Shown here: positions 1-64,000 of the stretch, piece after piece
Numbering within the stretch: the stretch's first letter is position 1
Layout: every line of letters begins with the position of its first letter
DNA from: Chitinophagales bacterium
GTDB taxonomy: Bacteria > Bacteroidota > Bacteroidia > Chitinophagales > Saprospiraceae
NCBI GenBank assembly: GCA_013298845.1
Contig: JAAFJN010000012.1
Coordinates: forward strand, 1 to 64,000
Reading direction: 5' to 3'
DNA: 64,000 nucleotides
Program-made: the position numbers and the translations under genes
The notes under the pieces: model-generated
What the model was told of the DNA's origin: nothing
Database searches by the model: none
What the model saw: only the letters and a program-made list of their open reading frames with translations

Positions 1-66
1 TTGGGCCGCAGCACCGAAAACGGCGCTCAACAAGGTAAATAACACTAAAAATGGGCGTTTTTTCAT
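1..66 (-). CDS. N-terminus of an exported protein (partial)
   Basis: Only the first 22 codons lie in the window; the gene reads leftward off the edge. They encode a typical signal peptide: Met-Lys-Lys-Arg, a hydrophobic core, then Gly-Ala-Ala-Ala-Gln as a likely signal peptidase I site. A TAAATTTG -7 box sits upstream at 122-129 on the minus strand. The mature part is not visible, so no function can be given. Confidence 0.6.
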   Translation of the reverse strand, partial: MKKRPFLVLFTLLSAVFGAAAQ

Positions 67-116
67 AAAGAAAGTATTGTTTGGTGTGAAAAATGGAGAT
101 TAGTTTTGAATAAAAT

Positions 117-178
117 CGGGGCAAATTTATTAAAAAACAAAGTAAAACAAATGCGCATTCTCCATTAAATTTGCCCCG
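117..178. promoter_or_regulatory. Symmetrical divergent promoter pair
   Basis: Two identical -7 boxes (TAAATTTG) point in opposite directions: minus strand at 122-129 for the partial exported gene, plus strand at 166-173 for the GIY-YIG gene. Each is part of a 13-bp inverted repeat, CGGGGCAAATTTA at 117-129 and its complement at 166-178, so both promoters share one palindromic layout. Confidence 0.55.
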
Positions 179-221
179 TCATTTTCATTACCGTTATTAA
201 TTACCTACCATTTTATTTTTT

Positions 222-785
222 ATGGGTTACATGTATATCCTGCATTGTGCCAACGGCCAATATTATACGGGCAGTACAAAATCATTGTATCGCCGTTTCC
301 GGCAGCACCAAAGGGGCGAAGGTGCCAATTTTACCCGCAAACATCTGCCGGTTCAACTGCTTTATTATGAAGTGTATCACCGCATTGATTGGGCATTTTA
401 CCGCGAAAAACAAATTCAGGGCTGGAGCCGAAAAAAGAAAGAAGCCCTCATGCGCGGCGAGTATGGGGCCTTGCAGCAATTCGCTGCGTGCCAGAATGAA
501 TCGCATTATTCTCGGCTTCGCCCCAATCACGGTGCCCTTCGACTTCGCCCCAATCACGGTGCCCTTCGACTTCGCTCAGTGCACCGTGGTTGGGGCGAAG
601 CCGAAACTTTTACGTTGAGCGAAGCCGAAACTTCCACGTTGAGCGAAGCCGAAACGAAGTCCAATGCCGCCTCCAATGATGACATCAGGCCGATTCGGGT
701 CCAAAGGGGAATCAGAACGCAGGAAATGGCAGTTGCGGTTATTACTATGGAGGAATTATTGGAGCAACTGTCGCCCAAAGAGTAG
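222..785 (+). CDS. GIY-YIG endonuclease (YhbQ/COG2827-like) with repeat-encoded tail
   Basis: Residues 1-85 form a single GIY-YIG nuclease domain: YMYIL near the N-terminus, YYTGST at about residue 14-19, a following Arg-rich helix (LYRRFRQH) with the expected catalytic Arg, and REKQIQ with the metal-binding Glu. The family cuts one DNA strand in repair or mobile-element settings. Family members are usually about 80-100 residues; this one is 187, because from residue 98 (base 513) the frame runs through copies of the neighbouring hairpin repeats, giving RPNHGALRL and FTLSEAET repeats. The tail is therefore probably a by-product of repeat insertion over the original stop. The start at 222 gives the family-typical MGYMYIL. 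The link with the repeats resembles the RAYT transposase/REP pairing, which is an inference. Confidence 0.85.
   Translation: MGYMYILHCANGQYYTGSTKSLYRRFRQHQRGEGANFTRKHLPVQLLYYEVYHRIDWAFYREKQIQGWSRKKKEALMRGEYGALQQFAACQNESHYSRLRPNHGALRLRPNHGALRLRSVHRGWGEAETFTLSEAETSTLSEAETKSNAASNDDIRPIRVQRGIRTQEMAVAVITMEELLEQLSPKE
513..655. repeat. Hairpin repeat A plus two 23-bp direct repeats
   Basis: Arms at 513-535 (CGGCTTCGCCCCAATCACGG...) and 581-603 are inverted copies; the loop carries CTTCGACTTCGCTCAGT. The left arm plus loop start is duplicated in tandem (about 516-569). Two direct copies of ACGTTGAGCGAAGCCGAAAC follow at about 611-655. All of it lies inside the GIY-YIG reading frame. Confidence 0.85.
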
Positions 786-786
786 A

Positions 787-856
787 TTTCGGCGCGTCCG
801 CAACCACAGTGCACTGAGCGAAGTCGAAGGGCACCGTGGTTGCGGACGCGCCGAAA
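787..856. repeat. Hairpin repeat B
   Basis: Arms TTTCGGCGCGTCCGCAACCA at 787-806 (continuing to 813) and the inverted copy at 831-856 enclose the loop ACTGAGCGAAGTCGAAGG. It starts 1-2 bases after the GIY-YIG stop codon. It shares the outer TTTCGG, the inner CACGGTGC and the loop with repeats A and C, but its central stem (GCGTCCGC) is unique. Confidence 0.85.
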
Positions 857-899
857 TGGCACATTTCTATCATGTTTTCAACGATGGTATTAGGCTTCG

Positions 900-1043
900 T
901 TTCGGCTTCGCTCAACGTGAAAGTTTCGGCTTCGCTCAACGTAAAAGTTTCGGCTTCGCTCAACGTGAAAGTTTCGGCCTTGCCGACAACCACGGTGCGC
1001 TGAGCGAAGTCGAAGCGCACCGTGGTTGTCGGCAAGGCCGAAA
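900..1043. repeat. Three 23-bp direct repeats plus hairpin repeat C
   Basis: Three tandem copies of TTTCGGCTTCGCTCAACGTG lie at 900-970, in the opposite orientation to the copies near 611-655. They lead into a hairpin with arms at 971-998 and 1015-1043 around the loop TGAGCGAAGTCGAAG. The hairpin ends 3 bases from the mnmE stop codon, so it may also serve as the mnmE transcript end. Confidence 0.85.
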
Positions 1044-1046
1044 CTT

Positions 1047-2498
1047 TTATTTCCCAATGCAAAACTTCCCAAAAATTTCCCCCAGCAAATCCTCCACCCC
1101 GATTTCACCGGTAATTTCGCCGAGAAACGTCAGTGCCCGGCGGATGTCCTGCGCGATAAAATCGCCGGTAATGCCCGAATCGAGGCCGTGCAGAACATCG
1201 GCCAGGGCGGCATCGGAGCGGCGGAGGGCATCGTGGTGGCGGGCGTTGGACACAATGGTGCCTTCGGTATCCGTTTGGGAACCAATGGCCACTTCAAACA
1301 GGCGGTTTTTCAGGTACTCAATATTTTGCTCGTTTTTGGCCGAAATATTAATGATCCGGTCGAGCGTTAAGCCAATCGCGTTGTCGGCGGGCGGGTCGTT
1401 TTGTAAATACGGGTGCACCGAGTCATCGGCGGGGTTCACGAGCCACTCCGACTGAAACAGCGGATTGCGGTCCATTTTATTGCACAAAACCAAATAAGGT
1501 GTATTCTCGTCGCGCACCAATTGCCGTAGGTCGGCGTGAACATCGGCGAGGGTCATACCGCTGGTAACATCCCAAACGTAGACAAAAATGGCGGCTTGTT
1601 CAATCTTTTCCATCGTTTTTTGCACCCCAATGGCCTCAATTTGGTCCTGGGCCTCGCGGATACCCGCCGTGTCAATGAGGCGAAATTGCACCCCGTTGAT
1701 ATTGAGGGTTTCTTCGATGGTATCGCGGGTGGTACCCGCAATATCGCTCACAATAGCACGCTCTTCGTTGAGCAGGGCATTGAGCAACGTAGATTTCCCG
1801 GCGTTGGGCCGCCCGGCAATCACGGTCGAAATCCCCGTTTTAATGGCGTTACCCAAGTCAAATGACCGCAATAAACCGCCAATGTGCCCCCGGATAGTTT
1901 CAATGAGGCGGCGCAACTGCCCACGGTCGGCAAACTCCACGTCTTCTTCCGAAAAATCAAGTTCCAATTCCACCAGACTGGCAAAATGAATCAATTCCCC
2001 GCGCAAACGGGCAATTTCGTCGCGAAAACCACCCCGCAACTGGCGCAAGGCCATATCGGCGGAGGCGGCGCTTTGGCTGGCAATCAAATCGGCCACGGCT
2101 TCGGCTTGCGAAAGGTCCATTTTGCCGTTCAAAAACGCCCGCAACGTAAACTCGCCCGGCTGCGCCATCCGGGCACCGGCCGCCAAACAGACCTGAATAA
2201 TTTCCTGCTGAAGGTAGGTGGAGCCGTGGCAACTGATCTCGATGGTATCGTCGCCGGTGTACGACTTGGGGCCGCGAAACAAGGTGATGAGCACCTCATC
2301 CACGGTGGAGCCGTCGGGGCGAATGAGGTACCCAAAATGCGCGGTGTGCGTTTTCCCTTCCGACGGGCGTTTGCCCCGAAAAATAGCGTCGGCAATGGCG
2401 AACGTTTGGCTGCCCGAAAGGCGAATAACGGCAATGGCACCCACGCCGGGCGCGGTGGCTAAAGCGACAATAGTATCGGAAAGGTTGGGTAACTGCAT
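1047..2498 (-). CDS. mnmE: tRNA uridine-5-carboxymethylaminomethyl modification GTPase
   Basis: MnmE (TrmE) works with MnmG to modify the wobble uridine (position 34) of several tRNAs, using tetrahydrofolate and GTP. The 483-residue protein has the full family layout: an N-terminal tetrahydrofolate-binding domain (about 1-120), a helical domain, and an inserted GTPase domain with GRPNAGKST (G1), DIAGTTRD (G2/G3 region), DTAGIR and NKMD (G4). It ends in the diagnostic FCIGK, whose Cys is catalytically important in the family. Length is normal. A TACCTTTG box lies only 4 bases upstream of the ATG, so the mRNA is probably close to leaderless. Confidence 0.97.
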   Translation of the reverse strand: MQLPNLSDTIVALATAPGVGAIAVIRLSGSQTFAIADAIFRGKRPSEGKTHTAHFGYLIRPDGSTVDEVLITLFRGPKSYTGDDTIEISCHGSTYLQQEIIQVCLAAGARMAQPGEFTLRAFLNGKMDLSQAEAVADLIASQSAASADMALRQLRGGFRDEIARLRGELIHFASLVELELDFSEEDVEFADRGQLRRLIETIRGHIGGLLRSFDLGNAIKTGISTVIAGRPNAGKSTLLNALLNEERAIVSDIAGTTRDTIEETLNINGVQFRLIDTAGIREAQDQIEAIGVQKTMEKIEQAAIFVYVWDVTSGMTLADVHADLRQLVRDENTPYLVLCNKMDRNPLFQSEWLVNPADDSVHPYLQNDPPADNAIGLTLDRIINISAKNEQNIEYLKNRLFEVAIGSQTDTEGTIVSNARHHDALRRSDAALADVLHGLDSGITGDFIAQDIRRALTFLGEITGEIGVEDLLGEIFGKFCIGK

Positions 2499-2502
2499 CC
2501 CG

Positions 2503-2510
2503 CAAAGGTA
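2503..2510 (-). promoter_or_regulatory. -7 box of mnmE
   Basis: TACCTTTG on the minus strand, matching Bacteroidota TAnnTTTG. It ends 4 bases before the mnmE start codon. Confidence 0.6.
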
Positions 2511-2549
2511 GGTGTTTGCCGCCGTTTATGAAAAACAGTCTCCGCTGCG

Positions 2550-3128
2550 CTATAACCCTTTGGTGCCCATTTGGGCCATTTGTTCCAGCCAGGCCGTACG
2601 ACGGGCTTCGTTGGAAGACCGAACACTGTCGAATGTGGTGACTTTGACCCGTTTTATCCCGCAAAACTGAAAAGTGGCGGCTTTCATGGCCCGAATATTG
2701 GCGTTGCCGTACACCAGCCAATTGTAGAACCAAGGCGTGTCCATGGTGACCACGAGGTGTCCCGTGCGGCCGCTGAGCAAGCGATCCCACCACACGCTGT
2801 CTTTTTTGTATTTAAAAGCAAAACCGGGCAAAAAAGTGCGGTCAATAAAACCTTTGAGCAACGCCGGGGTGCTGCCCCACCAACTGGGGAATACCACCAC
2901 CAAATGATCGGCTTTGAGGATGGAAGTTTGCGCGGCTTGCAGGTCGGGTTCCAGTTCCTGCGCGGCGGCGTATCCCATGCGCAAAATGGGATCGAACTGT
3001 AAAGTAGTCAGCGATAACACTTCCACCGAGTGACCAGCCGCGCGGGCGGCTTCGGCGTAACGGTGGGCCAGTGCGTGGTTGAGCGATTCAGGATTGGGGT
3101 GTCCGATAATAATCAGTATTTTTTTCAT
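2550..3128 (-). CDS. NAD(P)H-dependent oxidoreductase, flavodoxin fold
   Basis: A 192-residue flavodoxin-like quinone reductase of the NQO1/KefF/MdaB group. It opens with KKILIIIGHPNPESLNHALA, the phosphate-binding first strand and loop for FMN or FAD, and contains VVVFPSWWGSTPALLKGFIDRTFLPGFAF, the central family signature (positions about 79-107). Members transfer two electrons from NAD(P)H to quinones and are soluble. It is divergent from the channel gene at 3255; their start codons are 127 bases apart. The exact substrate cannot be told from sequence. Confidence 0.9.
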   Translation of the reverse strand: MKKILIIIGHPNPESLNHALAHRYAEAARAAGHSVEVLSLTTLQFDPILRMGYAAAQELEPDLQAAQTSILKADHLVVVFPSWWGSTPALLKGFIDRTFLPGFAFKYKKDSVWWDRLLSGRTGHLVVTMDTPWFYNWLVYGNANIRAMKAATFQFCGIKRVKVTTFDSVRSSNEARRTAWLEQMAQMGTKGL

Positions 3129-3223
3129 AGCGAATTAGTTAGACGCAAAGTTCGGAATACCCCACGGCTAAACAATATGATTCTGGTCAGTGGTAGAAAT
3201 GATGTGATGAACGGTAGAAACAA

Positions 3224-3231
3224 ATATCTTT
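3224..3231 (+). promoter_or_regulatory. -7 box of the MIP channel gene
   Basis: TATCTTTG, 23 bases upstream of the chosen ATG at 3255. It supports that start over in-frame upstream starts. Confidence 0.55.
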
Positions 3232-3254
3232 GCCGCTCAGAGACTATTGGACAT

Positions 3255-3872
3255 ATGAATAAACTCATTACCGAAGGCATTGGCACCTTTTTTTTACTAT
3301 TGGCGATATTATTAAGTACCGGCCCGTTGGCGGCATTGGCCATTGGCCTCATGTTAATGGCTTTGATGTACAGCGGCATGCGCTTGTCGGGGTCGCATTA
3401 CAATCCGGCGGTGTCGCTGGCGCTGTTGTTGCAGGGGCGTTTGCACCGCGACGAGTTTCCGGGTTATATTTTTGCCCAATTGTGCGGCGCAACCCTGGCC
3501 GCTATCATGGGTGGTTTTTTACTCACATTTACCACCAATGCCGAAGTGGTGGTGCGCACTAACCACACATTGGGCGTGTTAACGGGGGAATTTTTAGGCA
3601 CTTTTGCGTTTATTTACGTATATTTGCACGTTATTTTGCCCGAAAAAACGCGGGGCAACGCCTATTACGGTCTGGCGATCGGGTTAACGCTTACGGCGCT
3701 GATGAGTATTTTCACCGAAGTTTCGGGCGCAGTGTTTAACCCCGCCGTGGCGTTGGGATTGGCCATTAGTGGTAAATTGGCGTGGAGCGATTTGTGGATG
3801 TATTTTATCACCAATTTACTCGGCGCAGCAGTAGCAGGAACGGTATTCTCTTTGGTTAATGATGAGAAATGA
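3255..3872 (+). CDS. MIP/aquaporin-family channel lacking the selectivity-filter arginine
   Basis: A 205-residue six-helix channel with both half-helix signatures, HYNPAVS (NPA at 50-52) and VFNPAVA (NPA at 162-164), so it belongs to the major intrinsic protein family of water and small neutral solute channels. The sequence begins MNKLITEGIGTFFLL, the usual first helix. In AqpZ and GlpF the second NPA is followed directly by the filter Arg (NPAR); here that position is Val. Substrate preference may therefore differ from classical water or glycerol channels. I chose the ATG at 3255 because the longer frame adds non-membrane residues and would cover the promoter. Confidence 0.9.
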   Translation: MNKLITEGIGTFFLLLAILLSTGPLAALAIGLMLMALMYSGMRLSGSHYNPAVSLALLLQGRLHRDEFPGYIFAQLCGATLAAIMGGFLLTFTTNAEVVVRTNHTLGVLTGEFLGTFAFIYVYLHVILPEKTRGNAYYGLAIGLTLTALMSIFTEVSGAVFNPAVALGLAISGKLAWSDLWMYFITNLLGAAVAGTVFSLVNDEK

Positions 3873-3877
3873 GTTAG

Positions 3878-3915
3878 GAGTGAAGAGTGAAAAGTGAAGA
3901 GTGAAAAGTGAAAAG
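3878..3915 (+). repeat. GTGAAAAGTGAAGA-type microsatellite
   Basis: Five imperfect copies of a 6-8 bp unit (AGTGAARAG) just after the channel gene. No role is evident; it may be a slippage tract. Confidence 0.7.
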
Positions 3916-4048
3916 TTTTTTTCTTTAAATCCTTTAAAATGAACACGCTACGCTTAGTGAATCTTAGTGTATTCTTACTTTCTTAGTGGTAAAAATGTGT
4001 ATGCTACGACGAACAAAGTCTTTTGTCCAATAAAAAAACACCTACACC

Positions 4049-5452
4049 ATGCGTCAATTTTTCTTTTTCTGGCTGTTTATTGGCCATTTTGCCAATGCCC
4101 AAACGTCCAATTGGGAACTACGGGGAACGGTAACGGACGAATACGGCACACCGTTGCCCGGTGCGTCCATTCTCACCGACGATATTACCCGCGCCGTTAC
4201 GGATGCCACCGGCGAATTTGTGGCACCATCGCCCACGCGGCCCAAAGTACTCGCCGTGCGGCGTTTGGGGTTTGTCAATTACCGTCTCAAATTAGACACC
4301 TTGCAATGGCGCAATCAAAAAGCCTACCTCAACATTACCCTCAACACCGATAACCCGCAATTGCAGGAAGTGGTGATTTCTTCCAGCCCCATTCAGGCCA
4401 TTTTCAAAGAAGATTTTTCGCACGAACTGCTCGATTATGCCTTTGCCGGGCCTAATTTGTTGTTGTTGGTCAGAGAAAAAAAGAAATATTTCCTGCGTTA
4501 CACCACCGATGAAGCCGCCGTATTGTCAGAAATGCGGCTGCCCTCCGACGTAGAACCCAGCCGTATCCATACCAGTTGCACCGGCGCACACCACGTGGTG
4601 GGGCGCACGGGCGTATGGGAGGTGGGTGTAGCCAAAGACAACGTGGATACGTTTCCACGCTACGACCCCGTTAAGTTTTATCAATTAGTGGAGCCTTGCC
4701 AGGTCGCCATTGACGATCATTATTTTTACCGGCGCATGGGCAACTTTAACCAATCGGCCCACTTTTATTTTTTTGGTCCCGATCGCCGCCGCCGACCTTT
4801 ATTAACGGTAATGGATACTATGGCCGAGCAAAACGCCTGGGCTACTTTTGGGCGGTTTGTAACTGGCAGTCCCTTTTTTTTAACGCGCCCCGTTGACCTC
4901 AGCGGAGGCAGTTTTGCGCGCTCGGGCGGGGGAACGGGACTCGACCCGGAAGAAATTGCCGCCGAGGCCAAGTCGCTGACTATCCCAGAGTTGATTAAAA
5001 TACTCAACCCCGAAAGCAACGACCAACTGTACACTTTTGGTGCCCTGCAAAACCAAATTCTCGATTCGGTGTACGCCCCGATGTTGCTGATTCAACACCA
5101 GTTGTACGTACTGGACCACTCCAACAACTACCTGGTGCACATTAGTGGGCCAGAGATGCAGTTAAACCGCTCGCCCTTGTCGTACCACTTACAAAAAGGC
5201 TGGCAAAAAGACGTATTACACGATGTGGCCAACGGAAAAGTCTACGGTGTTTTTTACCATTCGCCCCAAGGTTATTCGTTGGCCGAAATAGACTTCAAAA
5301 CGGGCAAATCGCGGTCGAGTTTAACGGTAAAAGGAATTCCTTTTTTTTCCGAACGGTTTAAAGTGCGCAACGGGCGGTTGTACGTCATTGGGCAACCCGA
5401 CATCAACATTCCCAACAAGTTTTTGTACCGTATTATGCTGAGTAAGTTGTGA
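4049..5452 (+). CDS. Secreted protein with carboxypeptidase-regulatory-like domain
   Basis: 467 residues with a cleavable signal peptide (MRQFFFFWLFIGHFANAQ). Residues about 22-100 are a CarboxypepD_reg-like beta-sandwich: LRGTVTDEYGTPLPGASI, then TDATGEF and LAVRRLGFVNY. This is the domain that begins many Bacteroidota outer-membrane and envelope proteins. The remaining 360 residues have no motif I recognise and no membrane segments; repeated YVLDHSNNYLVHI and LYVIGQPD segments hint at beta-rich or propeller-like structure. No receptor plug or barrel is present, so this is a periplasmic or surface protein of unknown role. Confidence 0.85.
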   Translation: MRQFFFFWLFIGHFANAQTSNWELRGTVTDEYGTPLPGASILTDDITRAVTDATGEFVAPSPTRPKVLAVRRLGFVNYRLKLDTLQWRNQKAYLNITLNTDNPQLQEVVISSSPIQAIFKEDFSHELLDYAFAGPNLLLLVREKKKYFLRYTTDEAAVLSEMRLPSDVEPSRIHTSCTGAHHVVGRTGVWEVGVAKDNVDTFPRYDPVKFYQLVEPCQVAIDDHYFYRRMGNFNQSAHFYFFGPDRRRRPLLTVMDTMAEQNAWATFGRFVTGSPFFLTRPVDLSGGSFARSGGGTGLDPEEIAAEAKSLTIPELIKILNPESNDQLYTFGALQNQILDSVYAPMLLIQHQLYVLDHSNNYLVHISGPEMQLNRSPLSYHLQKGWQKDVLHDVANGKVYGVFYHSPQGYSLAEIDFKTGKSRSSLTVKGIPFFSERFKVRNGRLYVIGQPDINIPNKFLYRIMLSKL

Positions 5453-5650
5453 TTTGTTTTATGCCTACAACCGCTGGCGAAGTTTTTTCTTTTATTTTTT
5501 TCAAAAAATACGTGTGACTTGTTGAACACCTTAACGTCCCATTAACTAAAACCGAAAAATGTCCGCTATTAACATGCTTTTTATGCAAAAGAATTGGCTA
5601 TTTTCATAATTTTTCGTCTCTTTGCGGCGGATTTTTAAATTTTAGAGACT

Positions 5651-6253
5651 TTGGTCAGTTCAGCAAAGAAAATATCGGAACTTTCGGATAGCGAGGTAAT
5701 TGCACGTTTCCGCCTGGCACAAGAGCAGGCGTACTTCACGATTTTGTATCGGAGATATGCACCCAAGGTATTCGCCAAGTGCTACTCCATGCTTTCCGAT
5801 GAAGGAATGGCTCGGGATGCTACGCAAGAAATTTTCATCAAAATCCTGATGAATTTGACCAAATTTAACGAGCAATCTTCATTTTCAACCTGGTTGTATT
5901 CGATTACGTACAACTTTTGTATTGACATAATCCGTAAAAAGAAAAAATTACAGTTGCTGTTTACCGAGGACGTAAGCCGCATCCGTAACGATGCCGATGA
6001 AGATATATCTGACAGTGTTCTTTTGGAAATGAAGCAGGAGCGCCTGTCCACAATTCTTGATTTGCTTCCGCCGGGCGACAAGGCGATTCTTTTGATGAAA
6101 TACATTGACGATTTACAAATTAAGGACATTGCCGAAAGTTTAAACAAAACCGAAAGCGCCATTAAGATGCAAATCATGCGGGCTAAGATAAAAGCGCAGT
6201 CGTTACACGATGATTTATACGGCAAAGATTCAATTGCCGACACCGATTTATAA
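5651..6253 (+). CDS. RNA polymerase sigma factor, ECF type
   Basis: 200 residues with sigma-70 region 2 (about 20-95: FTILYRRYAPKVFAKCYSML, then DATQEIFIKILMNL and FSTWLYSITYNFCIDIIRKKKK) and region 4 (about 135-185: LLPPGDKAILLMKYIDDL, IAESLNKTESAIKMQIMRAKI). ECF factors direct polymerase to envelope or stress promoters. No in-frame ATG precedes region 2, so the start is most likely the TTG at 5651; an upstream TCTCTTTG near 5617 could be the -7 box. No obvious membrane anti-sigma gene follows; the next gene is a small soluble protein. Confidence 0.92.
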   Translation: MVSSAKKISELSDSEVIARFRLAQEQAYFTILYRRYAPKVFAKCYSMLSDEGMARDATQEIFIKILMNLTKFNEQSSFSTWLYSITYNFCIDIIRKKKKLQLLFTEDVSRIRNDADEDISDSVLLEMKQERLSTILDLLPPGDKAILLMKYIDDLQIKDIAESLNKTESAIKMQIMRAKIKAQSLHDDLYGKDSIADTDL

Positions 6254-6284
6254 TGTTTTTTTTAATTAATCAAATAATCACGGG

Positions 6285-6596
6285 ATGGAAATGAATAATT
6301 TTCAAAAACTGATTCAAGAAAGGGAAGATATGTGCCCGCCGGAATTGGAATTCCAGGTCATGCGCGAAGCGTCAACCCTGGGCCACTTCGGGGATATGGT
6401 TAGTCTGTTTGTACTCAATACAATGGCTACCGTTGTACACATTGTCACCGGGGGCGAAGACCCCAAGTGTTTACGCGACAAACGGCAACGTTTGGCCGCC
6501 GAAATGGATGAGCGCACCTGGCGGCAACCCCAGGTACACATCGAACCCCTGCCCGAAAATCACGGTACCCGCAACTGGGCGGTACCACAACCATAG
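6285..6596 (+). CDS. Small hypothetical protein downstream of the sigma factor
   Basis: 103 residues, 31 bases after the sigma-factor stop and probably in the same transcript. It may start at 6285 (MEMNNF) or 6291 (MNNFQKL). It has one moderately hydrophobic stretch (LFVLNTMATVVHIVTGG) and a Pro-rich C-terminus. No family is recognised. Its place after an ECF factor makes a regulatory partner conceivable, but nothing in the sequence proves it. Confidence 0.65.
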   Translation: MEMNNFQKLIQEREDMCPPELEFQVMREASTLGHFGDMVSLFVLNTMATVVHIVTGGEDPKCLRDKRQRLAAEMDERTWRQPQVHIEPLPENHGTRNWAVPQP

Positions 6597-6644
6597 TTTT
6601 GTTAGTGCTTTTAATCCACATTTACACTCGAGTTATATCTTTAT

Positions 6645-7535
6645 ATGCTGCTTTTTTCATTTTGGGCTGATGTAATTGAGCCAATCCTCAAAGGACTTAT
6701 GAGTCAATTCATCAACGGAATTTCTACTGGTGTGCCCAAACTTATTTCGGCAATCATCATTTTTGCCATTGGCCTCACCATTGCCAAGTTGGCAAGGCGT
6801 GGGATCGGCCGCCTTTTGCACGCGGTGGGCATTGACCGCTTCACCGAGCGGATCAACGACATTGATTTTGTAAAAGGAACGGGCGTTGAGGTACAATTTT
6901 CGGACTTGATTGCCCGCATTGTGCATTTTTTCATCGTTTTCATGTTCACCATGATGACGGTAGATGTACTCAACATAGCCGCCATTTCGCAACTCATGCG
7001 CGATGCCTTTAATTATTTGCCTTCGCTGTTAACGGCGGGTGTCATTTTGATTTTGGGCATTTTTATCGCCGATTTGCTCAAAGGCATTACCGTTGCGGCC
7101 TGTCAGTCGCTGGGTATTCCGTCGGCGAAAGTGATTGGTGGCGTGGTGTTTTACTTTTTATTTGTTTCCATTGCGGTAAGCGCTTTGTCGCAGGCCAAAA
7201 TTGAAACGGGTTTTATTGCCGCCAACCTCACCGCCATTATCGGAGCCGGAGCACTGGCCTTTGCCATTGGTTATGGCTTGGCGGCCAAAGAACTGGCGGC
7301 CAATTATTTAGCGTCTTACTACAACAAAAGCAAAATTCGGGTGGGAGATGAAATCATTGTTGACAACCAAAAAGGCAAGGTTGTGCTCATTGATAACACT
7401 TCCCTGATTTTACAAACCTCCGACCGCGCCATTATTGTACCCCTGAGCAAATTGACCAATACCACCGTACAGGTCTTTTACCCCGCCGTTCAGGAAGGAC
7501 AAAAACAAGTGGATTCCGGTGAGCATTCTTCATAA
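6645..7535 (+). CDS. Mechanosensitive-channel-like membrane protein
   Basis: 296 residues with about four or five membrane helices, including TM-helix repeats of the type found in Bacteroidota MscS-related proteins (PKLISAIIIFAIGLTIAKLA; YLPSLLTAGVILILGIFIAD; AIIGAGALAFAIGYGLAAKE). The last 75 residues (KIRVGDEIIVDNQKGKVVLI ... IIVPLSKLTN) match the beta domain that follows the pore helix in MscS. Such channels open on membrane tension to release solutes. The canonical MscS pore helix is only partly recognisable, so channel activity is inferred. Confidence 0.82.
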   Translation: MLLFSFWADVIEPILKGLMSQFINGISTGVPKLISAIIIFAIGLTIAKLARRGIGRLLHAVGIDRFTERINDIDFVKGTGVEVQFSDLIARIVHFFIVFMFTMMTVDVLNIAAISQLMRDAFNYLPSLLTAGVILILGIFIADLLKGITVAACQSLGIPSAKVIGGVVFYFLFVSIAVSALSQAKIETGFIAANLTAIIGAGALAFAIGYGLAAKELAANYLASYYNKSKIRVGDEIIVDNQKGKVVLIDNTSLILQTSDRAIIVPLSKLTNTTVQVFYPAVQEGQKQVDSGEHSS

Positions 7536-7595
7536 ATTTTTCAACTTGTAAAATGTTTCATACCGTTTTACACAAACAAAATAACCGTTTTCATT

Positions 7596-8585
7596 ATGAA
7601 GCAAATTAATGTACTCCTCCTTTTGGCTTGTCTGTTCATGAGCACTGCACTCGCGGCGCAAACAGATGAAGAGAAAAAAGTAATGGCCGCCAAAGAAGCC
7701 GCTGCAAAAGCAGAACTAGGCTGGAAAAAAGGTGGTGGTTTGGGCTTGGACCTCTCTGGTTTGGGCATTGTTAATCCTCGTTTAGGGGCTGGTACCAACC
7801 GTTTGGGTTTTGGTGGTGTCCTCAACCTTTTTGCCGCCCGTAAAGGTGAAAAAACATTTTGGGACAATAGTTTTTCCATGTTATTGTCGGCCCAACGCCT
7901 CGGTGGGAAAGACAACCCGTTCCAAAAAAACAACGATATTCTTCGCCTCAACTCGCGTTACGGCTACAATATCATCAAGGACAAATTGTTCTTTGCCGTA
8001 GATGCCGCCGCCGAAACGCAAGTATTGCCAACCTACGTGGGTAACCTGCTCGACGGCCCCGAAGAAGACCTGCTCTCCGAGTTTCTCGCTCCGGCGCGTA
8101 TTTCGGTCGCTCCCGGTATTGATTTCCGCCCCAACCCACACATGAAGTTTTTCTTCGCACCCGTGGGTTTTAACTTTATTTACGTGGGCAACGACGTATT
8201 GGCACAATTGCCCGGCCAGCCTTTGGGCAACGAAATTCGGGATAACAAAATCCAGAACAACCGTTTCCAGTTGGGTTATATCGCCAAAGCCGAGTACAAC
8301 AACAAGTACTTCAACGACCGTATTGCGTTTTTGTCGCGCGTGGGTTGGTTTGCCGATTACCGCAAAAACCTCAACGGTAACGTGTTGTGGCAAAACTCCA
8401 TGGACATCCAGATTTTTAAAGGTTTGGCGCTCAATGTATTTGGTGAATTGTTCTACGATCACTTCTCCAAAGCCATCGTAAAAGAAGTACCCGCCGGTAC
8501 CGCCCCCGATGCCCTGGAGCCTTTCCTCGGCCTCAATTCAACGTACACCGGTGGCTTCTTTATCAAATACAACCGTATTTTTTAA
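7596..8585 (+). CDS. DUF3078 family outer-membrane protein
   Basis: 329 residues. A signal peptide (MKQINVLLLLACLFMSTALAAQ) is followed by a GWKKGGGLGLDLSGL segment and a run of alternating hydrophobic strands ending in an aromatic residue (FFIKYNRIF). That is the layout of DUF3078, a Bacteroidota-specific predicted outer-membrane barrel of unknown function. It stands alone and is closed by a strong terminator at 8614-8660. Confidence 0.8.
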   Translation: MKQINVLLLLACLFMSTALAAQTDEEKKVMAAKEAAAKAELGWKKGGGLGLDLSGLGIVNPRLGAGTNRLGFGGVLNLFAARKGEKTFWDNSFSMLLSAQRLGGKDNPFQKNNDILRLNSRYGYNIIKDKLFFAVDAAAETQVLPTYVGNLLDGPEEDLLSEFLAPARISVAPGIDFRPNPHMKFFFAPVGFNFIYVGNDVLAQLPGQPLGNEIRDNKIQNNRFQLGYIAKAEYNNKYFNDRIAFLSRVGWFADYRKNLNGNVLWQNSMDIQIFKGLALNVFGELFYDHFSKAIVKEVPAGTAPDALEPFLGLNSTYTGGFFIKYNRIF

Positions 8586-8613
8586 GAACATAGCCGCCGT
8601 ATTTAGTTAGTAC

Positions 8614-8660
8614 AAACAAAGCGCAGCGTGAACGGGTGGTTCGCGCTGCGCTTTTTGTTT
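8614..8660 (+). terminator. Intrinsic terminator after the DUF3078 gene
   Basis: Stem AAGCGCAGCGTGAA paired with TTCGCGCTGCGCTT, followed by a T-rich run (TTTTTGTTT). Confidence 0.8.
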
Positions 8661-8886
8661 GATCCCAAAAAAAGGGCGGCACACCACGAAAGTGTACACG
8701 CCCCAATATGTTGACACCCGTTATAAGAAACGGGCGGAATGGCGGCTGTCCCGCTCTTATGTCAGGATTCAACCGCAGGACAAAGGTAGGGCAAACTACG
8801 TCTGCCGTGCGTATTATTCCGTCGAAAAGAACACTTTTGCGTTGTATTCTTACCTACCTTGCTATCTCATTTCATCCAACAGGTAT

Positions 8887-9531
8887 ATGTACAACGATTC
8901 CCCATCCACGCAACTGCCCTCAACTTCCGGTTTTACCATGCCCCACCCCGACTCGGTGGAGTACGAAATTATCCATTACCTCACCCAGTTCAAAACCCTG
9001 AGTCTGGAAGAAATGAAGGGTATTTTGGATAGTTTAAACCTGCAAACCTTCAAAAAAGGCACCGTTTTGCTGCGCGAAGGGCAAATCGCCAATTTGTGTT
9101 ACTTTATCCTGAAAGGCTGTATTCGCCAATATTACCTCGTGGACGGGGTGGAAAAAACCACGCAATTTTTTACCGAAGGTGCGCCCATTACCCCCTACGA
9201 AGGCACGCACAAACGCACCGCCTCCCGGTACTACCTCGCCTGCGTCGAAGATTCGGTCGTGTCGGTGGGGAATCCCGAACGCGAAGCCGCGTTTTTTGAA
9301 CAGTTTCCCCATCTCAAAGACCTGGCCCGCGTGGTGACCGAGGAAGAATTGGGCAAAAGCCAGGAAAATCTTTCGTCCTTTATTATTCATTCGCCGGAAG
9401 AACGGTACCGCAACCTGCTCGAAACCCGTCCCGATCTGCTCGACCGCGTGCCGCAGTACCAATTGGCCAGTTACCTCGGCGTTACCCCCGAATCGCTGAG
9501 CCGTATCCGCAAACGAATTACCGGGAAATAG
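8887..9531 (+). CDS. Crp/Fnr family transcriptional regulator
   Basis: 214 residues from the ATG at 8887, which I prefer over the far upstream start because the extra 76 codons look non-coding and overlap the terminator zone; an internal ATG at 8938 is also possible. Residues about 30-130 form a cyclic-nucleotide-binding beta-roll (FKKGTVLLREGQIANLCYFILKG) and the C-terminus holds a helix-turn-helix (QLASYLGVTPESLSRIRKRI). This is the common Bacteroidota Crp-like type without a strict cAMP signature, so the ligand is unknown. Its stop is 2 bases from the convergent gene at 9534. Confidence 0.88.
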   Translation: MYNDSPSTQLPSTSGFTMPHPDSVEYEIIHYLTQFKTLSLEEMKGILDSLNLQTFKKGTVLLREGQIANLCYFILKGCIRQYYLVDGVEKTTQFFTEGAPITPYEGTHKRTASRYYLACVEDSVVSVGNPEREAAFFEQFPHLKDLARVVTEEELGKSQENLSSFIIHSPEERYRNLLETRPDLLDRVPQYQLASYLGVTPESLSRIRKRITGK

Positions 9532-9533
9532 TT

Positions 9534-10163
9534 TTAGTGGTCTTTTTTGGGAAAAAAACGCTGGCGCAACTCGGCAATGCGCACCTGACCGCTGAGTTTG
9601 ATAAAAGACCCGTTCAGGTGGTGTTGCGTTTCGGGTGGCACCACGCGCCAACCGCCGCCCGCTTTCAGGGTCAGGTAATTGGTCAGATCGTAGGTCACCA
9701 CCAAACCCATTTCAATGGGGATAATCAAGTGTTGTTGCAACGGCCGAAAACGGGTATTTTCGCGGAGTAAATACCCCAAACCAACGTTAAGATAGGTATT
9801 TAAAGCCGTTTTCCGGTAGCGAATCATTTCGGTTTCTTCACCGAGGTACAAAAACGCCATGCGTCCCAACTGTACGCTATCGGCGGGCAGCAACGCCAGG
9901 TTAAATTTTTCGGAAGCACTCACGCCCATTTTAAAACGAATGCGGCGGTCGCTAAAACCCACGCCCCCGTACAGCCCATAAATCGAGGCTATTTTGCCGT
10001 GTAAATAGGAAAAACGATTGTCCAAACCGTACAACAGGACGCGGTTATCCCGCAACATATCGAACGGATTGTTCAGGGTTTGCCATTGTGCGCGCAACGC
10101 AAGACCTTGTGCTAAAAAGAAAAAAAGAAAGGGAAATGACCTGATAAAAAGTTGGTGCCTCAT
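9534..10163 (-). CDS. Secreted beta-rich hypothetical protein
   Basis: 209 residues. A hydrophobic signal peptide (FPFLFFFLAQGLALRAQ) precedes repeated amphipathic strands such as YLNVGLGYLLRENTRF and YLTLKAGGGWRVV. The pattern suggests a small outer-membrane barrel, but I recognise no family. It overlaps nothing and converges on the Crp-like gene. Confidence 0.72.
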   Translation of the reverse strand: MRHQLFIRSFPFLFFFLAQGLALRAQWQTLNNPFDMLRDNRVLLYGLDNRFSYLHGKIASIYGLYGGVGFSDRRIRFKMGVSASEKFNLALLPADSVQLGRMAFLYLGEETEMIRYRKTALNTYLNVGLGYLLRENTRFRPLQQHLIIPIEMGLVVTYDLTNYLTLKAGGGWRVVPPETQHHLNGSFIKLSGQVRIAELRQRFFPKKDH

Positions 10164-10208
10164 GCGAATGCCGACAACAACGCCGGAAATGGGTGATTTA
10201 TTTTGGCA

Positions 10209-11630
10209 TTAACCAAACAACGCGTCCATCGTCAGGCTTTTTTGGACAATACTGCCGGCGTATTGGTTATTAGTGATTCCAAAAGTGGTTAACATGGTCA
10301 TAAATACGGCCTTTCGGGTGTTGGTAGCCTGTTTAAAAACACTTATTTTTCTCCGCAGGGTATCGGCATAGTTTTTATCAATGGCAAATTCATCCATCGA
10401 AAATTTAATTTCAAACAGGTTAATCGCCTGATCGCGCCGATCAATAACCAGATCAATTTGCGCTTTGGTATCACCCACTGATCCCTGCCAGGTACTGGTG
10501 CTGGTTTGTACCCCGCTAACGCCCAAGGCTTGTTTAATTTGCGGCAAATGCGCCCAACATACTTGTTCGAAAGCGTAACCACTCCAAGCGCGCACTTCCG
10601 GGTTATCCATCCGGTCCAGCCAACTATTATGTTCTTCCGAATCGTGTGTTTTGATAAATCGGAGGTAAAAAAGCGAATAAAAGTCAGATACCTGGTATTG
10701 CATATCCCGAACAGCGTGACCAAATGTTTTGTAGCGTCGAATAAAACCACTTTGTTCTAACTCCAATAATAACCGTGTAAGACTCCCACCGTCGGGGATA
10801 CCGGATTTTTTAATAATTTCTTCGCGCGACATTCCCTTGTTTTTACCAGCCAGTATCTCAATAATCGCGATATGTTTATCGGCTTTTTTAAACAAAGAAG
10901 TGTATAAATTATCAAATTCGGTGCGCAAAAGGCCATTTTTAGAAAAACACAAACGGTCAATATTCTGGGTTGCGGTTAATCCTTTATCCACTTGGTCAAG
11001 GTAAAAAGGTATTCCGCCAGTAACCATATACAACTGAATAATTTGGTAACGGCCAAAAGTCGCCCCGCGTTCTTCAAAAAAGTGTTCACATTCACCGAGG
11101 GTAAACGGATCCAACTGAATTCGGTGCGTGACCCGATTGTGCAAACCACCGCGATGGTTAATCAGGTTATTGATCATCCAAGAGGCGGCCGAACCGCAGG
11201 TAATGAGCAATATATCGGGCTGGGCACTCCCCCAACTATTCCAAAAATATTCTAATGCCGGAATAAAACCGGATTTAGGCGTATCTAACCACGGAAGTTC
11301 ATCCAAAAAAACGACTTTTTTACCCGATAAGGTTGCAAGTGCCGCACTCAGTTGCCGAAATGCCTCGAACCAATCTTTGGGAATTGGGTAATGCTCAGCG
11401 GCTATAATTTGCCCCGATAACGCCGCGTGAAAATTGGCCAATTGTTGCGCCGTATTGATGTTGGCCGTTCCGGTAAAATAAAAACTGAAGGTATTATTAA
11501 AAACCTGCCGGACTAAAAAGGTTTTCCCTACCCGACGACGACCATACACGGCCACAAAAGCGGACATTTCATTGTTATTCAGGTTGTTGAGCAGCGTAAT
11601 TTCTTCGCGACGGCCAATTAATTTTTTCAT
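10209..11630 (-). CDS. AAA-type ATPase with DUF234 nuclease-like C-terminus
   Basis: 473 residues of the prokaryotic 'archaeal ATPase' (AAA_14/AAA_35-like) STAND group. Walker A is GRRRVGKT at residues 30-37, Walker B KVVFLDELPWLD near 105, and a sensor-like ITCGSAASWM follows. A winged-helix segment (GMSREEIIKKSGIPDGGSL) leads to a C-terminal DUF234 domain with AQIDLVIDRRDQAINLFEIKFS; the D...E-x-K pattern is that of a PD-(D/E)xK nuclease fold. The cellular role of this family is not settled; defence or mobile-element control has been suggested. A set of direct and inverted boxes sits immediately upstream (11667-11737). Confidence 0.88.
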   Translation of the reverse strand: MKKLIGRREEITLLNNLNNNEMSAFVAVYGRRRVGKTFLVRQVFNNTFSFYFTGTANINTAQQLANFHAALSGQIIAAEHYPIPKDWFEAFRQLSAALATLSGKKVVFLDELPWLDTPKSGFIPALEYFWNSWGSAQPDILLITCGSAASWMINNLINHRGGLHNRVTHRIQLDPFTLGECEHFFEERGATFGRYQIIQLYMVTGGIPFYLDQVDKGLTATQNIDRLCFSKNGLLRTEFDNLYTSLFKKADKHIAIIEILAGKNKGMSREEIIKKSGIPDGGSLTRLLLELEQSGFIRRYKTFGHAVRDMQYQVSDFYSLFYLRFIKTHDSEEHNSWLDRMDNPEVRAWSGYAFEQVCWAHLPQIKQALGVSGVQTSTSTWQGSVGDTKAQIDLVIDRRDQAINLFEIKFSMDEFAIDKNYADTLRRKISVFKQATNTRKAVFMTMLTTFGITNNQYAGSIVQKSLTMDALFG

Positions 11631-11650
11631 TTTTAAAGTATTATTGGCGG

Positions 11651-11737
11651 CAAAGGTAGTTTTTTTGGCGATATTTCCAACGATTAAAACTATTTTTGGA
11701 AATATCTACCCAAAAACAAGCGATATTTCCAAAAATG
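11651..11737 (-). promoter_or_regulatory. Promoter and triple-box operator of the DUF234 ATPase gene
   Basis: On the minus strand TACCTTTG (11651-11658) is the -7 box, 20 bases before the ATG. Three copies of GATATTTCCAA lie upstream: plus orientation at 11670-11680 and 11722-11732, inverted at 11696-11706. The first copy overlaps the expected -33 position, as a repressor site would. Confidence 0.55.
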
Positions 11738-11742
11738 AAACA

Positions 11743-12282
11743 TTACACCCGCACCACGGCGTAATGCAATTGCACCAGCCCCATGTCAAACGAACGGGAG
11801 CCGAGCAGGTGTAGTTTTTGTTGGGCTAAATCGTCGGCAAAAAGGCGGGTACCGGCCCCAAGTAACACGGGCACTACCGAAATGATGCACTCATCCAACA
11901 AACCGGCGCGCAAAAGCGCATTGGCCAGTTGTGCGCCGCCGTCACAGTAAATCGTGCCACCCGGTTGCGCGCGGAGCGACAACACCAACTCTGTCAGGTC
12001 ACCGGTGTAAAACTGCGTTCGACCCATGTCGGGACGGGGCGTTTGGGTAATAATATAGGTATCTTTATCCGGGTGCGGCACGCCGTTGATGGCCTGAAAA
12101 ACCCAGTCAAAGGTTTTTCGGCCCATAATTACGGTGTCCACGGTGCTGGTAAATGCGGCATAACCATAATCTTCGCCTTCTTTTTGCACCAAATTTAAAA
12201 ACGATAAATCATCGCCGGGCTGGGCAATAACGCCATCCAGACTGGTAGCGATGTACAAAATAACTTTTCGTGACGTGATCAT
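11743..12282 (-). CDS. Dihydrofolate reductase-like (RibD C-terminal domain) protein
   Basis: 179 residues of the RibD_C/DHFR-fold group: RKVILYIATSLDGVIAQPGDD at the N-terminus, IMGRKTFDWV in the middle and GGTIYCDGGAQLANALLRAGLLDE towards the end, all hallmark segments for NADPH binding. These stand-alone proteins are usually of unknown substrate. The gene follows the HxlR regulator by 12 bases on the same strand and is likely co-transcribed with it, which puts it under the redox-regulator promoter. Confidence 0.88.
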   Translation of the reverse strand: MITSRKVILYIATSLDGVIAQPGDDLSFLNLVQKEGEDYGYAAFTSTVDTVIMGRKTFDWVFQAINGVPHPDKDTYIITQTPRPDMGRTQFYTGDLTELVLSLRAQPGGTIYCDGGAQLANALLRAGLLDECIISVVPVLLGAGTRLFADDLAQQKLHLLGSRSFDMGLVQLHYAVVRV

Positions 12283-12294
12283 AACGAGTATCGT

Positions 12295-12708
12295 TTATTT
12301 GGGGGCAGACACCGAATGTTCACCATTCATAATAAACCGCCGGTGTTTCAAGCCCCAATCCGACAACGCATCGAGCATGGGTTTGATGCTCTCGGCGTGG
12401 GCCGTGAGTTCATATTCGACCGTTACAGGTTTGGTATTCAGTACGCGCCGGACAATTAACCGGTTCATTTCGAGGTCTTGCAGTTCTTTCGACAACATTT
12501 TGGGCGTAATACCCGGTACGCTGCGCTCCAACTCGCGGAACCGTTGTTTGCCTCCCATAAACAAGGCACCCAGGATGGGCATTTTCCATTTGCCCCCCAA
12601 AAACTCAAGGGCATCGGCGATGGCCCGCATTGAAACGGGGCAAATTGTTGGCGGCACGGCCAATGGGCGGCGCTGCTCGGGGGCAATATTGGTAGTTCCT
12701 GCACGCAT
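12295..12708 (-). CDS. HxlR-family transcriptional regulator (QorR/YtfH-like)
   Basis: 137 residues with the HxlR winged helix: ALEFLGGKWKMPILGALFMGG, RFRELERSVPGITPKMLSKELQDLE and TVEYELTAHAESIKPML. A single Cys (C23, TICPVSM) precedes the first helix, the position used for thiol-based sensing in QorR, YodB and HypR. The gene is divergent from a QorB-like gene, an arrangement also seen for E. coli ytfH/ytfG. A near-perfect 36-bp palindrome lies between them. A TACTTTTG box at 12717-12724 sits 8 bases before the ATG, so the mRNA is near leaderless. Confidence 0.92.
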   Translation of the reverse strand: MRAGTTNIAPEQRRPLAVPPTICPVSMRAIADALEFLGGKWKMPILGALFMGGKQRFRELERSVPGITPKMLSKELQDLEMNRLIVRRVLNTKPVTVEYELTAHAESIKPMLDALSDWGLKHRRFIMNGEHSVSAPK

Positions 12709-12759
12709 AATGAGCGCAAAAGTAAGGCTTTTGGGGCAAATAGTCCCTTTTTAAACCCT

Positions 12760-12795
12760 ACTTTCCTTCAGTATAGCGCTATACTAAAGGAAAGT
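12760..12795. promoter_or_regulatory. 36-bp palindromic operator between the HxlR and NmrA-like genes
   Basis: Half-sites ACTTTCCTTCAGTATAGC and GCTATACTAAAGGAAAGT match at 17 of 18 positions around a centre at 12777/12778. An extra partial half-site, GTATAGCGAC, lies at about 12807. The site lies where a dimeric HxlR protein would control both divergent genes. Confidence 0.75.
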
Positions 12796-12876
12796 GATAG
12801 CAAATGTATAGCGACCTACCCAGACCTTTGTGCCATTATTTGAACTAGAGTACGCTCTTACAAACACTTCAACATC

Positions 12877-13743
12877 ATGATATTAGTCACCGGCGCCACG
12901 GGCGGCCTTGGATCAGCAACCATTGATTTTTTATTGGAAAAAACGGCACCCGCCAACATCGCGGCTTTGGTGCGCAACCCCGAAAAAGCCGCCGATTTGC
13001 GGGCAAAAGGCATCGAAATCCGCGTGGGCGACTACAACGATCCGGCCTCTTTGGTGGCGGCATTTACCGGCGTGGATAAACTCTATTTTGTGTCGGGTTC
13101 CGACGTGGCCACCCGCGCCGCGCAACACCACAATGTTGTTGAGGCCGCCCGCGAAGCCGGGGTTGGGCACATTGTCTACACCAGTTTCGACCGCAAAACG
13201 GAAGATGGCTCCTCCCCCATCGCTTTTGTGGCCGATTCGCACCTCAAAACCGAACAATGGGTGCGGGAATCGGGTATCTCCTACACCATTTTGCAACACG
13301 GTTTGTACACCGATTTTTTACCCATGTTTTTGGGAGAAAAAGTTCTGGAAACGGGCGTGGTGTACCAGCCATCGGGCAATGGGAAAGCGGCTTTTACGCT
13401 CCGCAGCGACATGGCCAAAGCCGGAGCCGAAGTACTTACGGCCGAAGGACACGCGGGTAAAACATACAAAATTGTGGCCGACGAAGCCGTGTCCTACGCC
13501 GATGTGGCTGCGATTCTGTCGGAAATAACGGGCAAATCCATTCAACACGTATCTCCCACGGCCGACGAGTACGTACAAACACTCACGGGCGCGGGCGTTC
13601 CCGCCGATTTTGCCGGCTTTTTTGCCGCGTTTGCGTTGGGTATTGCCGCCGGTGAATTTGAAAATACCCAATCCGATTTGGCGCAATTAATTGGTCAAAA
13701 ACCCACTTCCGTGCGCGATTTTTTGGGCAAAGTATACGCCTAA
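12877..13743 (+). CDS. NmrA/QorB-like NAD(P)H-binding oxidoreductase
   Basis: 288 residues of the atypical short-chain dehydrogenase (NmrA) group. It starts MILVTGATGGLGSATIDFLL, the glycine-rich NADP loop, followed by VRNPEKAADLRAKGIEIRVGDYNDP and YTSFDRK. It is closest in layout to QorB (quinone oxidoreductase 2), which reduces quinones with NADPH. The divergent HxlR gene and shared palindrome suggest induction by electrophiles or quinones. There is no Tyr-x-x-x-Lys catalytic pair, as expected for this subgroup. Confidence 0.9.
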   Translation: MILVTGATGGLGSATIDFLLEKTAPANIAALVRNPEKAADLRAKGIEIRVGDYNDPASLVAAFTGVDKLYFVSGSDVATRAAQHHNVVEAAREAGVGHIVYTSFDRKTEDGSSPIAFVADSHLKTEQWVRESGISYTILQHGLYTDFLPMFLGEKVLETGVVYQPSGNGKAAFTLRSDMAKAGAEVLTAEGHAGKTYKIVADEAVSYADVAAILSEITGKSIQHVSPTADEYVQTLTGAGVPADFAGFFAAFALGIAAGEFENTQSDLAQLIGQKPTSVRDFLGKVYA

Positions 13744-13761
13744 ATGGTTTTGACCGGGTAA

Positions 13762-15201
13762 TTAAATTCCCCGCATAAACACTTCCATCCGGTCGCGCCA
13801 ATCCATCAAATCAATGCCGCTTATCCCCGCCTGAAACTCCCGTTTAAAACGATTATAGGAGAATTTATCGGGGATAGGCGCATTATCCAGCATGGTAAAT
13901 AGTTTGGGCATTTCGCCGTTATTGAGCAATTCGAGGGCTTTTTCCAACGAAAAAGGCGTTGGCGTGGGGGTATTCGTTTCCGAAGAGGGCGCAGTGTTTC
14001 CTCCGGTATTAACGGTTATATTCACAGACACCTCCGCGTTATAAGGGCTTAACAACCCCTCGAACACCGTTCTTTGGTTAAAAACGTGCTGGCACAAGTC
14101 CAGGGCCACGATAATGGCCAAATGTTGTTTTTCCTTTTTGTGGTCTTTTTTGAGGCCATCGGCGTAATCGCAAATGGCTTTTACCAAAATCCAGTCCACG
14201 TTTTTATCCTTGCAGGCAGTGTACACCCCCGCTCCTTCCATTTCGCCCCCTTGAGCGGTGGGAAAACGGCGTTGGAGTTCTTTCCGAAATTCCAGGTTAT
14301 CAACCAATTTAGCACCAGTAAGAATATCACAAAGTTCGCTTTTGGCCATTTCGCTGTTGGGCAGGGTGTATTCCCAGTCGCGCACGTTTTTAAAACGGTT
14401 GCGCAACAAATTACTGGCTTCCGGGCGGCTGCCACGATCTGTTGATTCATCAGCACTTACACGTTGACTTTCGTAAGGCAGCAGCATGTTGGAAATCAGC
14501 ACATCACCGATATTTTGTTTTTGAGGATCAATGCCAAACGCGATGCCAACCATGAGTACTAATTTGGGATTCAAATCAATAATGGCATTAGAGACCGCAA
14601 GAACAGCGTTTTCTGGACCCATGACGAGACATTCAACATTGGCAACCAAGTATTTGCCAAATAAACCCACATAATACGTGTAATTTCCTTTCATTATCTT
14701 CATAATTCGGCCCTCTCCCACAATTGGTTTCATTTGCCGGTGTAAAGCCGCCGTTTCCGTTGGGGTAGCGGTGACCAGCAATGCCAGCCCATCTTTGGCC
14801 AACACCTCCAATTCCCGCATGGTCATTTCGTCGTAGCGCAGTCTGGGCAGCGTGGTTTCCGGCAGGGGCACAAACACCTTTACGTTTTTGGGCGCGGTTT
14901 TGGCGTCGTCCGTTGCGCCGCTGTCGGCGGTAGCCGGGGCTTTTCGGCCCTTATCGTCGTATTGGTCCAAATAATACAGCATAGCGTTATTGATACGGTT
15001 CCAGGCCACGGAATAATTGGCCGTGCTGATGACACTGCTGCGTTTTTCCTGCTGAATCCGGTGAAAACTCGCCGATTGCGCAACTAATTCGTTGTGCAGG
15101 CGTGTTTGCCCGTTATTACCGGTGGCCTCCAAGAGTTCTTTAATCACCAGTTCGAGATCGCCTTTGGCCAATTGCTCTTTTAAATATTCTTTGTGGGTCA
15201 T
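13762..15201 (-). CDS. Phosphorylase/nucleosidase-superfamily effector flanked by adaptor domains
   Basis: 479 residues. Residues 1-80 form a helical domain (LKEQLAKGDLELVIKELLEA ... WNRINNAMLYYLD) that looks like an effector-associated domain (EAD11 type), an adaptor in bacterial conflict proteins. Residues about 138-390 are a PNP/MTA-SAH-nucleosidase-like domain: LLVTATPTETAAL, LVLMVGIAFGIDPQKQNIGD, the GGEMEGAGV motif near residue 320 and VKAICDYAD, so the catalytic Glu and Asp are present. After a Thr/Pro linker, residues about 415-479 (LEKALELLNNGEMPKLFTML ... FMRGI) form a second small helical domain, possibly another adaptor. I infer a conflict-system nucleosidase acting on nucleotides or S-adenosyl metabolites rather than a housekeeping enzyme. 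Confidence 0.82.
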   Translation of the reverse strand: MTHKEYLKEQLAKGDLELVIKELLEATGNNGQTRLHNELVAQSASFHRIQQEKRSSVISTANYSVAWNRINNAMLYYLDQYDDKGRKAPATADSGATDDAKTAPKNVKVFVPLPETTLPRLRYDEMTMRELEVLAKDGLALLVTATPTETAALHRQMKPIVGEGRIMKIMKGNYTYYVGLFGKYLVANVECLVMGPENAVLAVSNAIIDLNPKLVLMVGIAFGIDPQKQNIGDVLISNMLLPYESQRVSADESTDRGSRPEASNLLRNRFKNVRDWEYTLPNSEMAKSELCDILTGAKLVDNLEFRKELQRRFPTAQGGEMEGAGVYTACKDKNVDWILVKAICDYADGLKKDHKKEKQHLAIIVALDLCQHVFNQRTVFEGLLSPYNAEVSVNITVNTGGNTAPSSETNTPTPTPFSLEKALELLNNGEMPKLFTMLDNAPIPDKFSYNRFKREFQAGISGIDLMDWRDRMEVFMRGI

Positions 15202-15346
15202 ATTTTACGGAAAAGTCTAATCCTAATAAAAGGTTTCGTCGGGGCCGTGGCATTTAAGAGCATGTCTAAAGCACCGGTTGGACATAGTGCTGCAAAAATA
15301 CTTATTTGCTTTATATTTGCGCACTGAAAACTTAAAATTCAAAACA

Positions 15347-16198
15347 ATGAAAAAACTATTATTACTTGCACTGACTACGGTGCTAATGACCGGATGTTTA
15401 TCTACTACTAAAAAATTACAAAAACAGTACGGATACTCCGTTGAACCCGGAAATGAATTATTGGATGCCGGGATGATTTATACCAAAGAAAAAACCGCCG
15501 ATGGTCAGTTCCGTTACCGCACTTTTTACAACGAAACCCGGCAGGTTACTCTGGAGCAATATTTTCAGGATAAAAACTTTACAATTGCGCACGGGCCATC
15601 CCGTTCTTGGAGCGACGACGGGCAAGTGTGGAAGGAAGGGAATTATAAAGATGGAAAAAAACAGGGGCAATGGACGGAATATTCTTTATTTTCTGACCCT
15701 AAAAAAAAGGAAACGAGTACCGGCATGTACAAAAGGGGGTTAAGACATGGACAATGGACAACTACTAATTCCGATGGAAAGATAATTCTGGAAGAATACT
15801 ATCAAGACGGTACCTCAATAACCAGAAAAGTGTATAATGACGTAGATGCACAAGACAGCAGTCAAGCACAGATATTACCTTCCTACAACTGTCAAACCGT
15901 AAAACAATTACAGGATACAATCTGTGGCGAGGCCAGTTTGCTATACTTTTTAATGGCTGAAGTTAATTACCCGGTATTTGCGCGAGACAATAATATTATG
16001 GGCACGACTTATAGTTCATTTATGATTAACAAACAAGGAAAAATTGAAGACATTTACGTTATCAATGGCATTTGTAATGACATTAAAAAAGAGGTGATCC
16101 GGGTAATTTCTGCCATGAGCACGTGGAATCCCGGCAAAGTAGGTGAAAACCCGGCCAGTGTCCGAGTCACGATCCCGATGACATTCCGAATGGAGTAA
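15347..16198 (+). CDS. Lipoprotein with MORN-type repeats and TonB-C-like domain
   Basis: 283 residues from the ATG at 15347; the signal peptide MKKLLLLALTTVLMTGC has a lipobox with Cys17. A TATATTTG -7 box at 15312-15319 lies inside the longer frame and supports the later start. Residues about 75-165 carry YwqK/MORN-like repeats (HGPSRSWSDDGQVWKEGNYKD, KKQGQWTEYS, GLRHGQWTTTNSDGKI). The C-terminal 85 residues (YPVFARDNNIMGTTYSSFMI ... VRVTIPMTFRM) resemble the TonB C-terminal domain. Probably an envelope lipoprotein; its partner is unknown. Confidence 0.85.
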   Translation: MKKLLLLALTTVLMTGCLSTTKKLQKQYGYSVEPGNELLDAGMIYTKEKTADGQFRYRTFYNETRQVTLEQYFQDKNFTIAHGPSRSWSDDGQVWKEGNYKDGKKQGQWTEYSLFSDPKKKETSTGMYKRGLRHGQWTTTNSDGKIILEEYYQDGTSITRKVYNDVDAQDSSQAQILPSYNCQTVKQLQDTICGEASLLYFLMAEVNYPVFARDNNIMGTTYSSFMINKQGKIEDIYVINGICNDIKKEVIRVISAMSTWNPGKVGENPASVRVTIPMTFRME

Positions 16199-16307
16199 GA
16201 CGAGCCTGTTTGACCAACAAGTTACCTCCCGCCCACAACACACTCCCGGATGTGTCGGGCAAAAGACGAACAAACCAATGACTGGTAGTTGATGCGTTGT
16301 AAGCCAT

Positions 16308-16315
16308 TACCTTTG
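16308..16315 (+). promoter_or_regulatory. -7 box of the glycosyltransferase-like gene
   Basis: TACCTTTG, 32 bases upstream of the ATG at 16348. Confidence 0.55.
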
Positions 16316-16347
16316 CAGCCCCTTTTCATCAAGTCAACGGGCGTACA

Positions 16348-17718
16348 ATGTCGCAATATTTCAAAATAAGATACGGGCGGTTGGGCCGAATGCTCGCCCT
16401 GAGCGTGGGCATACTTTTACTCGCGGCGGGCCTGGTCGCCTACCGGATGTACGCCGTCCGCACGGATTTTTACGGATTATTGGCCATTTGGGCTCCGTTG
16501 GTGACCGGAATGCTGCTCGTTTTGCCCTCGGGCATCGGGAGTGGGTACAGCATGGCGCTGGGGATAATACTGCGTTGTTTGCTGCTGGGTGCCCTGCCGC
16601 TGCTCTCCGACGACACCTACCGTTTTCTCTGGGATGGCCACCTCTGGAACCACGGGATTCATCCGTTTGCCTACACCCCGCGCACGGTGCTCGATACCAT
16701 GCAGGTGCCCGGCATTACCAAAGAATGGTTTTTGTTGCTCAACTCCCCCGATTACCACACGGTGTATCCGCCGTTGGGGCAATTTTTGTTCCGAATTGCC
16801 GCTTTTGGGGCCAATGGCCACGTGCCAACCGGCGTTTTATACCTGCAATTTTTTATTTTGGCGGGTGAAATAACCACGCTCTGGGTGCTACGCCAATACC
16901 TGCGCCAAACCAACCCCGAATGGACTAACCAAGGTGTTTTGTTGTACGCAGTTAACCCCTTGGTCATGGTGGAAACGGTTGGCAACGGCCATTTTGAAGG
17001 GATGATGGCGGGTTGTATGCTGGCCACTTTGTTGTTCTTGCACCAACGCCGCGACGGAATGGCGGGTGTTTTTTGGGCCGCCGGGGTAGCCGTTAAATTG
17101 TTGCCTTTGCTGTTTTTACCCCTCGTGATCGGGTGGTTGGGCTGGCGGCGCGTCGGGCGTTTTTTGGCGGGATTTATACCGGCAAACCTGGCGTTTTTTT
17201 TACCATTGGCCGACTTGGACGTGCTGCGCAATATGCAGTCGAGCGTACACCTGTATTTTCAAAAATTTGAGTTTAACGCCTCGTTGTATTACCTGTTTTC
17301 GCACGTTTCGCCGTGGTTTACGGGCTGGTACGAAGGGGCCACTATTGGGCCGGTATTGGGGCAGGTTACCGTTTTTGTGGTGCTGTATTTGGCATTTTGG
17401 CTGTTTAAACAAAAAGATCGCCCCGTTCGGGATGTACAAACGGCGTTGCTGATTGCGAGTACCTTGTATTTATTAAACGCCACTACGGTGCACCCGTGGT
17501 ACGTGATTATCCCGTTGGCGTGCAGCACCGGGATTGCGCCGGTTTTTGCCGTTGCGTGGAGTGTGGTGGTCTTTTTTTCCTACAGCCACTACATTGGCGG
17601 CGGCAGACAGGAGCAATTTGGTTGGATTGCTTTGGAATACGCGGTGGTAATTGGCCTGATTATTCGGACCTTTTATTTATCCAAAGGCAAAGTTGCCAAC
17701 GATTTTTGGCTAAAATAA
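16348..17718 (+). CDS. Polytopic membrane glycosyltransferase-like protein (GT-C/GT87 type)
   Basis: 456 residues with about 11 hydrophobic segments. The first large loop contains LLSDDTYRFLWDGHLWNHGI and PFAYTPR, the acidic catalytic loop layout of GT-C mannosyltransferases (DUF2029/GT87 and Bacteroidota relatives), followed by YPPLGQFLFRIAA. Such enzymes move mannose from polyprenyl-phosphate donors to lipids or glycans at the outer face of the inner membrane. Donor and acceptor cannot be told here. Its 3' end overlaps the convergent DUF6580 gene by 46 bases. Confidence 0.83.
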   Translation: MSQYFKIRYGRLGRMLALSVGILLLAAGLVAYRMYAVRTDFYGLLAIWAPLVTGMLLVLPSGIGSGYSMALGIILRCLLLGALPLLSDDTYRFLWDGHLWNHGIHPFAYTPRTVLDTMQVPGITKEWFLLLNSPDYHTVYPPLGQFLFRIAAFGANGHVPTGVLYLQFFILAGEITTLWVLRQYLRQTNPEWTNQGVLLYAVNPLVMVETVGNGHFEGMMAGCMLATLLFLHQRRDGMAGVFWAAGVAVKLLPLLFLPLVIGWLGWRRVGRFLAGFIPANLAFFLPLADLDVLRNMQSSVHLYFQKFEFNASLYYLFSHVSPWFTGWYEGATIGPVLGQVTVFVVLYLAFWLFKQKDRPVRDVQTALLIASTLYLLNATTVHPWYVIIPLACSTGIAPVFAVAWSVVVFFSYSHYIGGGRQEQFGWIALEYAVVIGLIIRTFYLSKGKVANDFWLK

Positions 17719-18221
17719 GCGTAGGCACCGAACATCACCGCCGAGAAAAACAAATCGCCGAGAATGGTATTTTGCAAAAAAGGCAACCCTGCGGTGTAAC
17801 AAGCCATTAAACCCGCCGGGGTTTTGGGGTACAGGTTGGTACCGTCGAACGTCGCGTAATTGGAAATCAAAAAGAACACCAACGAACCCGTCAACGATGC
17901 TGCCGCAACGCGACCCATGTTTATTTTTCCGTTCAGCAACAAGGCACCGGTTGCCACAACGCCCGCCATTGCCACGTAACTCCAAATGGAAGTAAACCAG
18001 GTAAATTCGGGAAAATAAACGCGATAAACCACGTTATTCAACACCAAATCGCTCAAAAACAACGCCAAAAAGGGCACTGCCAGCCCCCACGAACGGCGGA
18101 GATAAGCCGCGCCAAATAATCCCATTGCGCCCAGTGGCGTAAAATTATCGGGGTGGGGAAAAAGACGGACAAGGGCAGCCGTAAAAACCAGGGAAAGGGC
18201 AAAGAGTACGTTACGAGACAT
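17673..18221 (-). CDS. DUF6580-like small membrane protein
   Basis: 182 residues with five or six membrane helices (NVLFALSLVFTAALVRL, FTPLGAMGLFGAAYL, WGLAVPFLALFLSDLVLN). The arrangement matches the DUF6580 putative transport family, which resembles ECF-transporter S components. No cobalamin or other riboswitch is evident upstream, only a GC-rich leader hairpin. The substrate is unknown. Confidence 0.78.
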   Translation of the reverse strand: MSRNVLFALSLVFTAALVRLFPHPDNFTPLGAMGLFGAAYLRRSWGLAVPFLALFLSDLVLNNVVYRVYFPEFTWFTSIWSYVAMAGVVATGALLLNGKINMGRVAAASLTGSLVFFLISNYATFDGTNLYPKTPAGLMACYTAGLPFLQNTILGDLFFSAVMFGAYAYFSQKSLATLPLDK

Positions 18222-18237
18222 TAGTCAGGACATTTTT

Positions 18238-18273
18238 TAGCCCCAGGCCGGGGCTTTTAACGGCGCAAATATA
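18238..18273 (-). promoter_or_regulatory. Promoter and leader hairpin of the DUF6580-like gene
   Basis: On the minus strand TATATTTG (18266-18273) is the -7 box. A stem of AGCCCC/GGGGCT at 18239-18255 lies in the leader between it and the ATG at 18221. The hairpin could damp read-through or translation. Confidence 0.45.
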
Positions 18274-18443
18274 CGCTAACTCCCTAAAACTAACCTACTA
18301 CTTGGCGCGAATAAAGCACGGGAGAACATAATCGGTCAATTCTCTTCATTGAAGTAAAAACTACGCAGAGAGCGTGATCAAAAAAATATTTTATTTTGTA
18401 AACAAAATTTACTAATTTTGCAAAGTTTCTTTACCAAATAGCA

Positions 18444-18917
18444 ATGCCCATAAAAGAGCAGTCCACACAACAAAATGTACCCTTTGAAATTATCCCCATT
18501 TCAAAGGCGGAACTTGCACCAATAAGCGACCGTTTTGGTTTTGATTGGATGCAGGAGATAAGGAACGAAGTTTTTGGACTACAAACCAAACCTTATAACC
18601 AAATTATTGGTTTAATATCGTTAATAGACTACTCCACAGAATTGCGTATCGAAATTGCCTTATTGGAATGTTCCAAGGAGAACATTGGAAAAACAAAGCA
18701 ATATGAAGGGGTTGCGGGCTGTTTAATTGCATTTGCCTGCCGCCTTTCTTTTCAAAGGGGTTATTTTGGGTTTGTTTCCCTGGTACCCAAAACGCAACTC
18801 ATTGCACACTATATTCATGCGTATAGTTTCAGTCAATATGGTCGGCAATTAGCCATTGAGTCAGAGGTTGCAAACCATCTTATAGAAAAATATTTAGACA
18901 ATGAAGAAGGAATATAA
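18444..18917 (+). CDS. GNAT-like protein, possible toxin of a TA-like pair
   Basis: 157 residues. The C-terminal half (VAGCLIAFACRLSFQRGYFG, VSLVPKTQLIAHYIHAYSF, GRQLAIE) looks like the acetyl-CoA-binding half of a GNAT N-acetyltransferase, although the usual Q/RxxGxG/A loop is weak. The next gene starts 17 bases before this stop and encodes an HTH-type protein, the arrangement of toxin-antitoxin operons. A TAATTTTG box lies at 18413-18420. Toxicity and target are not shown by the sequence. Confidence 0.75.
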   Translation: MPIKEQSTQQNVPFEIIPISKAELAPISDRFGFDWMQEIRNEVFGLQTKPYNQIIGLISLIDYSTELRIEIALLECSKENIGKTKQYEGVAGCLIAFACRLSFQRGYFGFVSLVPKTQLIAHYIHAYSFSQYGRQLAIESEVANHLIEKYLDNEEGI

Positions 18918-19428
18918 AGTTGCACTACAACACCTGTCCGATGCAGAACTGGCGGAAGCCTATGTTTTTCCGAATCATCTTTCGGAAGAAGAGCGACATG
19001 CAGCCAACCTCGAAATAAGGGAGGTTCGCTTGCAAAGGTTACGCGAAATGACCGGACAGCAACGGCTGCATTCCGAACTACTCCGGCTAAAATTTCAGAT
19101 GGAGGACTATTTTCAACGCGATACCTATGATGAAATACACTCCTTCCCCGTGTATTTGAAAGCCTATATCACGATTCTGAATAAAAAGCAGAAAGACTTT
19201 GCGGAAGAAGTAGGCCTGCATCAGACCAAATTGAACCAGTTGCTGACGGGTAAAGCATCGGCCAATTTTGCCTTGTTTTATCGTTTGGAAAAACACTCCG
19301 GCGGTATTTTAAAAGCCAACTACTGGTGGAAACTTTGCGCAAAAAAAATCGAATTCGACCTAAAAACCAATAATGCCGATCGGCAAAAAGAAGGCGCAAG
19401 AGTAAAAAACGAACTCGTGTTTGCTTAG
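18901..19428 (+). CDS. HTH-type protein, possible antitoxin partner
   Basis: 175 residues. Residues about 95-140 form a helix-turn-helix (LNKKQKDFAEEVGLHQTKLNQLLTGKASANFALFYRLEKH) of the XRE/lambda-repressor type. The N-terminal half is helical and charged (LSDAELAEAYVFPNHLSEEE ... LRLKFQMEDYF). It overlaps the preceding GNAT-like gene by 17 bases, so the two are translationally coupled. An antitoxin that represses its own operon is the likely role, by inference. Confidence 0.78.
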   Translation: MKKEYKVALQHLSDAELAEAYVFPNHLSEEERHAANLEIREVRLQRLREMTGQQRLHSELLRLKFQMEDYFQRDTYDEIHSFPVYLKAYITILNKKQKDFAEEVGLHQTKLNQLLTGKASANFALFYRLEKHSGGILKANYWWKLCAKKIEFDLKTNNADRQKEGARVKNELVFA

Positions 19429-19470
19429 AAAAACGCACTATCGAGGTAGCAGACACAAGACAATAATACC

Positions 19471-20187
19471 ATGAACCATTTTCTCACCGCCGAATGGCGC
19501 AAATTGATCCTGCTCAACTACAAAGTGGAGCCGGAATTGCTGTTACCCTGGTTGCCCCAAGGGGTCGAACTGGATATTTGGAACAATACCTGTTACGTGA
19601 GTGTGGTGGGTTTTATGTTCGAACAAGTGCGGGTAAAAGGCATCAAAATCCCTTTTCACGTAAATTTTGAAGAAGTTAACCTGCGTTTTTACGTCCTGCG
19701 CCGCGACCCGGAGGCGGGCGACAAACGCGGCGTGGTGTTTGTAAGCGAACTGGTGCCCAAACCCGCCATTGCGTGGGTGGCCCAACTACTCTATAACGAA
19801 CCCTACAAAGCCGTGCCCATGAGCCACCACATAGAGCAGGATGCGCAACAACTGACGGCCACGTATTCATGGCGGCAGGCGGGCTTAGAGCATACCATCG
19901 GGGTACGAGCGCAACCCACGGCCATTCCGTTAAAAGTGGGCAGCGAAGCCGAATTTATCACCGAACACTATTGGGGCTACGGCAAAGCCCGCAACGGCGG
20001 CACCATCGAATACCAGGTGGCGCACCCGCGTTGGGAACTGTATCCGGTGGAAGCCTGGCGCTGCGATGTCAATTTTGAGGCCGTTTATGGGCCAAATTTT
20101 GCTTTTTTATCCAATTCCGAACCCATTTCCGTATTTTTGGCCGAAGGTTCACCCGTAGAAGTTTTTGACGGAAAAAGAATTTTATGA
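19471..20187 (+). CDS. DUF2071 (YqjF-like) protein
   Basis: 238 residues: MNHFLTAEWRKLILLNYKVE at the start, LLPWLPQGVELD, YVSVVGFMFEQVRVKGIKIPFH and VNLRFYVLRRD. These are the conserved blocks of DUF2071, an acetoacetate-decarboxylase-like fold of unknown function. The stop overlaps the start of the serine hydrolase gene by 4 bases, so the two are coupled. Confidence 0.88.
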   Translation: MNHFLTAEWRKLILLNYKVEPELLLPWLPQGVELDIWNNTCYVSVVGFMFEQVRVKGIKIPFHVNFEEVNLRFYVLRRDPEAGDKRGVVFVSELVPKPAIAWVAQLLYNEPYKAVPMSHHIEQDAQQLTATYSWRQAGLEHTIGVRAQPTAIPLKVGSEAEFITEHYWGYGKARNGGTIEYQVAHPRWELYPVEAWRCDVNFEAVYGPNFAFLSNSEPISVFLAEGSPVEVFDGKRIL

Positions 20188-21446
20188 CAAAAAAATACCT
20201 CTTGCTTGCCCTGCTCCCCGTCGCCATCGCCTCGTGCGTTTTGTTAAAAAAAAACGGCGGCGATAAAAATAACCCTCTGCGGACCATCCTGCAAGACCCG
20301 GCCCTAAAAGCCGTTGTGGCCCGCAAAGATGTTTACGAAGTCCAAATTATCCTAACCCAAATTGACCGCGACGACAAGCAGGTGCCGCATTTTACCACCT
20401 GGCATTTTAACGTGGATTCCAACCGCTATTTTTATCCCGCCAGCGTGGTAAAAATGCCGTTGGCCGCCCTCGCCCTCGAAAAAATAAGCAACCTCAAAGC
20501 CAGTGGGTACCCGCGTATTCACAGCGAAACCCCGTACCAACTCGATTCCGTGCGGGCATTTCAATACCGCCACACCACCGACCCGGCGGCCCCCGAAGGT
20601 CTGCCCACCATTGCCCAGGATGTGCGGGCCATTTTTGCGGTGAGCGACAACGAAGCCTACAACCACCTTTTTGATTTTTTGGGCCGCGAATACATCAACA
20701 AAACATTGTTCCAAAAAGGCTACGAACACACCGCTATTATGCACCGCTTTTACAGCGGACAACGCGACCAAAGCATTGCCCAACCGTTCCGTTTTGTGGA
20801 CAAAGGTGGCAGGGTGTGGTGGCAGGAAAAAGAAAAAGTGGACCGTTTGGAGTACGTGAACCCGTGTACCGGCTTGCTCAAAGGAAAAGGATACCAAAAT
20901 GCGCAGGATTCCCTCGTCCGGCAACCTTACGATTTTACGGCCAAAAACCGCTTTGCCCTCCCCGATATGGAGCGGATGCTGCGGGCCTTGTTGTTTCCCG
21001 CCGCCATGCCCCCGGAAGCCCGGTTCAAAATTTCCGACGCGGATTACACCCTCCTGCACCGTTCGATGGGGCAGTTCCCGCGCGAGTTCAAACACCCCAA
21101 GTACAACGAACAAAGTTATTGGGACGGTTACGTCAAATTTTTTGTGATGGGTGACACCAAAAACCGCCAGGACGGCAGCATTCGGATTTTTAACAAAGTG
21201 GGAGAAGCCTACGGTACCCTCACCGATGTAGCCTACGTGGTGGACGCAAAAAGCGGCGTTGAATTTGTGTTAGCGGCCACTATCCTGTGCAATTCCGACG
21301 GTATTTTTAACGACGATGCCTACGATTACGACACGGTAGGTTTTCCGTTTTTGGCAAAATTAGGCCAAAAAGTCCTCGAATACGAGCAGAAACGCCCCAA
21401 AATGGTCGTGCCGGACTTGGATTATTGGGTGCGGGTGGTGCAGTAG
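20184..21446 (+). CDS. Class A beta-lactamase-like serine hydrolase lipoprotein
   Basis: 420 residues with a lipoprotein signal (LLPVAIASC, Cys18). The penicillin-binding/serine hydrolase motifs occur in order: SVVK (residues 87-90, with YPAS before it), SDN (AVSDNEAYN, about residue 155) and KVG (FNKVGEAYG) in place of KTG. The domain is longer than a normal class A enzyme (about 290 residues), and the second motif is followed by a large insertion. It may be an endogenous peptidoglycan or ester hydrolase rather than a resistance enzyme. It is anchored in the envelope and coupled to DUF2071. Confidence 0.85.
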   Translation: MTKKYLLLALLPVAIASCVLLKKNGGDKNNPLRTILQDPALKAVVARKDVYEVQIILTQIDRDDKQVPHFTTWHFNVDSNRYFYPASVVKMPLAALALEKISNLKASGYPRIHSETPYQLDSVRAFQYRHTTDPAAPEGLPTIAQDVRAIFAVSDNEAYNHLFDFLGREYINKTLFQKGYEHTAIMHRFYSGQRDQSIAQPFRFVDKGGRVWWQEKEKVDRLEYVNPCTGLLKGKGYQNAQDSLVRQPYDFTAKNRFALPDMERMLRALLFPAAMPPEARFKISDADYTLLHRSMGQFPREFKHPKYNEQSYWDGYVKFFVMGDTKNRQDGSIRIFNKVGEAYGTLTDVAYVVDAKSGVEFVLAATILCNSDGIFNDDAYDYDTVGFPFLAKLGQKVLEYEQKRPKMVVPDLDYWVRVVQ

Positions 21447-21464
21447 TTGTGGGGAAGGGCAAAT

Positions 21465-21887
21465 TTACGTTGTACCATTGGGGCGTGTTTGAAGCAGCAC
21501 TTGAATCATTTGTTGCTGCGCCCGGTTGGTTTCGAGCATTGCCGCCAGCATTTCTTCCTGGCTTTTTGCGTGAGAAACAAAATTTTGCACCATTTCCTGA
21601 AGGAAAGAAAGTGCATTTTGGTCAGCCAACTGTTGCGCCACATACTGGCCACCCTGCTGGATCACATTATTAAAGGTGTGACCATTGTCGCTGAGGAATG
21701 CCTCAACGGGTACGCCCAATTCATCGGCTAATTGTTGTAGCAGTGGAGAATCGGGACCAATGGGCTTTTTGCCATTTTCGATGTTGCTCAAAGTACTTTG
21801 CGACATGTTGTTAATGCGGTGAATCACAGATTCCTGTGAACGTTCCAGCGTTTTTCTGATTTTGCGAATATTGCTACCAATACTCAT
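21465..21887 (-). CDS. XRE-family HTH regulator
   Basis: 140 residues with an N-terminal lambda-repressor-like HTH (IGSNIRKIRKTLERSQESVI ... SQSTLSNIENGKKPIGPDSPLLQQLADELGV). A Gln- and Met-rich helical C-terminus (QEEMLAAMLETNRAQQQMIQVLLQ) probably oligomerises. A TACCTTTG box at 22029-22036 on the minus strand would give a long leader of about 140 bases. The target is unknown. Confidence 0.85.
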   Translation of the reverse strand: MSIGSNIRKIRKTLERSQESVIHRINNMSQSTLSNIENGKKPIGPDSPLLQQLADELGVPVEAFLSDNGHTFNNVIQQGGQYVAQQLADQNALSFLQEMVQNFVSHAKSQEEMLAAMLETNRAQQQMIQVLLQTRPNGTT

Positions 21888-22279
21888 AATGCGTAGTTGA
21901 TGTTTCGGTGGCTGTTAAAATACAGTCCCGTAGGGTGAAGGTTTTGCTTTATTGCCTTAGGGGAGATTTTACCATGGGCATAAAGCGTGAATTTATAACA
22001 CAGTTACAACTTTTAATAAGGTCTGAAACAAAGGTAAGATAAATCAGATCAAACTTCCAAATGCTGCGCATTTTTTTAACAATTATTACCCTTGCATGTA
22101 GTTTGGCAGTCTCCGTTAATGGCTTTTTTAAACAAATGCAAGCGGAAAAGGGTGTAATATTTTATTTGGCTTGAATAATATTTTACCAGATGGAAAATGA
22201 TTCATGTGTAAAAAGGCTCCTGCATATTTGTGCAATACTTTTCCGGATTAGTAGTGTCATTCATTCAAAAACAATTTTT
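21888..22279. other. AT-rich intergenic region
   Basis: About 390 bases between the divergent XRE gene and the secreted-protein block. It holds the probable XRE promoter (22029-22036, minus) and a 37-codon open frame at 22061. No hairpin terminator or RNA gene is evident. Confidence 0.5.
22061..22174 (+). CDS. Possible 37-residue secreted peptide or gene remnant
   Basis: ATG at 22061 opens a short frame with a signal-peptide-like start (MLRIFLTIITLACSLAVSVNG) followed by FFKQMQAEKGVIFYLA and a stop. It could be a real small exported peptide or the broken 5' end of a longer gene; the segment FFKQMQAEKGVIF resembles the start of a TonB receptor STN domain. There is no further support. Confidence 0.25.
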   Translation: MLRIFLTIITLACSLAVSVNGFFKQMQAEKGVIFYLA

Positions 22280-23683
22280 ATGCTCAATTACAATTATCAA
22301 CTAAGGCGATACGGCCTTATTTTATCCTTTTTTTGGGGGTTACTTATTCCCGCCTTCGGTCAAACCTTTCAATATAACATCAGGTTAGATGAAATGGACA
22401 TGTTGGCTGAAAACCCGGCTGCTACACCGGCGCAAAAAATTACGTTATTGCGGGATTATAATCCTCATCCGTCAATCACCGGAGTAGCCTGGAAATACCC
22501 CGGTACCGAAACTCCTGTTGCATTTGTTAGTGGTTCAGCACCAAAAGTTACAGCAAAGTTTGAACTTGCGGGCTGCACAAAAACAATATGGGCCAAAGCG
22601 GATGGTCCAGGAAATTTCGATTTGCCAGCAAAACAGTTAAACCAAGGTACCTATCCGGCGACCTCACTTACCAGTGGATTTCCCGCCAACAAAGTAGATT
22701 TTTATGAACCATTTCAAATGGAATGGTACATTTCCAATTCACCTAATGGCCCTTGGCAAAAAGCGGGAAAAAGCAGCCACCCTTTGTACATTACACATTC
22801 ACCTGCTCTTGCCATTCCAATGCTCGAGCCATACCATAGCGTGGTATATTATGGGTGTAAATCTGGCAAACTATTAACCAATAAAGACCAAATTACAGAT
22901 GCCATCTATGCTGGTGTATTTACAGGAAAAAAAGTAATCAGAAAAGATTCACCAACCAGACTGAACGGAATGACTTACTGGTCCCCAATTAACGAGAATC
23001 CCGCCCCGGAAGCTGGAGATCTTTGTTTTACGACCGAAGGTCTTTTACAGTACGAAGATGGCAGGTGTGGTGCATGGTCTGAATTTCTCTTAGATATGTT
23101 AGCTATCCAAGGAATTAGCGCAACGGGAGTAGGTATATTTTGGAAAGCGACCAAAAAGTTGGATGCAGTCGATGATATTCGGAGGAATAACGAATTGTCT
23201 GCTTTTTTTGGATCAGATCTGCCAAATTTATTTGAGACTTCTCCTCTCAGCGAATACGCCTTCTTTTTTATCAATAACTACAACATAAGCAATGCAGTAG
23301 ATTTTAATATTTTCGACGAAGAGTACGATCCAGTTTCACTTAATCCTAATTTTACAACTTCACCTTATACTTTAACTAATGGCAAAGTTTTGAATTTAGG
23401 ACCGCAAAGTGGCGCAGGAGCCCAAGGCAATTCAAATCCTCAGTCTCCATTTGCGGATCACGCCGTGGTCAAATACACATACAGTAATGGATCTTCAAAA
23501 TATTTTGACCCTTCGTACGGAACTATGTTCAACACCCAAAATGAATGGGAGAATGCTTCTGTTAAAGGCTTTGGGAGCCAAGGCATGATATTTACTGTTT
23601 TGGGATTTCCAACTATAGGTCGAAGAATAATGTGGACGGCTGAGATGAATACAGCGACCCAACAATGCATATTTACAGAATAA
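22280..23683 (+). CDS. Secreted protein with predicted transglutaminase-like fold
   Basis: 467 residues from the ATG at 22280, which begins a signal peptide (YGLILSFFWGLLIPAFGQ); the longer frame adds an unlikely leader. A beta-rich N-terminal half ends near residue 230. The C-terminal half holds GRCGAWSEFLLDMLAIQGI, then ADHAVVKYTY and SKYFDPSYGT: a Cys-His-Asp order and spacing matching the transglutaminase/papain-like core. No sorting tail is visible. Codon use and base content are AT-rich compared with the genes before it, as in the next three genes. Function is inferred from fold only. Confidence 0.75.
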   Translation: MLNYNYQLRRYGLILSFFWGLLIPAFGQTFQYNIRLDEMDMLAENPAATPAQKITLLRDYNPHPSITGVAWKYPGTETPVAFVSGSAPKVTAKFELAGCTKTIWAKADGPGNFDLPAKQLNQGTYPATSLTSGFPANKVDFYEPFQMEWYISNSPNGPWQKAGKSSHPLYITHSPALAIPMLEPYHSVVYYGCKSGKLLTNKDQITDAIYAGVFTGKKVIRKDSPTRLNGMTYWSPINENPAPEAGDLCFTTEGLLQYEDGRCGAWSEFLLDMLAIQGISATGVGIFWKATKKLDAVDDIRRNNELSAFFGSDLPNLFETSPLSEYAFFFINNYNISNAVDFNIFDEEYDPVSLNPNFTTSPYTLTNGKVLNLGPQSGAGAQGNSNPQSPFADHAVVKYTYSNGSSKYFDPSYGTMFNTQNEWENASVKGFGSQGMIFTVLGFPTIGRRIMWTAEMNTATQQCIFTE

Positions 23684-23705
23684 ACAAAATTTCGCACGAC
23701 ACACC

Positions 23706-24305
23706 ATGAAAAAAGCAATATTTTTTTATATTTTTTTCGCCATAATAGGCACTTTATCCGCTCAAAAGTCCATTGAAACGGATTGCCAACCGGCTGAAGG
23801 GCACTTTAGTCAAACAGACAATAAAAGTGGATTTGATTACCTGTTGTTTAGCGATGTCAAAAAATCACATGTTGACACCGTTCTAAATTGGCAAATCCAT
23901 CGAAAAACCAGCCCTTTTTCTGATTGTATAATCCAAGATTCTATTGCAGTATTCTTATCAATGGAATATGGTTTCTATTATTTGGGCAAAGGGTATGGTT
24001 TGCATATTATCAAAAAACCAAACTCATCTTGGCGTAAAGTAGCGTTTATACCGCTTGACTACACAGATTACTCAATTGTTGGTTTGAACTATCCTGACAG
24101 GCGTTACATCAAAGACTTTTACGCTTTTGTGGACCACAATACCTTATTACGTACAACCCACAAGTACTCCATGCTGGAACGGCACAGGAAAAAAGAAGAT
24201 GGCACCCTTGAATACATCCCCTTAGAGGAGCGTTCAAAAGAAACAACGTACCGGCGGTATAAAATAGACTACGAAAAACTGGAATTAATTGAAATTAAAA
24301 ACTAA
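23706..24305 (+). CDS. Secreted hypothetical protein
   Basis: 199 residues with a signal peptide (KKAIFFYIFFAIIGTLSAQ). The mature part has many Tyr and charged residues and no motif I recognise. It starts 22 bases after the transglutaminase-like gene and ends 5 bases before the SprB-repeat gene, so the three are probably one operon. Confidence 0.7.
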   Translation: MKKAIFFYIFFAIIGTLSAQKSIETDCQPAEGHFSQTDNKSGFDYLLFSDVKKSHVDTVLNWQIHRKTSPFSDCIIQDSIAVFLSMEYGFYYLGKGYGLHIIKKPNSSWRKVAFIPLDYTDYSIVGLNYPDRRYIKDFYAFVDHNTLLRTTHKYSMLERHRKKEDGTLEYIPLEERSKETTYRRYKIDYEKLELIEIKN

Positions 24306-24310
24306 ACAAA

Positions 24311-26791
24311 ATGAGATCAACAATATTTATTATGCTTTTTTTCTGTCTTGGGGTCTCGTTTTCTAACGCCCAAGATGTCATTGCCACTGTTACGGATGAG
24401 TCAAATGGTGGTGCCAACGACGGTGAAATAACACTTGTCATGAACGGAGGGTATGGCCCATTTGTGTTTAACTGGTCTGGCCCCAATGGTTTCACCGCCA
24501 ACACCAAAAACATATCAGGGCTTTCTCCCGGACAGTACTGCGTCACAATAACCGATGAACTCTGTGGCAAACTCACATTGTGCAGAATTGTGAAAAAATG
24601 CGATCCAATAGTAGCGGTATATACCGGCGTTAACTGTCCGTATAATTCTAACGGATACATGGGGGTGATATTAAGCGGAACTGCACCATTCACATTAGAG
24701 TGGAGTGACGGGTATTCCACAACAACCAACCTTTTTGGCTCATTACGAACCGGGTTAGATCTTGGTGTTTATTGTGTCACTGTTACCAATGCCGCAGGGT
24801 GCTCGGAGGTAATGTGTCGAGCAGTGACATCACCAGTAGAGCCTATGCAAATTTCTGCCAATCTCACGCAGCCTTCGTGTAATAACAAGGGAGCGATTAC
24901 ATTGGGTGTAACTGGTGGTTTTGGCCCTTATACATACAATTGGGCGGATAATGTAAACACCAAAGACCGAAATTTTCTTAGCCCTGGCACTTATTGTGTT
25001 ACTGTAACGGATAATAAAAACTGCACTAAAACAGCTTGTTACACGCTAAATAGTGCAATAAATAACCTGACCGTAAATCTTGAAGATTTCGTTCCAATCA
25101 GCAACTGCTCAAATGCTTCGATCTGTGACGGACGATTGGTGGTATCCGGGAGTGGAGGACAGGCACCTTATACTTATAATTGGTCGGGACCCAACTCTTT
25201 TAGTAGTAACCAGGCCAGTATTAGTAACTTGTGCAAAACCGGAATATACAATGTAACGGTTTCTGACGCATCAGGGTGTACTAAATTAGCCACATATTTG
25301 CTTTGTTGTTGCAACAGTGGTGAACCAGGTGGGGGACTCAACGTTCTTGCCTGCCCGGATATACCTGCGGGGATCAGTATAGAGGCATCGGTAAATAGTG
25401 CAACATCTGCATCAGGTGGCAATATCACCCTATTTATATCGGGTTTACCGGGCGGCCAACCTTATAGTTTGGTGTGGAAAAAAGACGGTCAGTTTTTTTC
25501 GTACGAAAAAAATATAAATAACTTATCTCCGGGCACCTATTGCGTCACCGTAAAAAGCGGCTGTAAAACCGCTTCAAGATGTTTCACCATTGTCAACTGT
25601 GACAACGCCAATATTTTGATCAACGGAACTGTCAACCCGGCTTGTGTGAGTTATAATGTAGGCTCAGTATCCCTCAATGTTAGCGGAGGAACCGGGACTT
25701 ACACTTACAGATGGAGCAACGGTGAGCAGAATAAAAATATTTACGATTTATTGCCTGGAACGTACACTGTCACGGTAAAGGATGAAAATTATTGTACCGC
25801 GACCAAGGAATTCACCATTGCCGCACAAGAGATAACAGAGCAGGATTTTCAATGTACGCGCCTTACTTTTTGTGGAGAGCAGGTGGTACAAACACAAGAA
25901 TTTCCGGTGACCCTTGTTTATAACTCTGATGATTGTAGGTTTGCGCGCGCTACCTGTGCAAATGGTTATATTGGCCCACCTATCTTTATGGGATCCCAAT
26001 TATCTGACGGCCCAGGTGGACCGTTTAGTTGTTTGAAGATAGAACGGTGTATGAATGGGCAGATTTATGATACTCATGTAGGAATACCTGGAACAGGAAC
26101 AATTGGGGGCATATCAAATAGCAGCGGATGTCCTGCACCGTTTTGTCGTCGAATTTCTTTTTGTTTTTACCCTACTTTGGGAGGTATTGACCCTAATAGT
26201 GTATCTATTATTGGTACGGGATCTTTGGTATCTACGCAGGTGACATTCTGCCAAGACGGAGGCTGTACAGCTTGTAATGGCAGACCTGGCGACTTACTCG
26301 AAAGCACCTGTGATGGTTCATATATTGGCACAACATGTATTTTTAATCCTTGTGCGTTGACCGGAGAGGGGACTGAATCAAAGTTATCCATGGATTCAAT
26401 CATTGCACTCGTCAACAACGACGCAATTGAACAATTCAAAAAAACAGCATCCCTGATCACTCAAAAAATCTATCCTTATTCGGAAGATGTTACCGATAGA
26501 GAAAATGGTACAGGGGGAATGGTTACGGATAAAGGAAGATTACAGGTGAGTCCCAATCCTTTTATGGATCACTTGACCATTACCGTTTATTCAATGATTG
26601 GTTTAGAGAGCAGCAACATTGAGTTAATAGACATGAATGGTAAAGTGGTTTATCAGCAGGAACTAAGCCTGAAAAAAGGGGAAAATGTGTATAATATTGT
26701 TTTGCCAGAGGCCATGCCGTCGGGTGTCTATATCCTCAAAGAAACCCAGGCAAACGGCGTTGTAAATATTGAGAAATTAATCAAACAATAA
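24311..26791 (+). CDS. T9SS-secreted adhesin-like protein with SprB-type repeats
   Basis: 826 residues. After a signal peptide (IFIMLFFCLGVSFSNAQ) come six SprB/PKD-like repeats of about 70-80 residues, each with a GG.GPY.YNW start and an LSPGTYCVTVTD..C end (for example GGFGPYTYNWADN and SPGTYCVTVTDNKNCT). A Cys-rich region follows (residues about 515-690). The last 85 residues are a type A T9SS sorting domain (LQVSPNPFMDHLTITVYSM ... GVYILKETQANG). SprB-type proteins are surface filaments used in gliding or attachment in Bacteroidota. The paired Cys in most repeats suggest disulphides. Confidence 0.88.
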   Translation: MRSTIFIMLFFCLGVSFSNAQDVIATVTDESNGGANDGEITLVMNGGYGPFVFNWSGPNGFTANTKNISGLSPGQYCVTITDELCGKLTLCRIVKKCDPIVAVYTGVNCPYNSNGYMGVILSGTAPFTLEWSDGYSTTTNLFGSLRTGLDLGVYCVTVTNAAGCSEVMCRAVTSPVEPMQISANLTQPSCNNKGAITLGVTGGFGPYTYNWADNVNTKDRNFLSPGTYCVTVTDNKNCTKTACYTLNSAINNLTVNLEDFVPISNCSNASICDGRLVVSGSGGQAPYTYNWSGPNSFSSNQASISNLCKTGIYNVTVSDASGCTKLATYLLCCCNSGEPGGGLNVLACPDIPAGISIEASVNSATSASGGNITLFISGLPGGQPYSLVWKKDGQFFSYEKNINNLSPGTYCVTVKSGCKTASRCFTIVNCDNANILINGTVNPACVSYNVGSVSLNVSGGTGTYTYRWSNGEQNKNIYDLLPGTYTVTVKDENYCTATKEFTIAAQEITEQDFQCTRLTFCGEQVVQTQEFPVTLVYNSDDCRFARATCANGYIGPPIFMGSQLSDGPGGPFSCLKIERCMNGQIYDTHVGIPGTGTIGGISNSSGCPAPFCRRISFCFYPTLGGIDPNSVSIIGTGSLVSTQVTFCQDGGCTACNGRPGDLLESTCDGSYIGTTCIFNPCALTGEGTESKLSMDSIIALVNNDAIEQFKKTASLITQKIYPYSEDVTDRENGTGGMVTDKGRLQVSPNPFMDHLTITVYSMIGLESSNIELIDMNGKVVYQQELSLKKGENVYNIVLPEAMPSGVYILKETQANGVVNIEKLIKQ

Positions 26792-26830
26792 TTCTAAAAT
26801 CATTTTTTCAACAATTTTTAACTAACCAAC

Positions 26831-26862
26831 GCCGGATACTACATACATTTGTGGTATCCGGC
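26831..26862 (+). terminator. Terminator hairpin with a -7 box in its loop
   Basis: Stem GCCGGATAC (26831-26839) pairs with GTATCCGGC (26854-26862). The loop contains TACATTTG (26844-26851), a good -7 box 26 bases ahead of the next gene at 26878. The site may both end the SprB-repeat transcript and start the next. Confidence 0.6.
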
Positions 26863-26877
26863 TTTATCCATTTATTT

Positions 26878-28254
26878 ATGAAAAAGGTTTTTATTTTTAT
26901 TTTCGTTTTGCTGTTGGGGGAAATATCGTCTCAAACCCCTAACAATGCCTATATAACCCCGGATTTACACGGGGAAAATTTATCGGGATTGTTTTTAGAA
27001 TCTCCGCTTACTTTGCAATACCATCAACTGTTAGATAGTCATGGTATTCAACAAATTACAGCGTATAAGAGGGCCTGGAACGAAGCAACTATGGCTTGGG
27101 GAGATACCATTGCGGCTTTTAAACAGCAGGTAGAGCAACTGCCTGGTTTTACTTCGGCTACCGAAACTCGATGGTTAAAAAAGCAGGAAGCATTTATTCC
27201 AACGCAAAAAACGGTGGTGTTTAATCGCGTCAATTGGCGGTGGAATCTTAAAAACTCCCCGGATTCTACCTTTTTTTACACTTGGGATACAGGCGTAAAC
27301 GAATGGGTGTTGACTAAAAAAATAGTTTATAAAAAGTTAAACAGCTACGTTTATGAAAGATGTGTCTTTTTGAACAGCAATACAGTTGCCGATAGTATTT
27401 GGTATTATCAAATTAATTACCCTGGACAATTGACCAGTTATCGCCAGCACCGGACGAATACTGGCAATACCTACGAAACAACCGACTCATTGGATTATTA
27501 CTACATAAATTATGACACCTTATGCACCAGTTATACTCATCGAAAAAAAATAGATAACAGCTTCCAGCGCTATCGGCGTTATGACTATACACACTTCTCT
27601 GCATATGATTCATACCGCGTAAAAGTTTTTAGGAACTACGATAATGCATCTTTTATATTTTTGTGTCAATATGAAAAAATAGTTGATCTTCAGCACTTTT
27701 CGATCGGTACAAGTAAAGATACTTTTATTCTTAATGTTCCTTATTTACCCGCTGTACATGGTTCAAGTTTTCAGTATGATACCCAGTGGATTCCGCTTAA
27801 TGGCTTCGTGGAATATCGCCACAGTGCATCTCCAAATCCCGATAGTATTTTACGTTATACCTTTAGTCGCAACATTGCCTATAATATCGTTGACAAGATA
27901 GACCAAGAGATAAGGTATCAAGTGAACACAGAATATAAAAATCAATCACAATGGCTGTTTGCTTTTGAAGATTTACCGGTTCATACCGAAATCGCGAATA
28001 GCCCGTTAAGCAAAACAATATTTAGTATCTTGGGTATTGATTCATCTAATCGCTGCGCCGTACTTGGTAATAACACAAAAAATCAACAATATATTTTAAA
28101 AGTATTCAACAGCCAGGGCGGCCAGTTGTTACAAACGCCATTTACAGAGCCGACATTTTGTTTTTCGGTAGATAACTGGCCCCCCGGCGTTTATGTAGCG
28201 ATGTTAGAATCATCTGGAAAGCAACTTACTGCAAAGCAGTTCTTTGTTTTTTAG
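26878..28254 (+). CDS. T9SS-secreted hypothetical protein
   Basis: 458 residues from the ATG at 26878 (MKKVFIFIFVLLLGEISSQT, signal peptide). The body is Tyr-, Ser- and Asp-rich with beta-strand-like segments and no recognised domain. The C-terminus (ILKVFNSQGGQLLQTPF ... WPPGVYVAMLESSGKQLTA) is a T9SS sorting tail. It shares AT-rich composition with the three genes before it. Confidence 0.8.
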   Translation: MKKVFIFIFVLLLGEISSQTPNNAYITPDLHGENLSGLFLESPLTLQYHQLLDSHGIQQITAYKRAWNEATMAWGDTIAAFKQQVEQLPGFTSATETRWLKKQEAFIPTQKTVVFNRVNWRWNLKNSPDSTFFYTWDTGVNEWVLTKKIVYKKLNSYVYERCVFLNSNTVADSIWYYQINYPGQLTSYRQHRTNTGNTYETTDSLDYYYINYDTLCTSYTHRKKIDNSFQRYRRYDYTHFSAYDSYRVKVFRNYDNASFIFLCQYEKIVDLQHFSIGTSKDTFILNVPYLPAVHGSSFQYDTQWIPLNGFVEYRHSASPNPDSILRYTFSRNIAYNIVDKIDQEIRYQVNTEYKNQSQWLFAFEDLPVHTEIANSPLSKTIFSILGIDSSNRCAVLGNNTKNQQYILKVFNSQGGQLLQTPFTEPTFCFSVDNWPPGVYVAMLESSGKQLTAKQFFVF

Positions 28255-28316
28255 AAATTCAATAGTGTTTGTAACTTCGGGTAAAATTGAGAAACAAGAA
28301 CTCAGAACAAAGTTGA

Positions 28317-28448
28317 TGGAAACCCCAAGAAACGGATACCCTGGTGACGGAGAGAATATACATAGAAGGTGCAGGTTTTGAAACCGGCAGCACCTTTAAG
28401 TTGATAAACGGGCTCTGGTACCTGGATTATTATTATACCCGAATGTAA
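28317..28448 (+). pseudogene. Possible coding remnant (frameshifted fragment)
   Basis: A frame closed upstream by TGA at 28314 reads WKPQETDTLVTERIYIEGAGFETGSTFKLINGLWYLDYYYTRM and stops at 28446-28448. The last part (FKLINGLWYLDYYY) looks like the end of a small secreted domain. An open segment in another frame at 28271-28380 (TSGKIEKQELRTKLMETP) may be the missing upstream portion. No usable start exists. Confidence 0.35.
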
Positions 28449-28451
28449 CGA

Positions 28452-28991
28452 TTACTCCAAATCCATAAAAAACTTACGAATTTCGCTGGCATCTTTGGGT
28501 TTGATCCGTCCGGCCAAAATCAGGCGCATTTCGCGGCGGCGCATGGCACTTTCGTACAGGTTTTCTTCTTCGCTCGACAGCGGCAGCACTTGCGGCACCG
28601 GAATCGGGGTTTTCTTTTTATCGTCCAGCGCCACAAACGTAAAATAGGCGTGGTTGCAACGGCGCGGCTGCTGGCCTTTCATATTATTGGCAAATACTTC
28701 TACAAAGACCTCCACTGACGTGCTGAAGGCGCGGGTTACGCTGGCTTCGAGGGTGATAACATCGCCCAGGCCAATGGGATTTTGAAACGAGATATGGTCC
28801 ACCGCCGCCGTTACCACGTGCGCTTCGCAGTGTTTACCCGCGCAAATCGCCGAGACAATGTCCATCCAGCGCATCAGGTAACCGCCCATGAGGTTACCCA
28901 TTGGATTGGTGTCGTTGGGCATAATTAATTCGGTCATTACCGTTTTACTGTCGGAAACTCTTTTGGCGGGTAATGTTTGTGCTTTTGCCAT
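28452..28991 (-). CDS. Acyl-CoA thioesterase, hotdog fold
   Basis: 179 residues of the BACH/YciA-like hotdog thioesterases, which hydrolyse acyl-CoA. Signature segments are MTELIMPNDTNPMGNLMGGYLMRWMDIVSAICAG (conserved Asn and Asp) and AAVDHISFQNPIGLGDVITLEASV. The ATG at 28989-28991 (MAKAQTLPAKR) fits the family start. A TATTTTTG box at 29017-29024 lies upstream, and the longer frame would overlap the BaiN-like gene. The gene is in the same orientation as that gene. Confidence 0.93.
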   Translation of the reverse strand: MAKAQTLPAKRVSDSKTVMTELIMPNDTNPMGNLMGGYLMRWMDIVSAICAGKHCEAHVVTAAVDHISFQNPIGLGDVITLEASVTRAFSTSVEVFVEVFANNMKGQQPRRCNHAYFTFVALDDKKKTPIPVPQVLPLSSEEENLYESAMRRREMRLILAGRIKPKDASEIRKFFMDLE

Positions 28992-29028
28992 TAATGTGTT
29001 TTTTATTTGTTGAATGCAAAAATATCGG

Positions 29029-30234
29029 TTAAACGAGCGATTGCCCAATGATCCAGCCCCCCGTCCAGGCGGCCTGAAAGTTAAAGCCACCGGTAATGGC
29101 GTCAATATTGAGTACTTCACCGGCGAAATAAAGCCCCGGGAAAAGTTTACTTTCAAACGTTTTAAAGTTCACTTCTTTGAGGTCAATGCCTCCGGCGGTA
29201 ACAAATTCTTCTTTAAACGTGCTTTTACCGTTGACGGATAACGTGCAGGCGGCCAGTTCCCGGCTAAATGCCTGGGTTTGTTTTTTGTTCAGGTCAGCCC
29301 AGCGCAGGGTATCGGGAATTTGGGCGGCGGCGGACAAACTCTGCCAAAGACGGGCGGGCAAGCCAAACTGCGGATTAGCCACCACCTGTTTTTTGGATAA
29401 AGTCATTTTCAGGTCGTTGATCTGCGCCAGCACTTCGTCGGGGGGCGTGTCGCCCAACCAATTCACCACCAGCGAAAACGCGTATTGGCAACTTTGTAGT
29501 TCGCGGGCGGCCCAGGCCGAAAGGCGCAGGATCGCCGGACCACTCAAACCCCAATGGGTAACGAGCAGGGGACCGGTGGCACTTTGTTTGAGGTGCGGAA
29601 TGGTCACCTGCGCTTGCGGCACCGACACCCCGGGCAAACCTTGCAGGCGCGTGTCCTTTATATTAAAGGTGAACAACGACGGCACGGGCGGGATAATGGT
29701 GTGCCCCAGTTTTTTCAACGTATCCCAAATGGCTTCGCTGCTGCCGGTGGTCACCACCACGCGGTCGGCCTCAAATATTTCGCCGGGCGTAATAATGCGC
29801 CATTTGCCATCGTGCATGGGAGCAATTTGCTCCACGCGGCAGCCGGGGCGCAATTCCACCCCGTTTTTTTTAGCGCTGCCCCAGAGGCAGTCAATAATTG
29901 TTTGAGAATCGTCGGAAACGGGGAACATTCTCCCGTCGGATTCTGTTTTAAGTTCCACTTGGCGTTGACGGAACCATTCGATGGTTTCGGTGGGGCCAAA
30001 GCGGCTAAACGGGCCGGCCAATTCTTTGGCACCTCGGGGATAATTTCGGGTGAGTTCGCGGGCATCAAAACAGGCATGCGTGACGTTACAACGCCCGCCG
30101 CCGCTGACTTTTACCTTTTGTAAAAAACTGCTGCCCCGCTCCAAAATAACGACGCGCATGGCGGGATTTTTTTCGGCAATAGCAATGGCTCCGAAGAACC
30201 CCGCAGCCCCTCCACCGATCACAACTGTTAACAT
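29029..30234 (-). CDS. BaiN/HI0933-family flavoprotein (YhiN-like)
   Basis: 401 residues. It begins MLTVVIGGGAAGFFGAIAIA, the FAD dinucleotide-binding loop, followed by KVKVSGGGRCNVTHA, the HI0933 family signature, and ends with GLYFAGEVLNIDAITGGFNFQAAWTGGWIIG. These are NAD(P)/FAD-dependent reductases of mostly unknown substrate, related to bile-acid reductase BaiN. Length is standard. A TAATTTTG box lies only 4 bases upstream of the ATG (30239-30246), so the mRNA is near leaderless. Confidence 0.94.
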   Translation of the reverse strand: MLTVVIGGGAAGFFGAIAIAEKNPAMRVVILERGSSFLQKVKVSGGGRCNVTHACFDARELTRNYPRGAKELAGPFSRFGPTETIEWFRQRQVELKTESDGRMFPVSDDSQTIIDCLWGSAKKNGVELRPGCRVEQIAPMHDGKWRIITPGEIFEADRVVVTTGSSEAIWDTLKKLGHTIIPPVPSLFTFNIKDTRLQGLPGVSVPQAQVTIPHLKQSATGPLLVTHWGLSGPAILRLSAWAARELQSCQYAFSLVVNWLGDTPPDEVLAQINDLKMTLSKKQVVANPQFGLPARLWQSLSAAAQIPDTLRWADLNKKQTQAFSRELAACTLSVNGKSTFKEEFVTAGGIDLKEVNFKTFESKLFPGLYFAGEVLNIDAITGGFNFQAAWTGGWIIGQSLV

Positions 30235-30238
30235 GGGG

Positions 30239-30311
30239 CAAAATTAAGCAATCATTTTACAAGGAGGGCTAAAATAAAATAACATAAATCGGAAAAATTT
30301 GCGTACCTTTG
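30239..30311. promoter_or_regulatory. Divergent -7 boxes: BaiN-like gene (minus) and infB (plus)
   Basis: TAATTTTG at 30239-30246 faces the flavoprotein gene, and TACCTTTG at 30304-30311 faces infB. The infB leader would be about 180 bases, rich in A and T, with a GGCGCCCCGCGCC stretch near 30380. Confidence 0.55.
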
Positions 30312-30499
30312 CGGCGCTTTTCTAAGCAATAGCTATTGTTTCACTAAATTTTTATTGTCTTCAAATAGTCCGACATTACAGGCGCCCCGCGCCACCACTT
30401 GTTCAATACTTTTTTTAAATTACTTTATCATCCCTGAGAAGTATAAGTTACTCAAAGCGAATGACTTAAAAAATACTTTTCAGCAGGACAAACAACTGC

Positions 30500-33400
30500 A
30501 TGGCATTAAAACTTATTAAGGTAGCAAAAGATTTTAACGTTGGTCTGCACACCATCGTAGAAAAACTTCACGGCAAAGGGTTCCCCAATGTTGAAGAGAA
30601 ACCTACGGCTGAGATCACCGATGAAATGCTCGATGTACTGAAACAGGTGTTTCAGAAGGACATTGCTATCAAAAAAGAAGCAGAAAAACTGCTTCGGCCT
30701 GTAATGAAAAAAGAGCCGGTCGAACTTCCGGGCGCAACTCCACCCGCGCCCCAACAGCCCGCCGCGCTCCCTAAACTTACCCCTCTTCCCGGACGCGAAG
30801 AAACCACTCCTAAACCGGATTTGGCCCCTCCCAAAGAGGAAGTTGCCAATATCAAGCGTGAACTTCCCCAATTGCGTGTGTTGGGAAAAATTGACCTGAA
30901 TCCGCCCAAACCGGAACCTAAACCGGAGCCTAAGCAAGAACCCAAACCAGAGGTAAAGGAAGCCCCCAAAGCGCAACCTAAACCAGAGGGACAGGAGAAG
31001 CCCAAGCCCGAAACCAAGGAAAGGCCAAGACCGTCCATGTCACCAACGCCCGTGCACCCATCCATGAAGATGACGCCCGCGCCGCCCCCGCCCGATACCC
31101 CCGCCGCCGCCCCAGAGGAAGAAAGCGAGTTCTATCGCGCCGATGCGCCGCAACTGCGTGGTCTTAAAGTATTGGGACGCATTAACCTCGACGTTAAAAA
31201 AGAAACGCCACCCGCCGATCGCAATAAAAATAATCGCGACCGTAATAATAAAGGTGGTAATAATCGCGGTGGTAATAACAGCGGCCAACAAGGCGGCGGT
31301 GGCAATCGCGACCGCAACGCTCCACGACCAGGGCAACAAGGCGATGCCGCCAATAACCCCCAACGCGCACAGCAAGGAGGAAATAACCCCCAACGTACAC
31401 CAGGTACCGGGGCCGGCACCAACGACGACCGCCAAAAGCGCAAACGCAAACAGGTTCAACGGCCGGTAACGGCCGAATCGTTGCAGGCTTCTATGTCGGG
31501 CAACCAAGGCAGTCAACAAGGCGGTAACCGCGAGCGCACCAATACCAACAGTACGCCCGGTAACAACAATACCAACAACAACCGCGGTTTCCAAGGCCGC
31601 CCCGGCGATCGTAACAATACCAATAATCGCGGTGGAGGACAACGCGGTGGTGACCAAAGCACCCAGCCTAAAGAGGTATCTCAAAAGGATATCGAAAACC
31701 AAATTCGCCAAACAATGGCGCGTATGGGAGCCGGTGCCAGCCGTAAACGCCAAAAAATGCGCCGCGATAAGCGCGATAATATGCGCGAACGCGCCGAACA
31801 GGCCGAACTCGCCGCCAGCCAAACGGGCATCCTGAACGTAACCGAATTCGTTTCCGTTTCCGATCTTGCTTCGTTACTCGGCGTTAAACCCATCGATATT
31901 ATTAAGTCTTGCATGGCTTTGGGGATCTTTGTATCCATCAACCAACGCCTCGACGCCGAAATTATCGAAGTGGTCGCCAGCGAATTTGGCCACGAAGTAC
32001 AGTTCATTTCCGCCGAAGAACAAATGGAGGTGGAAGATGAAGTGGATGATCCGGCCGATTTGGGGCCACGCCAACCCATCGTTACCGTAATGGGTCACGT
32101 TGACCACGGTAAAACGTCGTTGCTCGACTTTATCCGAAGCGCCAACGTAGCCGCCGGTGAGGCCGGTGGTATCACCCAGCACATCGGGGCTTACGAGGTA
32201 AAAGTAAACGTGGAAGGGGAAGAGAAAAAAATCACATTCCTCGATACACCGGGTCACGAAGCCTTTACGGCCATGCGTGCACGCGGTGCCAAAGTAACCG
32301 ACATTGCCATTATTGTCATTGCGGCGGACGACTCCATCATGCCACAAACCCGTGAGGCCATCAGCCACGCACAGGCGGCAGGGGTACCCATCGTATTTGC
32401 CATCAATAAAATTGACAAAGCAGGTGCCGATTCAGAACGTATCAAAAACGAACTGGCGCAAATGAATTTGCTCGTGGAAGAATGGGGCGGTAAATTCCCC
32501 AGCCAGGACATTTCGGCGAAAAAGGGCCTGAACATTGATAAACTGCTCGAAAAAGTAGTACTCGAAGCCCAAATCCTCGACATCAAAGCCAACCCCAAAC
32601 GTCGCGCAATCGGTACCGTTTTGGAGGCTTCGATGGAAAAAGGACGCGGTTACGTTACGAAAGTCCTCATCGAAAATGGTACCCTCGATAAAGGGGATCC
32701 CATCATCGCCGGTGAATACTCAGGCCGCGTACGCGCCATGTTCAACGACCGCGGTAAAGAAATCAAATCGGCTGGCCCGGCTATGCCCGTTTTGATCTTG
32801 GGTCTCGGCGGTGCACCACAGGCGGGTGAAAAACTCAAAGAAGCGGCTTCCGAGTCAGAAGCAAAAGAAATTGCAACAAAACGCGCTCAAATCCTGCGCG
32901 AGCAGGCCACCCGCGCGACCAAGCGTATTTCACTCGACGAAATTGGCCGTCGTTTGGCATTGGGTAACTTTAAAGAACTCAAACTCATCGTTAAAGGTGA
33001 CGTGGATGGTTCTATCGAGGCCCTGTCCGATTCGTTGATCAAACTGTCCATGGACAAAATCCAGGTGACGGTGATCCACAAAGCGGTAGGTCAAATCGTA
33101 GACTCCGACGTTATGTTGGCTTCTGCTTCCGACGCCATTATCGTGGGCTTCCAGGTTCGTCCTTCACTCTCGGCGCGTAAAATTGCCGAAAAAGAGGGCG
33201 TGGAAATCAAAATGTACTCCATCATCTACGAAGCGATTGAAGAAATCAAAGCGGCGATGGAGGGTATGTTGGAACCGACCAAAGAAGAGGAAATCGTGGG
33301 TCAGGTGGAAGTGCGCGACGTGTTCAAAATCACCAAAGTGGGTACTGTTGCCGGTTGCTTCGTGCAAGAAGGTAAAATCAGCCGTAACCACTACGTGCGT

Positions 33401-33601
33401 ATTATCCGCGATGGTATCGTTACCTATCCGGTTAATCAGGGTCAACACGCCGAACTTTCGTCGCTCAAACGTTTCAAAGAAGACGCAAAAGAGGTTAAAA
33501 ACGGTCTCGAATGCGGCTTAACGATCAAAAACTTTAACGATCTTAAAGTGGGCGACGTGATTGAGTCATACGTTATCAACGAAGTAAAATCCAAATTGTA
33601 A
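30500..33601 (+). CDS. infB: Translation initiation factor IF-2
   Basis: IF-2 delivers initiator tRNA to the 30S subunit in a GTP-dependent step. The 1033-residue protein has an N-terminal IF2_N domain ([15 protein letters not shown]), a long Pro/Lys/Glu stretch (about 75-215), an Asn/Gly/Gln/Arg low-complexity region (about 235-400), a second IF2_N domain ([20 protein letters not shown]), then the G domain with [15 protein letters not shown] and NKID, and domains II-IV. The expanded low-complexity region is unusually long. In many bacteria infB follows nusA; here it stands alone behind its own promoter. Confidence 0.98.
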
Positions 33602-33622
33602 TGGTTTGGATTGCACACATAC

Positions 33623-33665
33623 GACAAGAGCCGTCCCGGGTAACCGAGGCGGCTCTTGTTTTTTA
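33623..33665 (+). terminator. Intrinsic terminator of infB
   Basis: Stem ACAAGAGCCG (33623-33632) pairs with CGGCTCTTGT (33650-33659), followed by a run of T. Confidence 0.85.
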
Positions 33666-33682
33666 ATGCGTAAAGAAGTTTG

Positions 33683-34423
33683 CTACTGGGGCGCTCCGGC
33701 GTTCACCCACGCCTTTATTTTATTAACCGTGCATTGATTCAATTTTTGACCATTTTTGGGCATCCAGTTGCTGGTGCGGGTAACGGAAGCGACCAATTTA
33801 CCACTTTGCGCCACCGATTTAGCCGAGGCGTAGGTGCTTAGGTTAATTCCTCCCGACGGATTGGCTCCGCTGTGGCAACCCTGGCATTTGGCCTGCATCA
33901 AAGGTTGTACAAAATTGGTGTACGAGAGTCCCACCGTATCACAGGCACTGCCGCTTTGTTCGTTGCACCCGTTGTTTTTGGCGCCCTGGGTAATCCATTG
34001 GCCAATACGATTTATTTGCGCCGGGGTTAGTGGTTCGTTCGGCAGGGGTGGCATTCGCTCGTCCACGTCGTTTTCAAGCAGCGCTTCCATCAACTCGTTT
34101 TCATTCCAATCGAGATTGGTGATATCCTCTACCGTGGCCATGATATTGGTGTACGAGTCCAAAATAATGCCATCTTGCCGGTCAATGGCGTTGTGGCAGC
34201 CGCTTTCCGTGCAGTTAGAAACGAGCATGGGCAATATTTCGTTTTGAAAATACACCGAGTCGGGCGAACAAGGCGTGTCAATGGTGGTTGTGGTGTCTCC
34301 CGGAATCGTGTCCGTTGGATCGGGCATATTGTCGCTGAACGGTTCGTGTTTGCACGAAGGATAGCACAAGGCTCCCAGAACGCACACTATAAGGAACGGG
34401 AATATGTTTTTACGGCTGTTCAT
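33683..34423 (-). CDS. Cytochrome-c-type lipoprotein with two haem-like motifs
   Basis: 246 residues with a lipoprotein-type signal (GALCYPSC). Two haem-binding motifs are visible: CTESGCH (CX4CH, non-standard spacing) near residue 71 and CQGCH (standard CX2CH) near residue 179. They sit in PMLVSNCTESGCH and PLMQAKCQGCHSG, the layout of the planctomycete-type cytochrome c domain seen in Bacteroidota lipoproteins. The first motif has two extra residues, so haem attachment there is uncertain. Likely an envelope electron-transfer or structural lipoprotein. Confidence 0.82.
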   Translation of the reverse strand: MNSRKNIFPFLIVCVLGALCYPSCKHEPFSDNMPDPTDTIPGDTTTTIDTPCSPDSVYFQNEILPMLVSNCTESGCHNAIDRQDGIILDSYTNIMATVEDITNLDWNENELMEALLENDVDERMPPLPNEPLTPAQINRIGQWITQGAKNNGCNEQSGSACDTVGLSYTNFVQPLMQAKCQGCHSGANPSGGINLSTYASAKSVAQSGKLVASVTRTSNWMPKNGQKLNQCTVNKIKAWVNAGAPQ

Positions 34424-34658
34424 GTACTGCTAAAGGATGTTTGGTGAAAGCGTGTATCTTTATGATTGGACAAAAATCCAACAACTTTTTTTTAAAAGAT
34501 AAAAAAGCGGCCACCTTATTACCGAACCGGGAATTATACCGTCCCAAAAGGAAAAATGCCGGACTCTATTTTGCCGGGTGAGTGCCCGTTTGCGCCACTT
34601 AAGCCCTGTTTTTTCGGGGTTCGGCGAATTAAAAAACTTTTTCATTATGCCATTATTC

Positions 34659-34666
34659 TATTTTTG
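34659..34666 (+). promoter_or_regulatory. -7 box of the yceI-like gene
   Basis: TATTTTTG, 7 bases ahead of the chosen ATG at 34674. Confidence 0.45.
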
Positions 34667-34673
34667 TGCCGAT

Positions 34674-35228
34674 ATGAAACGCACTTTACTTCTCGTGGGC
34701 ATTTGCTGGCTCTCCACCTGGATGCACGCCCAGGATAACGGAAACTATAAATGCCAGGATGGCTCGATTGTGTTCGCGTCTTCGGCGCCGTTGGAAAAAA
34801 TTTCGGCCAAAAGCACCGAACTCCGGGGCATTATTGATCCCGCCAAAATGACGTTTGCCTGGGTGGTAAAAATCAATTCGTTTGAAGGTTTTAACAGCCC
34901 TTTGCAAAAAGAACATTTTCGCGAAAACTACTTAGAAAGCACCAAGTTTCCCACCGCCGTTTTTCAAGGTAAAATCATCGAAGACGTTGATTTTTCAACA
35001 TCGCAAAAACGCACCATCCGCGCCAAGGGAAAACTCAATATTCACGGCGTTGAAAAAGAGCGCATTATCAAAGTGGACATCGAAATACAGGGCAACACCA
35101 TCGTGGTAAAAGGCAATTTTACGGTGCCGTTGAGCGATCACGCCATTAATATCCCCAAAATTGTGAACCAAAAAATCGCCGAAGAAGTGGAAGTCACCGT
35201 TTCGGCCAAACTCGTAAAAAGTAATTGA
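34674..35228 (+). CDS. YceI-like secreted lipid-binding protein
   Basis: 184 residues from the ATG at 34674 (MKRTLLLVGICWLSTWMHAQ, signal peptide). The mature part has the YceI lipocalin-like pattern: SPLQKEHFRENYLESTKFPTA, IRAKGKLNIHGVEKERIIKV and FTVPLSDHAINIPKIVNQKI. YceI proteins bind isoprenoid-type lipids in the periplasm. The longer frame adds 32 non-signal residues and covers the promoter, so the later start is preferred. Its TGA overlaps the TTG start of the sensor kinase. Confidence 0.9.
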   Translation: MKRTLLLVGICWLSTWMHAQDNGNYKCQDGSIVFASSAPLEKISAKSTELRGIIDPAKMTFAWVVKINSFEGFNSPLQKEHFRENYLESTKFPTAVFQGKIIEDVDFSTSQKRTIRAKGKLNIHGVEKERIIKVDIEIQGNTIVVKGNFTVPLSDHAINIPKIVNQKIAEEVEVTVSAKLVKSN

Positions 35229-38089
35229 ACCGAATCCTTCACATATTATGGCTGTTGCTGCCCTGGGGAATCGCCCACGCGCAAGTACCTGCTTTCCGCC
35301 GTTTACAAACCGAAGATGGCGAGCAGGTAAAAGCCAAAGTCATGCACCAGGACCACCGGGGATGGCTCTGGCTGGGCACTCAACGCGGCGTGTATCGCTA
35401 CGACGGCATTGATTATGAGTACTTTTCCATCCCCGATTCCCTGCCCGGTAACCCGACGGTATCCGCCATTTTTGACCGGGGCGATACCCTTTGGATCGGG
35501 TTCGATAACGGCCTGATTGCAACGTTGGCGCAGCAACACACGTTTGCCAACCGCAGTTCGGGGAGTAGCCAACTCAAAAGCAAAATGGGCGCGGCAACCA
35601 TTTGGGCACCCGAAGAAGGGCTACCCGCCCAAAAAATTACCGGTTTCGCCTCCGATAAAAACGGCTACCTCTGGATATCTACCTACGGCGAAGGATTGTA
35701 CGTGTGGACGGGTGCACGGCTGTTTTTGGTCAATGCCGAAGACGACCACCTGTGCAGCGACGAAATTTATACCATGCTCGCCGATAACGACGGGCAGGTT
35801 TGGGCGGCTACCGACAACGGTATTTCCATCGTGACATTTAGCCCCGGCGAACAAAAAAACGTGCGCAACCTCGGTCTCGCCGAGGGGCTGCCCGACGAAA
35901 TTGTTACGGCCCTGCACAAAGACAAATCGGGGAATATCTGGATTGGCACCAACGACCGGGGCGTGTGTACCTACGACGTACGGAAAAAAAGTATAGTGCC
36001 CCTGTTTGAACAATGGACCTACGGCGAAGTGTTGGCCTTGGTGGTGTTTGACCACTACGAAACCTGGATCAGTACGTCGCAGGGCGGGTTGTTGATTTGT
36101 AATAAAAAAGGCCAGTGCCGCACCATCGAAACCCCGGCCAAAAGCCGCCAAATCCTCCGCGACCGCGAGGGATTGTTGTGGTTGCTGAGCGAACAGGAGT
36201 CACTGTATTCGGCTAATTTGAGCGCCATGAACCTGGCAACTTCCTTCACCGGGGTGCAGGCCGTTTGCAGCGATCAAAATGGCCGAATTTGGGCGGGGAA
36301 CCAACAAGGACTTTTTACCCAAAATAACAATGTCTGGCAACCCGTGGGCGCTAAAAACAACGTTATTTCGCTACTCACCACCCCCGATAACCACATTTGG
36401 GCGGGGACTTTTGGCGAAGGCATTTGTATTTATAACGCGGAGGGATCTTTGCAAAAATGCATTAACACGACCAACGGATTGCCCAATGGCAGTATCCTGA
36501 GCATGGCCGTAGCGGGTCAAAAAGTGTGGATTGCCACCCTGAGCGGCGTAGAAGTGCTCGACCTGGCCACCTACGACATCACCGGTTTTGAACAAATTTG
36601 CCACAACCCCGACGCCGCCGGGTTTTACGTGTATAAAATTTTTAACGACGCCAAAGGCCGCATTTGGTTTTGCACCGATGGCCACGGGCTTTGCCTCTGG
36701 GACGGCACCCAATTGCACCTTTGGCAGGAAGCCAACGGCGTGTCGTTTAAAACCATCTATTCCATCACCGAAGACCACCAGGGCACCATTTGGTTCAGCG
36801 GCGAACAAACCAGTTTGTGGTCGTTCGACGGGCAGCAGTTCCGGCAGTTTACCGCGCGCGACCATTTGCACAGTCCCCAAATCAACAGTTTGTCCACCAC
36901 CGGCAGCGGTCAGGTCGTCATTGCGTACAACGACGGGGTGGACTTGTTAACACCCGATAGCAAACACATCCTTTTTTTGGGCGAAAACGCCGGCATTTCA
37001 CTCACCAATACCAGCCTCAACGCGGCTTGCACCGATCCGTTCGGGCACGTGTGGCTGGGTACGGCCAAAGGCGTGAGTCGCGTGTCGGGGTTTGCCCAAA
37101 CCTACCAGATTGACCCCGCCATTCAGATCAAGTCGGTGAGCAACGTATCGCGCATGGTTGATTTTTACCAGGAACATTCGTTTGCCTACGACGAAAACCA
37201 CCTCGTGTTTGAATACGCCGGCATTTGGTTAACCAACCCAGGTTCGGTGTATTTTCGGTACAAATTGGACGGTTTTGACCCCGATTGGATAGTGTCAAAA
37301 GACCGCACGGCCTCTTACCCCAACCTGCCGCCGGGCACCTATTGTTTTCGGATTCAGGCCAGCGAACACGGGCGTTTTGACGAAGTATCAGAGGTGACCT
37401 ATTCGTTTGTGATTCACAAGCCGTTTTGGGCCGAGTGGTGGTTTATACTGCTGGCTTTGTTGTTGTTGGGCGCGGCCATTCGGTATTATATCAAACAGCG
37501 GGAAGCCCGTTTACGGCAGGTGCAGGAAATGGAAAGTGAAAAAATTGTGGCACAATTGGACGTGTTAAAAACCCAAATCAGTCCGCATTTTTTGTTCAAT
37601 AGTTTTAATACCCTCATCACCATTATCGAAGAAAACCCCACGGTGGCGGTGGAATACGTGCAGCATTTGGCCGATTTTTACCGGAGCATTATGGTGCACC
37701 GCGAGAAAAACTTTATCCCCTTGTCGGAGGAATTGGAAATTGTGCGCAATTTTGGTTATTTGCTCAAAAGACGTTTTGAAGAAGCCTTGCAAATTCACGT
37801 GGACGTGCCCGAACCAACGGGCCAAATTATGCCGCTCGCGTTGCAATTATTGTTGGAAAATGCCGTAAAACACAACGTTATCTCCAAAAAACACCCTTTG
37901 CACATCCATATTTACCGGGAGGGCGACGTGATTGTGATTAAAAACAACAAAAACCTCAAAATAAAACCCGAACCAGGCACCCGTTTTGGTTTGCAAAGCC
38001 TCACCAAACGATACGAAGTGCTCACCGGGCGACCCGTGGAAATTGCGCAGGAAAATGGTTCATTCGCCGTAAAAGTGCCCTTAGTGTAA
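35225..38089 (+). CDS. Two-component sensor kinase with regulator propeller (LytS-type)
   Basis: 954 residues; the TTG start at 35225 overlaps the YceI stop (4-base coupling). After a signal peptide come many regulator-propeller repeats of the form GxLWIGTxxGL (WLWLGTQRGVYRYDG, NIWIGTNDRGVCTYD, HVWLGTAKGVSRV; residues about 25-640), then a Y_Y_Y domain (about 655-735: RYKLDGFDPDWI), one membrane helix (WWFILLALLLLGAAI) and a LytS-type kinase core (SPHFLFNSFNTL, His788; LALQLLLENAVKHNV as the N-box). The propeller faces the periplasm; its signal is unknown. The response regulator follows directly. Confidence 0.95.
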   Translation: MNRILHILWLLLPWGIAHAQVPAFRRLQTEDGEQVKAKVMHQDHRGWLWLGTQRGVYRYDGIDYEYFSIPDSLPGNPTVSAIFDRGDTLWIGFDNGLIATLAQQHTFANRSSGSSQLKSKMGAATIWAPEEGLPAQKITGFASDKNGYLWISTYGEGLYVWTGARLFLVNAEDDHLCSDEIYTMLADNDGQVWAATDNGISIVTFSPGEQKNVRNLGLAEGLPDEIVTALHKDKSGNIWIGTNDRGVCTYDVRKKSIVPLFEQWTYGEVLALVVFDHYETWISTSQGGLLICNKKGQCRTIETPAKSRQILRDREGLLWLLSEQESLYSANLSAMNLATSFTGVQAVCSDQNGRIWAGNQQGLFTQNNNVWQPVGAKNNVISLLTTPDNHIWAGTFGEGICIYNAEGSLQKCINTTNGLPNGSILSMAVAGQKVWIATLSGVEVLDLATYDITGFEQICHNPDAAGFYVYKIFNDAKGRIWFCTDGHGLCLWDGTQLHLWQEANGVSFKTIYSITEDHQGTIWFSGEQTSLWSFDGQQFRQFTARDHLHSPQINSLSTTGSGQVVIAYNDGVDLLTPDSKHILFLGENAGISLTNTSLNAACTDPFGHVWLGTAKGVSRVSGFAQTYQIDPAIQIKSVSNVSRMVDFYQEHSFAYDENHLVFEYAGIWLTNPGSVYFRYKLDGFDPDWIVSKDRTASYPNLPPGTYCFRIQASEHGRFDEVSEVTYSFVIHKPFWAEWWFILLALLLLGAAIRYYIKQREARLRQVQEMESEKIVAQLDVLKTQISPHFLFNSFNTLITIIEENPTVAVEYVQHLADFYRSIMVHREKNFIPLSEELEIVRNFGYLLKRRFEEALQIHVDVPEPTGQIMPLALQLLLENAVKHNVISKKHPLHIHIYREGDVIVIKNNKNLKIKPEPGTRFGLQSLTKRYEVLTGRPVEIAQENGSFAVKVPLV

Positions 38090-38113
38090 GCAACGGGCAA
38101 TCATCTAAACATT

Positions 38114-38875
38114 ATGAAATTACTACTCATCGAAGACGAAGATGCGGCCATGCGCCGATTAGAAAAAATTCTGATGGAAGCCAATCCGGCCATTGAGATT
38201 GTACAACGGCTCGACAGCGTGGAGGCATCGGTGCAATGGTTGCGCTCGCACCCGCAACCCAACCTGATTTTTATGGATATTCACCTGGCCGACGGGTCCA
38301 GTTTTGAAATATTTGAACATGTACCGGTGCGCTGCCCGGTGGTGTTTACCACGGCTTACGACGAGTATGCCCTCAAGGCTTTTAAGGTAAATGCCATTGA
38401 TTATTTGATGAAACCCATCAAAGCCGCCGAAGTGGAGGCTGCTTTGGTCAAATACAAAAATTTTCACCAAACCCCCGATTACCAGGGGCTTTTGTCCAAA
38501 ATGCAAACGCCGGAAACGCCGTTGCTGCGGCGTATTTTGGTAAAATTGGGGCAAAGTATCCGTTTGGTCGAAATGGACGACATTGCTTATTTCTATACCC
38601 GCGACAAAATTTCGTTTTTGGTCACCAAAAGTACCCACAAACGTTATCCGATTGATTACCCCCTGGATAAATTGGAACACATGCTCGATAATAAGGTGTT
38701 TTACCGCATTAACCGGCAGTTTATCATCAATATTTCGGCCATTAAAGAAATGCACCCTTATTCCAAATCGCGCATTAAAATTGACCTCGACCCGGCCGCC
38801 GACGCAGAAACTATCGTGAGCACCGAACGCGCTTCGGATTTTAAGCAGTGGTTGGTGGGGGGCGATTTGGGTTAA
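38114..38875 (+). CDS. LytTR response regulator
   Basis: 253 residues: receiver domain (MKLLLIEDEDAAMRRL; phosphorylatable Asp55 in IFMDIHL; Lys near 105 in YLMKPI) and a C-terminal LytTR DNA-binding domain (about 145-245: IRLVEMDDIAYFYTRDKISF, FYRINRQFIINISAIKEM). It lies 24 bases after the propeller kinase and is its cognate partner. Overlaps the convergent SRAP gene by 4 bases. Confidence 0.96.
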   Translation: MKLLLIEDEDAAMRRLEKILMEANPAIEIVQRLDSVEASVQWLRSHPQPNLIFMDIHLADGSSFEIFEHVPVRCPVVFTTAYDEYALKAFKVNAIDYLMKPIKAAEVEAALVKYKNFHQTPDYQGLLSKMQTPETPLLRRILVKLGQSIRLVEMDDIAYFYTRDKISFLVTKSTHKRYPIDYPLDKLEHMLDNKVFYRINRQFIINISAIKEMHPYSKSRIKIDLDPAADAETIVSTERASDFKQWLVGGDLG

Positions 38876-39543
38876 AACAACCGCCATTCCTCCGCTTCCC
38901 GTTCGTGCGCCGCCGGGGCATCGTAGGTGGTGGCGTTGAGTTTGGCCGTTACCCGGTACATCGTTAGGTAGTGATCGGGGGCGGGGTGCAGCAGCGCCTC
39001 GTCGGGTTCCGATAGCCACCGTTCCCGTGCTTCGGCGGTAGTAAGCAGCACGGGCATCCGGTTGTGGATATCCGACATTTCGCGGTTGGGCGTAGTGGTA
39101 ATAATTGAAAAAGTGGTTTTTTCTTCGCCGTTTTGGGTCCAAACGTCCCAAATTCCGGCCATAAACAGCAATTGGCCATCGGTGGCGTGAATCCGGTAAG
39201 GGGCTTTTTGGCGACCGGGTAACGTTTTCCATTCGTAAAAAGAATCCGCCGGTACCAAACAACGCCGGGTTTGGAACGCCTCGCGAAACGAAGGTTTTTC
39301 CGTCAGGCTTTCGGCGCGGGCGTTAATGAGCGCACCGCTGTTTTTGCCGTCTTTGCTCCAGTGCGGCACCAGTCCCCATTCCATCGTTTGTACAGTGGCC
39401 GGTTGCCGGTCGGTAATGACACAGGCCCTTTGCGTGGGTGCAATATTGTACCGCGCCGATACAATGGCCGCCGTCGGCGACACTGGCCGGGGCAATTCGG
39501 CTTGTTGTTTGGGGGTGGGAGCAAAAGAATAACGACCGCACAT
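38872..39543 (-). CDS. SOS response-associated peptidase / abasic-site shield (SRAP, YedK)
   Basis: 223 residues. It starts MCGRYSF, so Cys2 becomes the N-terminal nucleophile that forms a thiazolidine link to abasic sites in single-stranded DNA. The other active-site residues are present: Asn in LINARAES, Glu in SFYEWK and His in DIHNRMPVLL. Length is typical. A TACCTTTG box at 39551-39558 lies 7 bases before the ATG. It is divergent from umuDC, forming a DNA-damage cluster. Confidence 0.95.
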   Translation of the reverse strand: MCGRYSFAPTPKQQAELPRPVSPTAAIVSARYNIAPTQRACVITDRQPATVQTMEWGLVPHWSKDGKNSGALINARAESLTEKPSFREAFQTRRCLVPADSFYEWKTLPGRQKAPYRIHATDGQLLFMAGIWDVWTQNGEEKTTFSIITTTPNREMSDIHNRMPVLLTTAEARERWLSEPDEALLHPAPDHYLTMYRVTAKLNATTYDAPAAHEREAEEWRLF

Positions 39544-39550
39544 AATGGTG

Positions 39551-39558
39551 CAAAGGTA
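39551..39558 (-). promoter_or_regulatory. -7 box of the SRAP gene
   Basis: TACCTTTG on the minus strand, 7 bases from the start codon. No Bacteroidota SOS box was confirmed by eye in the 114-base gap to umuD, which is A/T-rich (39575-39640). Confidence 0.5.
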
Positions 39559-39657
39559 AAAATTAGCCCGTCGCCGATTTATTTATTTTTAAAACAAAAA
39601 ATTTTTTCAAAAACAAAACAAAAAGTCGTTTATTTGCACCCTAATACAATACATACT

Positions 39658-40113
39658 ATGGGAACGGGAAGAACAAAAATGTTTTCGGCCAGCGAATGGC
39701 CCGTCATTCTTACCCCAACCGATGAGGAAATCTTAATAATCCACGTTGACGGTGCCGTATGCGCCGGATTCCCTTCTCCCGCCGACGATTACTTAGAAAC
39801 TCAAATTGACCTACGCCGGGAACTCATTAAAAACCCCGATGCCACTTTTATCATGCGCGTACAAGGCGATTCCATGATGGACGACGGCATTGAGGATGGT
39901 GATGTGCTCATTATTGATCGCTCCTTAAAAGCCCGCCACGGTGCGGTAGCCGTCTGTTACCTCAACAACGCTTTTACCGTAAAACGCCTCGATATTCGGG
40001 GCAAAACGGTGCGTTTGGTGGCCGCCAACCCGCAATTTGCCCCCATTGAAGTCTCGGAGGGCGATGAACTGGTCATTTGGGGCGTAGTAACGTTTGTCAT
40101 CAAAAAAACCTGA
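39658..40113 (+). CDS. umuD: UmuD-like S24 peptidase, polymerase V accessory
   Basis: 151 residues from the ATG at 39658. It carries a self-cleavage site CAGF (Ala36-Gly37) in AVCAGFPSPADDYLE, which matches the UmuD CGFPSPAADY region, with the Ser/Lys dyad Ser72 (QGDSMMDDGI) and Lys109 (AFTVKRL). RecA-driven cleavage activates the protein for UmuC. The longer frame upstream covers the divergent SRAP gene and is not real. UmuC begins immediately after. Confidence 0.93.
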   Translation: MGTGRTKMFSASEWPVILTPTDEEILIIHVDGAVCAGFPSPADDYLETQIDLRRELIKNPDATFIMRVQGDSMMDDGIEDGDVLIIDRSLKARHGAVAVCYLNNAFTVKRLDIRGKTVRLVAANPQFAPIEVSEGDELVIWGVVTFVIKKT

Positions 40114-40116
40114 GTG

Positions 40117-41379
40117 ATGGTGGCTTTGGTGGATGTCAACAATTTTTACGTGTCCTGCGAACGGGTGTTTTGCCCGGCTTTGCGCGGACGGCCCGTTGTG
40201 GTACTTTCCAACAACGACGGGTGCGTGGTATCCCGTTCCGATGAAGCAAAAGCCTTGCGCATCGGGATGGGACAACCCGTTTTTGAAATTCGGGAACTGA
40301 TTCGGCAGCACCGCATTCACGTGTTTTCGAGCAACTACGCCCTCTACGGCGATATGTCGGCGCGGGTCATGAATACGCTCCGGCAATTTGCCCCCGAACT
40401 GGAAGTGTACAGCGTGGATGAAGCATTTTTGAACCTGTCGGGTATGCCCGCCGCCGACCTGCCCGCCCGCGCGCGGGAGATCCGGCAAACCGTACACCAA
40501 TGGGTTGGCGTGCCCGTATGCGTGGGTACGGCCCCCACTAAAGTACTGGCTAAACTGGCGAATCGCCTCGCCAAAAAAGACCACCAAGGCAACGGCACCT
40601 GCCTGCTCACCGCGCCCTGGCACGATGCCCTTCGCGCCACCGACATCGCCGATGTGTGGGGAATTGGGCGACAATACGCCGTTTTTTTGAAAAAATACGG
40701 CATCCAAACGGCCTACGACTTCACGCAGGCACCCAACGCCTGGGTGCACAAACACCTGACCGTAGTGGGTTTGCGCATCAAAAAGGAATTGGAAGGGGAA
40801 CCTTGTATCGAATGGGAAACGGATATTCCGAACAAAAAAAACATCGCCACTACCCGCACTTTCCGCACGCCCCTGAACACCCGGGCCGAATTGGGCGAAA
40901 CACTCGCCGATTTTGCGGCCCGCTGCGGAGAAAAACTGCGCCGACAACACAGCAGCGCCGCCCTGCTGACCGTCTGGATCGAAACCAACCGCCTGGCCAA
41001 AGACCAACCGCAGTACAGCCGTTCGTTTACCGTTAGTTTTACGGCCCCCACCGATAGCACGTTGTTGCTGGTAAAAGCCGCGCAATTTGCCTTGGCCAAA
41101 ATATACCGGTCGGGGTACGCTTACAAACGCGCGGGGGTACAACTCGGCGGCTTATCACAACCCGAAGCCGGAGCGCAATTGAGCCTTTTTGATCCCGTTA
41201 ACCGACCGGCGCACCAACAATTGATGCCGGTTTTTGACGCCATTAATGCGCGTTTTGGCCGAAATACCGTGCGCACTGCCGCGCAAAGTGCGGGCGGCAG
41301 TGCGCAGTTGACCCAACAGCATCGTTTGTCACCGGCTTATACGACGCGCTGGGCGGAGTTGTTGACGATTCGGCTGTAG
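40117..41379 (+). CDS. umuC: DNA polymerase V catalytic subunit, Y family
   Basis: 420 residues from the ATG at 40117, 3 bases after the umuD stop (GTG at 40114 is a poorer alternative). It has the Y-polymerase active site: [18 protein letters not shown] at the N-terminus and [14 protein letters not shown] near residue 100, plus helix-hairpin-helix [16 protein letters not shown] beta-clamp binding motif QLSLF lies near the C-terminus. With UmuD it copies past DNA lesions. Confidence 0.96.
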
Positions 41380-41380
41380 C

Positions 41381-41862
41381 GTCGAACGGTTGAACATCGA
41401 ACATTTGAACATCGAACGGTTGAACATCGAACATCGAACGCCGAAGAGAAAGCGGAACTTATGAATTTGGATAAACAAGATACGTTGGCAAAAGATGATG
41501 AAGATGAAACAAATCGCGTGCGCAACTACATCAGAGCCACCAATCGTATCAAACCCGGTCAAACTGGCGTATTAACCCACGACTTCAGTCGTGGACAAGA
41601 GGCATCTTCCATTCGTTGGTCAAACGGTTTTAACCGTTTCAAGTACGATTTGGCAATAAAAACCGATAAATCGGTTTCGCCCAATAGAATTACGCCTATG
41701 ACCCACGACTAAAGTCATGGGTTGATACAGTCAACGGGTTGCGCATGCTTCGGTGTTCGATATTCTTTGTTCGGTGTTCGGTGTTCGGTGTTCGATGTTC
41801 GATGTTCGATGTTCGGTGTTCCTCCTTGTTCGATGTTCGGTGTTCAAATGTTCGACGGTTCT
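41381..41862. repeat. Palindrome element between inverted GAACATCGAAC arms
   Basis: Left arm: tandem GAACATCGAAC/GAACATTTGAAC units at 41381-41440. Right arm: the reverse-oriented set (GTTCGATGTTCGGTGTTC...) at 41751-41862. Between them are four 18-20-bp palindromes with 2-base centres: CCACGACTTCAGTCGTGG (41577-41594), AAACGGTTTTAACCGTTT (41622-41639), AAACCGATAAATCGGTTT (41660-41677) and ACCCACGACT/AGTCATGGGT (41701-41722). Centres are 45, 38 and 43 bases apart. An 83-codon frame at 41461-41712 runs through these palindromes and is probably not a gene. Confidence 0.75.
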
Positions 41863-41882
41863 TTGTAAACCAACCTCACCCC

Positions 41883-44168
41883 TTAAAACCGAAACGTAAC
41901 TCCCGCCTTTATATTCAGCGGTGTACCGGGCGTAAAATGGATTTCATTTACCGGCGCAAGTTCATTGCGCAGTCGGGTTTCAGTTTCAAATTGCGCTTCT
42001 TTCCAGCGGGTATTGAGCAGATTTTGGGCCGATAAGGTAATATCCAGGGTCTGGTTGCGCTTTCGGAGGATGGGCGACCAGGTCAATTGCGCATCCAGCA
42101 GGGTATAGCCGTCGGCGATGAGGGAATTATCGGCGTTGGCTGGTCGGTCGCCCAACCAACGGGTGCGCAGGCTGCCACTCCACTGTTTGCTTTGTACACT
42201 AAAGCCGCCCGTACCCGTGTGAACGGGAGCCAAGGGAATCCGGTTGGCACCTTCGGGGTCGTCGATGGAGCGGGAGAACGTATAGGTGTAATCGCCGTCG
42301 AAAAAGAGCCAGGGCAACACCTGGAGCCGGGTGGAAAGATCCACGCCCCGGCGGCGGGTGCGGCCACCCGGTTCTACAACCCCGGCGTCGCCCACGTACA
42401 CCAGTTCCTGCTCCAGGAACAAATGCCACCAGGTTGCCGACACGAGCCAGCGCGACAGGGGCCGGGCCACAATACCCAGGTCTTGCCCCCAGGCGGCGGG
42501 CAAAATATGATTCACCTCGTCGGCCAATACCACGCGGGTATCGTTGGAGTGAAAACCCGAACCCACTTTGGCAAATAATTCGATGCGGCGAGCGGGCACC
42601 CAATGCACACTCAGACGTGGGCTGACCTGGCTCCGCGTCGCTGATTTTTCCGTGTACAATTCATCCAAAGCATTGACGTACACGTGTTGAAACTGGTCAA
42701 AACGCGCCCCCGCGTGTACGCTGAGGTTGGAGCGCAGGTCAATGGTCACGTCGCTGTACAGTGCGGCATTTATTTCGTCAATTTTACCCAACGCGAGGGT
42801 ATCCAGCGTGGTGCGGCGGTTCACGGTCCGGCTGAGTTCGTTGTTGCGAATATCGTCGTAGCGGAGTTGCACCCCACCTTCGAGGCGCACCGGAATGCGG
42901 CCCCATTTGGTTTGGTGGGTAATGCTGCCGTTATACCCCGAAATGGTGCGGTTTTCGCGTTGGCGAATTTGGTCACCGTTGATGGAATCTTCGAGGAAAA
43001 AGGTAAAATTAGAATACAATTCGAAGCGATAATCGGAGCGGTAAAACTGGTTTTTTACCCAGGTCCGGTCATTTACGCTGTAAAAATGGCGCAGGTTGAG
43101 GTTGGTGCGGCCGGTGGTACCGCCTTCGGTGGGGTCAATGGCCCCGAACCAGTCAATTTGCCCCGACGCAACGGCACGCTCCGGTATTTGTCCCGAAGCC
43201 ATCCAGGAACTGGAAAAATCGGACACCGAAATATCGAGTACGTTGCCCTGCCCGAAGGCTTTGCGGAATTTGCCAAAAACATTGCGGCGTTTGAAATTTT
43301 GCGGCACGTCGAAATATCCCGCCGATACCATTTGTTCAGCGGCAATGTAGGCACTGGTGCCCTCGGCGCGCAGGTTATCGCCCAGCAGGTTGACCGCCGT
43401 AGCGAGGCGATGGGTATTGAATTGGCCACTTTCCAATTTGATAAAACTATTGGACAGCACGTCCGGGGTGTTGAAATGCACCTGACCGGCGGTGGCAAAA
43501 TTACCCGTGCGGGTATCGTACATACCTTTTTGAAAATCGACGTCCTGCGCCAGTTCGGGAATGATAAAGTGCAAATCGGCGTACCCTTGCCCGTGCGCGT
43601 GCGAGACCATATTCACCGGCATACCGTCGGTAAAAAGGGCAATATCGGTGCCGTGGTCAATGTCGAAGCCGCGCAGAAAAATTTGTTCGGCCTTGCCTCC
43701 GCCCGCGTGCTGGGCAATAAACAAACCCGGCACAAACCGCAAAATATCCTGCGACGACTGCACGGGGCGGGTGCGGATATCCAATTGGCTAATCCCTTCC
43801 AGCGGATTGCGGCGGGTGGCCGTAATTTCGATGTCCGATAAATCGAGGGGTTTTTCGGAGAGTTCAAATTTGACGGTTTTGGTTTCGTGGTCCGATACCT
43901 GTACCGTCCAGGAGCGGGCGTTAAACCCGAGGTACGCTATTTCGACGGTGTACAGTCCGTTGGGCAAATCGGTGAACACAAAAAGGCCAATTTCGTTGGT
44001 GGAGGTGTACAAATTGGCTTCTTTGAGGTGTACAATGGCGCCAGCCAACACATCCTGGTCGGCGGCCGACAGTACTAAACCTTGTAAGGTGCCGCCGTGG
44101 GTGGCAGCGTGGGCGGATACAGCATGGGTGCCCGAAATGAATAAAAAAAGTAGCAGTAAAAATCGCAT
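41883..44168 (-). CDS. TonB-dependent outer-membrane receptor
   Basis: 761 residues: signal peptide (FLLLLFLFISGTHAVSAHA), CarboxypepD_reg-like domain (about 25-105: LQGLVLSAADQDVLAGAIVHL, YTVEIAYLGF), plug (about 115-225: IEITATRR, QDILRFVPGLFIAQHAGGGK, IFLRGFDIDHGTDIALFTDGMPVN) and a barrel ending in aromatic KAGVTFRF. The HAHGQGYADLHFIIPE segment with several His is notable in the plug. The substrate is unknown; no SusD or siderophore gene is adjacent. A TATATTTG box at 44195-44202 lies 26 bases ahead of the start. Confidence 0.95.
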   Translation of the reverse strand: MRFLLLLFLFISGTHAVSAHAATHGGTLQGLVLSAADQDVLAGAIVHLKEANLYTSTNEIGLFVFTDLPNGLYTVEIAYLGFNARSWTVQVSDHETKTVKFELSEKPLDLSDIEITATRRNPLEGISQLDIRTRPVQSSQDILRFVPGLFIAQHAGGGKAEQIFLRGFDIDHGTDIALFTDGMPVNMVSHAHGQGYADLHFIIPELAQDVDFQKGMYDTRTGNFATAGQVHFNTPDVLSNSFIKLESGQFNTHRLATAVNLLGDNLRAEGTSAYIAAEQMVSAGYFDVPQNFKRRNVFGKFRKAFGQGNVLDISVSDFSSSWMASGQIPERAVASGQIDWFGAIDPTEGGTTGRTNLNLRHFYSVNDRTWVKNQFYRSDYRFELYSNFTFFLEDSINGDQIRQRENRTISGYNGSITHQTKWGRIPVRLEGGVQLRYDDIRNNELSRTVNRRTTLDTLALGKIDEINAALYSDVTIDLRSNLSVHAGARFDQFQHVYVNALDELYTEKSATRSQVSPRLSVHWVPARRIELFAKVGSGFHSNDTRVVLADEVNHILPAAWGQDLGIVARPLSRWLVSATWWHLFLEQELVYVGDAGVVEPGGRTRRRGVDLSTRLQVLPWLFFDGDYTYTFSRSIDDPEGANRIPLAPVHTGTGGFSVQSKQWSGSLRTRWLGDRPANADNSLIADGYTLLDAQLTWSPILRKRNQTLDITLSAQNLLNTRWKEAQFETETRLRNELAPVNEIHFTPGTPLNIKAGVTFRF

Positions 44169-44194
44169 AGTAACTCGTTTATTTTGTGGTGTCG

Positions 44195-44202
44195 CAAATA
44201 TA
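44195..44202 (-). promoter_or_regulatory. -7 box of the TonB receptor gene
   Basis: TATATTTG on the minus strand, 26 bases upstream of the start codon. Confidence 0.5.
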
Positions 44203-44362
44203 CGAGTGGACAGTGCCGTTTGGTTTTTTTAAAAATGTCACGCACTCAAAGCAAACATTTGTATTAAAAATTTGTAAAAAAAGGAAGTATTTTGGTCAAC
44301 CAAAAAAACATAATAGCGTTACTATTATTTTAGAAAGTATAACAACTAAAACGAACACTACA

Positions 44363-45097
44363 ATGGGAAAACAACTTTTGGTTTTTGTTTTTGCGGTATG
44401 CGCCGCCATTGCGGGATGGTCACAGTCGCCCGCCCAAGTTTCCGCTGATTCGGCCACCATTTACCTGTATCTCCCGAAAGATTCCTTTGAACTCAATTAT
44501 CGGTTCCGGGTAAATTCCGGCCCCCGTTTTAACATGCGTTCGGCGGAGGCTAAGGAGATAAAAGTACCGGTGGGTCTGGTAGAAGTTTCCGCACGGCGTT
44601 TAGGGATGGCCCCCGGCATTTATTCTTTTTTTGTGGAGGCCGGTTCCACGCATTACCTGCGCGTGCACAATCGTTCGGATAATACCGATTTGATGCCGTC
44701 TATTGAAATGCTGGAGGTAACTAAACGTATGCTCTTGCACGATCTTGCCCTCCAGGATGCACCACAAGACAATATTGTTGCTTCGGAGCAGAATACTGCA
44801 ACTGTGTACTTATATCGCCCTAAATACAGCAGGTTAAGGCCGTTTAACGTACAAATAAACGATCAGGCTCCCCTGAAGTTAAAACGCCAACAAGTTGACA
44901 CGTTGCACCTTCCGCCGGGGCAGTATGTATTTAGATCCAGCGGCTTTTCTTATTTGGATGGATACCATACGCTCCACTTGCGGGCGGGCGAAGTTGTGTA
45001 TTTGCGCCTGCATGAGGATGAAGAGATTGACCGCCTGCGAAACCGCTTAGCATTCGTGGAAGTAACGGCCGGTATGTTCCGGCGCGATCCGCGATAA
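44363..45097 (+). CDS. Secreted protein with two DUF2846-like domains
   Basis: 244 residues from the ATG at 44363 (MGKQLLVFVFAVCAAIAGWSQ, signal peptide). The mature part contains two related beta-rich units, each starting with an xATxYLYxPK motif (SATIYLYLPKDSFE, NTATVYLYRPKYSR) and ending in an xxLRxHxx...EVTxxM pattern. This is the DUF2846-like layout (YRPxxxxxxxxxVxVNxxxxxxLxxxxYxxxxLPPGxY). First member of a four-gene tandem array. Function unknown. Confidence 0.8.
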   Translation: MGKQLLVFVFAVCAAIAGWSQSPAQVSADSATIYLYLPKDSFELNYRFRVNSGPRFNMRSAEAKEIKVPVGLVEVSARRLGMAPGIYSFFVEAGSTHYLRVHNRSDNTDLMPSIEMLEVTKRMLLHDLALQDAPQDNIVASEQNTATVYLYRPKYSRLRPFNVQINDQAPLKLKRQQVDTLHLPPGQYVFRSSGFSYLDGYHTLHLRAGEVVYLRLHEDEEIDRLRNRLAFVEVTAGMFRRDPR

Positions 45098-45145
45098 AAA
45101 GGGAATTTATTCCGCCAAATTATTCACCATAAACACACCACCACT

Positions 45146-45544
45146 ATGAAAAAGTACTTCATCGCCGGTGTCATGGTCCTTTCGGGCCTGGTAACGGGCT
45201 ATTCTAACGGGAACGCCGACAGCACCGCTACGGTGTACATTTACCGGCCAACGGGAGGTTTCAGGACTTCCGATTTTAAAATAACCGTTAATCAAACGCA
45301 GCACCTCTATTTGCGCCGCCAACAGACGGATACCCTGCATCTGCAACCCGGCAATTACACGTTTGATTTGGCCGAACTTCCTTTGATTAAATCCCAATCG
45401 CTGAATCTGGACTTAGCCCCTAACGAGGTCGTTTACCTGCGGGTGTACGAAAGTCACGAACCATCGGCAATACGCACCAGCACTAAAATTGTGGAAGTTA
45501 CACCACGTATGTATCACTGGGACCAAGTGCCCGTTATTCGCTGA
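45146..45544 (+). CDS. Secreted single DUF2846-like domain protein
   Basis: 132 residues: signal peptide (KKYFIAGVMVLSGLVTGYS) and one domain with ATVYIYRPTGGFRTSDFKIT, LHLQPGNYTFDLAE and VVYLRVYES...KIVEVTPRMY. It is most similar to the second domain of the preceding gene, sharing the QQxDTLHLxPGxYxF segment, which points to tandem duplication. Confidence 0.8.
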   Translation: MKKYFIAGVMVLSGLVTGYSNGNADSTATVYIYRPTGGFRTSDFKITVNQTQHLYLRRQQTDTLHLQPGNYTFDLAELPLIKSQSLNLDLAPNEVVYLRVYESHEPSAIRTSTKIVEVTPRMYHWDQVPVIR

Positions 45545-45551
45545 TTATACC

Positions 45552-46016
45552 ATGAAAATGTCCTTTTTTAATATTGTATTCGCCCTTTTTTCGGGCTTTT
45601 CGGCGGTGGCACAAAGCCAGTTGTCCGTATCCGCCGTTCCGGTGGCAGACTCAACCAATAATATGGCCACCGTGTACGTGTACCGCCCCAGCGATGGCAT
45701 GGCGCGCGCCTATAGCATTATTATCAATGACGGTAAACGTGTGAAACTGAATTCGGGAGAGGTATACAGGGTAAAAATACCGGCGGGATCCGCCATTATT
45801 ACGGTTGCATTCCCTTTTTGCACCACTTTTGATTATAACTTTAAAGCGCGGGCGGGGGCTAATTATTATTTCCGGCCCAGTAACAGGCCCGTAATGCCCA
45901 GTGACGCATCAATCGGTATTAGGACCGATGTCAGCGCGGTGGAGTTACTGGACGTACCGGAACGCACGTTTAAAAAAGAATTTACCACCGGGAAATTAAA
46001 AAAGTCATCCAATTAG
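45552..46016 (+). CDS. Secreted DUF2846-like domain protein
   Basis: 154 residues from the ATG at 45552 (MKMSFFNIVFALFSGFSAVAQ), 7 bases after the previous stop. One domain: ATVYVYRPSDGMARAYSIII, NSGEVYRVKIPAGSAIITVA, ANYYFRPSN...AVELLDVPERTFKKE. It is the closest of the four to the canonical DUF2846 pattern. Confidence 0.8.
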   Translation: MKMSFFNIVFALFSGFSAVAQSQLSVSAVPVADSTNNMATVYVYRPSDGMARAYSIIINDGKRVKLNSGEVYRVKIPAGSAIITVAFPFCTTFDYNFKARAGANYYFRPSNRPVMPSDASIGIRTDVSAVELLDVPERTFKKEFTTGKLKKSSN

Positions 46017-46049
46017 ACTTTGATTTACTCATTTCAAACCATTTTCACG

Positions 46050-46847
46050 ATGCGAAAACAATTCATTATTGCTTGCTTTTTGGCCGTATTGGCCATTTCC
46101 GGGGTAAATGCCCGCACCAAGGCGGCTTCTAGCACCGATTCCGTTACTTTGGTTTTGTATAACCCAGGGAACGATACGCGGTGGCCGGGTCCGGTGTACG
46201 CAGTGCACGTTAACCGCCAATTTTATTATACGTTGCCAACACAAGAACCCAAAACCATTCGGGTACCGGCGGGTCCGGTTATTTTGGATATTCAAATGCC
46301 AAATGCACCGACCGTGCAACCCCGCGAAACGGAAATTTCGGTTTCGGCCGGAGATACCAGTTATGTACGGTTTCAGACGATGTTTTTGTTGGGCATAACT
46401 AATCCCCCTATGGTTCGCCCGGATGCCATTCAGGTGCCGCGCCAAACGTATTTGCGCGACATGGACTTACCGGAGGAAGTGGCAAACGCAACCAACCCCA
46501 CCCCCGATTCGGCGTTGGCCACGGTCGTGATTTACCGGGCGTTTGACTTTGTTAATTTGTACAGCCGGATATTGGTTGACCCTTATCCCGAATTTGCGTT
46601 GGGCACCGAAGAAGAACAAACGCGGTGGTTTCGACCGGGTAAAGTCAAATTTATTGCGCGGTTTACCCCTTTTCGCAAGGACAAATACCATTTACAGGTA
46701 GAAGCCGGTAAAACGCATTACCTGCGCATTCAGGCCCGCGGTAGTTTTACGGCAAGTGGTGCCATAGAATGCGTGGAGGTAATGCCCGAAGTGTACCAGC
46801 GCGACATGGCGGCCGCAGCGGCGCAGCGCGAAAAAGTGGCGCGATAA
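46050..46847 (+). CDS. Secreted protein with two divergent DUF2846-like domains
   Basis: 265 residues from the ATG at 46050 (MRKQFIIACFLAVLAISGVNA). Two units: SVTLVLYNPGNDTRWPGPVY...RVPAGPVILDIQ...SYVRFQ and ATVVIYRAFDFVNLYSRILV...FRPGKVKFIARF...HYLRIQARG...CVEVMPEVYQRDM. The closing EVxPxxYxRDM matches the other members. Last gene of the array. Confidence 0.78.
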   Translation: MRKQFIIACFLAVLAISGVNARTKAASSTDSVTLVLYNPGNDTRWPGPVYAVHVNRQFYYTLPTQEPKTIRVPAGPVILDIQMPNAPTVQPRETEISVSAGDTSYVRFQTMFLLGITNPPMVRPDAIQVPRQTYLRDMDLPEEVANATNPTPDSALATVVIYRAFDFVNLYSRILVDPYPEFALGTEEEQTRWFRPGKVKFIARFTPFRKDKYHLQVEAGKTHYLRIQARGSFTASGAIECVEVMPEVYQRDMAAAAAQREKVAR

Positions 46848-46851
46848 ATAC

Positions 46852-46899
46852 TCGTAGAGACGCGATGCCTCGCGTCTGCACAATCGCGCGTCTGCACAA
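46852..46899. repeat. AGACGCGA-type hairpin repeat
   Basis: AGACGCGA (46858-46865) and TCGCGTCT (46870-46877) form an inverted repeat, followed by partial copies CGCGTCTGCACAA. It lies just after the array. Confidence 0.6.
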
Positions 46900-46921
46900 C
46901 CTTGTTTTAAGGCATAAAAAT

Positions 46922-46954
46922 AGGCCGTCTCGGAGCATTTCTCCAAGACGGCCT
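46922..46954. terminator. Bidirectional terminator
   Basis: AGGCCGTCTCGGAG (46922-46935) pairs with CTCCAAGACGGCCT (46941-46954) with one mismatch. It separates the DUF2846-like array from the convergent lipoprotein gene. Confidence 0.7.
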
Positions 46955-46982
46955 TCGTTATTTTACCGGCGAACCGGCTCGA

Positions 46983-47804
46983 TTAGTTGTGCTGAATAAT
47001 AGCAGCACCTAAACCATTAGGCTCGGCCAAACCAGGCTTGCCTTTGGCGTAGATGGTGTAAATTTTACCCTCTTCCAACGTTACGTTTGGAACCGACAAT
47101 ACCACTGGACCGGTCGCACTGGTAGTGTGCACATCAAAATCGTAGATGCCCGCATTTACCGGAACAAAAACGTTGAAATTCACCACGTTGGGTGCAGTAC
47201 CCTGTGAGGTAGCGCGGTAACGACGGTCGTTGAAAATAGCCGTTGTGCTGTCTTTCAAACCAACCCATACCGCCGGAGCACCGGGGGCAAGGTGGTAAAA
47301 ACGCACGTGGGCCTTACCGGCAGCCGGCGTAGCCAGGTTATCTTCTACCACAAAAAAGCGCAAACCGCCGGGGTCCGTAGCACCAATGGTTGTAGGCTTT
47401 GGGCGTTGCAGGGTATCCGTTACGAAAGCCGTGTAATTGCGGCCCGAAGGAGCGGTAAAGTTATTGTTGTTGGTAGCACCGGCGCGGAACAACAAATCGT
47501 TGCTGCCCAAAGTACCACCGATGGTACCCGATGCTGCCTTAGCGCGAATTTGAGCGATACCGGCGGGGAAAGAAACGTAAGGCAAATAAGAATAAGCCTC
47601 AAGGTTGCTGCCTACCACTTCGTTGTTGAGCAACATATTGAGGTTGGGCGACGCTACACCGGCGTTGCAAAACAACATTTTGAAGCGCAATGAACTGGCC
47701 TCATTGGCCGGAGCGGGATCCGGGTATTCCGTATCGCGGGTGCAACTTGACATGCTGGCCAAGGCCAACAAGGCGAAAAATAATATTTTTGCTGTATTTT
47801 TCAT
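46983..47804 (-). CDS. DUF4397-type lipoprotein
   Basis: 273 residues with a lipoprotein signal (FALLALASMSSC, Cys21). Two beta-sandwich units of the DUF4397 type are visible: SLRFKMLFCNAGVASPNLNMLLNNEVVG and AHVRFYHLAPGAPAVWVGLKD, with GIYDFDVHTTS and EGKIYTIYAKG. DUF4397 proteins are anchored envelope proteins of unknown role. It follows the TonB receptor by 47 bases in the same orientation, so the pair is probably an operon. Confidence 0.87.
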   Translation of the reverse strand: MKNTAKILFFALLALASMSSCTRDTEYPDPAPANEASSLRFKMLFCNAGVASPNLNMLLNNEVVGSNLEAYSYLPYVSFPAGIAQIRAKAASGTIGGTLGSNDLLFRAGATNNNNFTAPSGRNYTAFVTDTLQRPKPTTIGATDPGGLRFFVVEDNLATPAAGKAHVRFYHLAPGAPAVWVGLKDSTTAIFNDRRYRATSQGTAPNVVNFNVFVPVNAGIYDFDVHTTSATGPVVLSVPNVTLEEGKIYTIYAKGKPGLAEPNGLGAAIIQHN

Positions 47805-47851
47805 ATTTTTATTGAAATAGAGTAAAAAACTAAATAACCCAATGCGTCGTA

Positions 47852-50800
47852 CTAAAAGAAAATACGAACGCCAAACTGCATCTGGTAGCGAGAGCCGAGG
47901 CCCGGGCTATTGATATAAGATGTAGCCAAAGGTTGACCATCAGAACCGGTTGGGAACGTGTACACCGGACGACCGCTGGCCGGAGCCGTAGCCGTGTGCG
48001 CGGTTTCGTAACCAACAAAGTTGATGATATTGCTGCGGTTAGCCACCTTTACAACACCCCAATCGGAGTTCATCAGGTTGAGGAAGTTTTGTACTTCCCA
48101 AGAGAACTGGATACCGTACTTTTTGTCTTTTACGCTAAATGGAATAACGTCGGCCAACAAACGCATGTTCAACAAGTGTACCCAAGGCTGGTAAGCACCG
48201 TTGCGCTCAGCGAATTTGCCACGACGGCCGCTGAGGTATTTATCCTGCTCGATGTAAGCGTTGTACTGCTCCCAAATTTGTTGTGGTGTGCGCGTATCGC
48301 GTGCATCCGTAGGCACCAAAATGATTTCGTTTTGGCTTTTGGGCACGTAAATCAAGTCGTTGTTGTTGATACCGTCGCTGTTCACCGAGCCACCCATCAC
48401 GTAAGAGAAATTGGCACCCACGTTACCGGTGTAAATGAACGACAACGTAGTGGCTACCTGACGCAACCACTCCTGGCGCCAAGATACGAAACCGGTGAAA
48501 CGGTGTGGGATCAGGTTGTTGGCGAACGAAAGATTCGGCAGGTTCGGGTTACCCACTACGGCATTACCCGTGTAAAGGCTACCCGCCGTAGAACCACTTT
48601 GGTTGTTGATATCGCGCGAATCCGTGTAAGTGTACGCAAACATACCCTGAATTGGGCCAGTTGTTTTCTGGATTTGCGCCGTGAAACTGTACGCGTAACC
48701 TTCGCTGATATTGTCCAATACCAACGCCTGGATAACGCGGCGGTTGATGCGGCGGTTACCCGTTGTTGCCGTCAGGTTCGATGAAGCACCGTAAAGGGAA
48801 CGACCGTCGCCGTTCACCGTAGAAACCGGTGCAGCCAGGTTCGCATCGCGGATGTAAATGGCGTTGAGGTCTTGCGTAAACATACCTTCCAAAGTGGCGG
48901 TGAAACCACCGGGCAATTTGCGGTCTACACCGAGGCTGGAACGCCAAACCTGTGGGAAACGGAAATTGTTGGCCGTAGAGTTCAGGATAAACTCGTTGGC
49001 AAGCGGTTGACCGTTAAAATCGGGCAATGAAGTTGGAAGACCGGGATTTCTGGTGATATCGTTGGTGAAACGAATACCGCTCAAATCAGCACCGGTTGGT
49101 TGGTAAGTACCGAAGAATACACCGTTGTTAGATACCTGGTTAGATACCCAAACGAAAGGAATACGGCCGGTGAAGATACCCGTACCACCGCGAACCTGGG
49201 TCGTTTTTTTGCCGTTAACATCCCAGTTGAAACCCAAACGAGGTGAGTACAATACCGTAGTTTTGGGCAATTCACCAACGCGAATGGTTTCGGCATTACC
49301 GTTAATATCGCGGAATTGCATCGTATCAGATACTGCGTTGCCCAATACATTGTCGTCGTTAAACAACGGAACATCGGCGCGGAGACCCAAAGTGATGCTC
49401 AGGTTTTTGATGCCGGTGTACTGGTCCTGGGCGTAAAAGCCCAATTGCGCTGCGCCCCAGTCGGCAGCCGGTGCTGGCTGTCCTTTTACCGCCGAGTACT
49501 GAACGGCGTATTGCGTAGGTGCCGTTGGGTTGGTACCCGTTGGTGGTGCTACGTTATTGATAAAGTCGTTGATGCTCGCAAACTGGTAAGAACCGTTAAT
49601 CAAAGGCGTAAATACGTTGTAGAACGAGTAGAACTCGTTGGCCGTACCCAATGTTAAGCGGTGGTTACCAAGGAAAAAATCAAATTTGTCGTTGATTTGA
49701 ATGACATCCTGGTCCAGGCGGTTGTTGGGTGTAAATGGCTCAGCACCGAACGAAGTGAGGGTTTGGCCATTTGGTCCGAGGATATCCACCGTTGGGAAAT
49801 TGGGGCTGTCGGCACCACCAACGGATTGACGGAAATCGCGGAAAGCCGAGTAACCCACCTGGAAATTATTAGAGAAACGACCACTTTTAGCGGTAGTGTT
49901 CAATTCGGCAATAACGTTGCTCAGGTTGTTATTGATGCGGTACCAAATGCTGGAGAAAGGCAACGCGTTGTTGGAGTTGCTACGGCCACCGGGAGGCGCA
50001 GAAGCGAAACCACCGGAACTGGAAGGCGGAACGTCGCGGAAAGAGTTCAACTGATTGTAACGAACACTAATTTTGTTCTGGTCGTTGATGCTGTAATCCA
50101 AACGCGCGAGGTATTTCCAACTGCTGGTTTGAGCGTCAAAGTTTTCAAAAGAACCTGGGTCGTACGTCCAGCCTTTGTCGGGGTTCAACAAGAAATCGCG
50201 CAAACGATTCAGTTCCGACGACGTTTGTTGGTACGCGCTACCGGTAGCACTGGAGCCGTCGGCGGGGAACAATACCGCCGGATCATTGCGGGTTTCGCGT
50301 TCTACGTTGATGAAGTAGAATAATTTGTTTTTGATGATTGGACCACCAACGCGCACCCCAAAGTTTTGGTTATCGAAACTGGTGATAGGGCTTTCCTGAG
50401 CACCTACTTTTTTGTTCACCAACGATTGGTCGCGGTAGAAATAATAAGCCGAACCTTCTACGCGGTTGGTACCCGAACGCGTTACAGCGTTCACACCGGC
50501 ACCGGTGAAAGAACCCTGGCTCACGTCGTAAGGCGACAGGGATACGTTAATTTCTTCAATGGCATCCACCGAAATAGGTTGAGCATTGGACTGGCCACCG
50601 GGCAACGGGCTTAAGCCAAACACGTTGTTGGAGGTAGCACCGTCAATCGAAAAGTTATTATAAAGGTTACTGCGGCCACCGAACGAGAAGTTAGCACCAG
50701 CCTGTGGGGTCAATGCGCTAAAGTCGGTGAAACTACGGCCAATAGTAGGCAAGCGCTCGAATTGCTCCCGCTTAATGTTGGAACCCGCACCCGTGCGCTC

Positions 50801-51205
50801 TGCGCTGATAAGGCTATTGGTTTGGGCCGTAATATCCACGCCGCCGAGGCTTACGCCTTCTTCGGTCATTGTGAAGTTAACAACCGACGTTGTACCCAAC
50901 GTAGCGAAAATACCCGTTTGCGACTCCGATTTGTAACCAGTGTACACTACTGTAATTTCGTAAGGGCCACCTACCCGAACGGCGGGCAAAGTGTAGCGAC
51001 CTGCTCCGTTACTGGCGGTTCCGTAACGGGTACCCGAAGGAACGTGTACGGCAATAACGGTAGCGCCAATTAACCCTTCGCTTTTGCTGTCAGTAATAGT
51101 ACCCGACACAGAAGACGTTGTAACACCCTGGGCAAATACGCTCGCGGGTATCAGGGCAAGTATGACAAACATACTCACGCAAAGTTGAATAAAAATCTTC
51201 TTCAT
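47852..51205 (-). CDS. TonB-dependent receptor, Oar-like
   Basis: 1117 residues from the ATG at 51203-51205 (MKKIFIQLCVSMFVILALIP, signal peptide). Domain order: carboxypeptidase-regulatory-like (about 27-115: VSGTITDSKSEGLIGATVIA), plug (EQFERLPTIGRSFTDFSALT, NNFSIDGATSNNVFG, SVDAIEEINVSLSPYDVSQG) and a long Oar-type barrel ending YQMQFGVRIFF. Oar proteins were first described in Myxococcus adhesion and development; many are transporters. Ligand unknown. Its partner lipoprotein lies downstream. Confidence 0.94.
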   Translation of the reverse strand: MKKIFIQLCVSMFVILALIPASVFAQGVTTSSVSGTITDSKSEGLIGATVIAVHVPSGTRYGTASNGAGRYTLPAVRVGGPYEITVVYTGYKSESQTGIFATLGTTSVVNFTMTEEGVSLGGVDITAQTNSLISAERTGAGSNIKREQFERLPTIGRSFTDFSALTPQAGANFSFGGRSNLYNNFSIDGATSNNVFGLSPLPGGQSNAQPISVDAIEEINVSLSPYDVSQGSFTGAGVNAVTRSGTNRVEGSAYYFYRDQSLVNKKVGAQESPITSFDNQNFGVRVGGPIIKNKLFYFINVERETRNDPAVLFPADGSSATGSAYQQTSSELNRLRDFLLNPDKGWTYDPGSFENFDAQTSSWKYLARLDYSINDQNKISVRYNQLNSFRDVPPSSSGGFASAPPGGRSNSNNALPFSSIWYRINNNLSNVIAELNTTAKSGRFSNNFQVGYSAFRDFRQSVGGADSPNFPTVDILGPNGQTLTSFGAEPFTPNNRLDQDVIQINDKFDFFLGNHRLTLGTANEFYSFYNVFTPLINGSYQFASINDFINNVAPPTGTNPTAPTQYAVQYSAVKGQPAPAADWGAAQLGFYAQDQYTGIKNLSITLGLRADVPLFNDDNVLGNAVSDTMQFRDINGNAETIRVGELPKTTVLYSPRLGFNWDVNGKKTTQVRGGTGIFTGRIPFVWVSNQVSNNGVFFGTYQPTGADLSGIRFTNDITRNPGLPTSLPDFNGQPLANEFILNSTANNFRFPQVWRSSLGVDRKLPGGFTATLEGMFTQDLNAIYIRDANLAAPVSTVNGDGRSLYGASSNLTATTGNRRINRRVIQALVLDNISEGYAYSFTAQIQKTTGPIQGMFAYTYTDSRDINNQSGSTAGSLYTGNAVVGNPNLPNLSFANNLIPHRFTGFVSWRQEWLRQVATTLSFIYTGNVGANFSYVMGGSVNSDGINNNDLIYVPKSQNEIILVPTDARDTRTPQQIWEQYNAYIEQDKYLSGRRGKFAERNGAYQPWVHLLNMRLLADVIPFSVKDKKYGIQFSWEVQNFLNLMNSDWGVVKVANRSNIINFVGYETAHTATAPASGRPVYTFPTGSDGQPLATSYINSPGLGSRYQMQFGVRIFF

Positions 51206-51504
51206 TAAATAGAATTTGTTTAGAAAAATGATATTTTGCGCAACGATACAAAATTTAGTTTCCCTCGCGGGATACACCGTAACGCGCCGCAAAATTACGT
51301 TGCTTTGTGTTAAATAAGGATTAAGTTTGGCTATTTGTTAAGATATTTTATTTTTTTTTCATCACTCAGAGTATTCACCAAGCCATAAAACCGGTTCATT
51401 TTACCCAATAAAAAAGGGCGTACATATCTTTGACGAGATGTACACCCTTCTTACCAGTGCGCGATACGGTATTTTTCGCTCGCGCAACCGTTGTAAAATA
51501 ATAA
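51206..51504. other. Intergenic region between rhodopsin and Oar-like genes
   Basis: 299 bases. The rhodopsin terminator lies at 51414-51449 (minus strand). No -7 box was clear for the receptor gene in the remaining AT-rich part. Confidence 0.5.
51414..51449 (-). terminator. Terminator of the rhodopsin gene
   Basis: Stem AAGGGTGTACAT / ATGTACGCCCTT on the minus strand followed by TTTTTT. Confidence 0.82.
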
Positions 51505-52275
51505 TTAAGCGGCTTTTCCGCTTTCTGCTTTGGCGATAGAATACACTACCAAACCAAAACCAATTTTGTTAACGGCATCCGCGATGTTGTAGAACAAGTC
51601 CACACCGCCTGCCTGCCAGCCCAAACCGGTGTTCAACCAGCCGCCCGGCATACACATATAACCGATGGGGTAAATAGCCCAACCTGCCAATACGAACCAC
51701 GCCAACGCGCGGATACCGCTTTGAACGGCAGTACTCTTGGAACCTTCGGCCAATTGTTTGGCTTCGCCGAACCACGCAGAATACAATACGTACAGGTAAC
51801 CAATGGTCGAAATAGCGCCCCACATGAACGAGTGCGTTGATGCGCCCGGACCCGCAGTGCCGTCGGCATTCATAGGTACGTATGCTTCACCGATATAACC
51901 GGCTACCAGCATCAATACCGAAGCCAGGATCAGTTTCCACATGAAGCCCGTTTTGGCACCCGCTGGTTTGAGCAACAGGTAAAACTCGACGCACATCAAC
52001 GGAACGGTAAGCGTCCAGTCAATATAGCGCAATGCCGTAGGGGTAGAGTTAGTTTGTACGTAGTAGTCGCGCATGTAGTAGTAGTGCACAGCGGCAATAC
52101 CAGTGATCAGGCCCGATACCAACAACGACGTTTTCCACTTGTCATCTACAGTGCCCCGTTCGAAAAAGAAGAACACACTGGCGGCCAACATGGCCATGTA
52201 ACCCGTGAAAAAAGTAAATGCAATGGGATCATTCTTCGGAATGATAACGATGTTTAAGAATAGATTTTCGTACAT
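51505..52275 (-). CDS. Light-driven proton pump, xanthorhodopsin-like, with antenna fenestration
   Basis: 256 residues, seven helices, from ATG at 52273-52275. Helix C reads RYIDWTLTVPLMCVEFYLL: Asp86, Thr90 and Glu97 give the DTE triad of outward proton pumps, and Met94 sits at the tuning position (green-absorbing in known Bacteroidota pumps). His64 in helix B (AAVHYYYMRD) matches the proton-acceptor partner of proteorhodopsin, and Lys237 (DAVNKIGFG) binds retinal. Helix E has FMWGAISTIGYLY against bacteriorhodopsin FVWWAISTAAMLY, so Gly153 replaces Trp138. That glycine opens the carotenoid-binding side window in xanthorhodopsin. Retinal can come from the divergent blh gene. Confidence 0.96.
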   Translation of the reverse strand: MYENLFLNIVIIPKNDPIAFTFFTGYMAMLAASVFFFFERGTVDDKWKTSLLVSGLITGIAAVHYYYMRDYYVQTNSTPTALRYIDWTLTVPLMCVEFYLLLKPAGAKTGFMWKLILASVLMLVAGYIGEAYVPMNADGTAGPGASTHSFMWGAISTIGYLYVLYSAWFGEAKQLAEGSKSTAVQSGIRALAWFVLAGWAIYPIGYMCMPGGWLNTGLGWQAGGVDLFYNIADAVNKIGFGLVVYSIAKAESGKAA

Positions 52276-52959
52276 GTTGAGTGCTTTAAAGTGAAGTGTA
52301 ATTCGCAATCAAACGGAGCATTAGGCAATTTGTTCAAAAAAAATTGAAAATTTGTTAACATAATTTTTGTTTTTTAAAAATTTTGCAAAAAAATATTAAA
52401 GCCTATTTCTGTTCTGTTAACGATTTAAATTTGTTTTTGGACATTTACCTTTTACACTACAAAATATTCTGAAAAAGTATTTTATTGTAGTTTTTTGTTT
52501 TGAATCGACACTTCCTTATTCCGTATTTTTGACCCGATCACCGTCATGAGCCAAGGTTACACTTGCGATAAACACACCCGTTTTGATTTAAAAAAAGCCA
52601 TTTTAGTGAATTAATTTTCAAAAACCGACCTTTTATACCCTTATTTAAAAATACATCATCTAACTTACGACCTTATTCGCTTTGAAAATACCATTAGACA
52701 ATAATACCGGATACCACCCCCCTCTTTTATATTGCTTTAAATTTTTTTTAAAAAACAAAAAGCAAAATAAAAATTGGTATTATTTTTCAAAAAAACCATC
52801 CGTATTTTATTTAAAAAAAAACCTGTGGAACTTATTTTTTACAAAAGTTAAACAAAAACAAACACCCGGCGGTTAGGCTATTGGTACGGCAGTGGGTACC
52901 CCATTTCAGGGGTGCATCCGCCCGGATTTTCAGACCTGATTTACGCACGAACAAACACA
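52276..52959. other. AT-rich regulatory gap between rhodopsin and blh
   Basis: 684 bases, very AT-rich. It contains an imperfect inverted repeat CTACAAAATA...TATTTTATTGTAG (52458-52492), a plus-strand TATTTTTG -7 box (52524-52531) with TTTG about 21 bases upstream, and a 22-codon frame starting 16 bases after that box (52547-52615). A 64-codon TTG frame at 52682 looks like chance. A light or stress regulator could act here, but no known operator was recognised. Confidence 0.45.
52524..52531 (+). promoter_or_regulatory. Candidate -7 box inside the rhodopsin-blh gap
   Basis: TATTTTTG, about 430 bases ahead of blh and 15 bases ahead of a 22-codon frame. It could give blh a long leader. Confidence 0.4.
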
Positions 52960-53904
52960 ATGGTACTTCAACGAATAGCCGCCTCCCCCACCCTCGTCAG
53001 CATTGCGCTGGGGGCCGGATTAGTCCTGATGCAGCAGTGGAATGGCGGATTATCGCCGCTCGTTCAAATGACTTTTTTTGGGTTATTGCTGGGCCTCACG
53101 GGCATTCCCCACGGTGCCCTCGACCACCTGGTGGAGCAGGAAACCGCCCGGAAGGAGCAGCGGCCCTTTCACTTGTTCCCGTTTTTGGGGCGCTACCTGC
53201 TCACCATGGCGTTGTACGGCGCACTTTGGCTGGTGTTCCCCAGCGGCAGTTTGTTGTTTTTCCTGCTGATGTCGGCCTGGCATTTTGGCGAAACCGACCT
53301 GGAAAAAGCCCCGCCAACCTGGCCCTGGAACCTGGCCCGGTTCACGCTGGGCGCCCTGGTCCTGTTGGGTATTTTGCTACTCCACCGCGCAGAAACTGCG
53401 CCATTGGTGGCCCGCATCAGCGGCGGCAACGCGGCGGTGCAGGCCACTTGGGATTTTTTGGCCGCCCAAGCAACGGCCACATTGGCCACCCTCGCGCTGG
53501 CCTTCGCGACGCTATTGGCGGTAGCGTACCGGCAACATCCCATTGCGATAAATGGCGGACGGGCGGCTCGGTGGGCGTGCATTCTCCTCCTGACGGTGTG
53601 GCTGCCGCTGTTACCGGCGTTTGCCCTGTATTTCGGCGGTTGGCACGCGCTCAATACGTTCGGGGCCATTGGGCAGTATTTGTCGGACGGCCCGCCCCCC
53701 GTGCGCCCTTCGGTGGGTTACGGCTTAAAAATATGGGCCAAAACGGCCCTTTTTACGGGTATTGCCTTGTTGTTTTTGGGCCTCGGGGTGTGGTACTGGT
53801 TCCGTTTTTGGCCGCACCTGGACCCGCTGCCGGTGGTGTTCGTTTTTTTGTCGCTGATTACATTACCGCACTTGAATGTGATGCGGAAGATGAATCGGGG
53901 GTGA
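52960..53904 (+). CDS. blh: Brp/Blh-family beta-carotene 15,15'-dioxygenase
   Basis: 314 residues from the ATG at 52960, with about eight membrane helices. Blh cleaves beta-carotene to two retinal molecules at a mononuclear iron. The His residues expected to bind or position iron are present: His51 and His56 (GIPHGALDH), His108 (SAWHFGETD), His229 (GGWHALNT) and His304 (LPHLNVM). Length and topology are normal. It supplies chromophore for the adjacent rhodopsin. No carotenoid synthesis gene (crtE, crtB, crtI, crtY) is in the window. Confidence 0.93.
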   Translation: MVLQRIAASPTLVSIALGAGLVLMQQWNGGLSPLVQMTFFGLLLGLTGIPHGALDHLVEQETARKEQRPFHLFPFLGRYLLTMALYGALWLVFPSGSLLFFLLMSAWHFGETDLEKAPPTWPWNLARFTLGALVLLGILLLHRAETAPLVARISGGNAAVQATWDFLAAQATATLATLALAFATLLAVAYRQHPIAINGGRAARWACILLLTVWLPLLPAFALYFGGWHALNTFGAIGQYLSDGPPPVRPSVGYGLKIWAKTALFTGIALLFLGLGVWYWFRFWPHLDPLPVVFVFLSLITLPHLNVMRKMNRG

Positions 53905-54004
53905 GATGGGCAGTAACCATTCATTGATCTTTACATGATAGTTAATTATTTTGGTAAGGTTTTTGCTGTAAGCATTTTACACAAATCAAAATTTATCCGA
54001 TAAG

Positions 54005-56278
54005 ATGCAAAATGATGGTAATCAATTTGAGCAAAAAGTAATAGCTGTTGCAAGATACTTGTGGCCTAACTCACAGATAAATGGCTCTTACACTTTTAAT
54101 GGAAGAGAACGTGATGGTGTATTTATCACCGAAGATGTAATTCATCTCTTAGAAGTAACCACTTCGAAAACTAAAGACAAAGCATACTACGACGTACTAA
54201 AATTGACAGAACTAAAGAAGGAGTTCGTCAACAAGTACCCTGAAAAGCATGTTAAATGTTGGTTTATTACGAAATGTGAACCTACCGCAGATCAGAGAGC
54301 AGCAATTGAGCCCACAGGTGTAGCTGTAGTCTCTTTTGAACAGTTTCAAAATAGATTATTTAATGCCACTGATTATTTAAACAAACGAGACTTGCATAGT
54401 TTTGGGAGTGTGCGAGATCCCAAAACAGATAAAATTAAATTCGAGGACAAATATGTACCTACTAATTTAGTAGAGGCGTCATCAAATTTGAATATTTCCA
54501 TATCTACACTATCCTCTAAGTTAACCCTAGGTAGTAATATCTATGTTATTTTAGGTCATTTTGGAGTTGGAAAAAGCCTAACATGCAAAGAAATATTTAA
54601 TCAACTAAAAACAACGTATAGAAAGAACAGAACCAATAAGTTTCCTATTTTTTTGAATTTAAGGGAGCATGATGGTCAAAAAAATCCTGCTGAGGCATTA
54701 ATCAGACATGCAACACATATTGGATTTGATAATCCTAATTCTTTAGTTTACGCATGGAAATTAGGCTTTGTAACGTTAATTTTAGATGGCTTAGACGAAA
54801 TGCCACCACTAACATGGATTGATAGACCAACCAAGTCTAAACAGGTTCGATATGGAACTATGACCTTGTTAAGACACTTTATTGAGGAATCCCCATCTGA
54901 TGTGAGTATTCTTATGTCTGGCCGGATTAATTATTTTGATTCCGATGAAGAATGTGTTAATTCTCTGGGGGGGAATGGTATTAATATATTGCACTTACAT
55001 GATTTCGATGAACACCAACTAACCCAGTATCTGAAGGAAAATAGTTTACAAAACATCAAACTCCCTGAATGGTTTCCTACACGCCCACTTCTTATCTCTT
55101 ATTTAGTCAATAAAAACTTTCTCAAAGAAAAAATACTAACAGAAGAATTAGATCCTGCAAGTGGGTGGGACTGGCTTCTTGATAAAATTTGTGAAAGAGA
55201 GGCAAAAATTGAGAATGGGATTGACCCTAAAACAATAAGAGATATCATTGAGAAACTAGCTTCATTTTGCCGAACGTTGAAAATAAGCTCTTTAGGACCA
55301 ATACCCAAAAGTACAATTCACGATATTTTCACTGAAATTGTGGGATATAATCCAGAAAGTGAAAAACGTGCACTAATCATGCTTCAGCGATTACCCGGAC
55401 TAAGTGCGCCGACGAATGGCAACGATGAATTTCGTTACTTTATTGATGAAAACTTGTTGCAGGCAGCTTGCGCTGGCGAGGTATTTAAATACATACTAAG
55501 TCCTTATCTTAAAGACAGAGTAGATAACCCTCACCAATGGGTTTCTGCATTGTCACCTCTTGGAATATCTACTATTGCGTTACACGTCAACAAGAAAAAA
55601 ATTGACTCAAATACTGTAATGGATGCGATCAGATTATCTAAACAATATGATTCAGATGCATTGACTTGTGATTTATTACTATCACTAAATGAAATAGAAA
55701 CACCTTGGATAAGGGGGCGAATTACTGTAAGTGATGTAGTTATTCCAACATTAGAACTCAAAACAGGACTATTGTCATCTGTCGAGTTTAGAGAAGTTAT
55801 TGTCAAGAATTTAATAGTAGATATAGCATCAATTAATGAAGACATACCGCTTTTTGAAAAATCTTTAATCCTATCTGTGCAGGGGGTACATATAGAATCT
55901 ATGCTACCTAGCGGTAGGTTTAACTCTGTTGATTTTGAAAAATTCGATGATTACATAGAAACTAACGAGGCTATACTAAGTAGAGAAGACCTAAATATTG
56001 TTCAGAAAATAAGCATAACCATTTTAAGAAAACTATACCTTCAGAAAGGTGGGGGGCGACAGGAAAAATCATTGCGTCGTGGCTTATCTCCCAAACATCT
56101 TGTTTATGTCGATCAGGTTTTAGATATCATAGAGAAAGAAAACCTAGCTTTTAAGAGTAAAGGAAACGGAATAAATAGAGTATGGATTCCGATACGTTCT
56201 AAAACAAAAGAAGTAATGGATATTGTTAAGTTGAGAGACAAAAACAATAATTTTTTATCAATGTTAAAAAATTATTAG
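54005..56278 (+). CDS. Nuclease-NACHT (bacterial NLR-like) defence protein
   Basis: 757 residues. The N-terminus (1-110) looks like a PD-(D/E)xK/Mrr-type nuclease: Glu9, Asp37 (RERDGVF) and Glu50 in HLLEVTTSK, where the last motif is ExT rather than ExK. A STAND/NACHT NTPase follows: Walker A GHFGVGKS (184-191), Walker B LILDGLDEMPP (Asp261 region, with the acidic pair typical of NACHT) and ILMSGRINYF as sensor. The C-terminal 350 residues carry no clear repeats; they probably sense the trigger. Such proteins are antiphage NLR-like systems that activate the nuclease on infection. The gene is AT-rich (about 35% GC against over 50% for its neighbours), a sign of transfer. Confidence 0.85.
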   Translation: MQNDGNQFEQKVIAVARYLWPNSQINGSYTFNGRERDGVFITEDVIHLLEVTTSKTKDKAYYDVLKLTELKKEFVNKYPEKHVKCWFITKCEPTADQRAAIEPTGVAVVSFEQFQNRLFNATDYLNKRDLHSFGSVRDPKTDKIKFEDKYVPTNLVEASSNLNISISTLSSKLTLGSNIYVILGHFGVGKSLTCKEIFNQLKTTYRKNRTNKFPIFLNLREHDGQKNPAEALIRHATHIGFDNPNSLVYAWKLGFVTLILDGLDEMPPLTWIDRPTKSKQVRYGTMTLLRHFIEESPSDVSILMSGRINYFDSDEECVNSLGGNGINILHLHDFDEHQLTQYLKENSLQNIKLPEWFPTRPLLISYLVNKNFLKEKILTEELDPASGWDWLLDKICEREAKIENGIDPKTIRDIIEKLASFCRTLKISSLGPIPKSTIHDIFTEIVGYNPESEKRALIMLQRLPGLSAPTNGNDEFRYFIDENLLQAACAGEVFKYILSPYLKDRVDNPHQWVSALSPLGISTIALHVNKKKIDSNTVMDAIRLSKQYDSDALTCDLLLSLNEIETPWIRGRITVSDVVIPTLELKTGLLSSVEFREVIVKNLIVDIASINEDIPLFEKSLILSVQGVHIESMLPSGRFNSVDFEKFDDYIETNEAILSREDLNIVQKISITILRKLYLQKGGGRQEKSLRRGLSPKHLVYVDQVLDIIEKENLAFKSKGNGINRVWIPIRSKTKEVMDIVKLRDKNNNFLSMLKNY

Positions 56279-56288
56279 ACTCTTCGCC

Positions 56289-57536
56289 TCACCGCCGCAC
56301 CAAAACCTCCCGCACGTCGTCGTAGCGATAGTGCACAATGTCGCCGCTGATGATAAAACGAATGGCTTGTTCAATGACAGGCAAAGGCACTACAAACCAT
56401 TCCCGTGGGTTGTAACGCTGACCGTTTTCACCAAAAATATCCAATTTTAGGGCCACTGCCCCAAAAAATTGGTGTAATAAATGCTCAAAACGCTGAGGGT
56501 TGAGGTTATAACACTGAAATACACTCACGATGGATACATCGGCCATCAGGTAAGTTGCTTCCCGGGCAGCATTCCTGACCCGTTCTTCCACCGGAGTGGT
56601 CGAATACCCAATCTTATATAAATGCCTGATTTCCCGAATTTGCGGTTGTGGATTCAGCGACTTTAACACGTAGATAAACCCGGTTACGGTGTCTTCATCG
56701 GTAATTTGTTGGAAATTTCTGGCCAGTTCCTCGGCCACACTCGTTTCGTTTTCGGTAATCGCATAACCGTTGTCTAACAAAGATTTATACAACGACCGGT
56801 ATAACATATTTGATTCTGTGCCATTTTCGAAAATGACGCGGGTACGTCCGTCTTTGCGCGTGCGGCTGCCGCTCTGATACGGCTGCACCTTTTCTTGATA
56901 ATCTACTTGCTCAAGCAGCAACAAAATGCCGTTGTGAACGTAGTATTGTCCTTCGCGCAAGTTTTCTTCCTTGAATTCGGTGAGTTTTCTTTTACCGGAG
57001 GCCAAGTCATTTTGTACCGATTTAAACCCCGTTTCATACTGGTCAAAATTTTTGCAGGGCTTGCGTTTGGCCACAAAATCGGTGGCGGCACGTTCTTGTT
57101 GATTAGGAACATGCCGAAGGTTGAAAAGATCCCCTGCAATGGCATCTTCCTCTTCAATACTGCCAAACAACGGGTCATTCCATATATCATCCAGTGAACG
57201 GACGGGAGGCGTGTACGTGGCATTATTTTGCTCGGCCGCCATCATCAGTCCTAATACATTGTAAGTATCGAAAGGGCGCAGTTTCGCCGCCCTCACCTCG
57301 TCTTTTTGCAGGGATGCCAATCGGGAAAACAATTTGTGCTCCTGCGGATCATTGGCCTCCGCATGGGGTAAGCGCCCGTGTTTTTCGTAAAAATCCGAAA
57401 TTTCCCTAAAAGAACTAATCAGACGCTCCTCTTCCGTACGCGGCGGGGCAGCCGCCGGTTTTACCTGCAATATTCCCAGCGGATCGTTTGTAAAAATAGC
57501 GTCCAAAAATGCCTTTTTTTTATCCTCGCGTTCCAT
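56289..57536 (-). CDS. GIY-YIG (T5orf172-type) nuclease of a five-gene operon
   Basis: 415 residues. The C-terminal domain (about 285-405) is a T5orf172/MUG113-type GIY-YIG nuclease: FIYVLKS (287-293), LYKIGYSTTPVEERV (307-320), then FEHLLHQFFGAV and REWFVVPLPVIEQ. The N-terminal half has a helicase-associated-like segment (FYEKHGRLPHAEANDPQEHKLF) also seen at the C-end of the upstream helicase. It begins 4 bases after that helicase ends and is the last gene of the operon. Likely the DNA-cutting component. Confidence 0.87.
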   Translation of the reverse strand: MEREDKKKAFLDAIFTNDPLGILQVKPAAAPPRTEEERLISSFREISDFYEKHGRLPHAEANDPQEHKLFSRLASLQKDEVRAAKLRPFDTYNVLGLMMAAEQNNATYTPPVRSLDDIWNDPLFGSIEEEDAIAGDLFNLRHVPNQQERAATDFVAKRKPCKNFDQYETGFKSVQNDLASGKRKLTEFKEENLREGQYYVHNGILLLLEQVDYQEKVQPYQSGSRTRKDGRTRVIFENGTESNMLYRSLYKSLLDNGYAITENETSVAEELARNFQQITDEDTVTGFIYVLKSLNPQPQIREIRHLYKIGYSTTPVEERVRNAAREATYLMADVSIVSVFQCYNLNPQRFEHLLHQFFGAVALKLDIFGENGQRYNPREWFVVPLPVIEQAIRFIISGDIVHYRYDDVREVLVRR

Positions 57537-57540
57537 GATA

Positions 57541-59481
57541 TTATCCAGGTTTTTGGGCCATTTGTTTTCTCTTTTCCTCTTTTAGGTAAATGATACATTC
57601 GGCCATGCGCCGCTCCAGCGGGTCGCTGGTATTTAAGTTAGGCTCGCGGCTGTTTTCCCGGATAAATGCCTGAATTTTTGGCCAAAGAATGGCGGCTTCT
57701 TCAAAGTCCATGCTGATACGCGTGGCTTCAATGGTCTCCTGAATCACTTTTAGCACCTTGGGCGTGACCGATTTGGACAAAATTTCAAATGCTTTCTGGA
57801 AAGGGTTAACCTGATCAATCAAGTCAATGTGCAAATCATCAATGTTTACAAATTGACCAGCCATTCGGATAAAACGCTGGTCGCCCTGCTCCATAATTTC
57901 ACCACTCCGAATGACGGAATCAATAACCACGTACTGCCGCACCTCTTCTACCTCGGCCTCGGTGAGTTCGGGATATTTGGTTTGAATAATTTTTGGAATC
58001 AACACCCGGTTAATGACCTCGGCGTCCACATTGCCCGGCATGGCTTTGAGCATATCGTTGTCTTGCAAAATGGTCGCTTTGAGGTCATTTAAATCCGACT
58101 CAATGATGTCTTTTACCTTCTGAGTGCTCGGCGCTTTAAACCCCTTGATTTTTATTTCTCCCGCCTCGGCCCGGTCTTCGTCCGAAAGTTTGGTTTTAAA
58201 CTGAAACGTTGGCGCTAATACCTGCTCCATTAATAAGGAGGCCGTTATAGCCTTGAGCATGTTATTCACCGAAAGTTTCACGGCATCATCGGCGGCATCG
58301 GGTTGGGCAATCAGGTTGGTGAATTGCGCGTGGGTTTTATTGGCACTGTCGCGAGTGGCACGGCCAATAATCTGGATAATTTCGGTGAGTGAACCACGGT
58401 AACCAACCGTGAGCGCGTGTTCGCAAAATGGCCAGTCAAAACCCTCTTTGGCCATACCCAAGGCAATAATCAGGTCCAAATCGTCGGGTTGAGTGATGGT
58501 ACGGAGGTAAGCCACCACCCGTTCACGCTCTTTGGGGTTATCGTTTACCAGATCGGCCACTCGAATTATTTTACCGTCACTACGCCGCCTTACGTTCATG
58601 ATACCCGATACCGGATCCGTTGAAACATCATCACCAATGTGGTCCAAAATAATATCTACTTCCCGGTATTTGTCTTTTAGCGACTCACCCGAATTCACAT
58701 TGGGAATGTGCAGAATCGTTTTTTTATCGGTATCCAGTATTTCCCCAATGGCTGTGGTGTATTTCCCCTGGTAAAAATGATAGCCTATTCCCAGCGACTT
58801 GAGATGCTTGTAACCATTGAGTTGCTCGTAATAATTATAGGTAACTTTGGTGAATTTGGCCTCGTCATCGGGGTGCAATACGGCTACTGTATCGCCACGA
58901 AAATAAGAACCCGTCATAGCGATAATGTGCGCCGTGGAATGCGCCATAACGCTGCGCAGCAGTTCGCCCAGCCGGTTTTCGTCGCTGGAACTTACGTGGT
59001 GAAATTCATCAATGGCGACCAGCGTCCCGTCAAAGTCGTTATCGGAAAGGGTTTCGTAAGCAAACCGCAACGTAGCGTGGGTGCAAATGAGGATATCACC
59101 CGCCAGATCGTGCATAAAGTTCCGAAATGCCTCCACTTTGCTTTTACTGCCGTCGCTGCCCGGTGTACACAGGTTATACCGGTCTTGGGGTGCCCAATCG
59201 GCAAAAAAGCCCTGTTCACTAAGCGAAGCGGGCGAAAATGAACCACCAATGGAGCGCTCCGGAACTGCCACAATTACCTTGCGAACACCCTGATACCTCA
59301 ACTTATCCAACGCTAAAAACATGAGTGCCCGCGATTTGCCGGAGGCCGGAGGGGCTTTGAGTAACAGGTATTGCGCATCGCGTGCCGCGTAGGCCCGCGC
59401 TTGCATGTCGCGCATACCCATATGGTTGGTGGCGGCACTTTTGCCCGTTTGGGCGTATTGGACGTTGATTAAATCAGGCAT
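57541..59481 (-). CDS. SF2 DEAD/DEAH-type helicase of a five-gene operon
   Basis: 646 residues with all main superfamily 2 motifs: Walker A APPASGKS (43-50), CTHATLRF (motif Ib region), DEFHH (motif II), AMTGS (motif III) and QIIGRATRD (motif VI). It resembles the motor subunits of type III or other restriction systems. The C-terminus (REPNLNTSDPLERRMAECII) repeats the helicase-associated-like pattern of the GIY-YIG partner, so the two may interact through it. It lies 53 bases after the DUF3037 gene. Confidence 0.92.
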   Translation of the reverse strand: MPDLINVQYAQTGKSAATNHMGMRDMQARAYAARDAQYLLLKAPPASGKSRALMFLALDKLRYQGVRKVIVAVPERSIGGSFSPASLSEQGFFADWAPQDRYNLCTPGSDGSKSKVEAFRNFMHDLAGDILICTHATLRFAYETLSDNDFDGTLVAIDEFHHVSSSDENRLGELLRSVMAHSTAHIIAMTGSYFRGDTVAVLHPDDEAKFTKVTYNYYEQLNGYKHLKSLGIGYHFYQGKYTTAIGEILDTDKKTILHIPNVNSGESLKDKYREVDIILDHIGDDVSTDPVSGIMNVRRRSDGKIIRVADLVNDNPKERERVVAYLRTITQPDDLDLIIALGMAKEGFDWPFCEHALTVGYRGSLTEIIQIIGRATRDSANKTHAQFTNLIAQPDAADDAVKLSVNNMLKAITASLLMEQVLAPTFQFKTKLSDEDRAEAGEIKIKGFKAPSTQKVKDIIESDLNDLKATILQDNDMLKAMPGNVDAEVINRVLIPKIIQTKYPELTEAEVEEVRQYVVIDSVIRSGEIMEQGDQRFIRMAGQFVNIDDLHIDLIDQVNPFQKAFEILSKSVTPKVLKVIQETIEATRISMDFEEAAILWPKIQAFIRENSREPNLNTSDPLERRMAECIIYLKEEKRKQMAQKPG

Positions 59482-59534
59482 AGATTGTGTACGTTGAACG
59501 GCTTTTATCAGGCTGTAAAACCGCTATGATTAGT

Positions 59535-60395
59535 TCAGATTAGCACGATTTCATTAATCGTTCGTTCGGCGTACGACGGAATGTTGGCATCCTCAATGAT
59601 TTCTATATTCCCGGCCCGGAGTATATCTTCTATGGCCTGGTCATAAGCACCATATAAGTGTCGGCTGGATGGTTTGGCTACCAATAAATCAAACCGGACA
59701 TTTTCATTCAAAGCGTAATCTCTCAAAAGAGAGAACTTTCCGAAATACAATTCCCCTTTGCGCTGAATACTATCCTTTTTACGCAAATCGAGGCTAACGG
59801 GGGTAACAAGATTTAAGGTGTGGTTTTGCCACGCAAAGTCAAATTTATACTGACGATTATTGTATTCCGCAATAAAGTCTTCCCGAATGGGTCGGGTTTT
59901 AAAAAAATCTGCGCTTTTTTCGCGAATGTACTTTTTGTACTGAGCGGCTAACCAAGAGTTATCTTTTTGATTGTACTCATCGGCATCACCATCATAGACC
60001 GAAATAAAAAGTTCCTTCAATTGCGCGCACACGGAGTACACATCCCCCCGGTAAAAAACGGCGGTTCTGATGGGCGAAAACTGAAGTGCACTGCTATCAG
60101 GTGATAAAAAATAGTTTTCCACCAGCGACTTGGCCGAGTATTCCAGGTGATAATTGGAAAACAATTCGGGTTTTTTAGATAAACTGGTGGCGGTCCAATG
60201 AAAACCGGTGAGCCAGCCATTTAAAAGTTTTTCAGGAGCCTGTGGAAAGGCATCCTTTAATCGTTTTAATTTTTGAGGGTATAAAAACTCAATGTGGTGT
60301 TGCTCCGGGAACAGCACCAAAACGCCTAATGTCAGTTTCTCATCCCGCCGGAGGTTGTGATACTGAAGAAGTGAATATTGATACTGGGAACTCAT
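59535..60395 (-). CDS. DUF3037 protein
   Basis: 286 residues starting MSSQYQYSLLQYHNLRRDEKLTLGVLVLFP, the DUF3037 signature (YSLLxYxxxxxRxExLNVGVVLF). Family function is unknown; it is often paired with a HipA-like kinase, as here, with a 4-base overlap. It may be the partner or substrate of the kinase. Confidence 0.88.
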   Translation of the reverse strand: MSSQYQYSLLQYHNLRRDEKLTLGVLVLFPEQHHIEFLYPQKLKRLKDAFPQAPEKLLNGWLTGFHWTATSLSKKPELFSNYHLEYSAKSLVENYFLSPDSSALQFSPIRTAVFYRGDVYSVCAQLKELFISVYDGDADEYNQKDNSWLAAQYKKYIREKSADFFKTRPIREDFIAEYNNRQYKFDFAWQNHTLNLVTPVSLDLRKKDSIQRKGELYFGKFSLLRDYALNENVRFDLLVAKPSSRHLYGAYDQAIEDILRAGNIEIIEDANIPSYAERTINEIVLI

Positions 60396-61216
60396 GATAG
60401 TTGTCGGTTTAAAATATGGAGAAAAATATCAGATTTATTTTTCACCGTGCAAAGATAGTCAATTATTCCTTCTACATCGCCGCACGGATGCCCATTTTCC
60501 TGTAAAAACTGAGCCTTTTCGGATAAAATTTCCGGGTCAAATTCTTTTAGCCTTTTCATAAAAAAAGAAAATGGTTCGCTGGACAAAACCTTTTTATTAT
60601 TTTTCAGATACGGATAAAACAAATGTTGCGTATGCTGATACTTCCATTCTCCTTTTAAAAAATTCGTTATCAGCGCATCATTGGGCTGGTCGGGATCATT
60701 GTGAAACGGAAATATCTGCTCGTGATCAATTAATATATAATCGCCTTCACAAACGAGTAGATTGGGTTTGTTGCGGAAACCTCCGCGGTCCAGGTTCCAA
60801 ACCAGGTTGTCAAAGGCGTACAAAGAGGCTAAATCCAGGCCCTTAATGATAGATTTGGGAATTCTATCGCTAAACAAGGTGGCATTTTCTACGTGTTCCG
60901 TTGCAAAACGAAGCCCCCGGTGGCATTCTGCATTTCTATTTCGGGCTTCATCACTCAAGGTTTGAAGAAAATCCGGGTTGAACCGCGCCAATACCGCACG
61001 TGGAACGGGCAACCCAAACGCCTGGGCTAATACATTGCCATATACCTCTTTCGCCACTGCATTTTGTTCAGTAATTTGTTTGTGGGTAAACATTTTAACA
61101 ATGTAATGCCCCTGTACACCGGTATGGGGGTTTTCCAGTTTCATCATCCAGGGATAGGTTGATCCTCCTTTCTCCAGTATTGCTAACAAGTCAGTGGCTA
61201 AAAAGATTTCCATCAA
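60392..61216 (-). CDS. HipA-like kinase
   Basis: 274 residues of the short HipA-like kinase family (HipA_2). Catalytic pattern: NLVWNLDRGGFRNKPNLLV resembles the HNxDxxxKNxxLL loop of HipA (catalytic Asp, metal-binding Asn), and YILIDHEQIF the metal-binding Asp strand. The N-terminal domain of full HipA and a HipB-like HTH gene are absent. It overlaps the methyltransferase start side by 4 bases. In this operon it may regulate or trigger the restriction activity through phosphorylation, which is inference. Confidence 0.85.
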   Translation of the reverse strand: MMEIFLATDLLAILEKGGSTYPWMMKLENPHTGVQGHYIVKMFTHKQITEQNAVAKEVYGNVLAQAFGLPVPRAVLARFNPDFLQTLSDEARNRNAECHRGLRFATEHVENATLFSDRIPKSIIKGLDLASLYAFDNLVWNLDRGGFRNKPNLLVCEGDYILIDHEQIFPFHNDPDQPNDALITNFLKGEWKYQHTQHLFYPYLKNNKKVLSSEPFSFFMKRLKEFDPEILSEKAQFLQENGHPCGDVEGIIDYLCTVKNKSDIFLHILNRQLS

Positions 61217-63906
61217 TTTTTGGTTTTGCTTTTTTTGGCCCCGGCGGCGAACAGGGTCCCCCGCGATTTTTCTTCGGCCAGCATGGTTTCGTACAGTTTA
61301 AAGAGGTATTCGAGGCGTTCTTCGTCGCTGCCAAAAGGCTGGGGCCGGTAGCACTGTTCCACGGCCAGGTCCAGTGCCTGGTGCGCCGCCCGCAATTGAT
61401 CGGGCATTTTTTCGGGGTCGTACAGTTGCGCCAGCGTGCGCTCCGGGTATTCTTCCCGCGCCGCCAACACCGCAAATGTGTGCGCCTGCAACTGCTTTTT
61501 TTGCTCGGCACTGAGCGGCGGAAGCGGGAAGGTATTGTAGCAAAGTTGGGTCGAATAGCGATAGTCCATTTTTAACCGGCCGCCAACAGTGCTGACCCAA
61601 TTCATATGCATTTTTGATGTCAAAATTGCGAATATCCAAGGCTCTGCGTCATATATAGCATTGGCCGCATCTGAAATAAGAGAATCTTTATCTAGGAAGC
61701 CAATAGGGATATAACTTCTTCGTTCTGAAGATGTTCTAGGGACTATTATCGAATTTGAGTCATTATGAACAGAATAATAATATTTGTGAGGATTTGAGGC
61801 GGATTCAACAGTACTTCGCTCAGAGCTATTAAGTCGGAACTCTTTTACTCGTTCTAACCGTTCCACAATTTCACTAATTGAAAATGCAATTTCTAAATTC
61901 TCGTCTTTAATATACAAGCACCATCTTTCTCGTCCTTGAATAAATTCTGCTGAGCCGACAAATTTCCTAAACAATATATCTGCCTCTGGATTCTTAAAAA
62001 TAAGATTGTTTTTCTCTTCTGTTGTGAATATTAAGTGACCATTATCAACAATTTTACTTCCATAATTCATTTTGGGTATTTGCGACAATGGTTTCATTCT
62101 TTTGTCTATGATGAGAGTAGACCCACTAGTAAGATATGGCGATATACTGTTTGTGTATTGGACCTTATCATCGAAAAACAATTTTTTATTGTTATTGATC
62201 TTATTTTCTACACCAATAATAGTGCAGTAAACACCAGCATTAAACTTGGCATTGTTTCCCCATTTAAAAGATTGATAAGCAAATGAAATTTCTAAGTTTT
62301 GTTTAAAAACATATGGCCAAAGTAAAGTTACTTGCTCTCCTTGACAAATAGAGTTAGTAGTGACAAATGAAAACTTGGCATTAAATCCAGTAATATATCG
62401 TGCCGCAAGGATAAACCAGCAACATATGTAGTCTAAATCTTTGTAGGAAGAAAAGCCTTTTGCCGCAAATGCAAGGTCGTCTTTTTGAGCCTTATTTTGA
62501 ACATAAGATCCCAAATACGGCGGATTTCCCAAAATAAATACTTCGCCGCCATCGGTGGGGTGCGGGCAGACCTGGGTCCAGTCGAGGCGGGTAGCGTTAC
62601 CGTGTACGATATGGCCGGAGGTATTGAGGGGTAGTGCGGGTTTGGCGCGGCCCAGTTCGGCCACGAACTGTCGGTTCATCTGGTGTTCGGCGAGCCAGAG
62701 GGAAAGCAGGGCAATTTCGTGGGCAAAATCGTCGAGTTCAATGCCGTAAAACTGGTCGAGGCTAATGCCGGAGAAAGCGAATTCGCCCAATTCTTTAAAT
62801 ATCTGAATTTCGAGCAGGCGCAGTTCTTTATAGGCAATAATGAGGAAATTGCCCGAACCGCAGGCCGGGTCGAAAACGCGTATTTTGCAAATTCGCCGGT
62901 GCAATTCGATCAGTTTTGCTTTGTTGCCTTTGATCGCGATAAAAATATCAATCAATTCATCCAGAAACAGGGGTTTTATTACTTTCATGATATTGGGGAC
63001 GCTGGTGTAGTGCATACCCAGTCCGCCACGGTGCGCGGGGTCCACCACGGCCTGAATCATGGAGCCAAAAATATCGGGGTTGATGGCGGCCCAGTCGAGG
63101 GTACCGCATTCGAGCAGGAGCGAACGGCTGCGCCGGGTGAACGCAGGCACGGCATAATTGCCCCGGAACAAGCCGCCGTTTACGTACGGGAACGCTTCCA
63201 GGAACGCGGGCAGGTTGTTGCGTTCGGGGGTATTAAGTACCACAAAGAGGCGTTCGAGGTAAGGAGCCAGATCGGAGCCATCGTCCTGGGTATGGCTTTG
63301 GATGGCGTTGGTAAATTGCCCCGACTGAAAGATTGCGGTGTCTTCGGCGAAAAAACAAAAGAGCAGGCGCGAGAGAAATACGTTTAAGGCGTGGGTATCG
63401 TCGGGGTGGGCAGCCGGGTTATCTTTGGTAATCTGGTCGTAGAGTTTACTCATTTTCTCCGCCGCTTTTACATCGGCGGGGTTTTCGACCTGGTATTGGG
63501 CTTTTTCCATACCGACGAGGGGTAGGAAAAAGTCAAAATAGCGATGGAGTTCGGCGATGGGTGTATCCAGGGTTTCGAGGAGTTTGGTGTCCCATGCGCG
63601 CAGGTGTTGGGGGGAGGTAATAAGCAGGAAGCGGGGTTTTTGTTTGGCGGTATCCGGGTTTTGTTTGGCCAGTTCAAGTTCAGCGTTTATCCGGCTGTCG
63701 TCGGTGACGTGTTTAAAAAAGGCTTTCCCTTTCCAGAGGATTTCGTCTTTGTGTTTTGCGACATTAAGGGAACCTTTTTGGAGGCGGGCGACGGTAGCAT
63801 TTGGGGTATCGTAAGCCAATATCAACTGATAGAACAGTTGATCGGGTTGTTGGGGCGGATTTTGGGCGAGTTCAGCGACGCGTTGCTCGATTTGGGTGAT
63901 GGTCAT
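61213..63906 (-). CDS. Class I SAM-dependent DNA methyltransferase, N6-adenine type
   Basis: 897 residues, first gene of the operon. Motif I FDPACGSGNF (345-354) binds SAM and motif IV NPPY (about 460, ILGNPPYLGSY) is the N6-adenine catalytic loop. The N-terminal 340 residues (LILAYDTPNATVARLQKGSL, FDFFLPLVGMEKAQYQVENPADVKAAEKMSKLYD) are typical of Bacteroidota methyltransferases related to MmeI, but I see no clear PD-ExK nuclease motif. Residues about 465-765 should form the target-recognition region, and this segment (about 61,600-62,520) is AT-rich while its flanks exceed 55% GC, a mosaic. The protein probably marks self DNA for the helicase/GIY-YIG pair. Confidence 0.92.
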   Translation of the reverse strand: MTITQIEQRVAELAQNPPQQPDQLFYQLILAYDTPNATVARLQKGSLNVAKHKDEILWKGKAFFKHVTDDSRINAELELAKQNPDTAKQKPRFLLITSPQHLRAWDTKLLETLDTPIAELHRYFDFFLPLVGMEKAQYQVENPADVKAAEKMSKLYDQITKDNPAAHPDDTHALNVFLSRLLFCFFAEDTAIFQSGQFTNAIQSHTQDDGSDLAPYLERLFVVLNTPERNNLPAFLEAFPYVNGGLFRGNYAVPAFTRRSRSLLLECGTLDWAAINPDIFGSMIQAVVDPAHRGGLGMHYTSVPNIMKVIKPLFLDELIDIFIAIKGNKAKLIELHRRICKIRVFDPACGSGNFLIIAYKELRLLEIQIFKELGEFAFSGISLDQFYGIELDDFAHEIALLSLWLAEHQMNRQFVAELGRAKPALPLNTSGHIVHGNATRLDWTQVCPHPTDGGEVFILGNPPYLGSYVQNKAQKDDLAFAAKGFSSYKDLDYICCWFILAARYITGFNAKFSFVTTNSICQGEQVTLLWPYVFKQNLEISFAYQSFKWGNNAKFNAGVYCTIIGVENKINNNKKLFFDDKVQYTNSISPYLTSGSTLIIDKRMKPLSQIPKMNYGSKIVDNGHLIFTTEEKNNLIFKNPEADILFRKFVGSAEFIQGRERWCLYIKDENLEIAFSISEIVERLERVKEFRLNSSERSTVESASNPHKYYYSVHNDSNSIIVPRTSSERRSYIPIGFLDKDSLISDAANAIYDAEPWIFAILTSKMHMNWVSTVGGRLKMDYRYSTQLCYNTFPLPPLSAEQKKQLQAHTFAVLAAREEYPERTLAQLYDPEKMPDQLRAAHQALDLAVEQCYRPQPFGSDEERLEYLFKLYETMLAEEKSRGTLFAAGAKKSKTKN

Positions 63907-63934
63907 ATTTTTTTAATTGACAGTAACAGGCGTG

Positions 63935-63942
63935 CAAATGTA
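63935..63942 (-). promoter_or_regulatory. -7 box of the five-gene defence operon
   Basis: TACATTTG on the minus strand, 28 bases upstream of the methyltransferase start. It lets the whole operon be read from within this window. Confidence 0.55.
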
Positions 63943-64000
63943 GTAAAAAAAATGATGTGGTTTTTGCGTATTGGCATTACATGAGTTCATTTTAGATAAT

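Follow-up and report, generated by a model that had tools for sequence, protein, structure and literature searches.

Five tightly packed genes encoding a methyltransferase, a kinase with its partner, a helicase and a nuclease raise a simple question: are they one defence system, or two systems sharing an operon? They lie in the window, i.e. the whole stretch of 64,000 nucleotides analysed here, from a contig of a Chitinophagales bacterium. A preliminary description had read them as a single restriction-like antiphage system, an interpretation that our analysis supports in part. The five genes are two modules, a core and an inserted pair. The sequence comparisons make it probable (about 0.8) that the locus is a DnmA-YeeB-YeeC-type restriction-like operon with a PDC-M66 (DS-6/HipAD) pair inserted at the methyltransferase-helicase junction.

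Layout of the operon

The features, in the order of transcription, are:

63935..63942, minus strand: TACATTTG box, a possible promoter element for the operon, 28 bases upstream of the ATG
61213..63906, minus strand: DnmA/MmeI-like N6-adenine DNA methyltransferase (897 aa; Pfam, PDB, motifs)
59482..61212, minus strand: cargo slot, the methyltransferase-helicase interval, filled here by the kinase/DUF3037 pair
60392..61216, minus strand: HipA-like Ser/Thr kinase (PDC-M66A), embedded cargo (274 aa; HipA_2, PADLOC)
59535..60395, minus strand: DUF3037-type partner (PDC-M66B), probable antitoxin, embedded cargo (286 aa; PADLOC)
57541..59481, minus strand: YeeB-like SF2 helicase/translocase (646 aa; DEAD, Helicase_C, ResIII)
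56289..57536, minus strand: YeeC-like GIY-YIG (T5orf172/MUG113) nuclease (415 aa; MUG113, T5orf172)

The list of open reading frames confirmed the number of genes, their order, their single (minus) strand and their junctions. The kinase starts either at TTG 61216, overlapping the methyltransferase by 4 bases, or at ATG 61213, with an overlap of 1 base (TGATG). It overlaps the DUF3037 gene by 4 bases, and gaps of 53 and 4 bases separate the latter from the helicase and the helicase from the nuclease. All five genes are intact, and they are not chance reading frames, since the helicase has relatives at 63-76% identity across many phyla. The family assignments were borne out by Pfam and PADLOC, that of the DUF3037 protein by PADLOC, its Pfam score being below the cut-off (15.4 vs 22.6 bits). 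The box said to lead the operon is indeed present upstream, and we take it to resemble the Bacteroidota promoter consensus, but the octamer has three occurrences in the window where chance alone predicts 3.56, so that by itself it is no evidence of a promoter. Promoter and terminator scans also gave results at chance level.

Distribution of the core and of the pair

The methyltransferase, helicase and nuclease recur together. Among the best 80 helicase loci of 584 matched stretches, spread over many phyla, the methyltransferase lies upstream in 68 and downstream in one; the remaining 11 lie on contigs that stop within 2.4 kb upstream. In 79 of these 80 loci the nuclease comes next, the last contig stopping at the helicase, and the two matches are at most 136 bp apart in 78 of the 79. 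The helicase was also matched in 263 plasmid records (over 80% of its length in 153), and its two matches among phage records span a quarter of it. The restriction-type composition and the defence-island setting proposed earlier were judged right.

The interval between methyltransferase and helicase is a slot that other loci fill differently. Leaving the window aside, other reading frames occupy it in 45 of the 85 distinct core loci with an upstream methyltransferase (33 of 68, and 12 of 17 further ones), and 67 of 70 such frames share the strand of the core. They include Gabija, AbiJ-like, Fic, RhuM, Schlafen-like and other genes, of many unrelated families. On a helicase tree of 68 rows the presence of cargo changes 21 times, which is close to the mean of 22.9 for shuffled labels. 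Judged by their sequences, the slot contents are interchangeable, and a filled slot, often with defence genes, is what generalises among DnmA-YeeB-YeeC-type loci. Comparison with genus mates returned just remote homologues of the flanking dioxygenase, and therefore no empty site could be read.

The kinase and the DUF3037 protein do form a pair, as had been proposed: of 15 other loci with the DUF3037 partner, 13 have the kinase adjoining. Their union with the core did not hold up: the core is found in none of these 15 loci within the stretch fetched (in L124, L126, L137 and L141 one flank is cut by the contig end), and the pair in none of the 85 other core loci. Among 396 genomes of the same order, a strong helicase match (E below 1e-150) was found in 17 and a DUF3037 protein in 10, and the two lists share one genome, that of the window. 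In most cases, then, the pair is found without the core, the finding named beforehand as refuting the reading as one system. In seven of the 15 loci it has Type I restriction genes beside it on the same strand, and in four (L123, L137, L138, L140) it sits inside a Type I operon, between the methylase/specificity and the restriction genes. No named system had been said to have the composition seen here; the exact combination was indeed not found in the papers searched, but both halves have been described already.

The five proteins

The methyltransferase has five MmeI domains (MmeI_N, hel, Mtase, TRD and C; best Pfam E=8e-105), far above a weak N6_Mtase match (2e-6), and among solved structures it matched MmeI alone (PDB 5hr4, E=2e-199, full-length domain homology). 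The methylase motifs DPACG[SC]GNF and NPPY-type are intact in 61 of 61 core rows, and from its domain content the protein bears its own target-recognition domain. The N-terminal nuclease fused to it is a different matter. All of D, E and K are present in the four alignable rows of standalone homologues, i.e. those with no helicase within the ~20 kb fetched, whereas E and K occur together in none of the 60 alignable core rows, including the window, which has EKV at the three catalytic columns. By these residues the fused nuclease of the MmeI-like protein is dead, its E-x-K lost. We rejected an autonomous MmeI-type Type IIL enzyme, because the PD-ExK active site is not in the chain, and a Type I restriction system, because none of the five proteins matched HsdM_N, Methylase_S or HSDR_N in Pfam. 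The automatic PADLOC label of the methyltransferase, REase_MTase_IIG, misleads by implying a Type IIG restriction enzyme in spite of the dead nuclease.

The helicase matches DEAD barely above the Pfam cut-off, and Helicase_C and ResIII barely below theirs. In an alignment of 34 of the 81 available rows (mean column identity 74%), the positions of PPASGKS, DEFHH and QxIGRxTRD are invariant or nearly so. The nuclease is of the GIY-YIG type (MUG113 7e-13, T5orf172 3e-11 in Pfam), with G286, Y289, K308-I309-G310, R319, E351 and H355 invariant in all 72 aligned rows. Solved structures gave no match to the helicase at E 0.001, none to the kinase or nuclease at 0.1, and nothing better than E 0.095 for the DUF3037 protein. 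The AlphaFold model of the helicase (mean pLDDT 69) matches many SF2 helicases in Foldseek, including HsdR and LlaBIII, but with a TM of ~0.3, which is not diagnostic; that of the nuclease (mean pLDDT 84) had no Foldseek match at E<=0.001.

The kinase matches HipA_2 (Pfam, E=2e-12) and PDC-M66A (PADLOC, E=4e-26), and its partner matches PDC-M66B (PADLOC, E=7e-31). Both are distant from the other members found, at 25-34% identity in the case of the DUF3037 protein. The motif residues N, D, R, K, N, D and H of the kinase, whose functional roles we assume, are identical in 14 of 14 rows; the last motif E is present in 13 and replaced by D in one, and the N-lobe K is present in all 13 rows that reach it. 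As far as the alignment can tell, the catalytic residues are intact. A HipBA toxin-antitoxin, which has a HipB-type helix-turn-helix antitoxin, was rejected, the partner being DUF3037-like, with no HTH family match in Pfam or PADLOC. Spread of the pair by phages or plasmids was rejected as well: the DUF3037 protein had no plasmid match at E 1e-5, and neither protein matched viral contigs in a search that detects close relatives only.

The PDC-M66 family is known in the literature as DS-6/HipAD, where it is described as a defence pair of toxin-antitoxin-like character (excerpts of PMC12548924 and PMC13092281). The same excerpts report, for related pairs, that the kinase is required for defence, that deletion of the DUF3037 gene is toxic and that the other parts tested of the operon are dispensable (PMC12548924), and that a catalytic mutant of the kinase abolishes defence (PMC13092281). 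The DUF3037 protein is a probable antitoxin of the kinase, and the abortive-type role first suggested for the pair was judged right.

Function and relation to known systems

DnmA is described as lacking an endonuclease motif and as followed by a helicase gene and then a T5orf172/GIY-YIG gene, a cluster for which others have proposed a Type I-like role (excerpts of PMC7261158 and PMC9973331). Deletions of the dnmA and yeeB homologues of Vibrio crassostreae reportedly increased sensitivity to some phages (cited second-hand in the excerpt of PMC9973331). We assign the core to this group by its architecture, by these descriptions and by the match of B. subtilis to MmeI_TRD among control genomes. 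DnmA would methylate one adenine in a non-palindromic host site, and together with YeeB and YeeC might act in a Type I-like manner against unmethylated foreign DNA, with YeeB as the translocase and YeeC taking over the cutting from the lost MmeI nuclease. The kinase would be silenced by the DUF3037 protein until a phage disturbs it; the freed kinase could then phosphorylate a host target and stop growth. The pair would be a second line of defence, co-transcribed and translationally coupled with the first. By analogy with the other operon in which a relative was tested, it probably acts independently of the core.

Alternatively, the pair might guard the core, sensing what state the DnmA-YeeB-YeeC complex is in and firing upon its inhibition or upon DNA cutting. 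PrrC offers a precedent: the EcoprrI Type I enzyme holds it inactive until a phage antirestriction peptide sets it free (excerpts of PMC3874165, PMC3710099 and, in single mentions, PMC12707154). The equivalent place of the pair in four Type I operons, the shared strand of nearly all slot frames and an AAA_13 gene with a PrrC-model match (PDC-S06) in the slot of one core relative (L051) fit this idea. Yet the tested relative functioned without its neighbours (PMC12548924, excerpts), some pairs lack recognised restriction genes nearby (L128 and L135, neighbours scanned in part), and the unrelated families of cargo, together with a presence that does not track the helicase tree, argue against specific contact between cargo and core. 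We consider such guarding unlikely.

Its general form is a bolder idea, drawn from the same analogy, and quite unlikely: DnmA-YeeB-YeeC operons might be a general docking platform for exchangeable abortive modules, with the core keeping the inserted toxin silent and freeing it once a phage disables restriction, in the manner of EcoprrI and PrrC. If true, the junction of modification and restriction would be a dedicated slot into which any of a dozen unrelated toxins could be plugged.

Equally doubtful is a core that is a relic for methylation only, or an addiction platform, with the pair maintaining the locus as a toxin-antitoxin. The B. subtilis dnmA-yeeB-yeeC genes restricted neither plasmid uptake nor three phages and were termed a relic (excerpts of PMC7261158 and PMC9973331), so that the function of the core is not general, and the related pair behaves like a toxin-antitoxin (PMC12548924, excerpts). 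But the five genes of the window are all intact, and catalytic residues of YeeB and YeeC conserved across phyla are unexpected in a relic. Finally, an integrated five-part system with the kinase as obligatory switch is highly improbable, as the compact, overlapping genes on one strand that would suit it are outweighed by the 0 of 15 and 0 of 85 associations.

Reading the locus as a core with inserted cargo prevents the double naming of a five-gene 'new system' and provides a testable rule: about half of the DnmA-YeeB-YeeC loci examined bear interchangeable cargo, much of it defence-like, at a single precise junction. This makes the junction a new hunting ground for embedded defence genes. A core of disputed restriction activity, inactive in B. 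subtilis and reported active in Vibrio in the sources excerpted above, also gains intact relatives to test.

The embedding of defences in operons is a known concept; we found neither the present combination nor the slot count in the literature searched, and the terms of the core are absent from PMC12421847. EcoprrI with prrC, and other Type I operons with embedded defences, such as TgvAB (PMC11411939), likewise place a second defence inside a restriction operon, but both core and cargo differ from those of the window, where contact between the two is hypothetical. MmeI (Type IIL/IIG) shares full-length domain homology with the window methyltransferase, which has lost E-x-K and has its helicase and nuclease encoded separately. 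In PDC-M66/DS-6/HipAD, whose two PADLOC models match the two window proteins, the kinase is likewise upstream, the genes overlap and the residues are intact; the window pair is distant in sequence and has a DnmA-type operon as its host, whereas the setting elsewhere is a retron, a Type I system or another context. DnmA-YeeB-YeeC (B. subtilis yeeABC and the Vibrio crassostreae homologues) has the same gene order and a methyltransferase without nuclease motif, and the window operon, known here from sequence alone, differs from it by two additional genes in the gap between methyltransferase and helicase.

A five-gene minus-strand operon

The ORF listing of the window bears out the preliminary description of a minus-strand operon of five genes, at the coordinates it claimed:

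61213-63906, minus: MmeI-like methyltransferase, 897 aa
60392-61216, minus: HipA-like kinase, 274 aa
59535-60395, minus: DUF3037-type partner, 286 aa
57541-59481, minus: SF2 helicase
56289-57536, minus: GIY-YIG nuclease

The junctions are also as claimed: two 4-base overlaps, a 53-base gap and a 4-base gap. With an alternative kinase start (ATG at 61213) the methyltransferase/kinase junction becomes TGATG, a 1-base overlap. The motif TACATTTG lies 28 bases ahead of the operon's first ATG; it occurs three times in the window against 3.56 expected, which is chance frequency.

A NACHT STAND-type gene (54005-56278, plus; 757 aa; NACHT E=6e-9), likely another defence gene, converges with the operon, leaving 10 bases between its end and the nuclease gene. 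Directly beyond the window's right end, in a copy of this locus (L002 14224-18495, contig C4), are further defence-like genes: a 126-aa/358-aa pair whose larger protein is caspase-like by eye and lacks a Pfam match, an IrrE-type M78 peptidase gene and a TIR-S24 peptidase fusion gene. A rhodopsin gene (51505-52308, minus) adjoins a divergent beta-carotene dioxygenase gene (52912-53904, plus), for which only remote homologues were found, in 10 of 40 genus mates of the window's genome.

A conserved core with a slot for cargo

The methyltransferase, helicase and nuclease form a widespread core. At least 584 matched stretches of genome contigs encode a relative of the helicase, and we kept the best 80 loci (63-76% identity), whose record titles name Bacteroidetes, Planctomycetes, Leptospiraceae, Campylobacteraceae, Pseudomonas, Chlamydiae, Methanosarcinaceae and others. 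Among these best 80, an MmeI-like gene lies upstream of the helicase in 68 and downstream in one (L047); it was not seen in 11, in each of which the contig ends at most 2.4 kb upstream. A GIY-YIG gene follows the helicase in 79, the contig of L074 stopping with the helicase. Helicase conservation is very high, columns averaging 74% identity across 34 aligned rows, and all 72 aligned nuclease rows keep the GIY-YIG residues unchanged.

At L043, L060, L079, L084, L085 and the single locus L146/L161, the nuclease matches in two separate pieces, broken near residue 90-136, suggesting that its N-terminal domain is detachable. Over a short segment, the C-terminus of the helicase resembles the N-terminus of the nuclease (hhalign E=9e-4, probability 22%), perhaps because of a shared docking element. 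Genus g60 has a divergent helicase (L147-L150, L154-L157; frames of 631-688 aa) with the same nuclease neighbour, its motor 54-56% identical and its C-terminal part about 33%.

Still among the best 80, the methyltransferase-helicase gap, measured between tblastn match ends, is at most 79 bp in 35 of 68 loci and at least 480 bp in 33, and the helicase-nuclease junction is at most 136 bp in 78 of 79 (463 bp in the other). The 33 filled slots hold 70 ORFs of at least 60 aa, of which 67 have the same orientation as the core. Twenty of the 70 were scanned for families; a few of these (L007 8016-8948 and those of L020 and L061) had no clear match. By BLAST links among slot ORFs, the Schlafen, RhuM, Bro-N and Fic groups reach many other loci.

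Families matched by scanned slot ORFs (locus in brackets)
Gabija GajA and GajB (L025)
AbiJ-like protein (L055)
Fic with PDC-M59 partner (L028)
SoFic-like protein (L062)
RhuM/PDC-S05 (L013)
Bro-N protein/PDC-S13 (L007)
Schlafen AlbA_2 proteins (L010, L033, L044)
PDC-S06 (L051)
PDC-S42 (L044)
PD-Lambda-2_B-like M78 protein (L018)
PDC-M24-like proteins (L068)
KAP NTPase (L034)

A second sample of 23 loci came from phylum and order searches, free of the top-80 selection and leaving out the strong match G569; three repeat the first set, judged by the length of the contig and the position on it, and 20 are new. The methyltransferase is upstream in 17 of the new loci, with a gap above 400 bp in 12, two of these imperfect (only a methyltransferase fragment in L162; a helicase split by an opposite-strand ORF in L174). 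No methyltransferase of the MmeI-like family lies within 11 kb upstream in L160, and the contigs of L169 and L176 end before that region. On a helicase tree of 68 rows, which lacks the cargo locus L082, cargo presence changes 21 times against a mean of 22.9 with shuffled labels (116 to 136 of 500 shuffles were equally low), and is thus not clustered.

The kinase/DUF3037 pair as probable cargo

The kinase and its partner match PADLOC PDC-M66A (4e-26) and PDC-M66B (7e-31). Seven kinase motif positions are identical in 14/14 rows, the last E is kept in 13/14, and the N-lobe lysine is present in all 13 rows reaching that position. In the published pair of this type, kinase deletion is reported to abolish defence and DUF3037 deletion to be toxic, the tested neighbours (HTH, ncRNA, reverse transcriptase activity) being dispensable (PMC12548924); DS-6, renamed HipAD, is described as losing defence in a catalytic mutant, with a predicted kinase-partner contact (PMC13092281).

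Of 395 genomes searched in the phylum, a PDC-M66B match of any extent is present in 78, but one over most of the model in only eight (the window's included), and nine have a helicase match at E<1e-130; both occur in two, and in the one other than the window's (G238) they are about 171 kb apart. The remaining 70 PDC-M66B genomes match less of the model, most of them only briefly and within a frame of ~131 aa; a short DUF3037 form seems common in the phylum. In the order, where 396 genomes were searched, the DUF3037 protein occurs in 10 and a helicase match below 1e-150 in 17, the sole overlap being the window's genome.

We fetched 15 other DUF3037-partner loci from these lists, excluding the 70 phylum genomes with short or weak matches. 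A kinase adjoins DUF3037 in 13 (all except L125 and L136), in line with the anticipated pairing. Same-strand Type I restriction genes stand beside the pair in seven (L122, L123, L126, L137-L140) and opposite-strand type I-like genes near it in one (L134). The core is in none of the 15 within the stretches fetched (one flank is shortened by a contig end in L124, L126, L137 and L141), and no core-locus slot except the window's has a kinase or DUF3037 match. The earlier proposal of a single five-gene system is therefore abandoned.

Our results are best read, with a probability of roughly 0.8, as a restriction-like core into which a kinase/DUF3037 defence pair was inserted as a second line. In the first line, self DNA would be marked by methylation by DnmA (the methyltransferase, named after its B. 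subtilis counterpart), which with the YeeB helicase and YeeC nuclease would act on unmarked DNA, presumably by cutting. In the second, DUF3037 would hold the kinase until infection, the putative trigger, frees it to halt growth. A guard arrangement modelled by analogy on EcoprrI, a Type I enzyme, and its guarded toxin PrrC is improbable; it would draw on that described precedent (PMC3874165, PMC3710099, PMC12707154) and on L123, L137, L138 and L140, in whose Type I operons the pair occupies the corresponding position, between modification/specificity and restriction genes.

Comparison with MmeI and DnmA-YeeB-YeeC

The methyltransferase matches all five MmeI domains in Pfam and MmeI structure 5hr4 (E=2e-199). 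As reference we used MmeI homologues that stand alone in other genomes of the window's genus and order (L129, L130, L132, L133), with no helicase within the roughly 20 kb fetched. The catalytic nuclease columns read DEK in all four standalone rows and in 0/60 core rows, where E and K never occur together, E occurs alone once (L049) and K alone never; the window's protein reads EKV. This count excludes window copies (L002, L116), standalone-gene fragments (L117, L118, L121) and rows with gaps at these columns (core L060, standalone G397), and methyltransferases with <85% query coverage were kept out of the alignment. Because the residues at these columns are lost while the methylase motifs are intact in 61/61 core rows, the in-chain nuclease seems, from sequence, to have been traded for a separate helicase and nuclease.

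The core module and the kinase/DUF3037 module are each already published. The idea of embedding has also been published, reportedly by Payne 2024. Defence cargo in DnmA-YeeB-YeeC loci is named in no title or abstract start found, in a search that covered few subscription papers and no bioRxiv preprints, and the slot is the most useful general point of the window's locus.

B. subtilis DnmA (YeeA) is described as a GACGAG methyltransferase homologous to MmeI but lacking the endonuclease motif, followed by yeeB (SF2 helicase) and yeeC (T5orf172/GIY-YIG) in an order kept in other bacteria, and a Type I-like mechanism has been proposed; plasmid uptake and three phages were reportedly not restricted (PMC7261158, PMC9973331). 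In Vibrio crassostreae, deleting the dnmA and yeeB homologues is said, second-hand, to raise sensitivity to some phages (PMC9973331). Among our control genomes, B. subtilis has an MmeI_TRD family match. The window's core shares with DnmA-YeeB-YeeC, whose proteins we compared by description, both the gene order and the motif-less MmeI-like protein.
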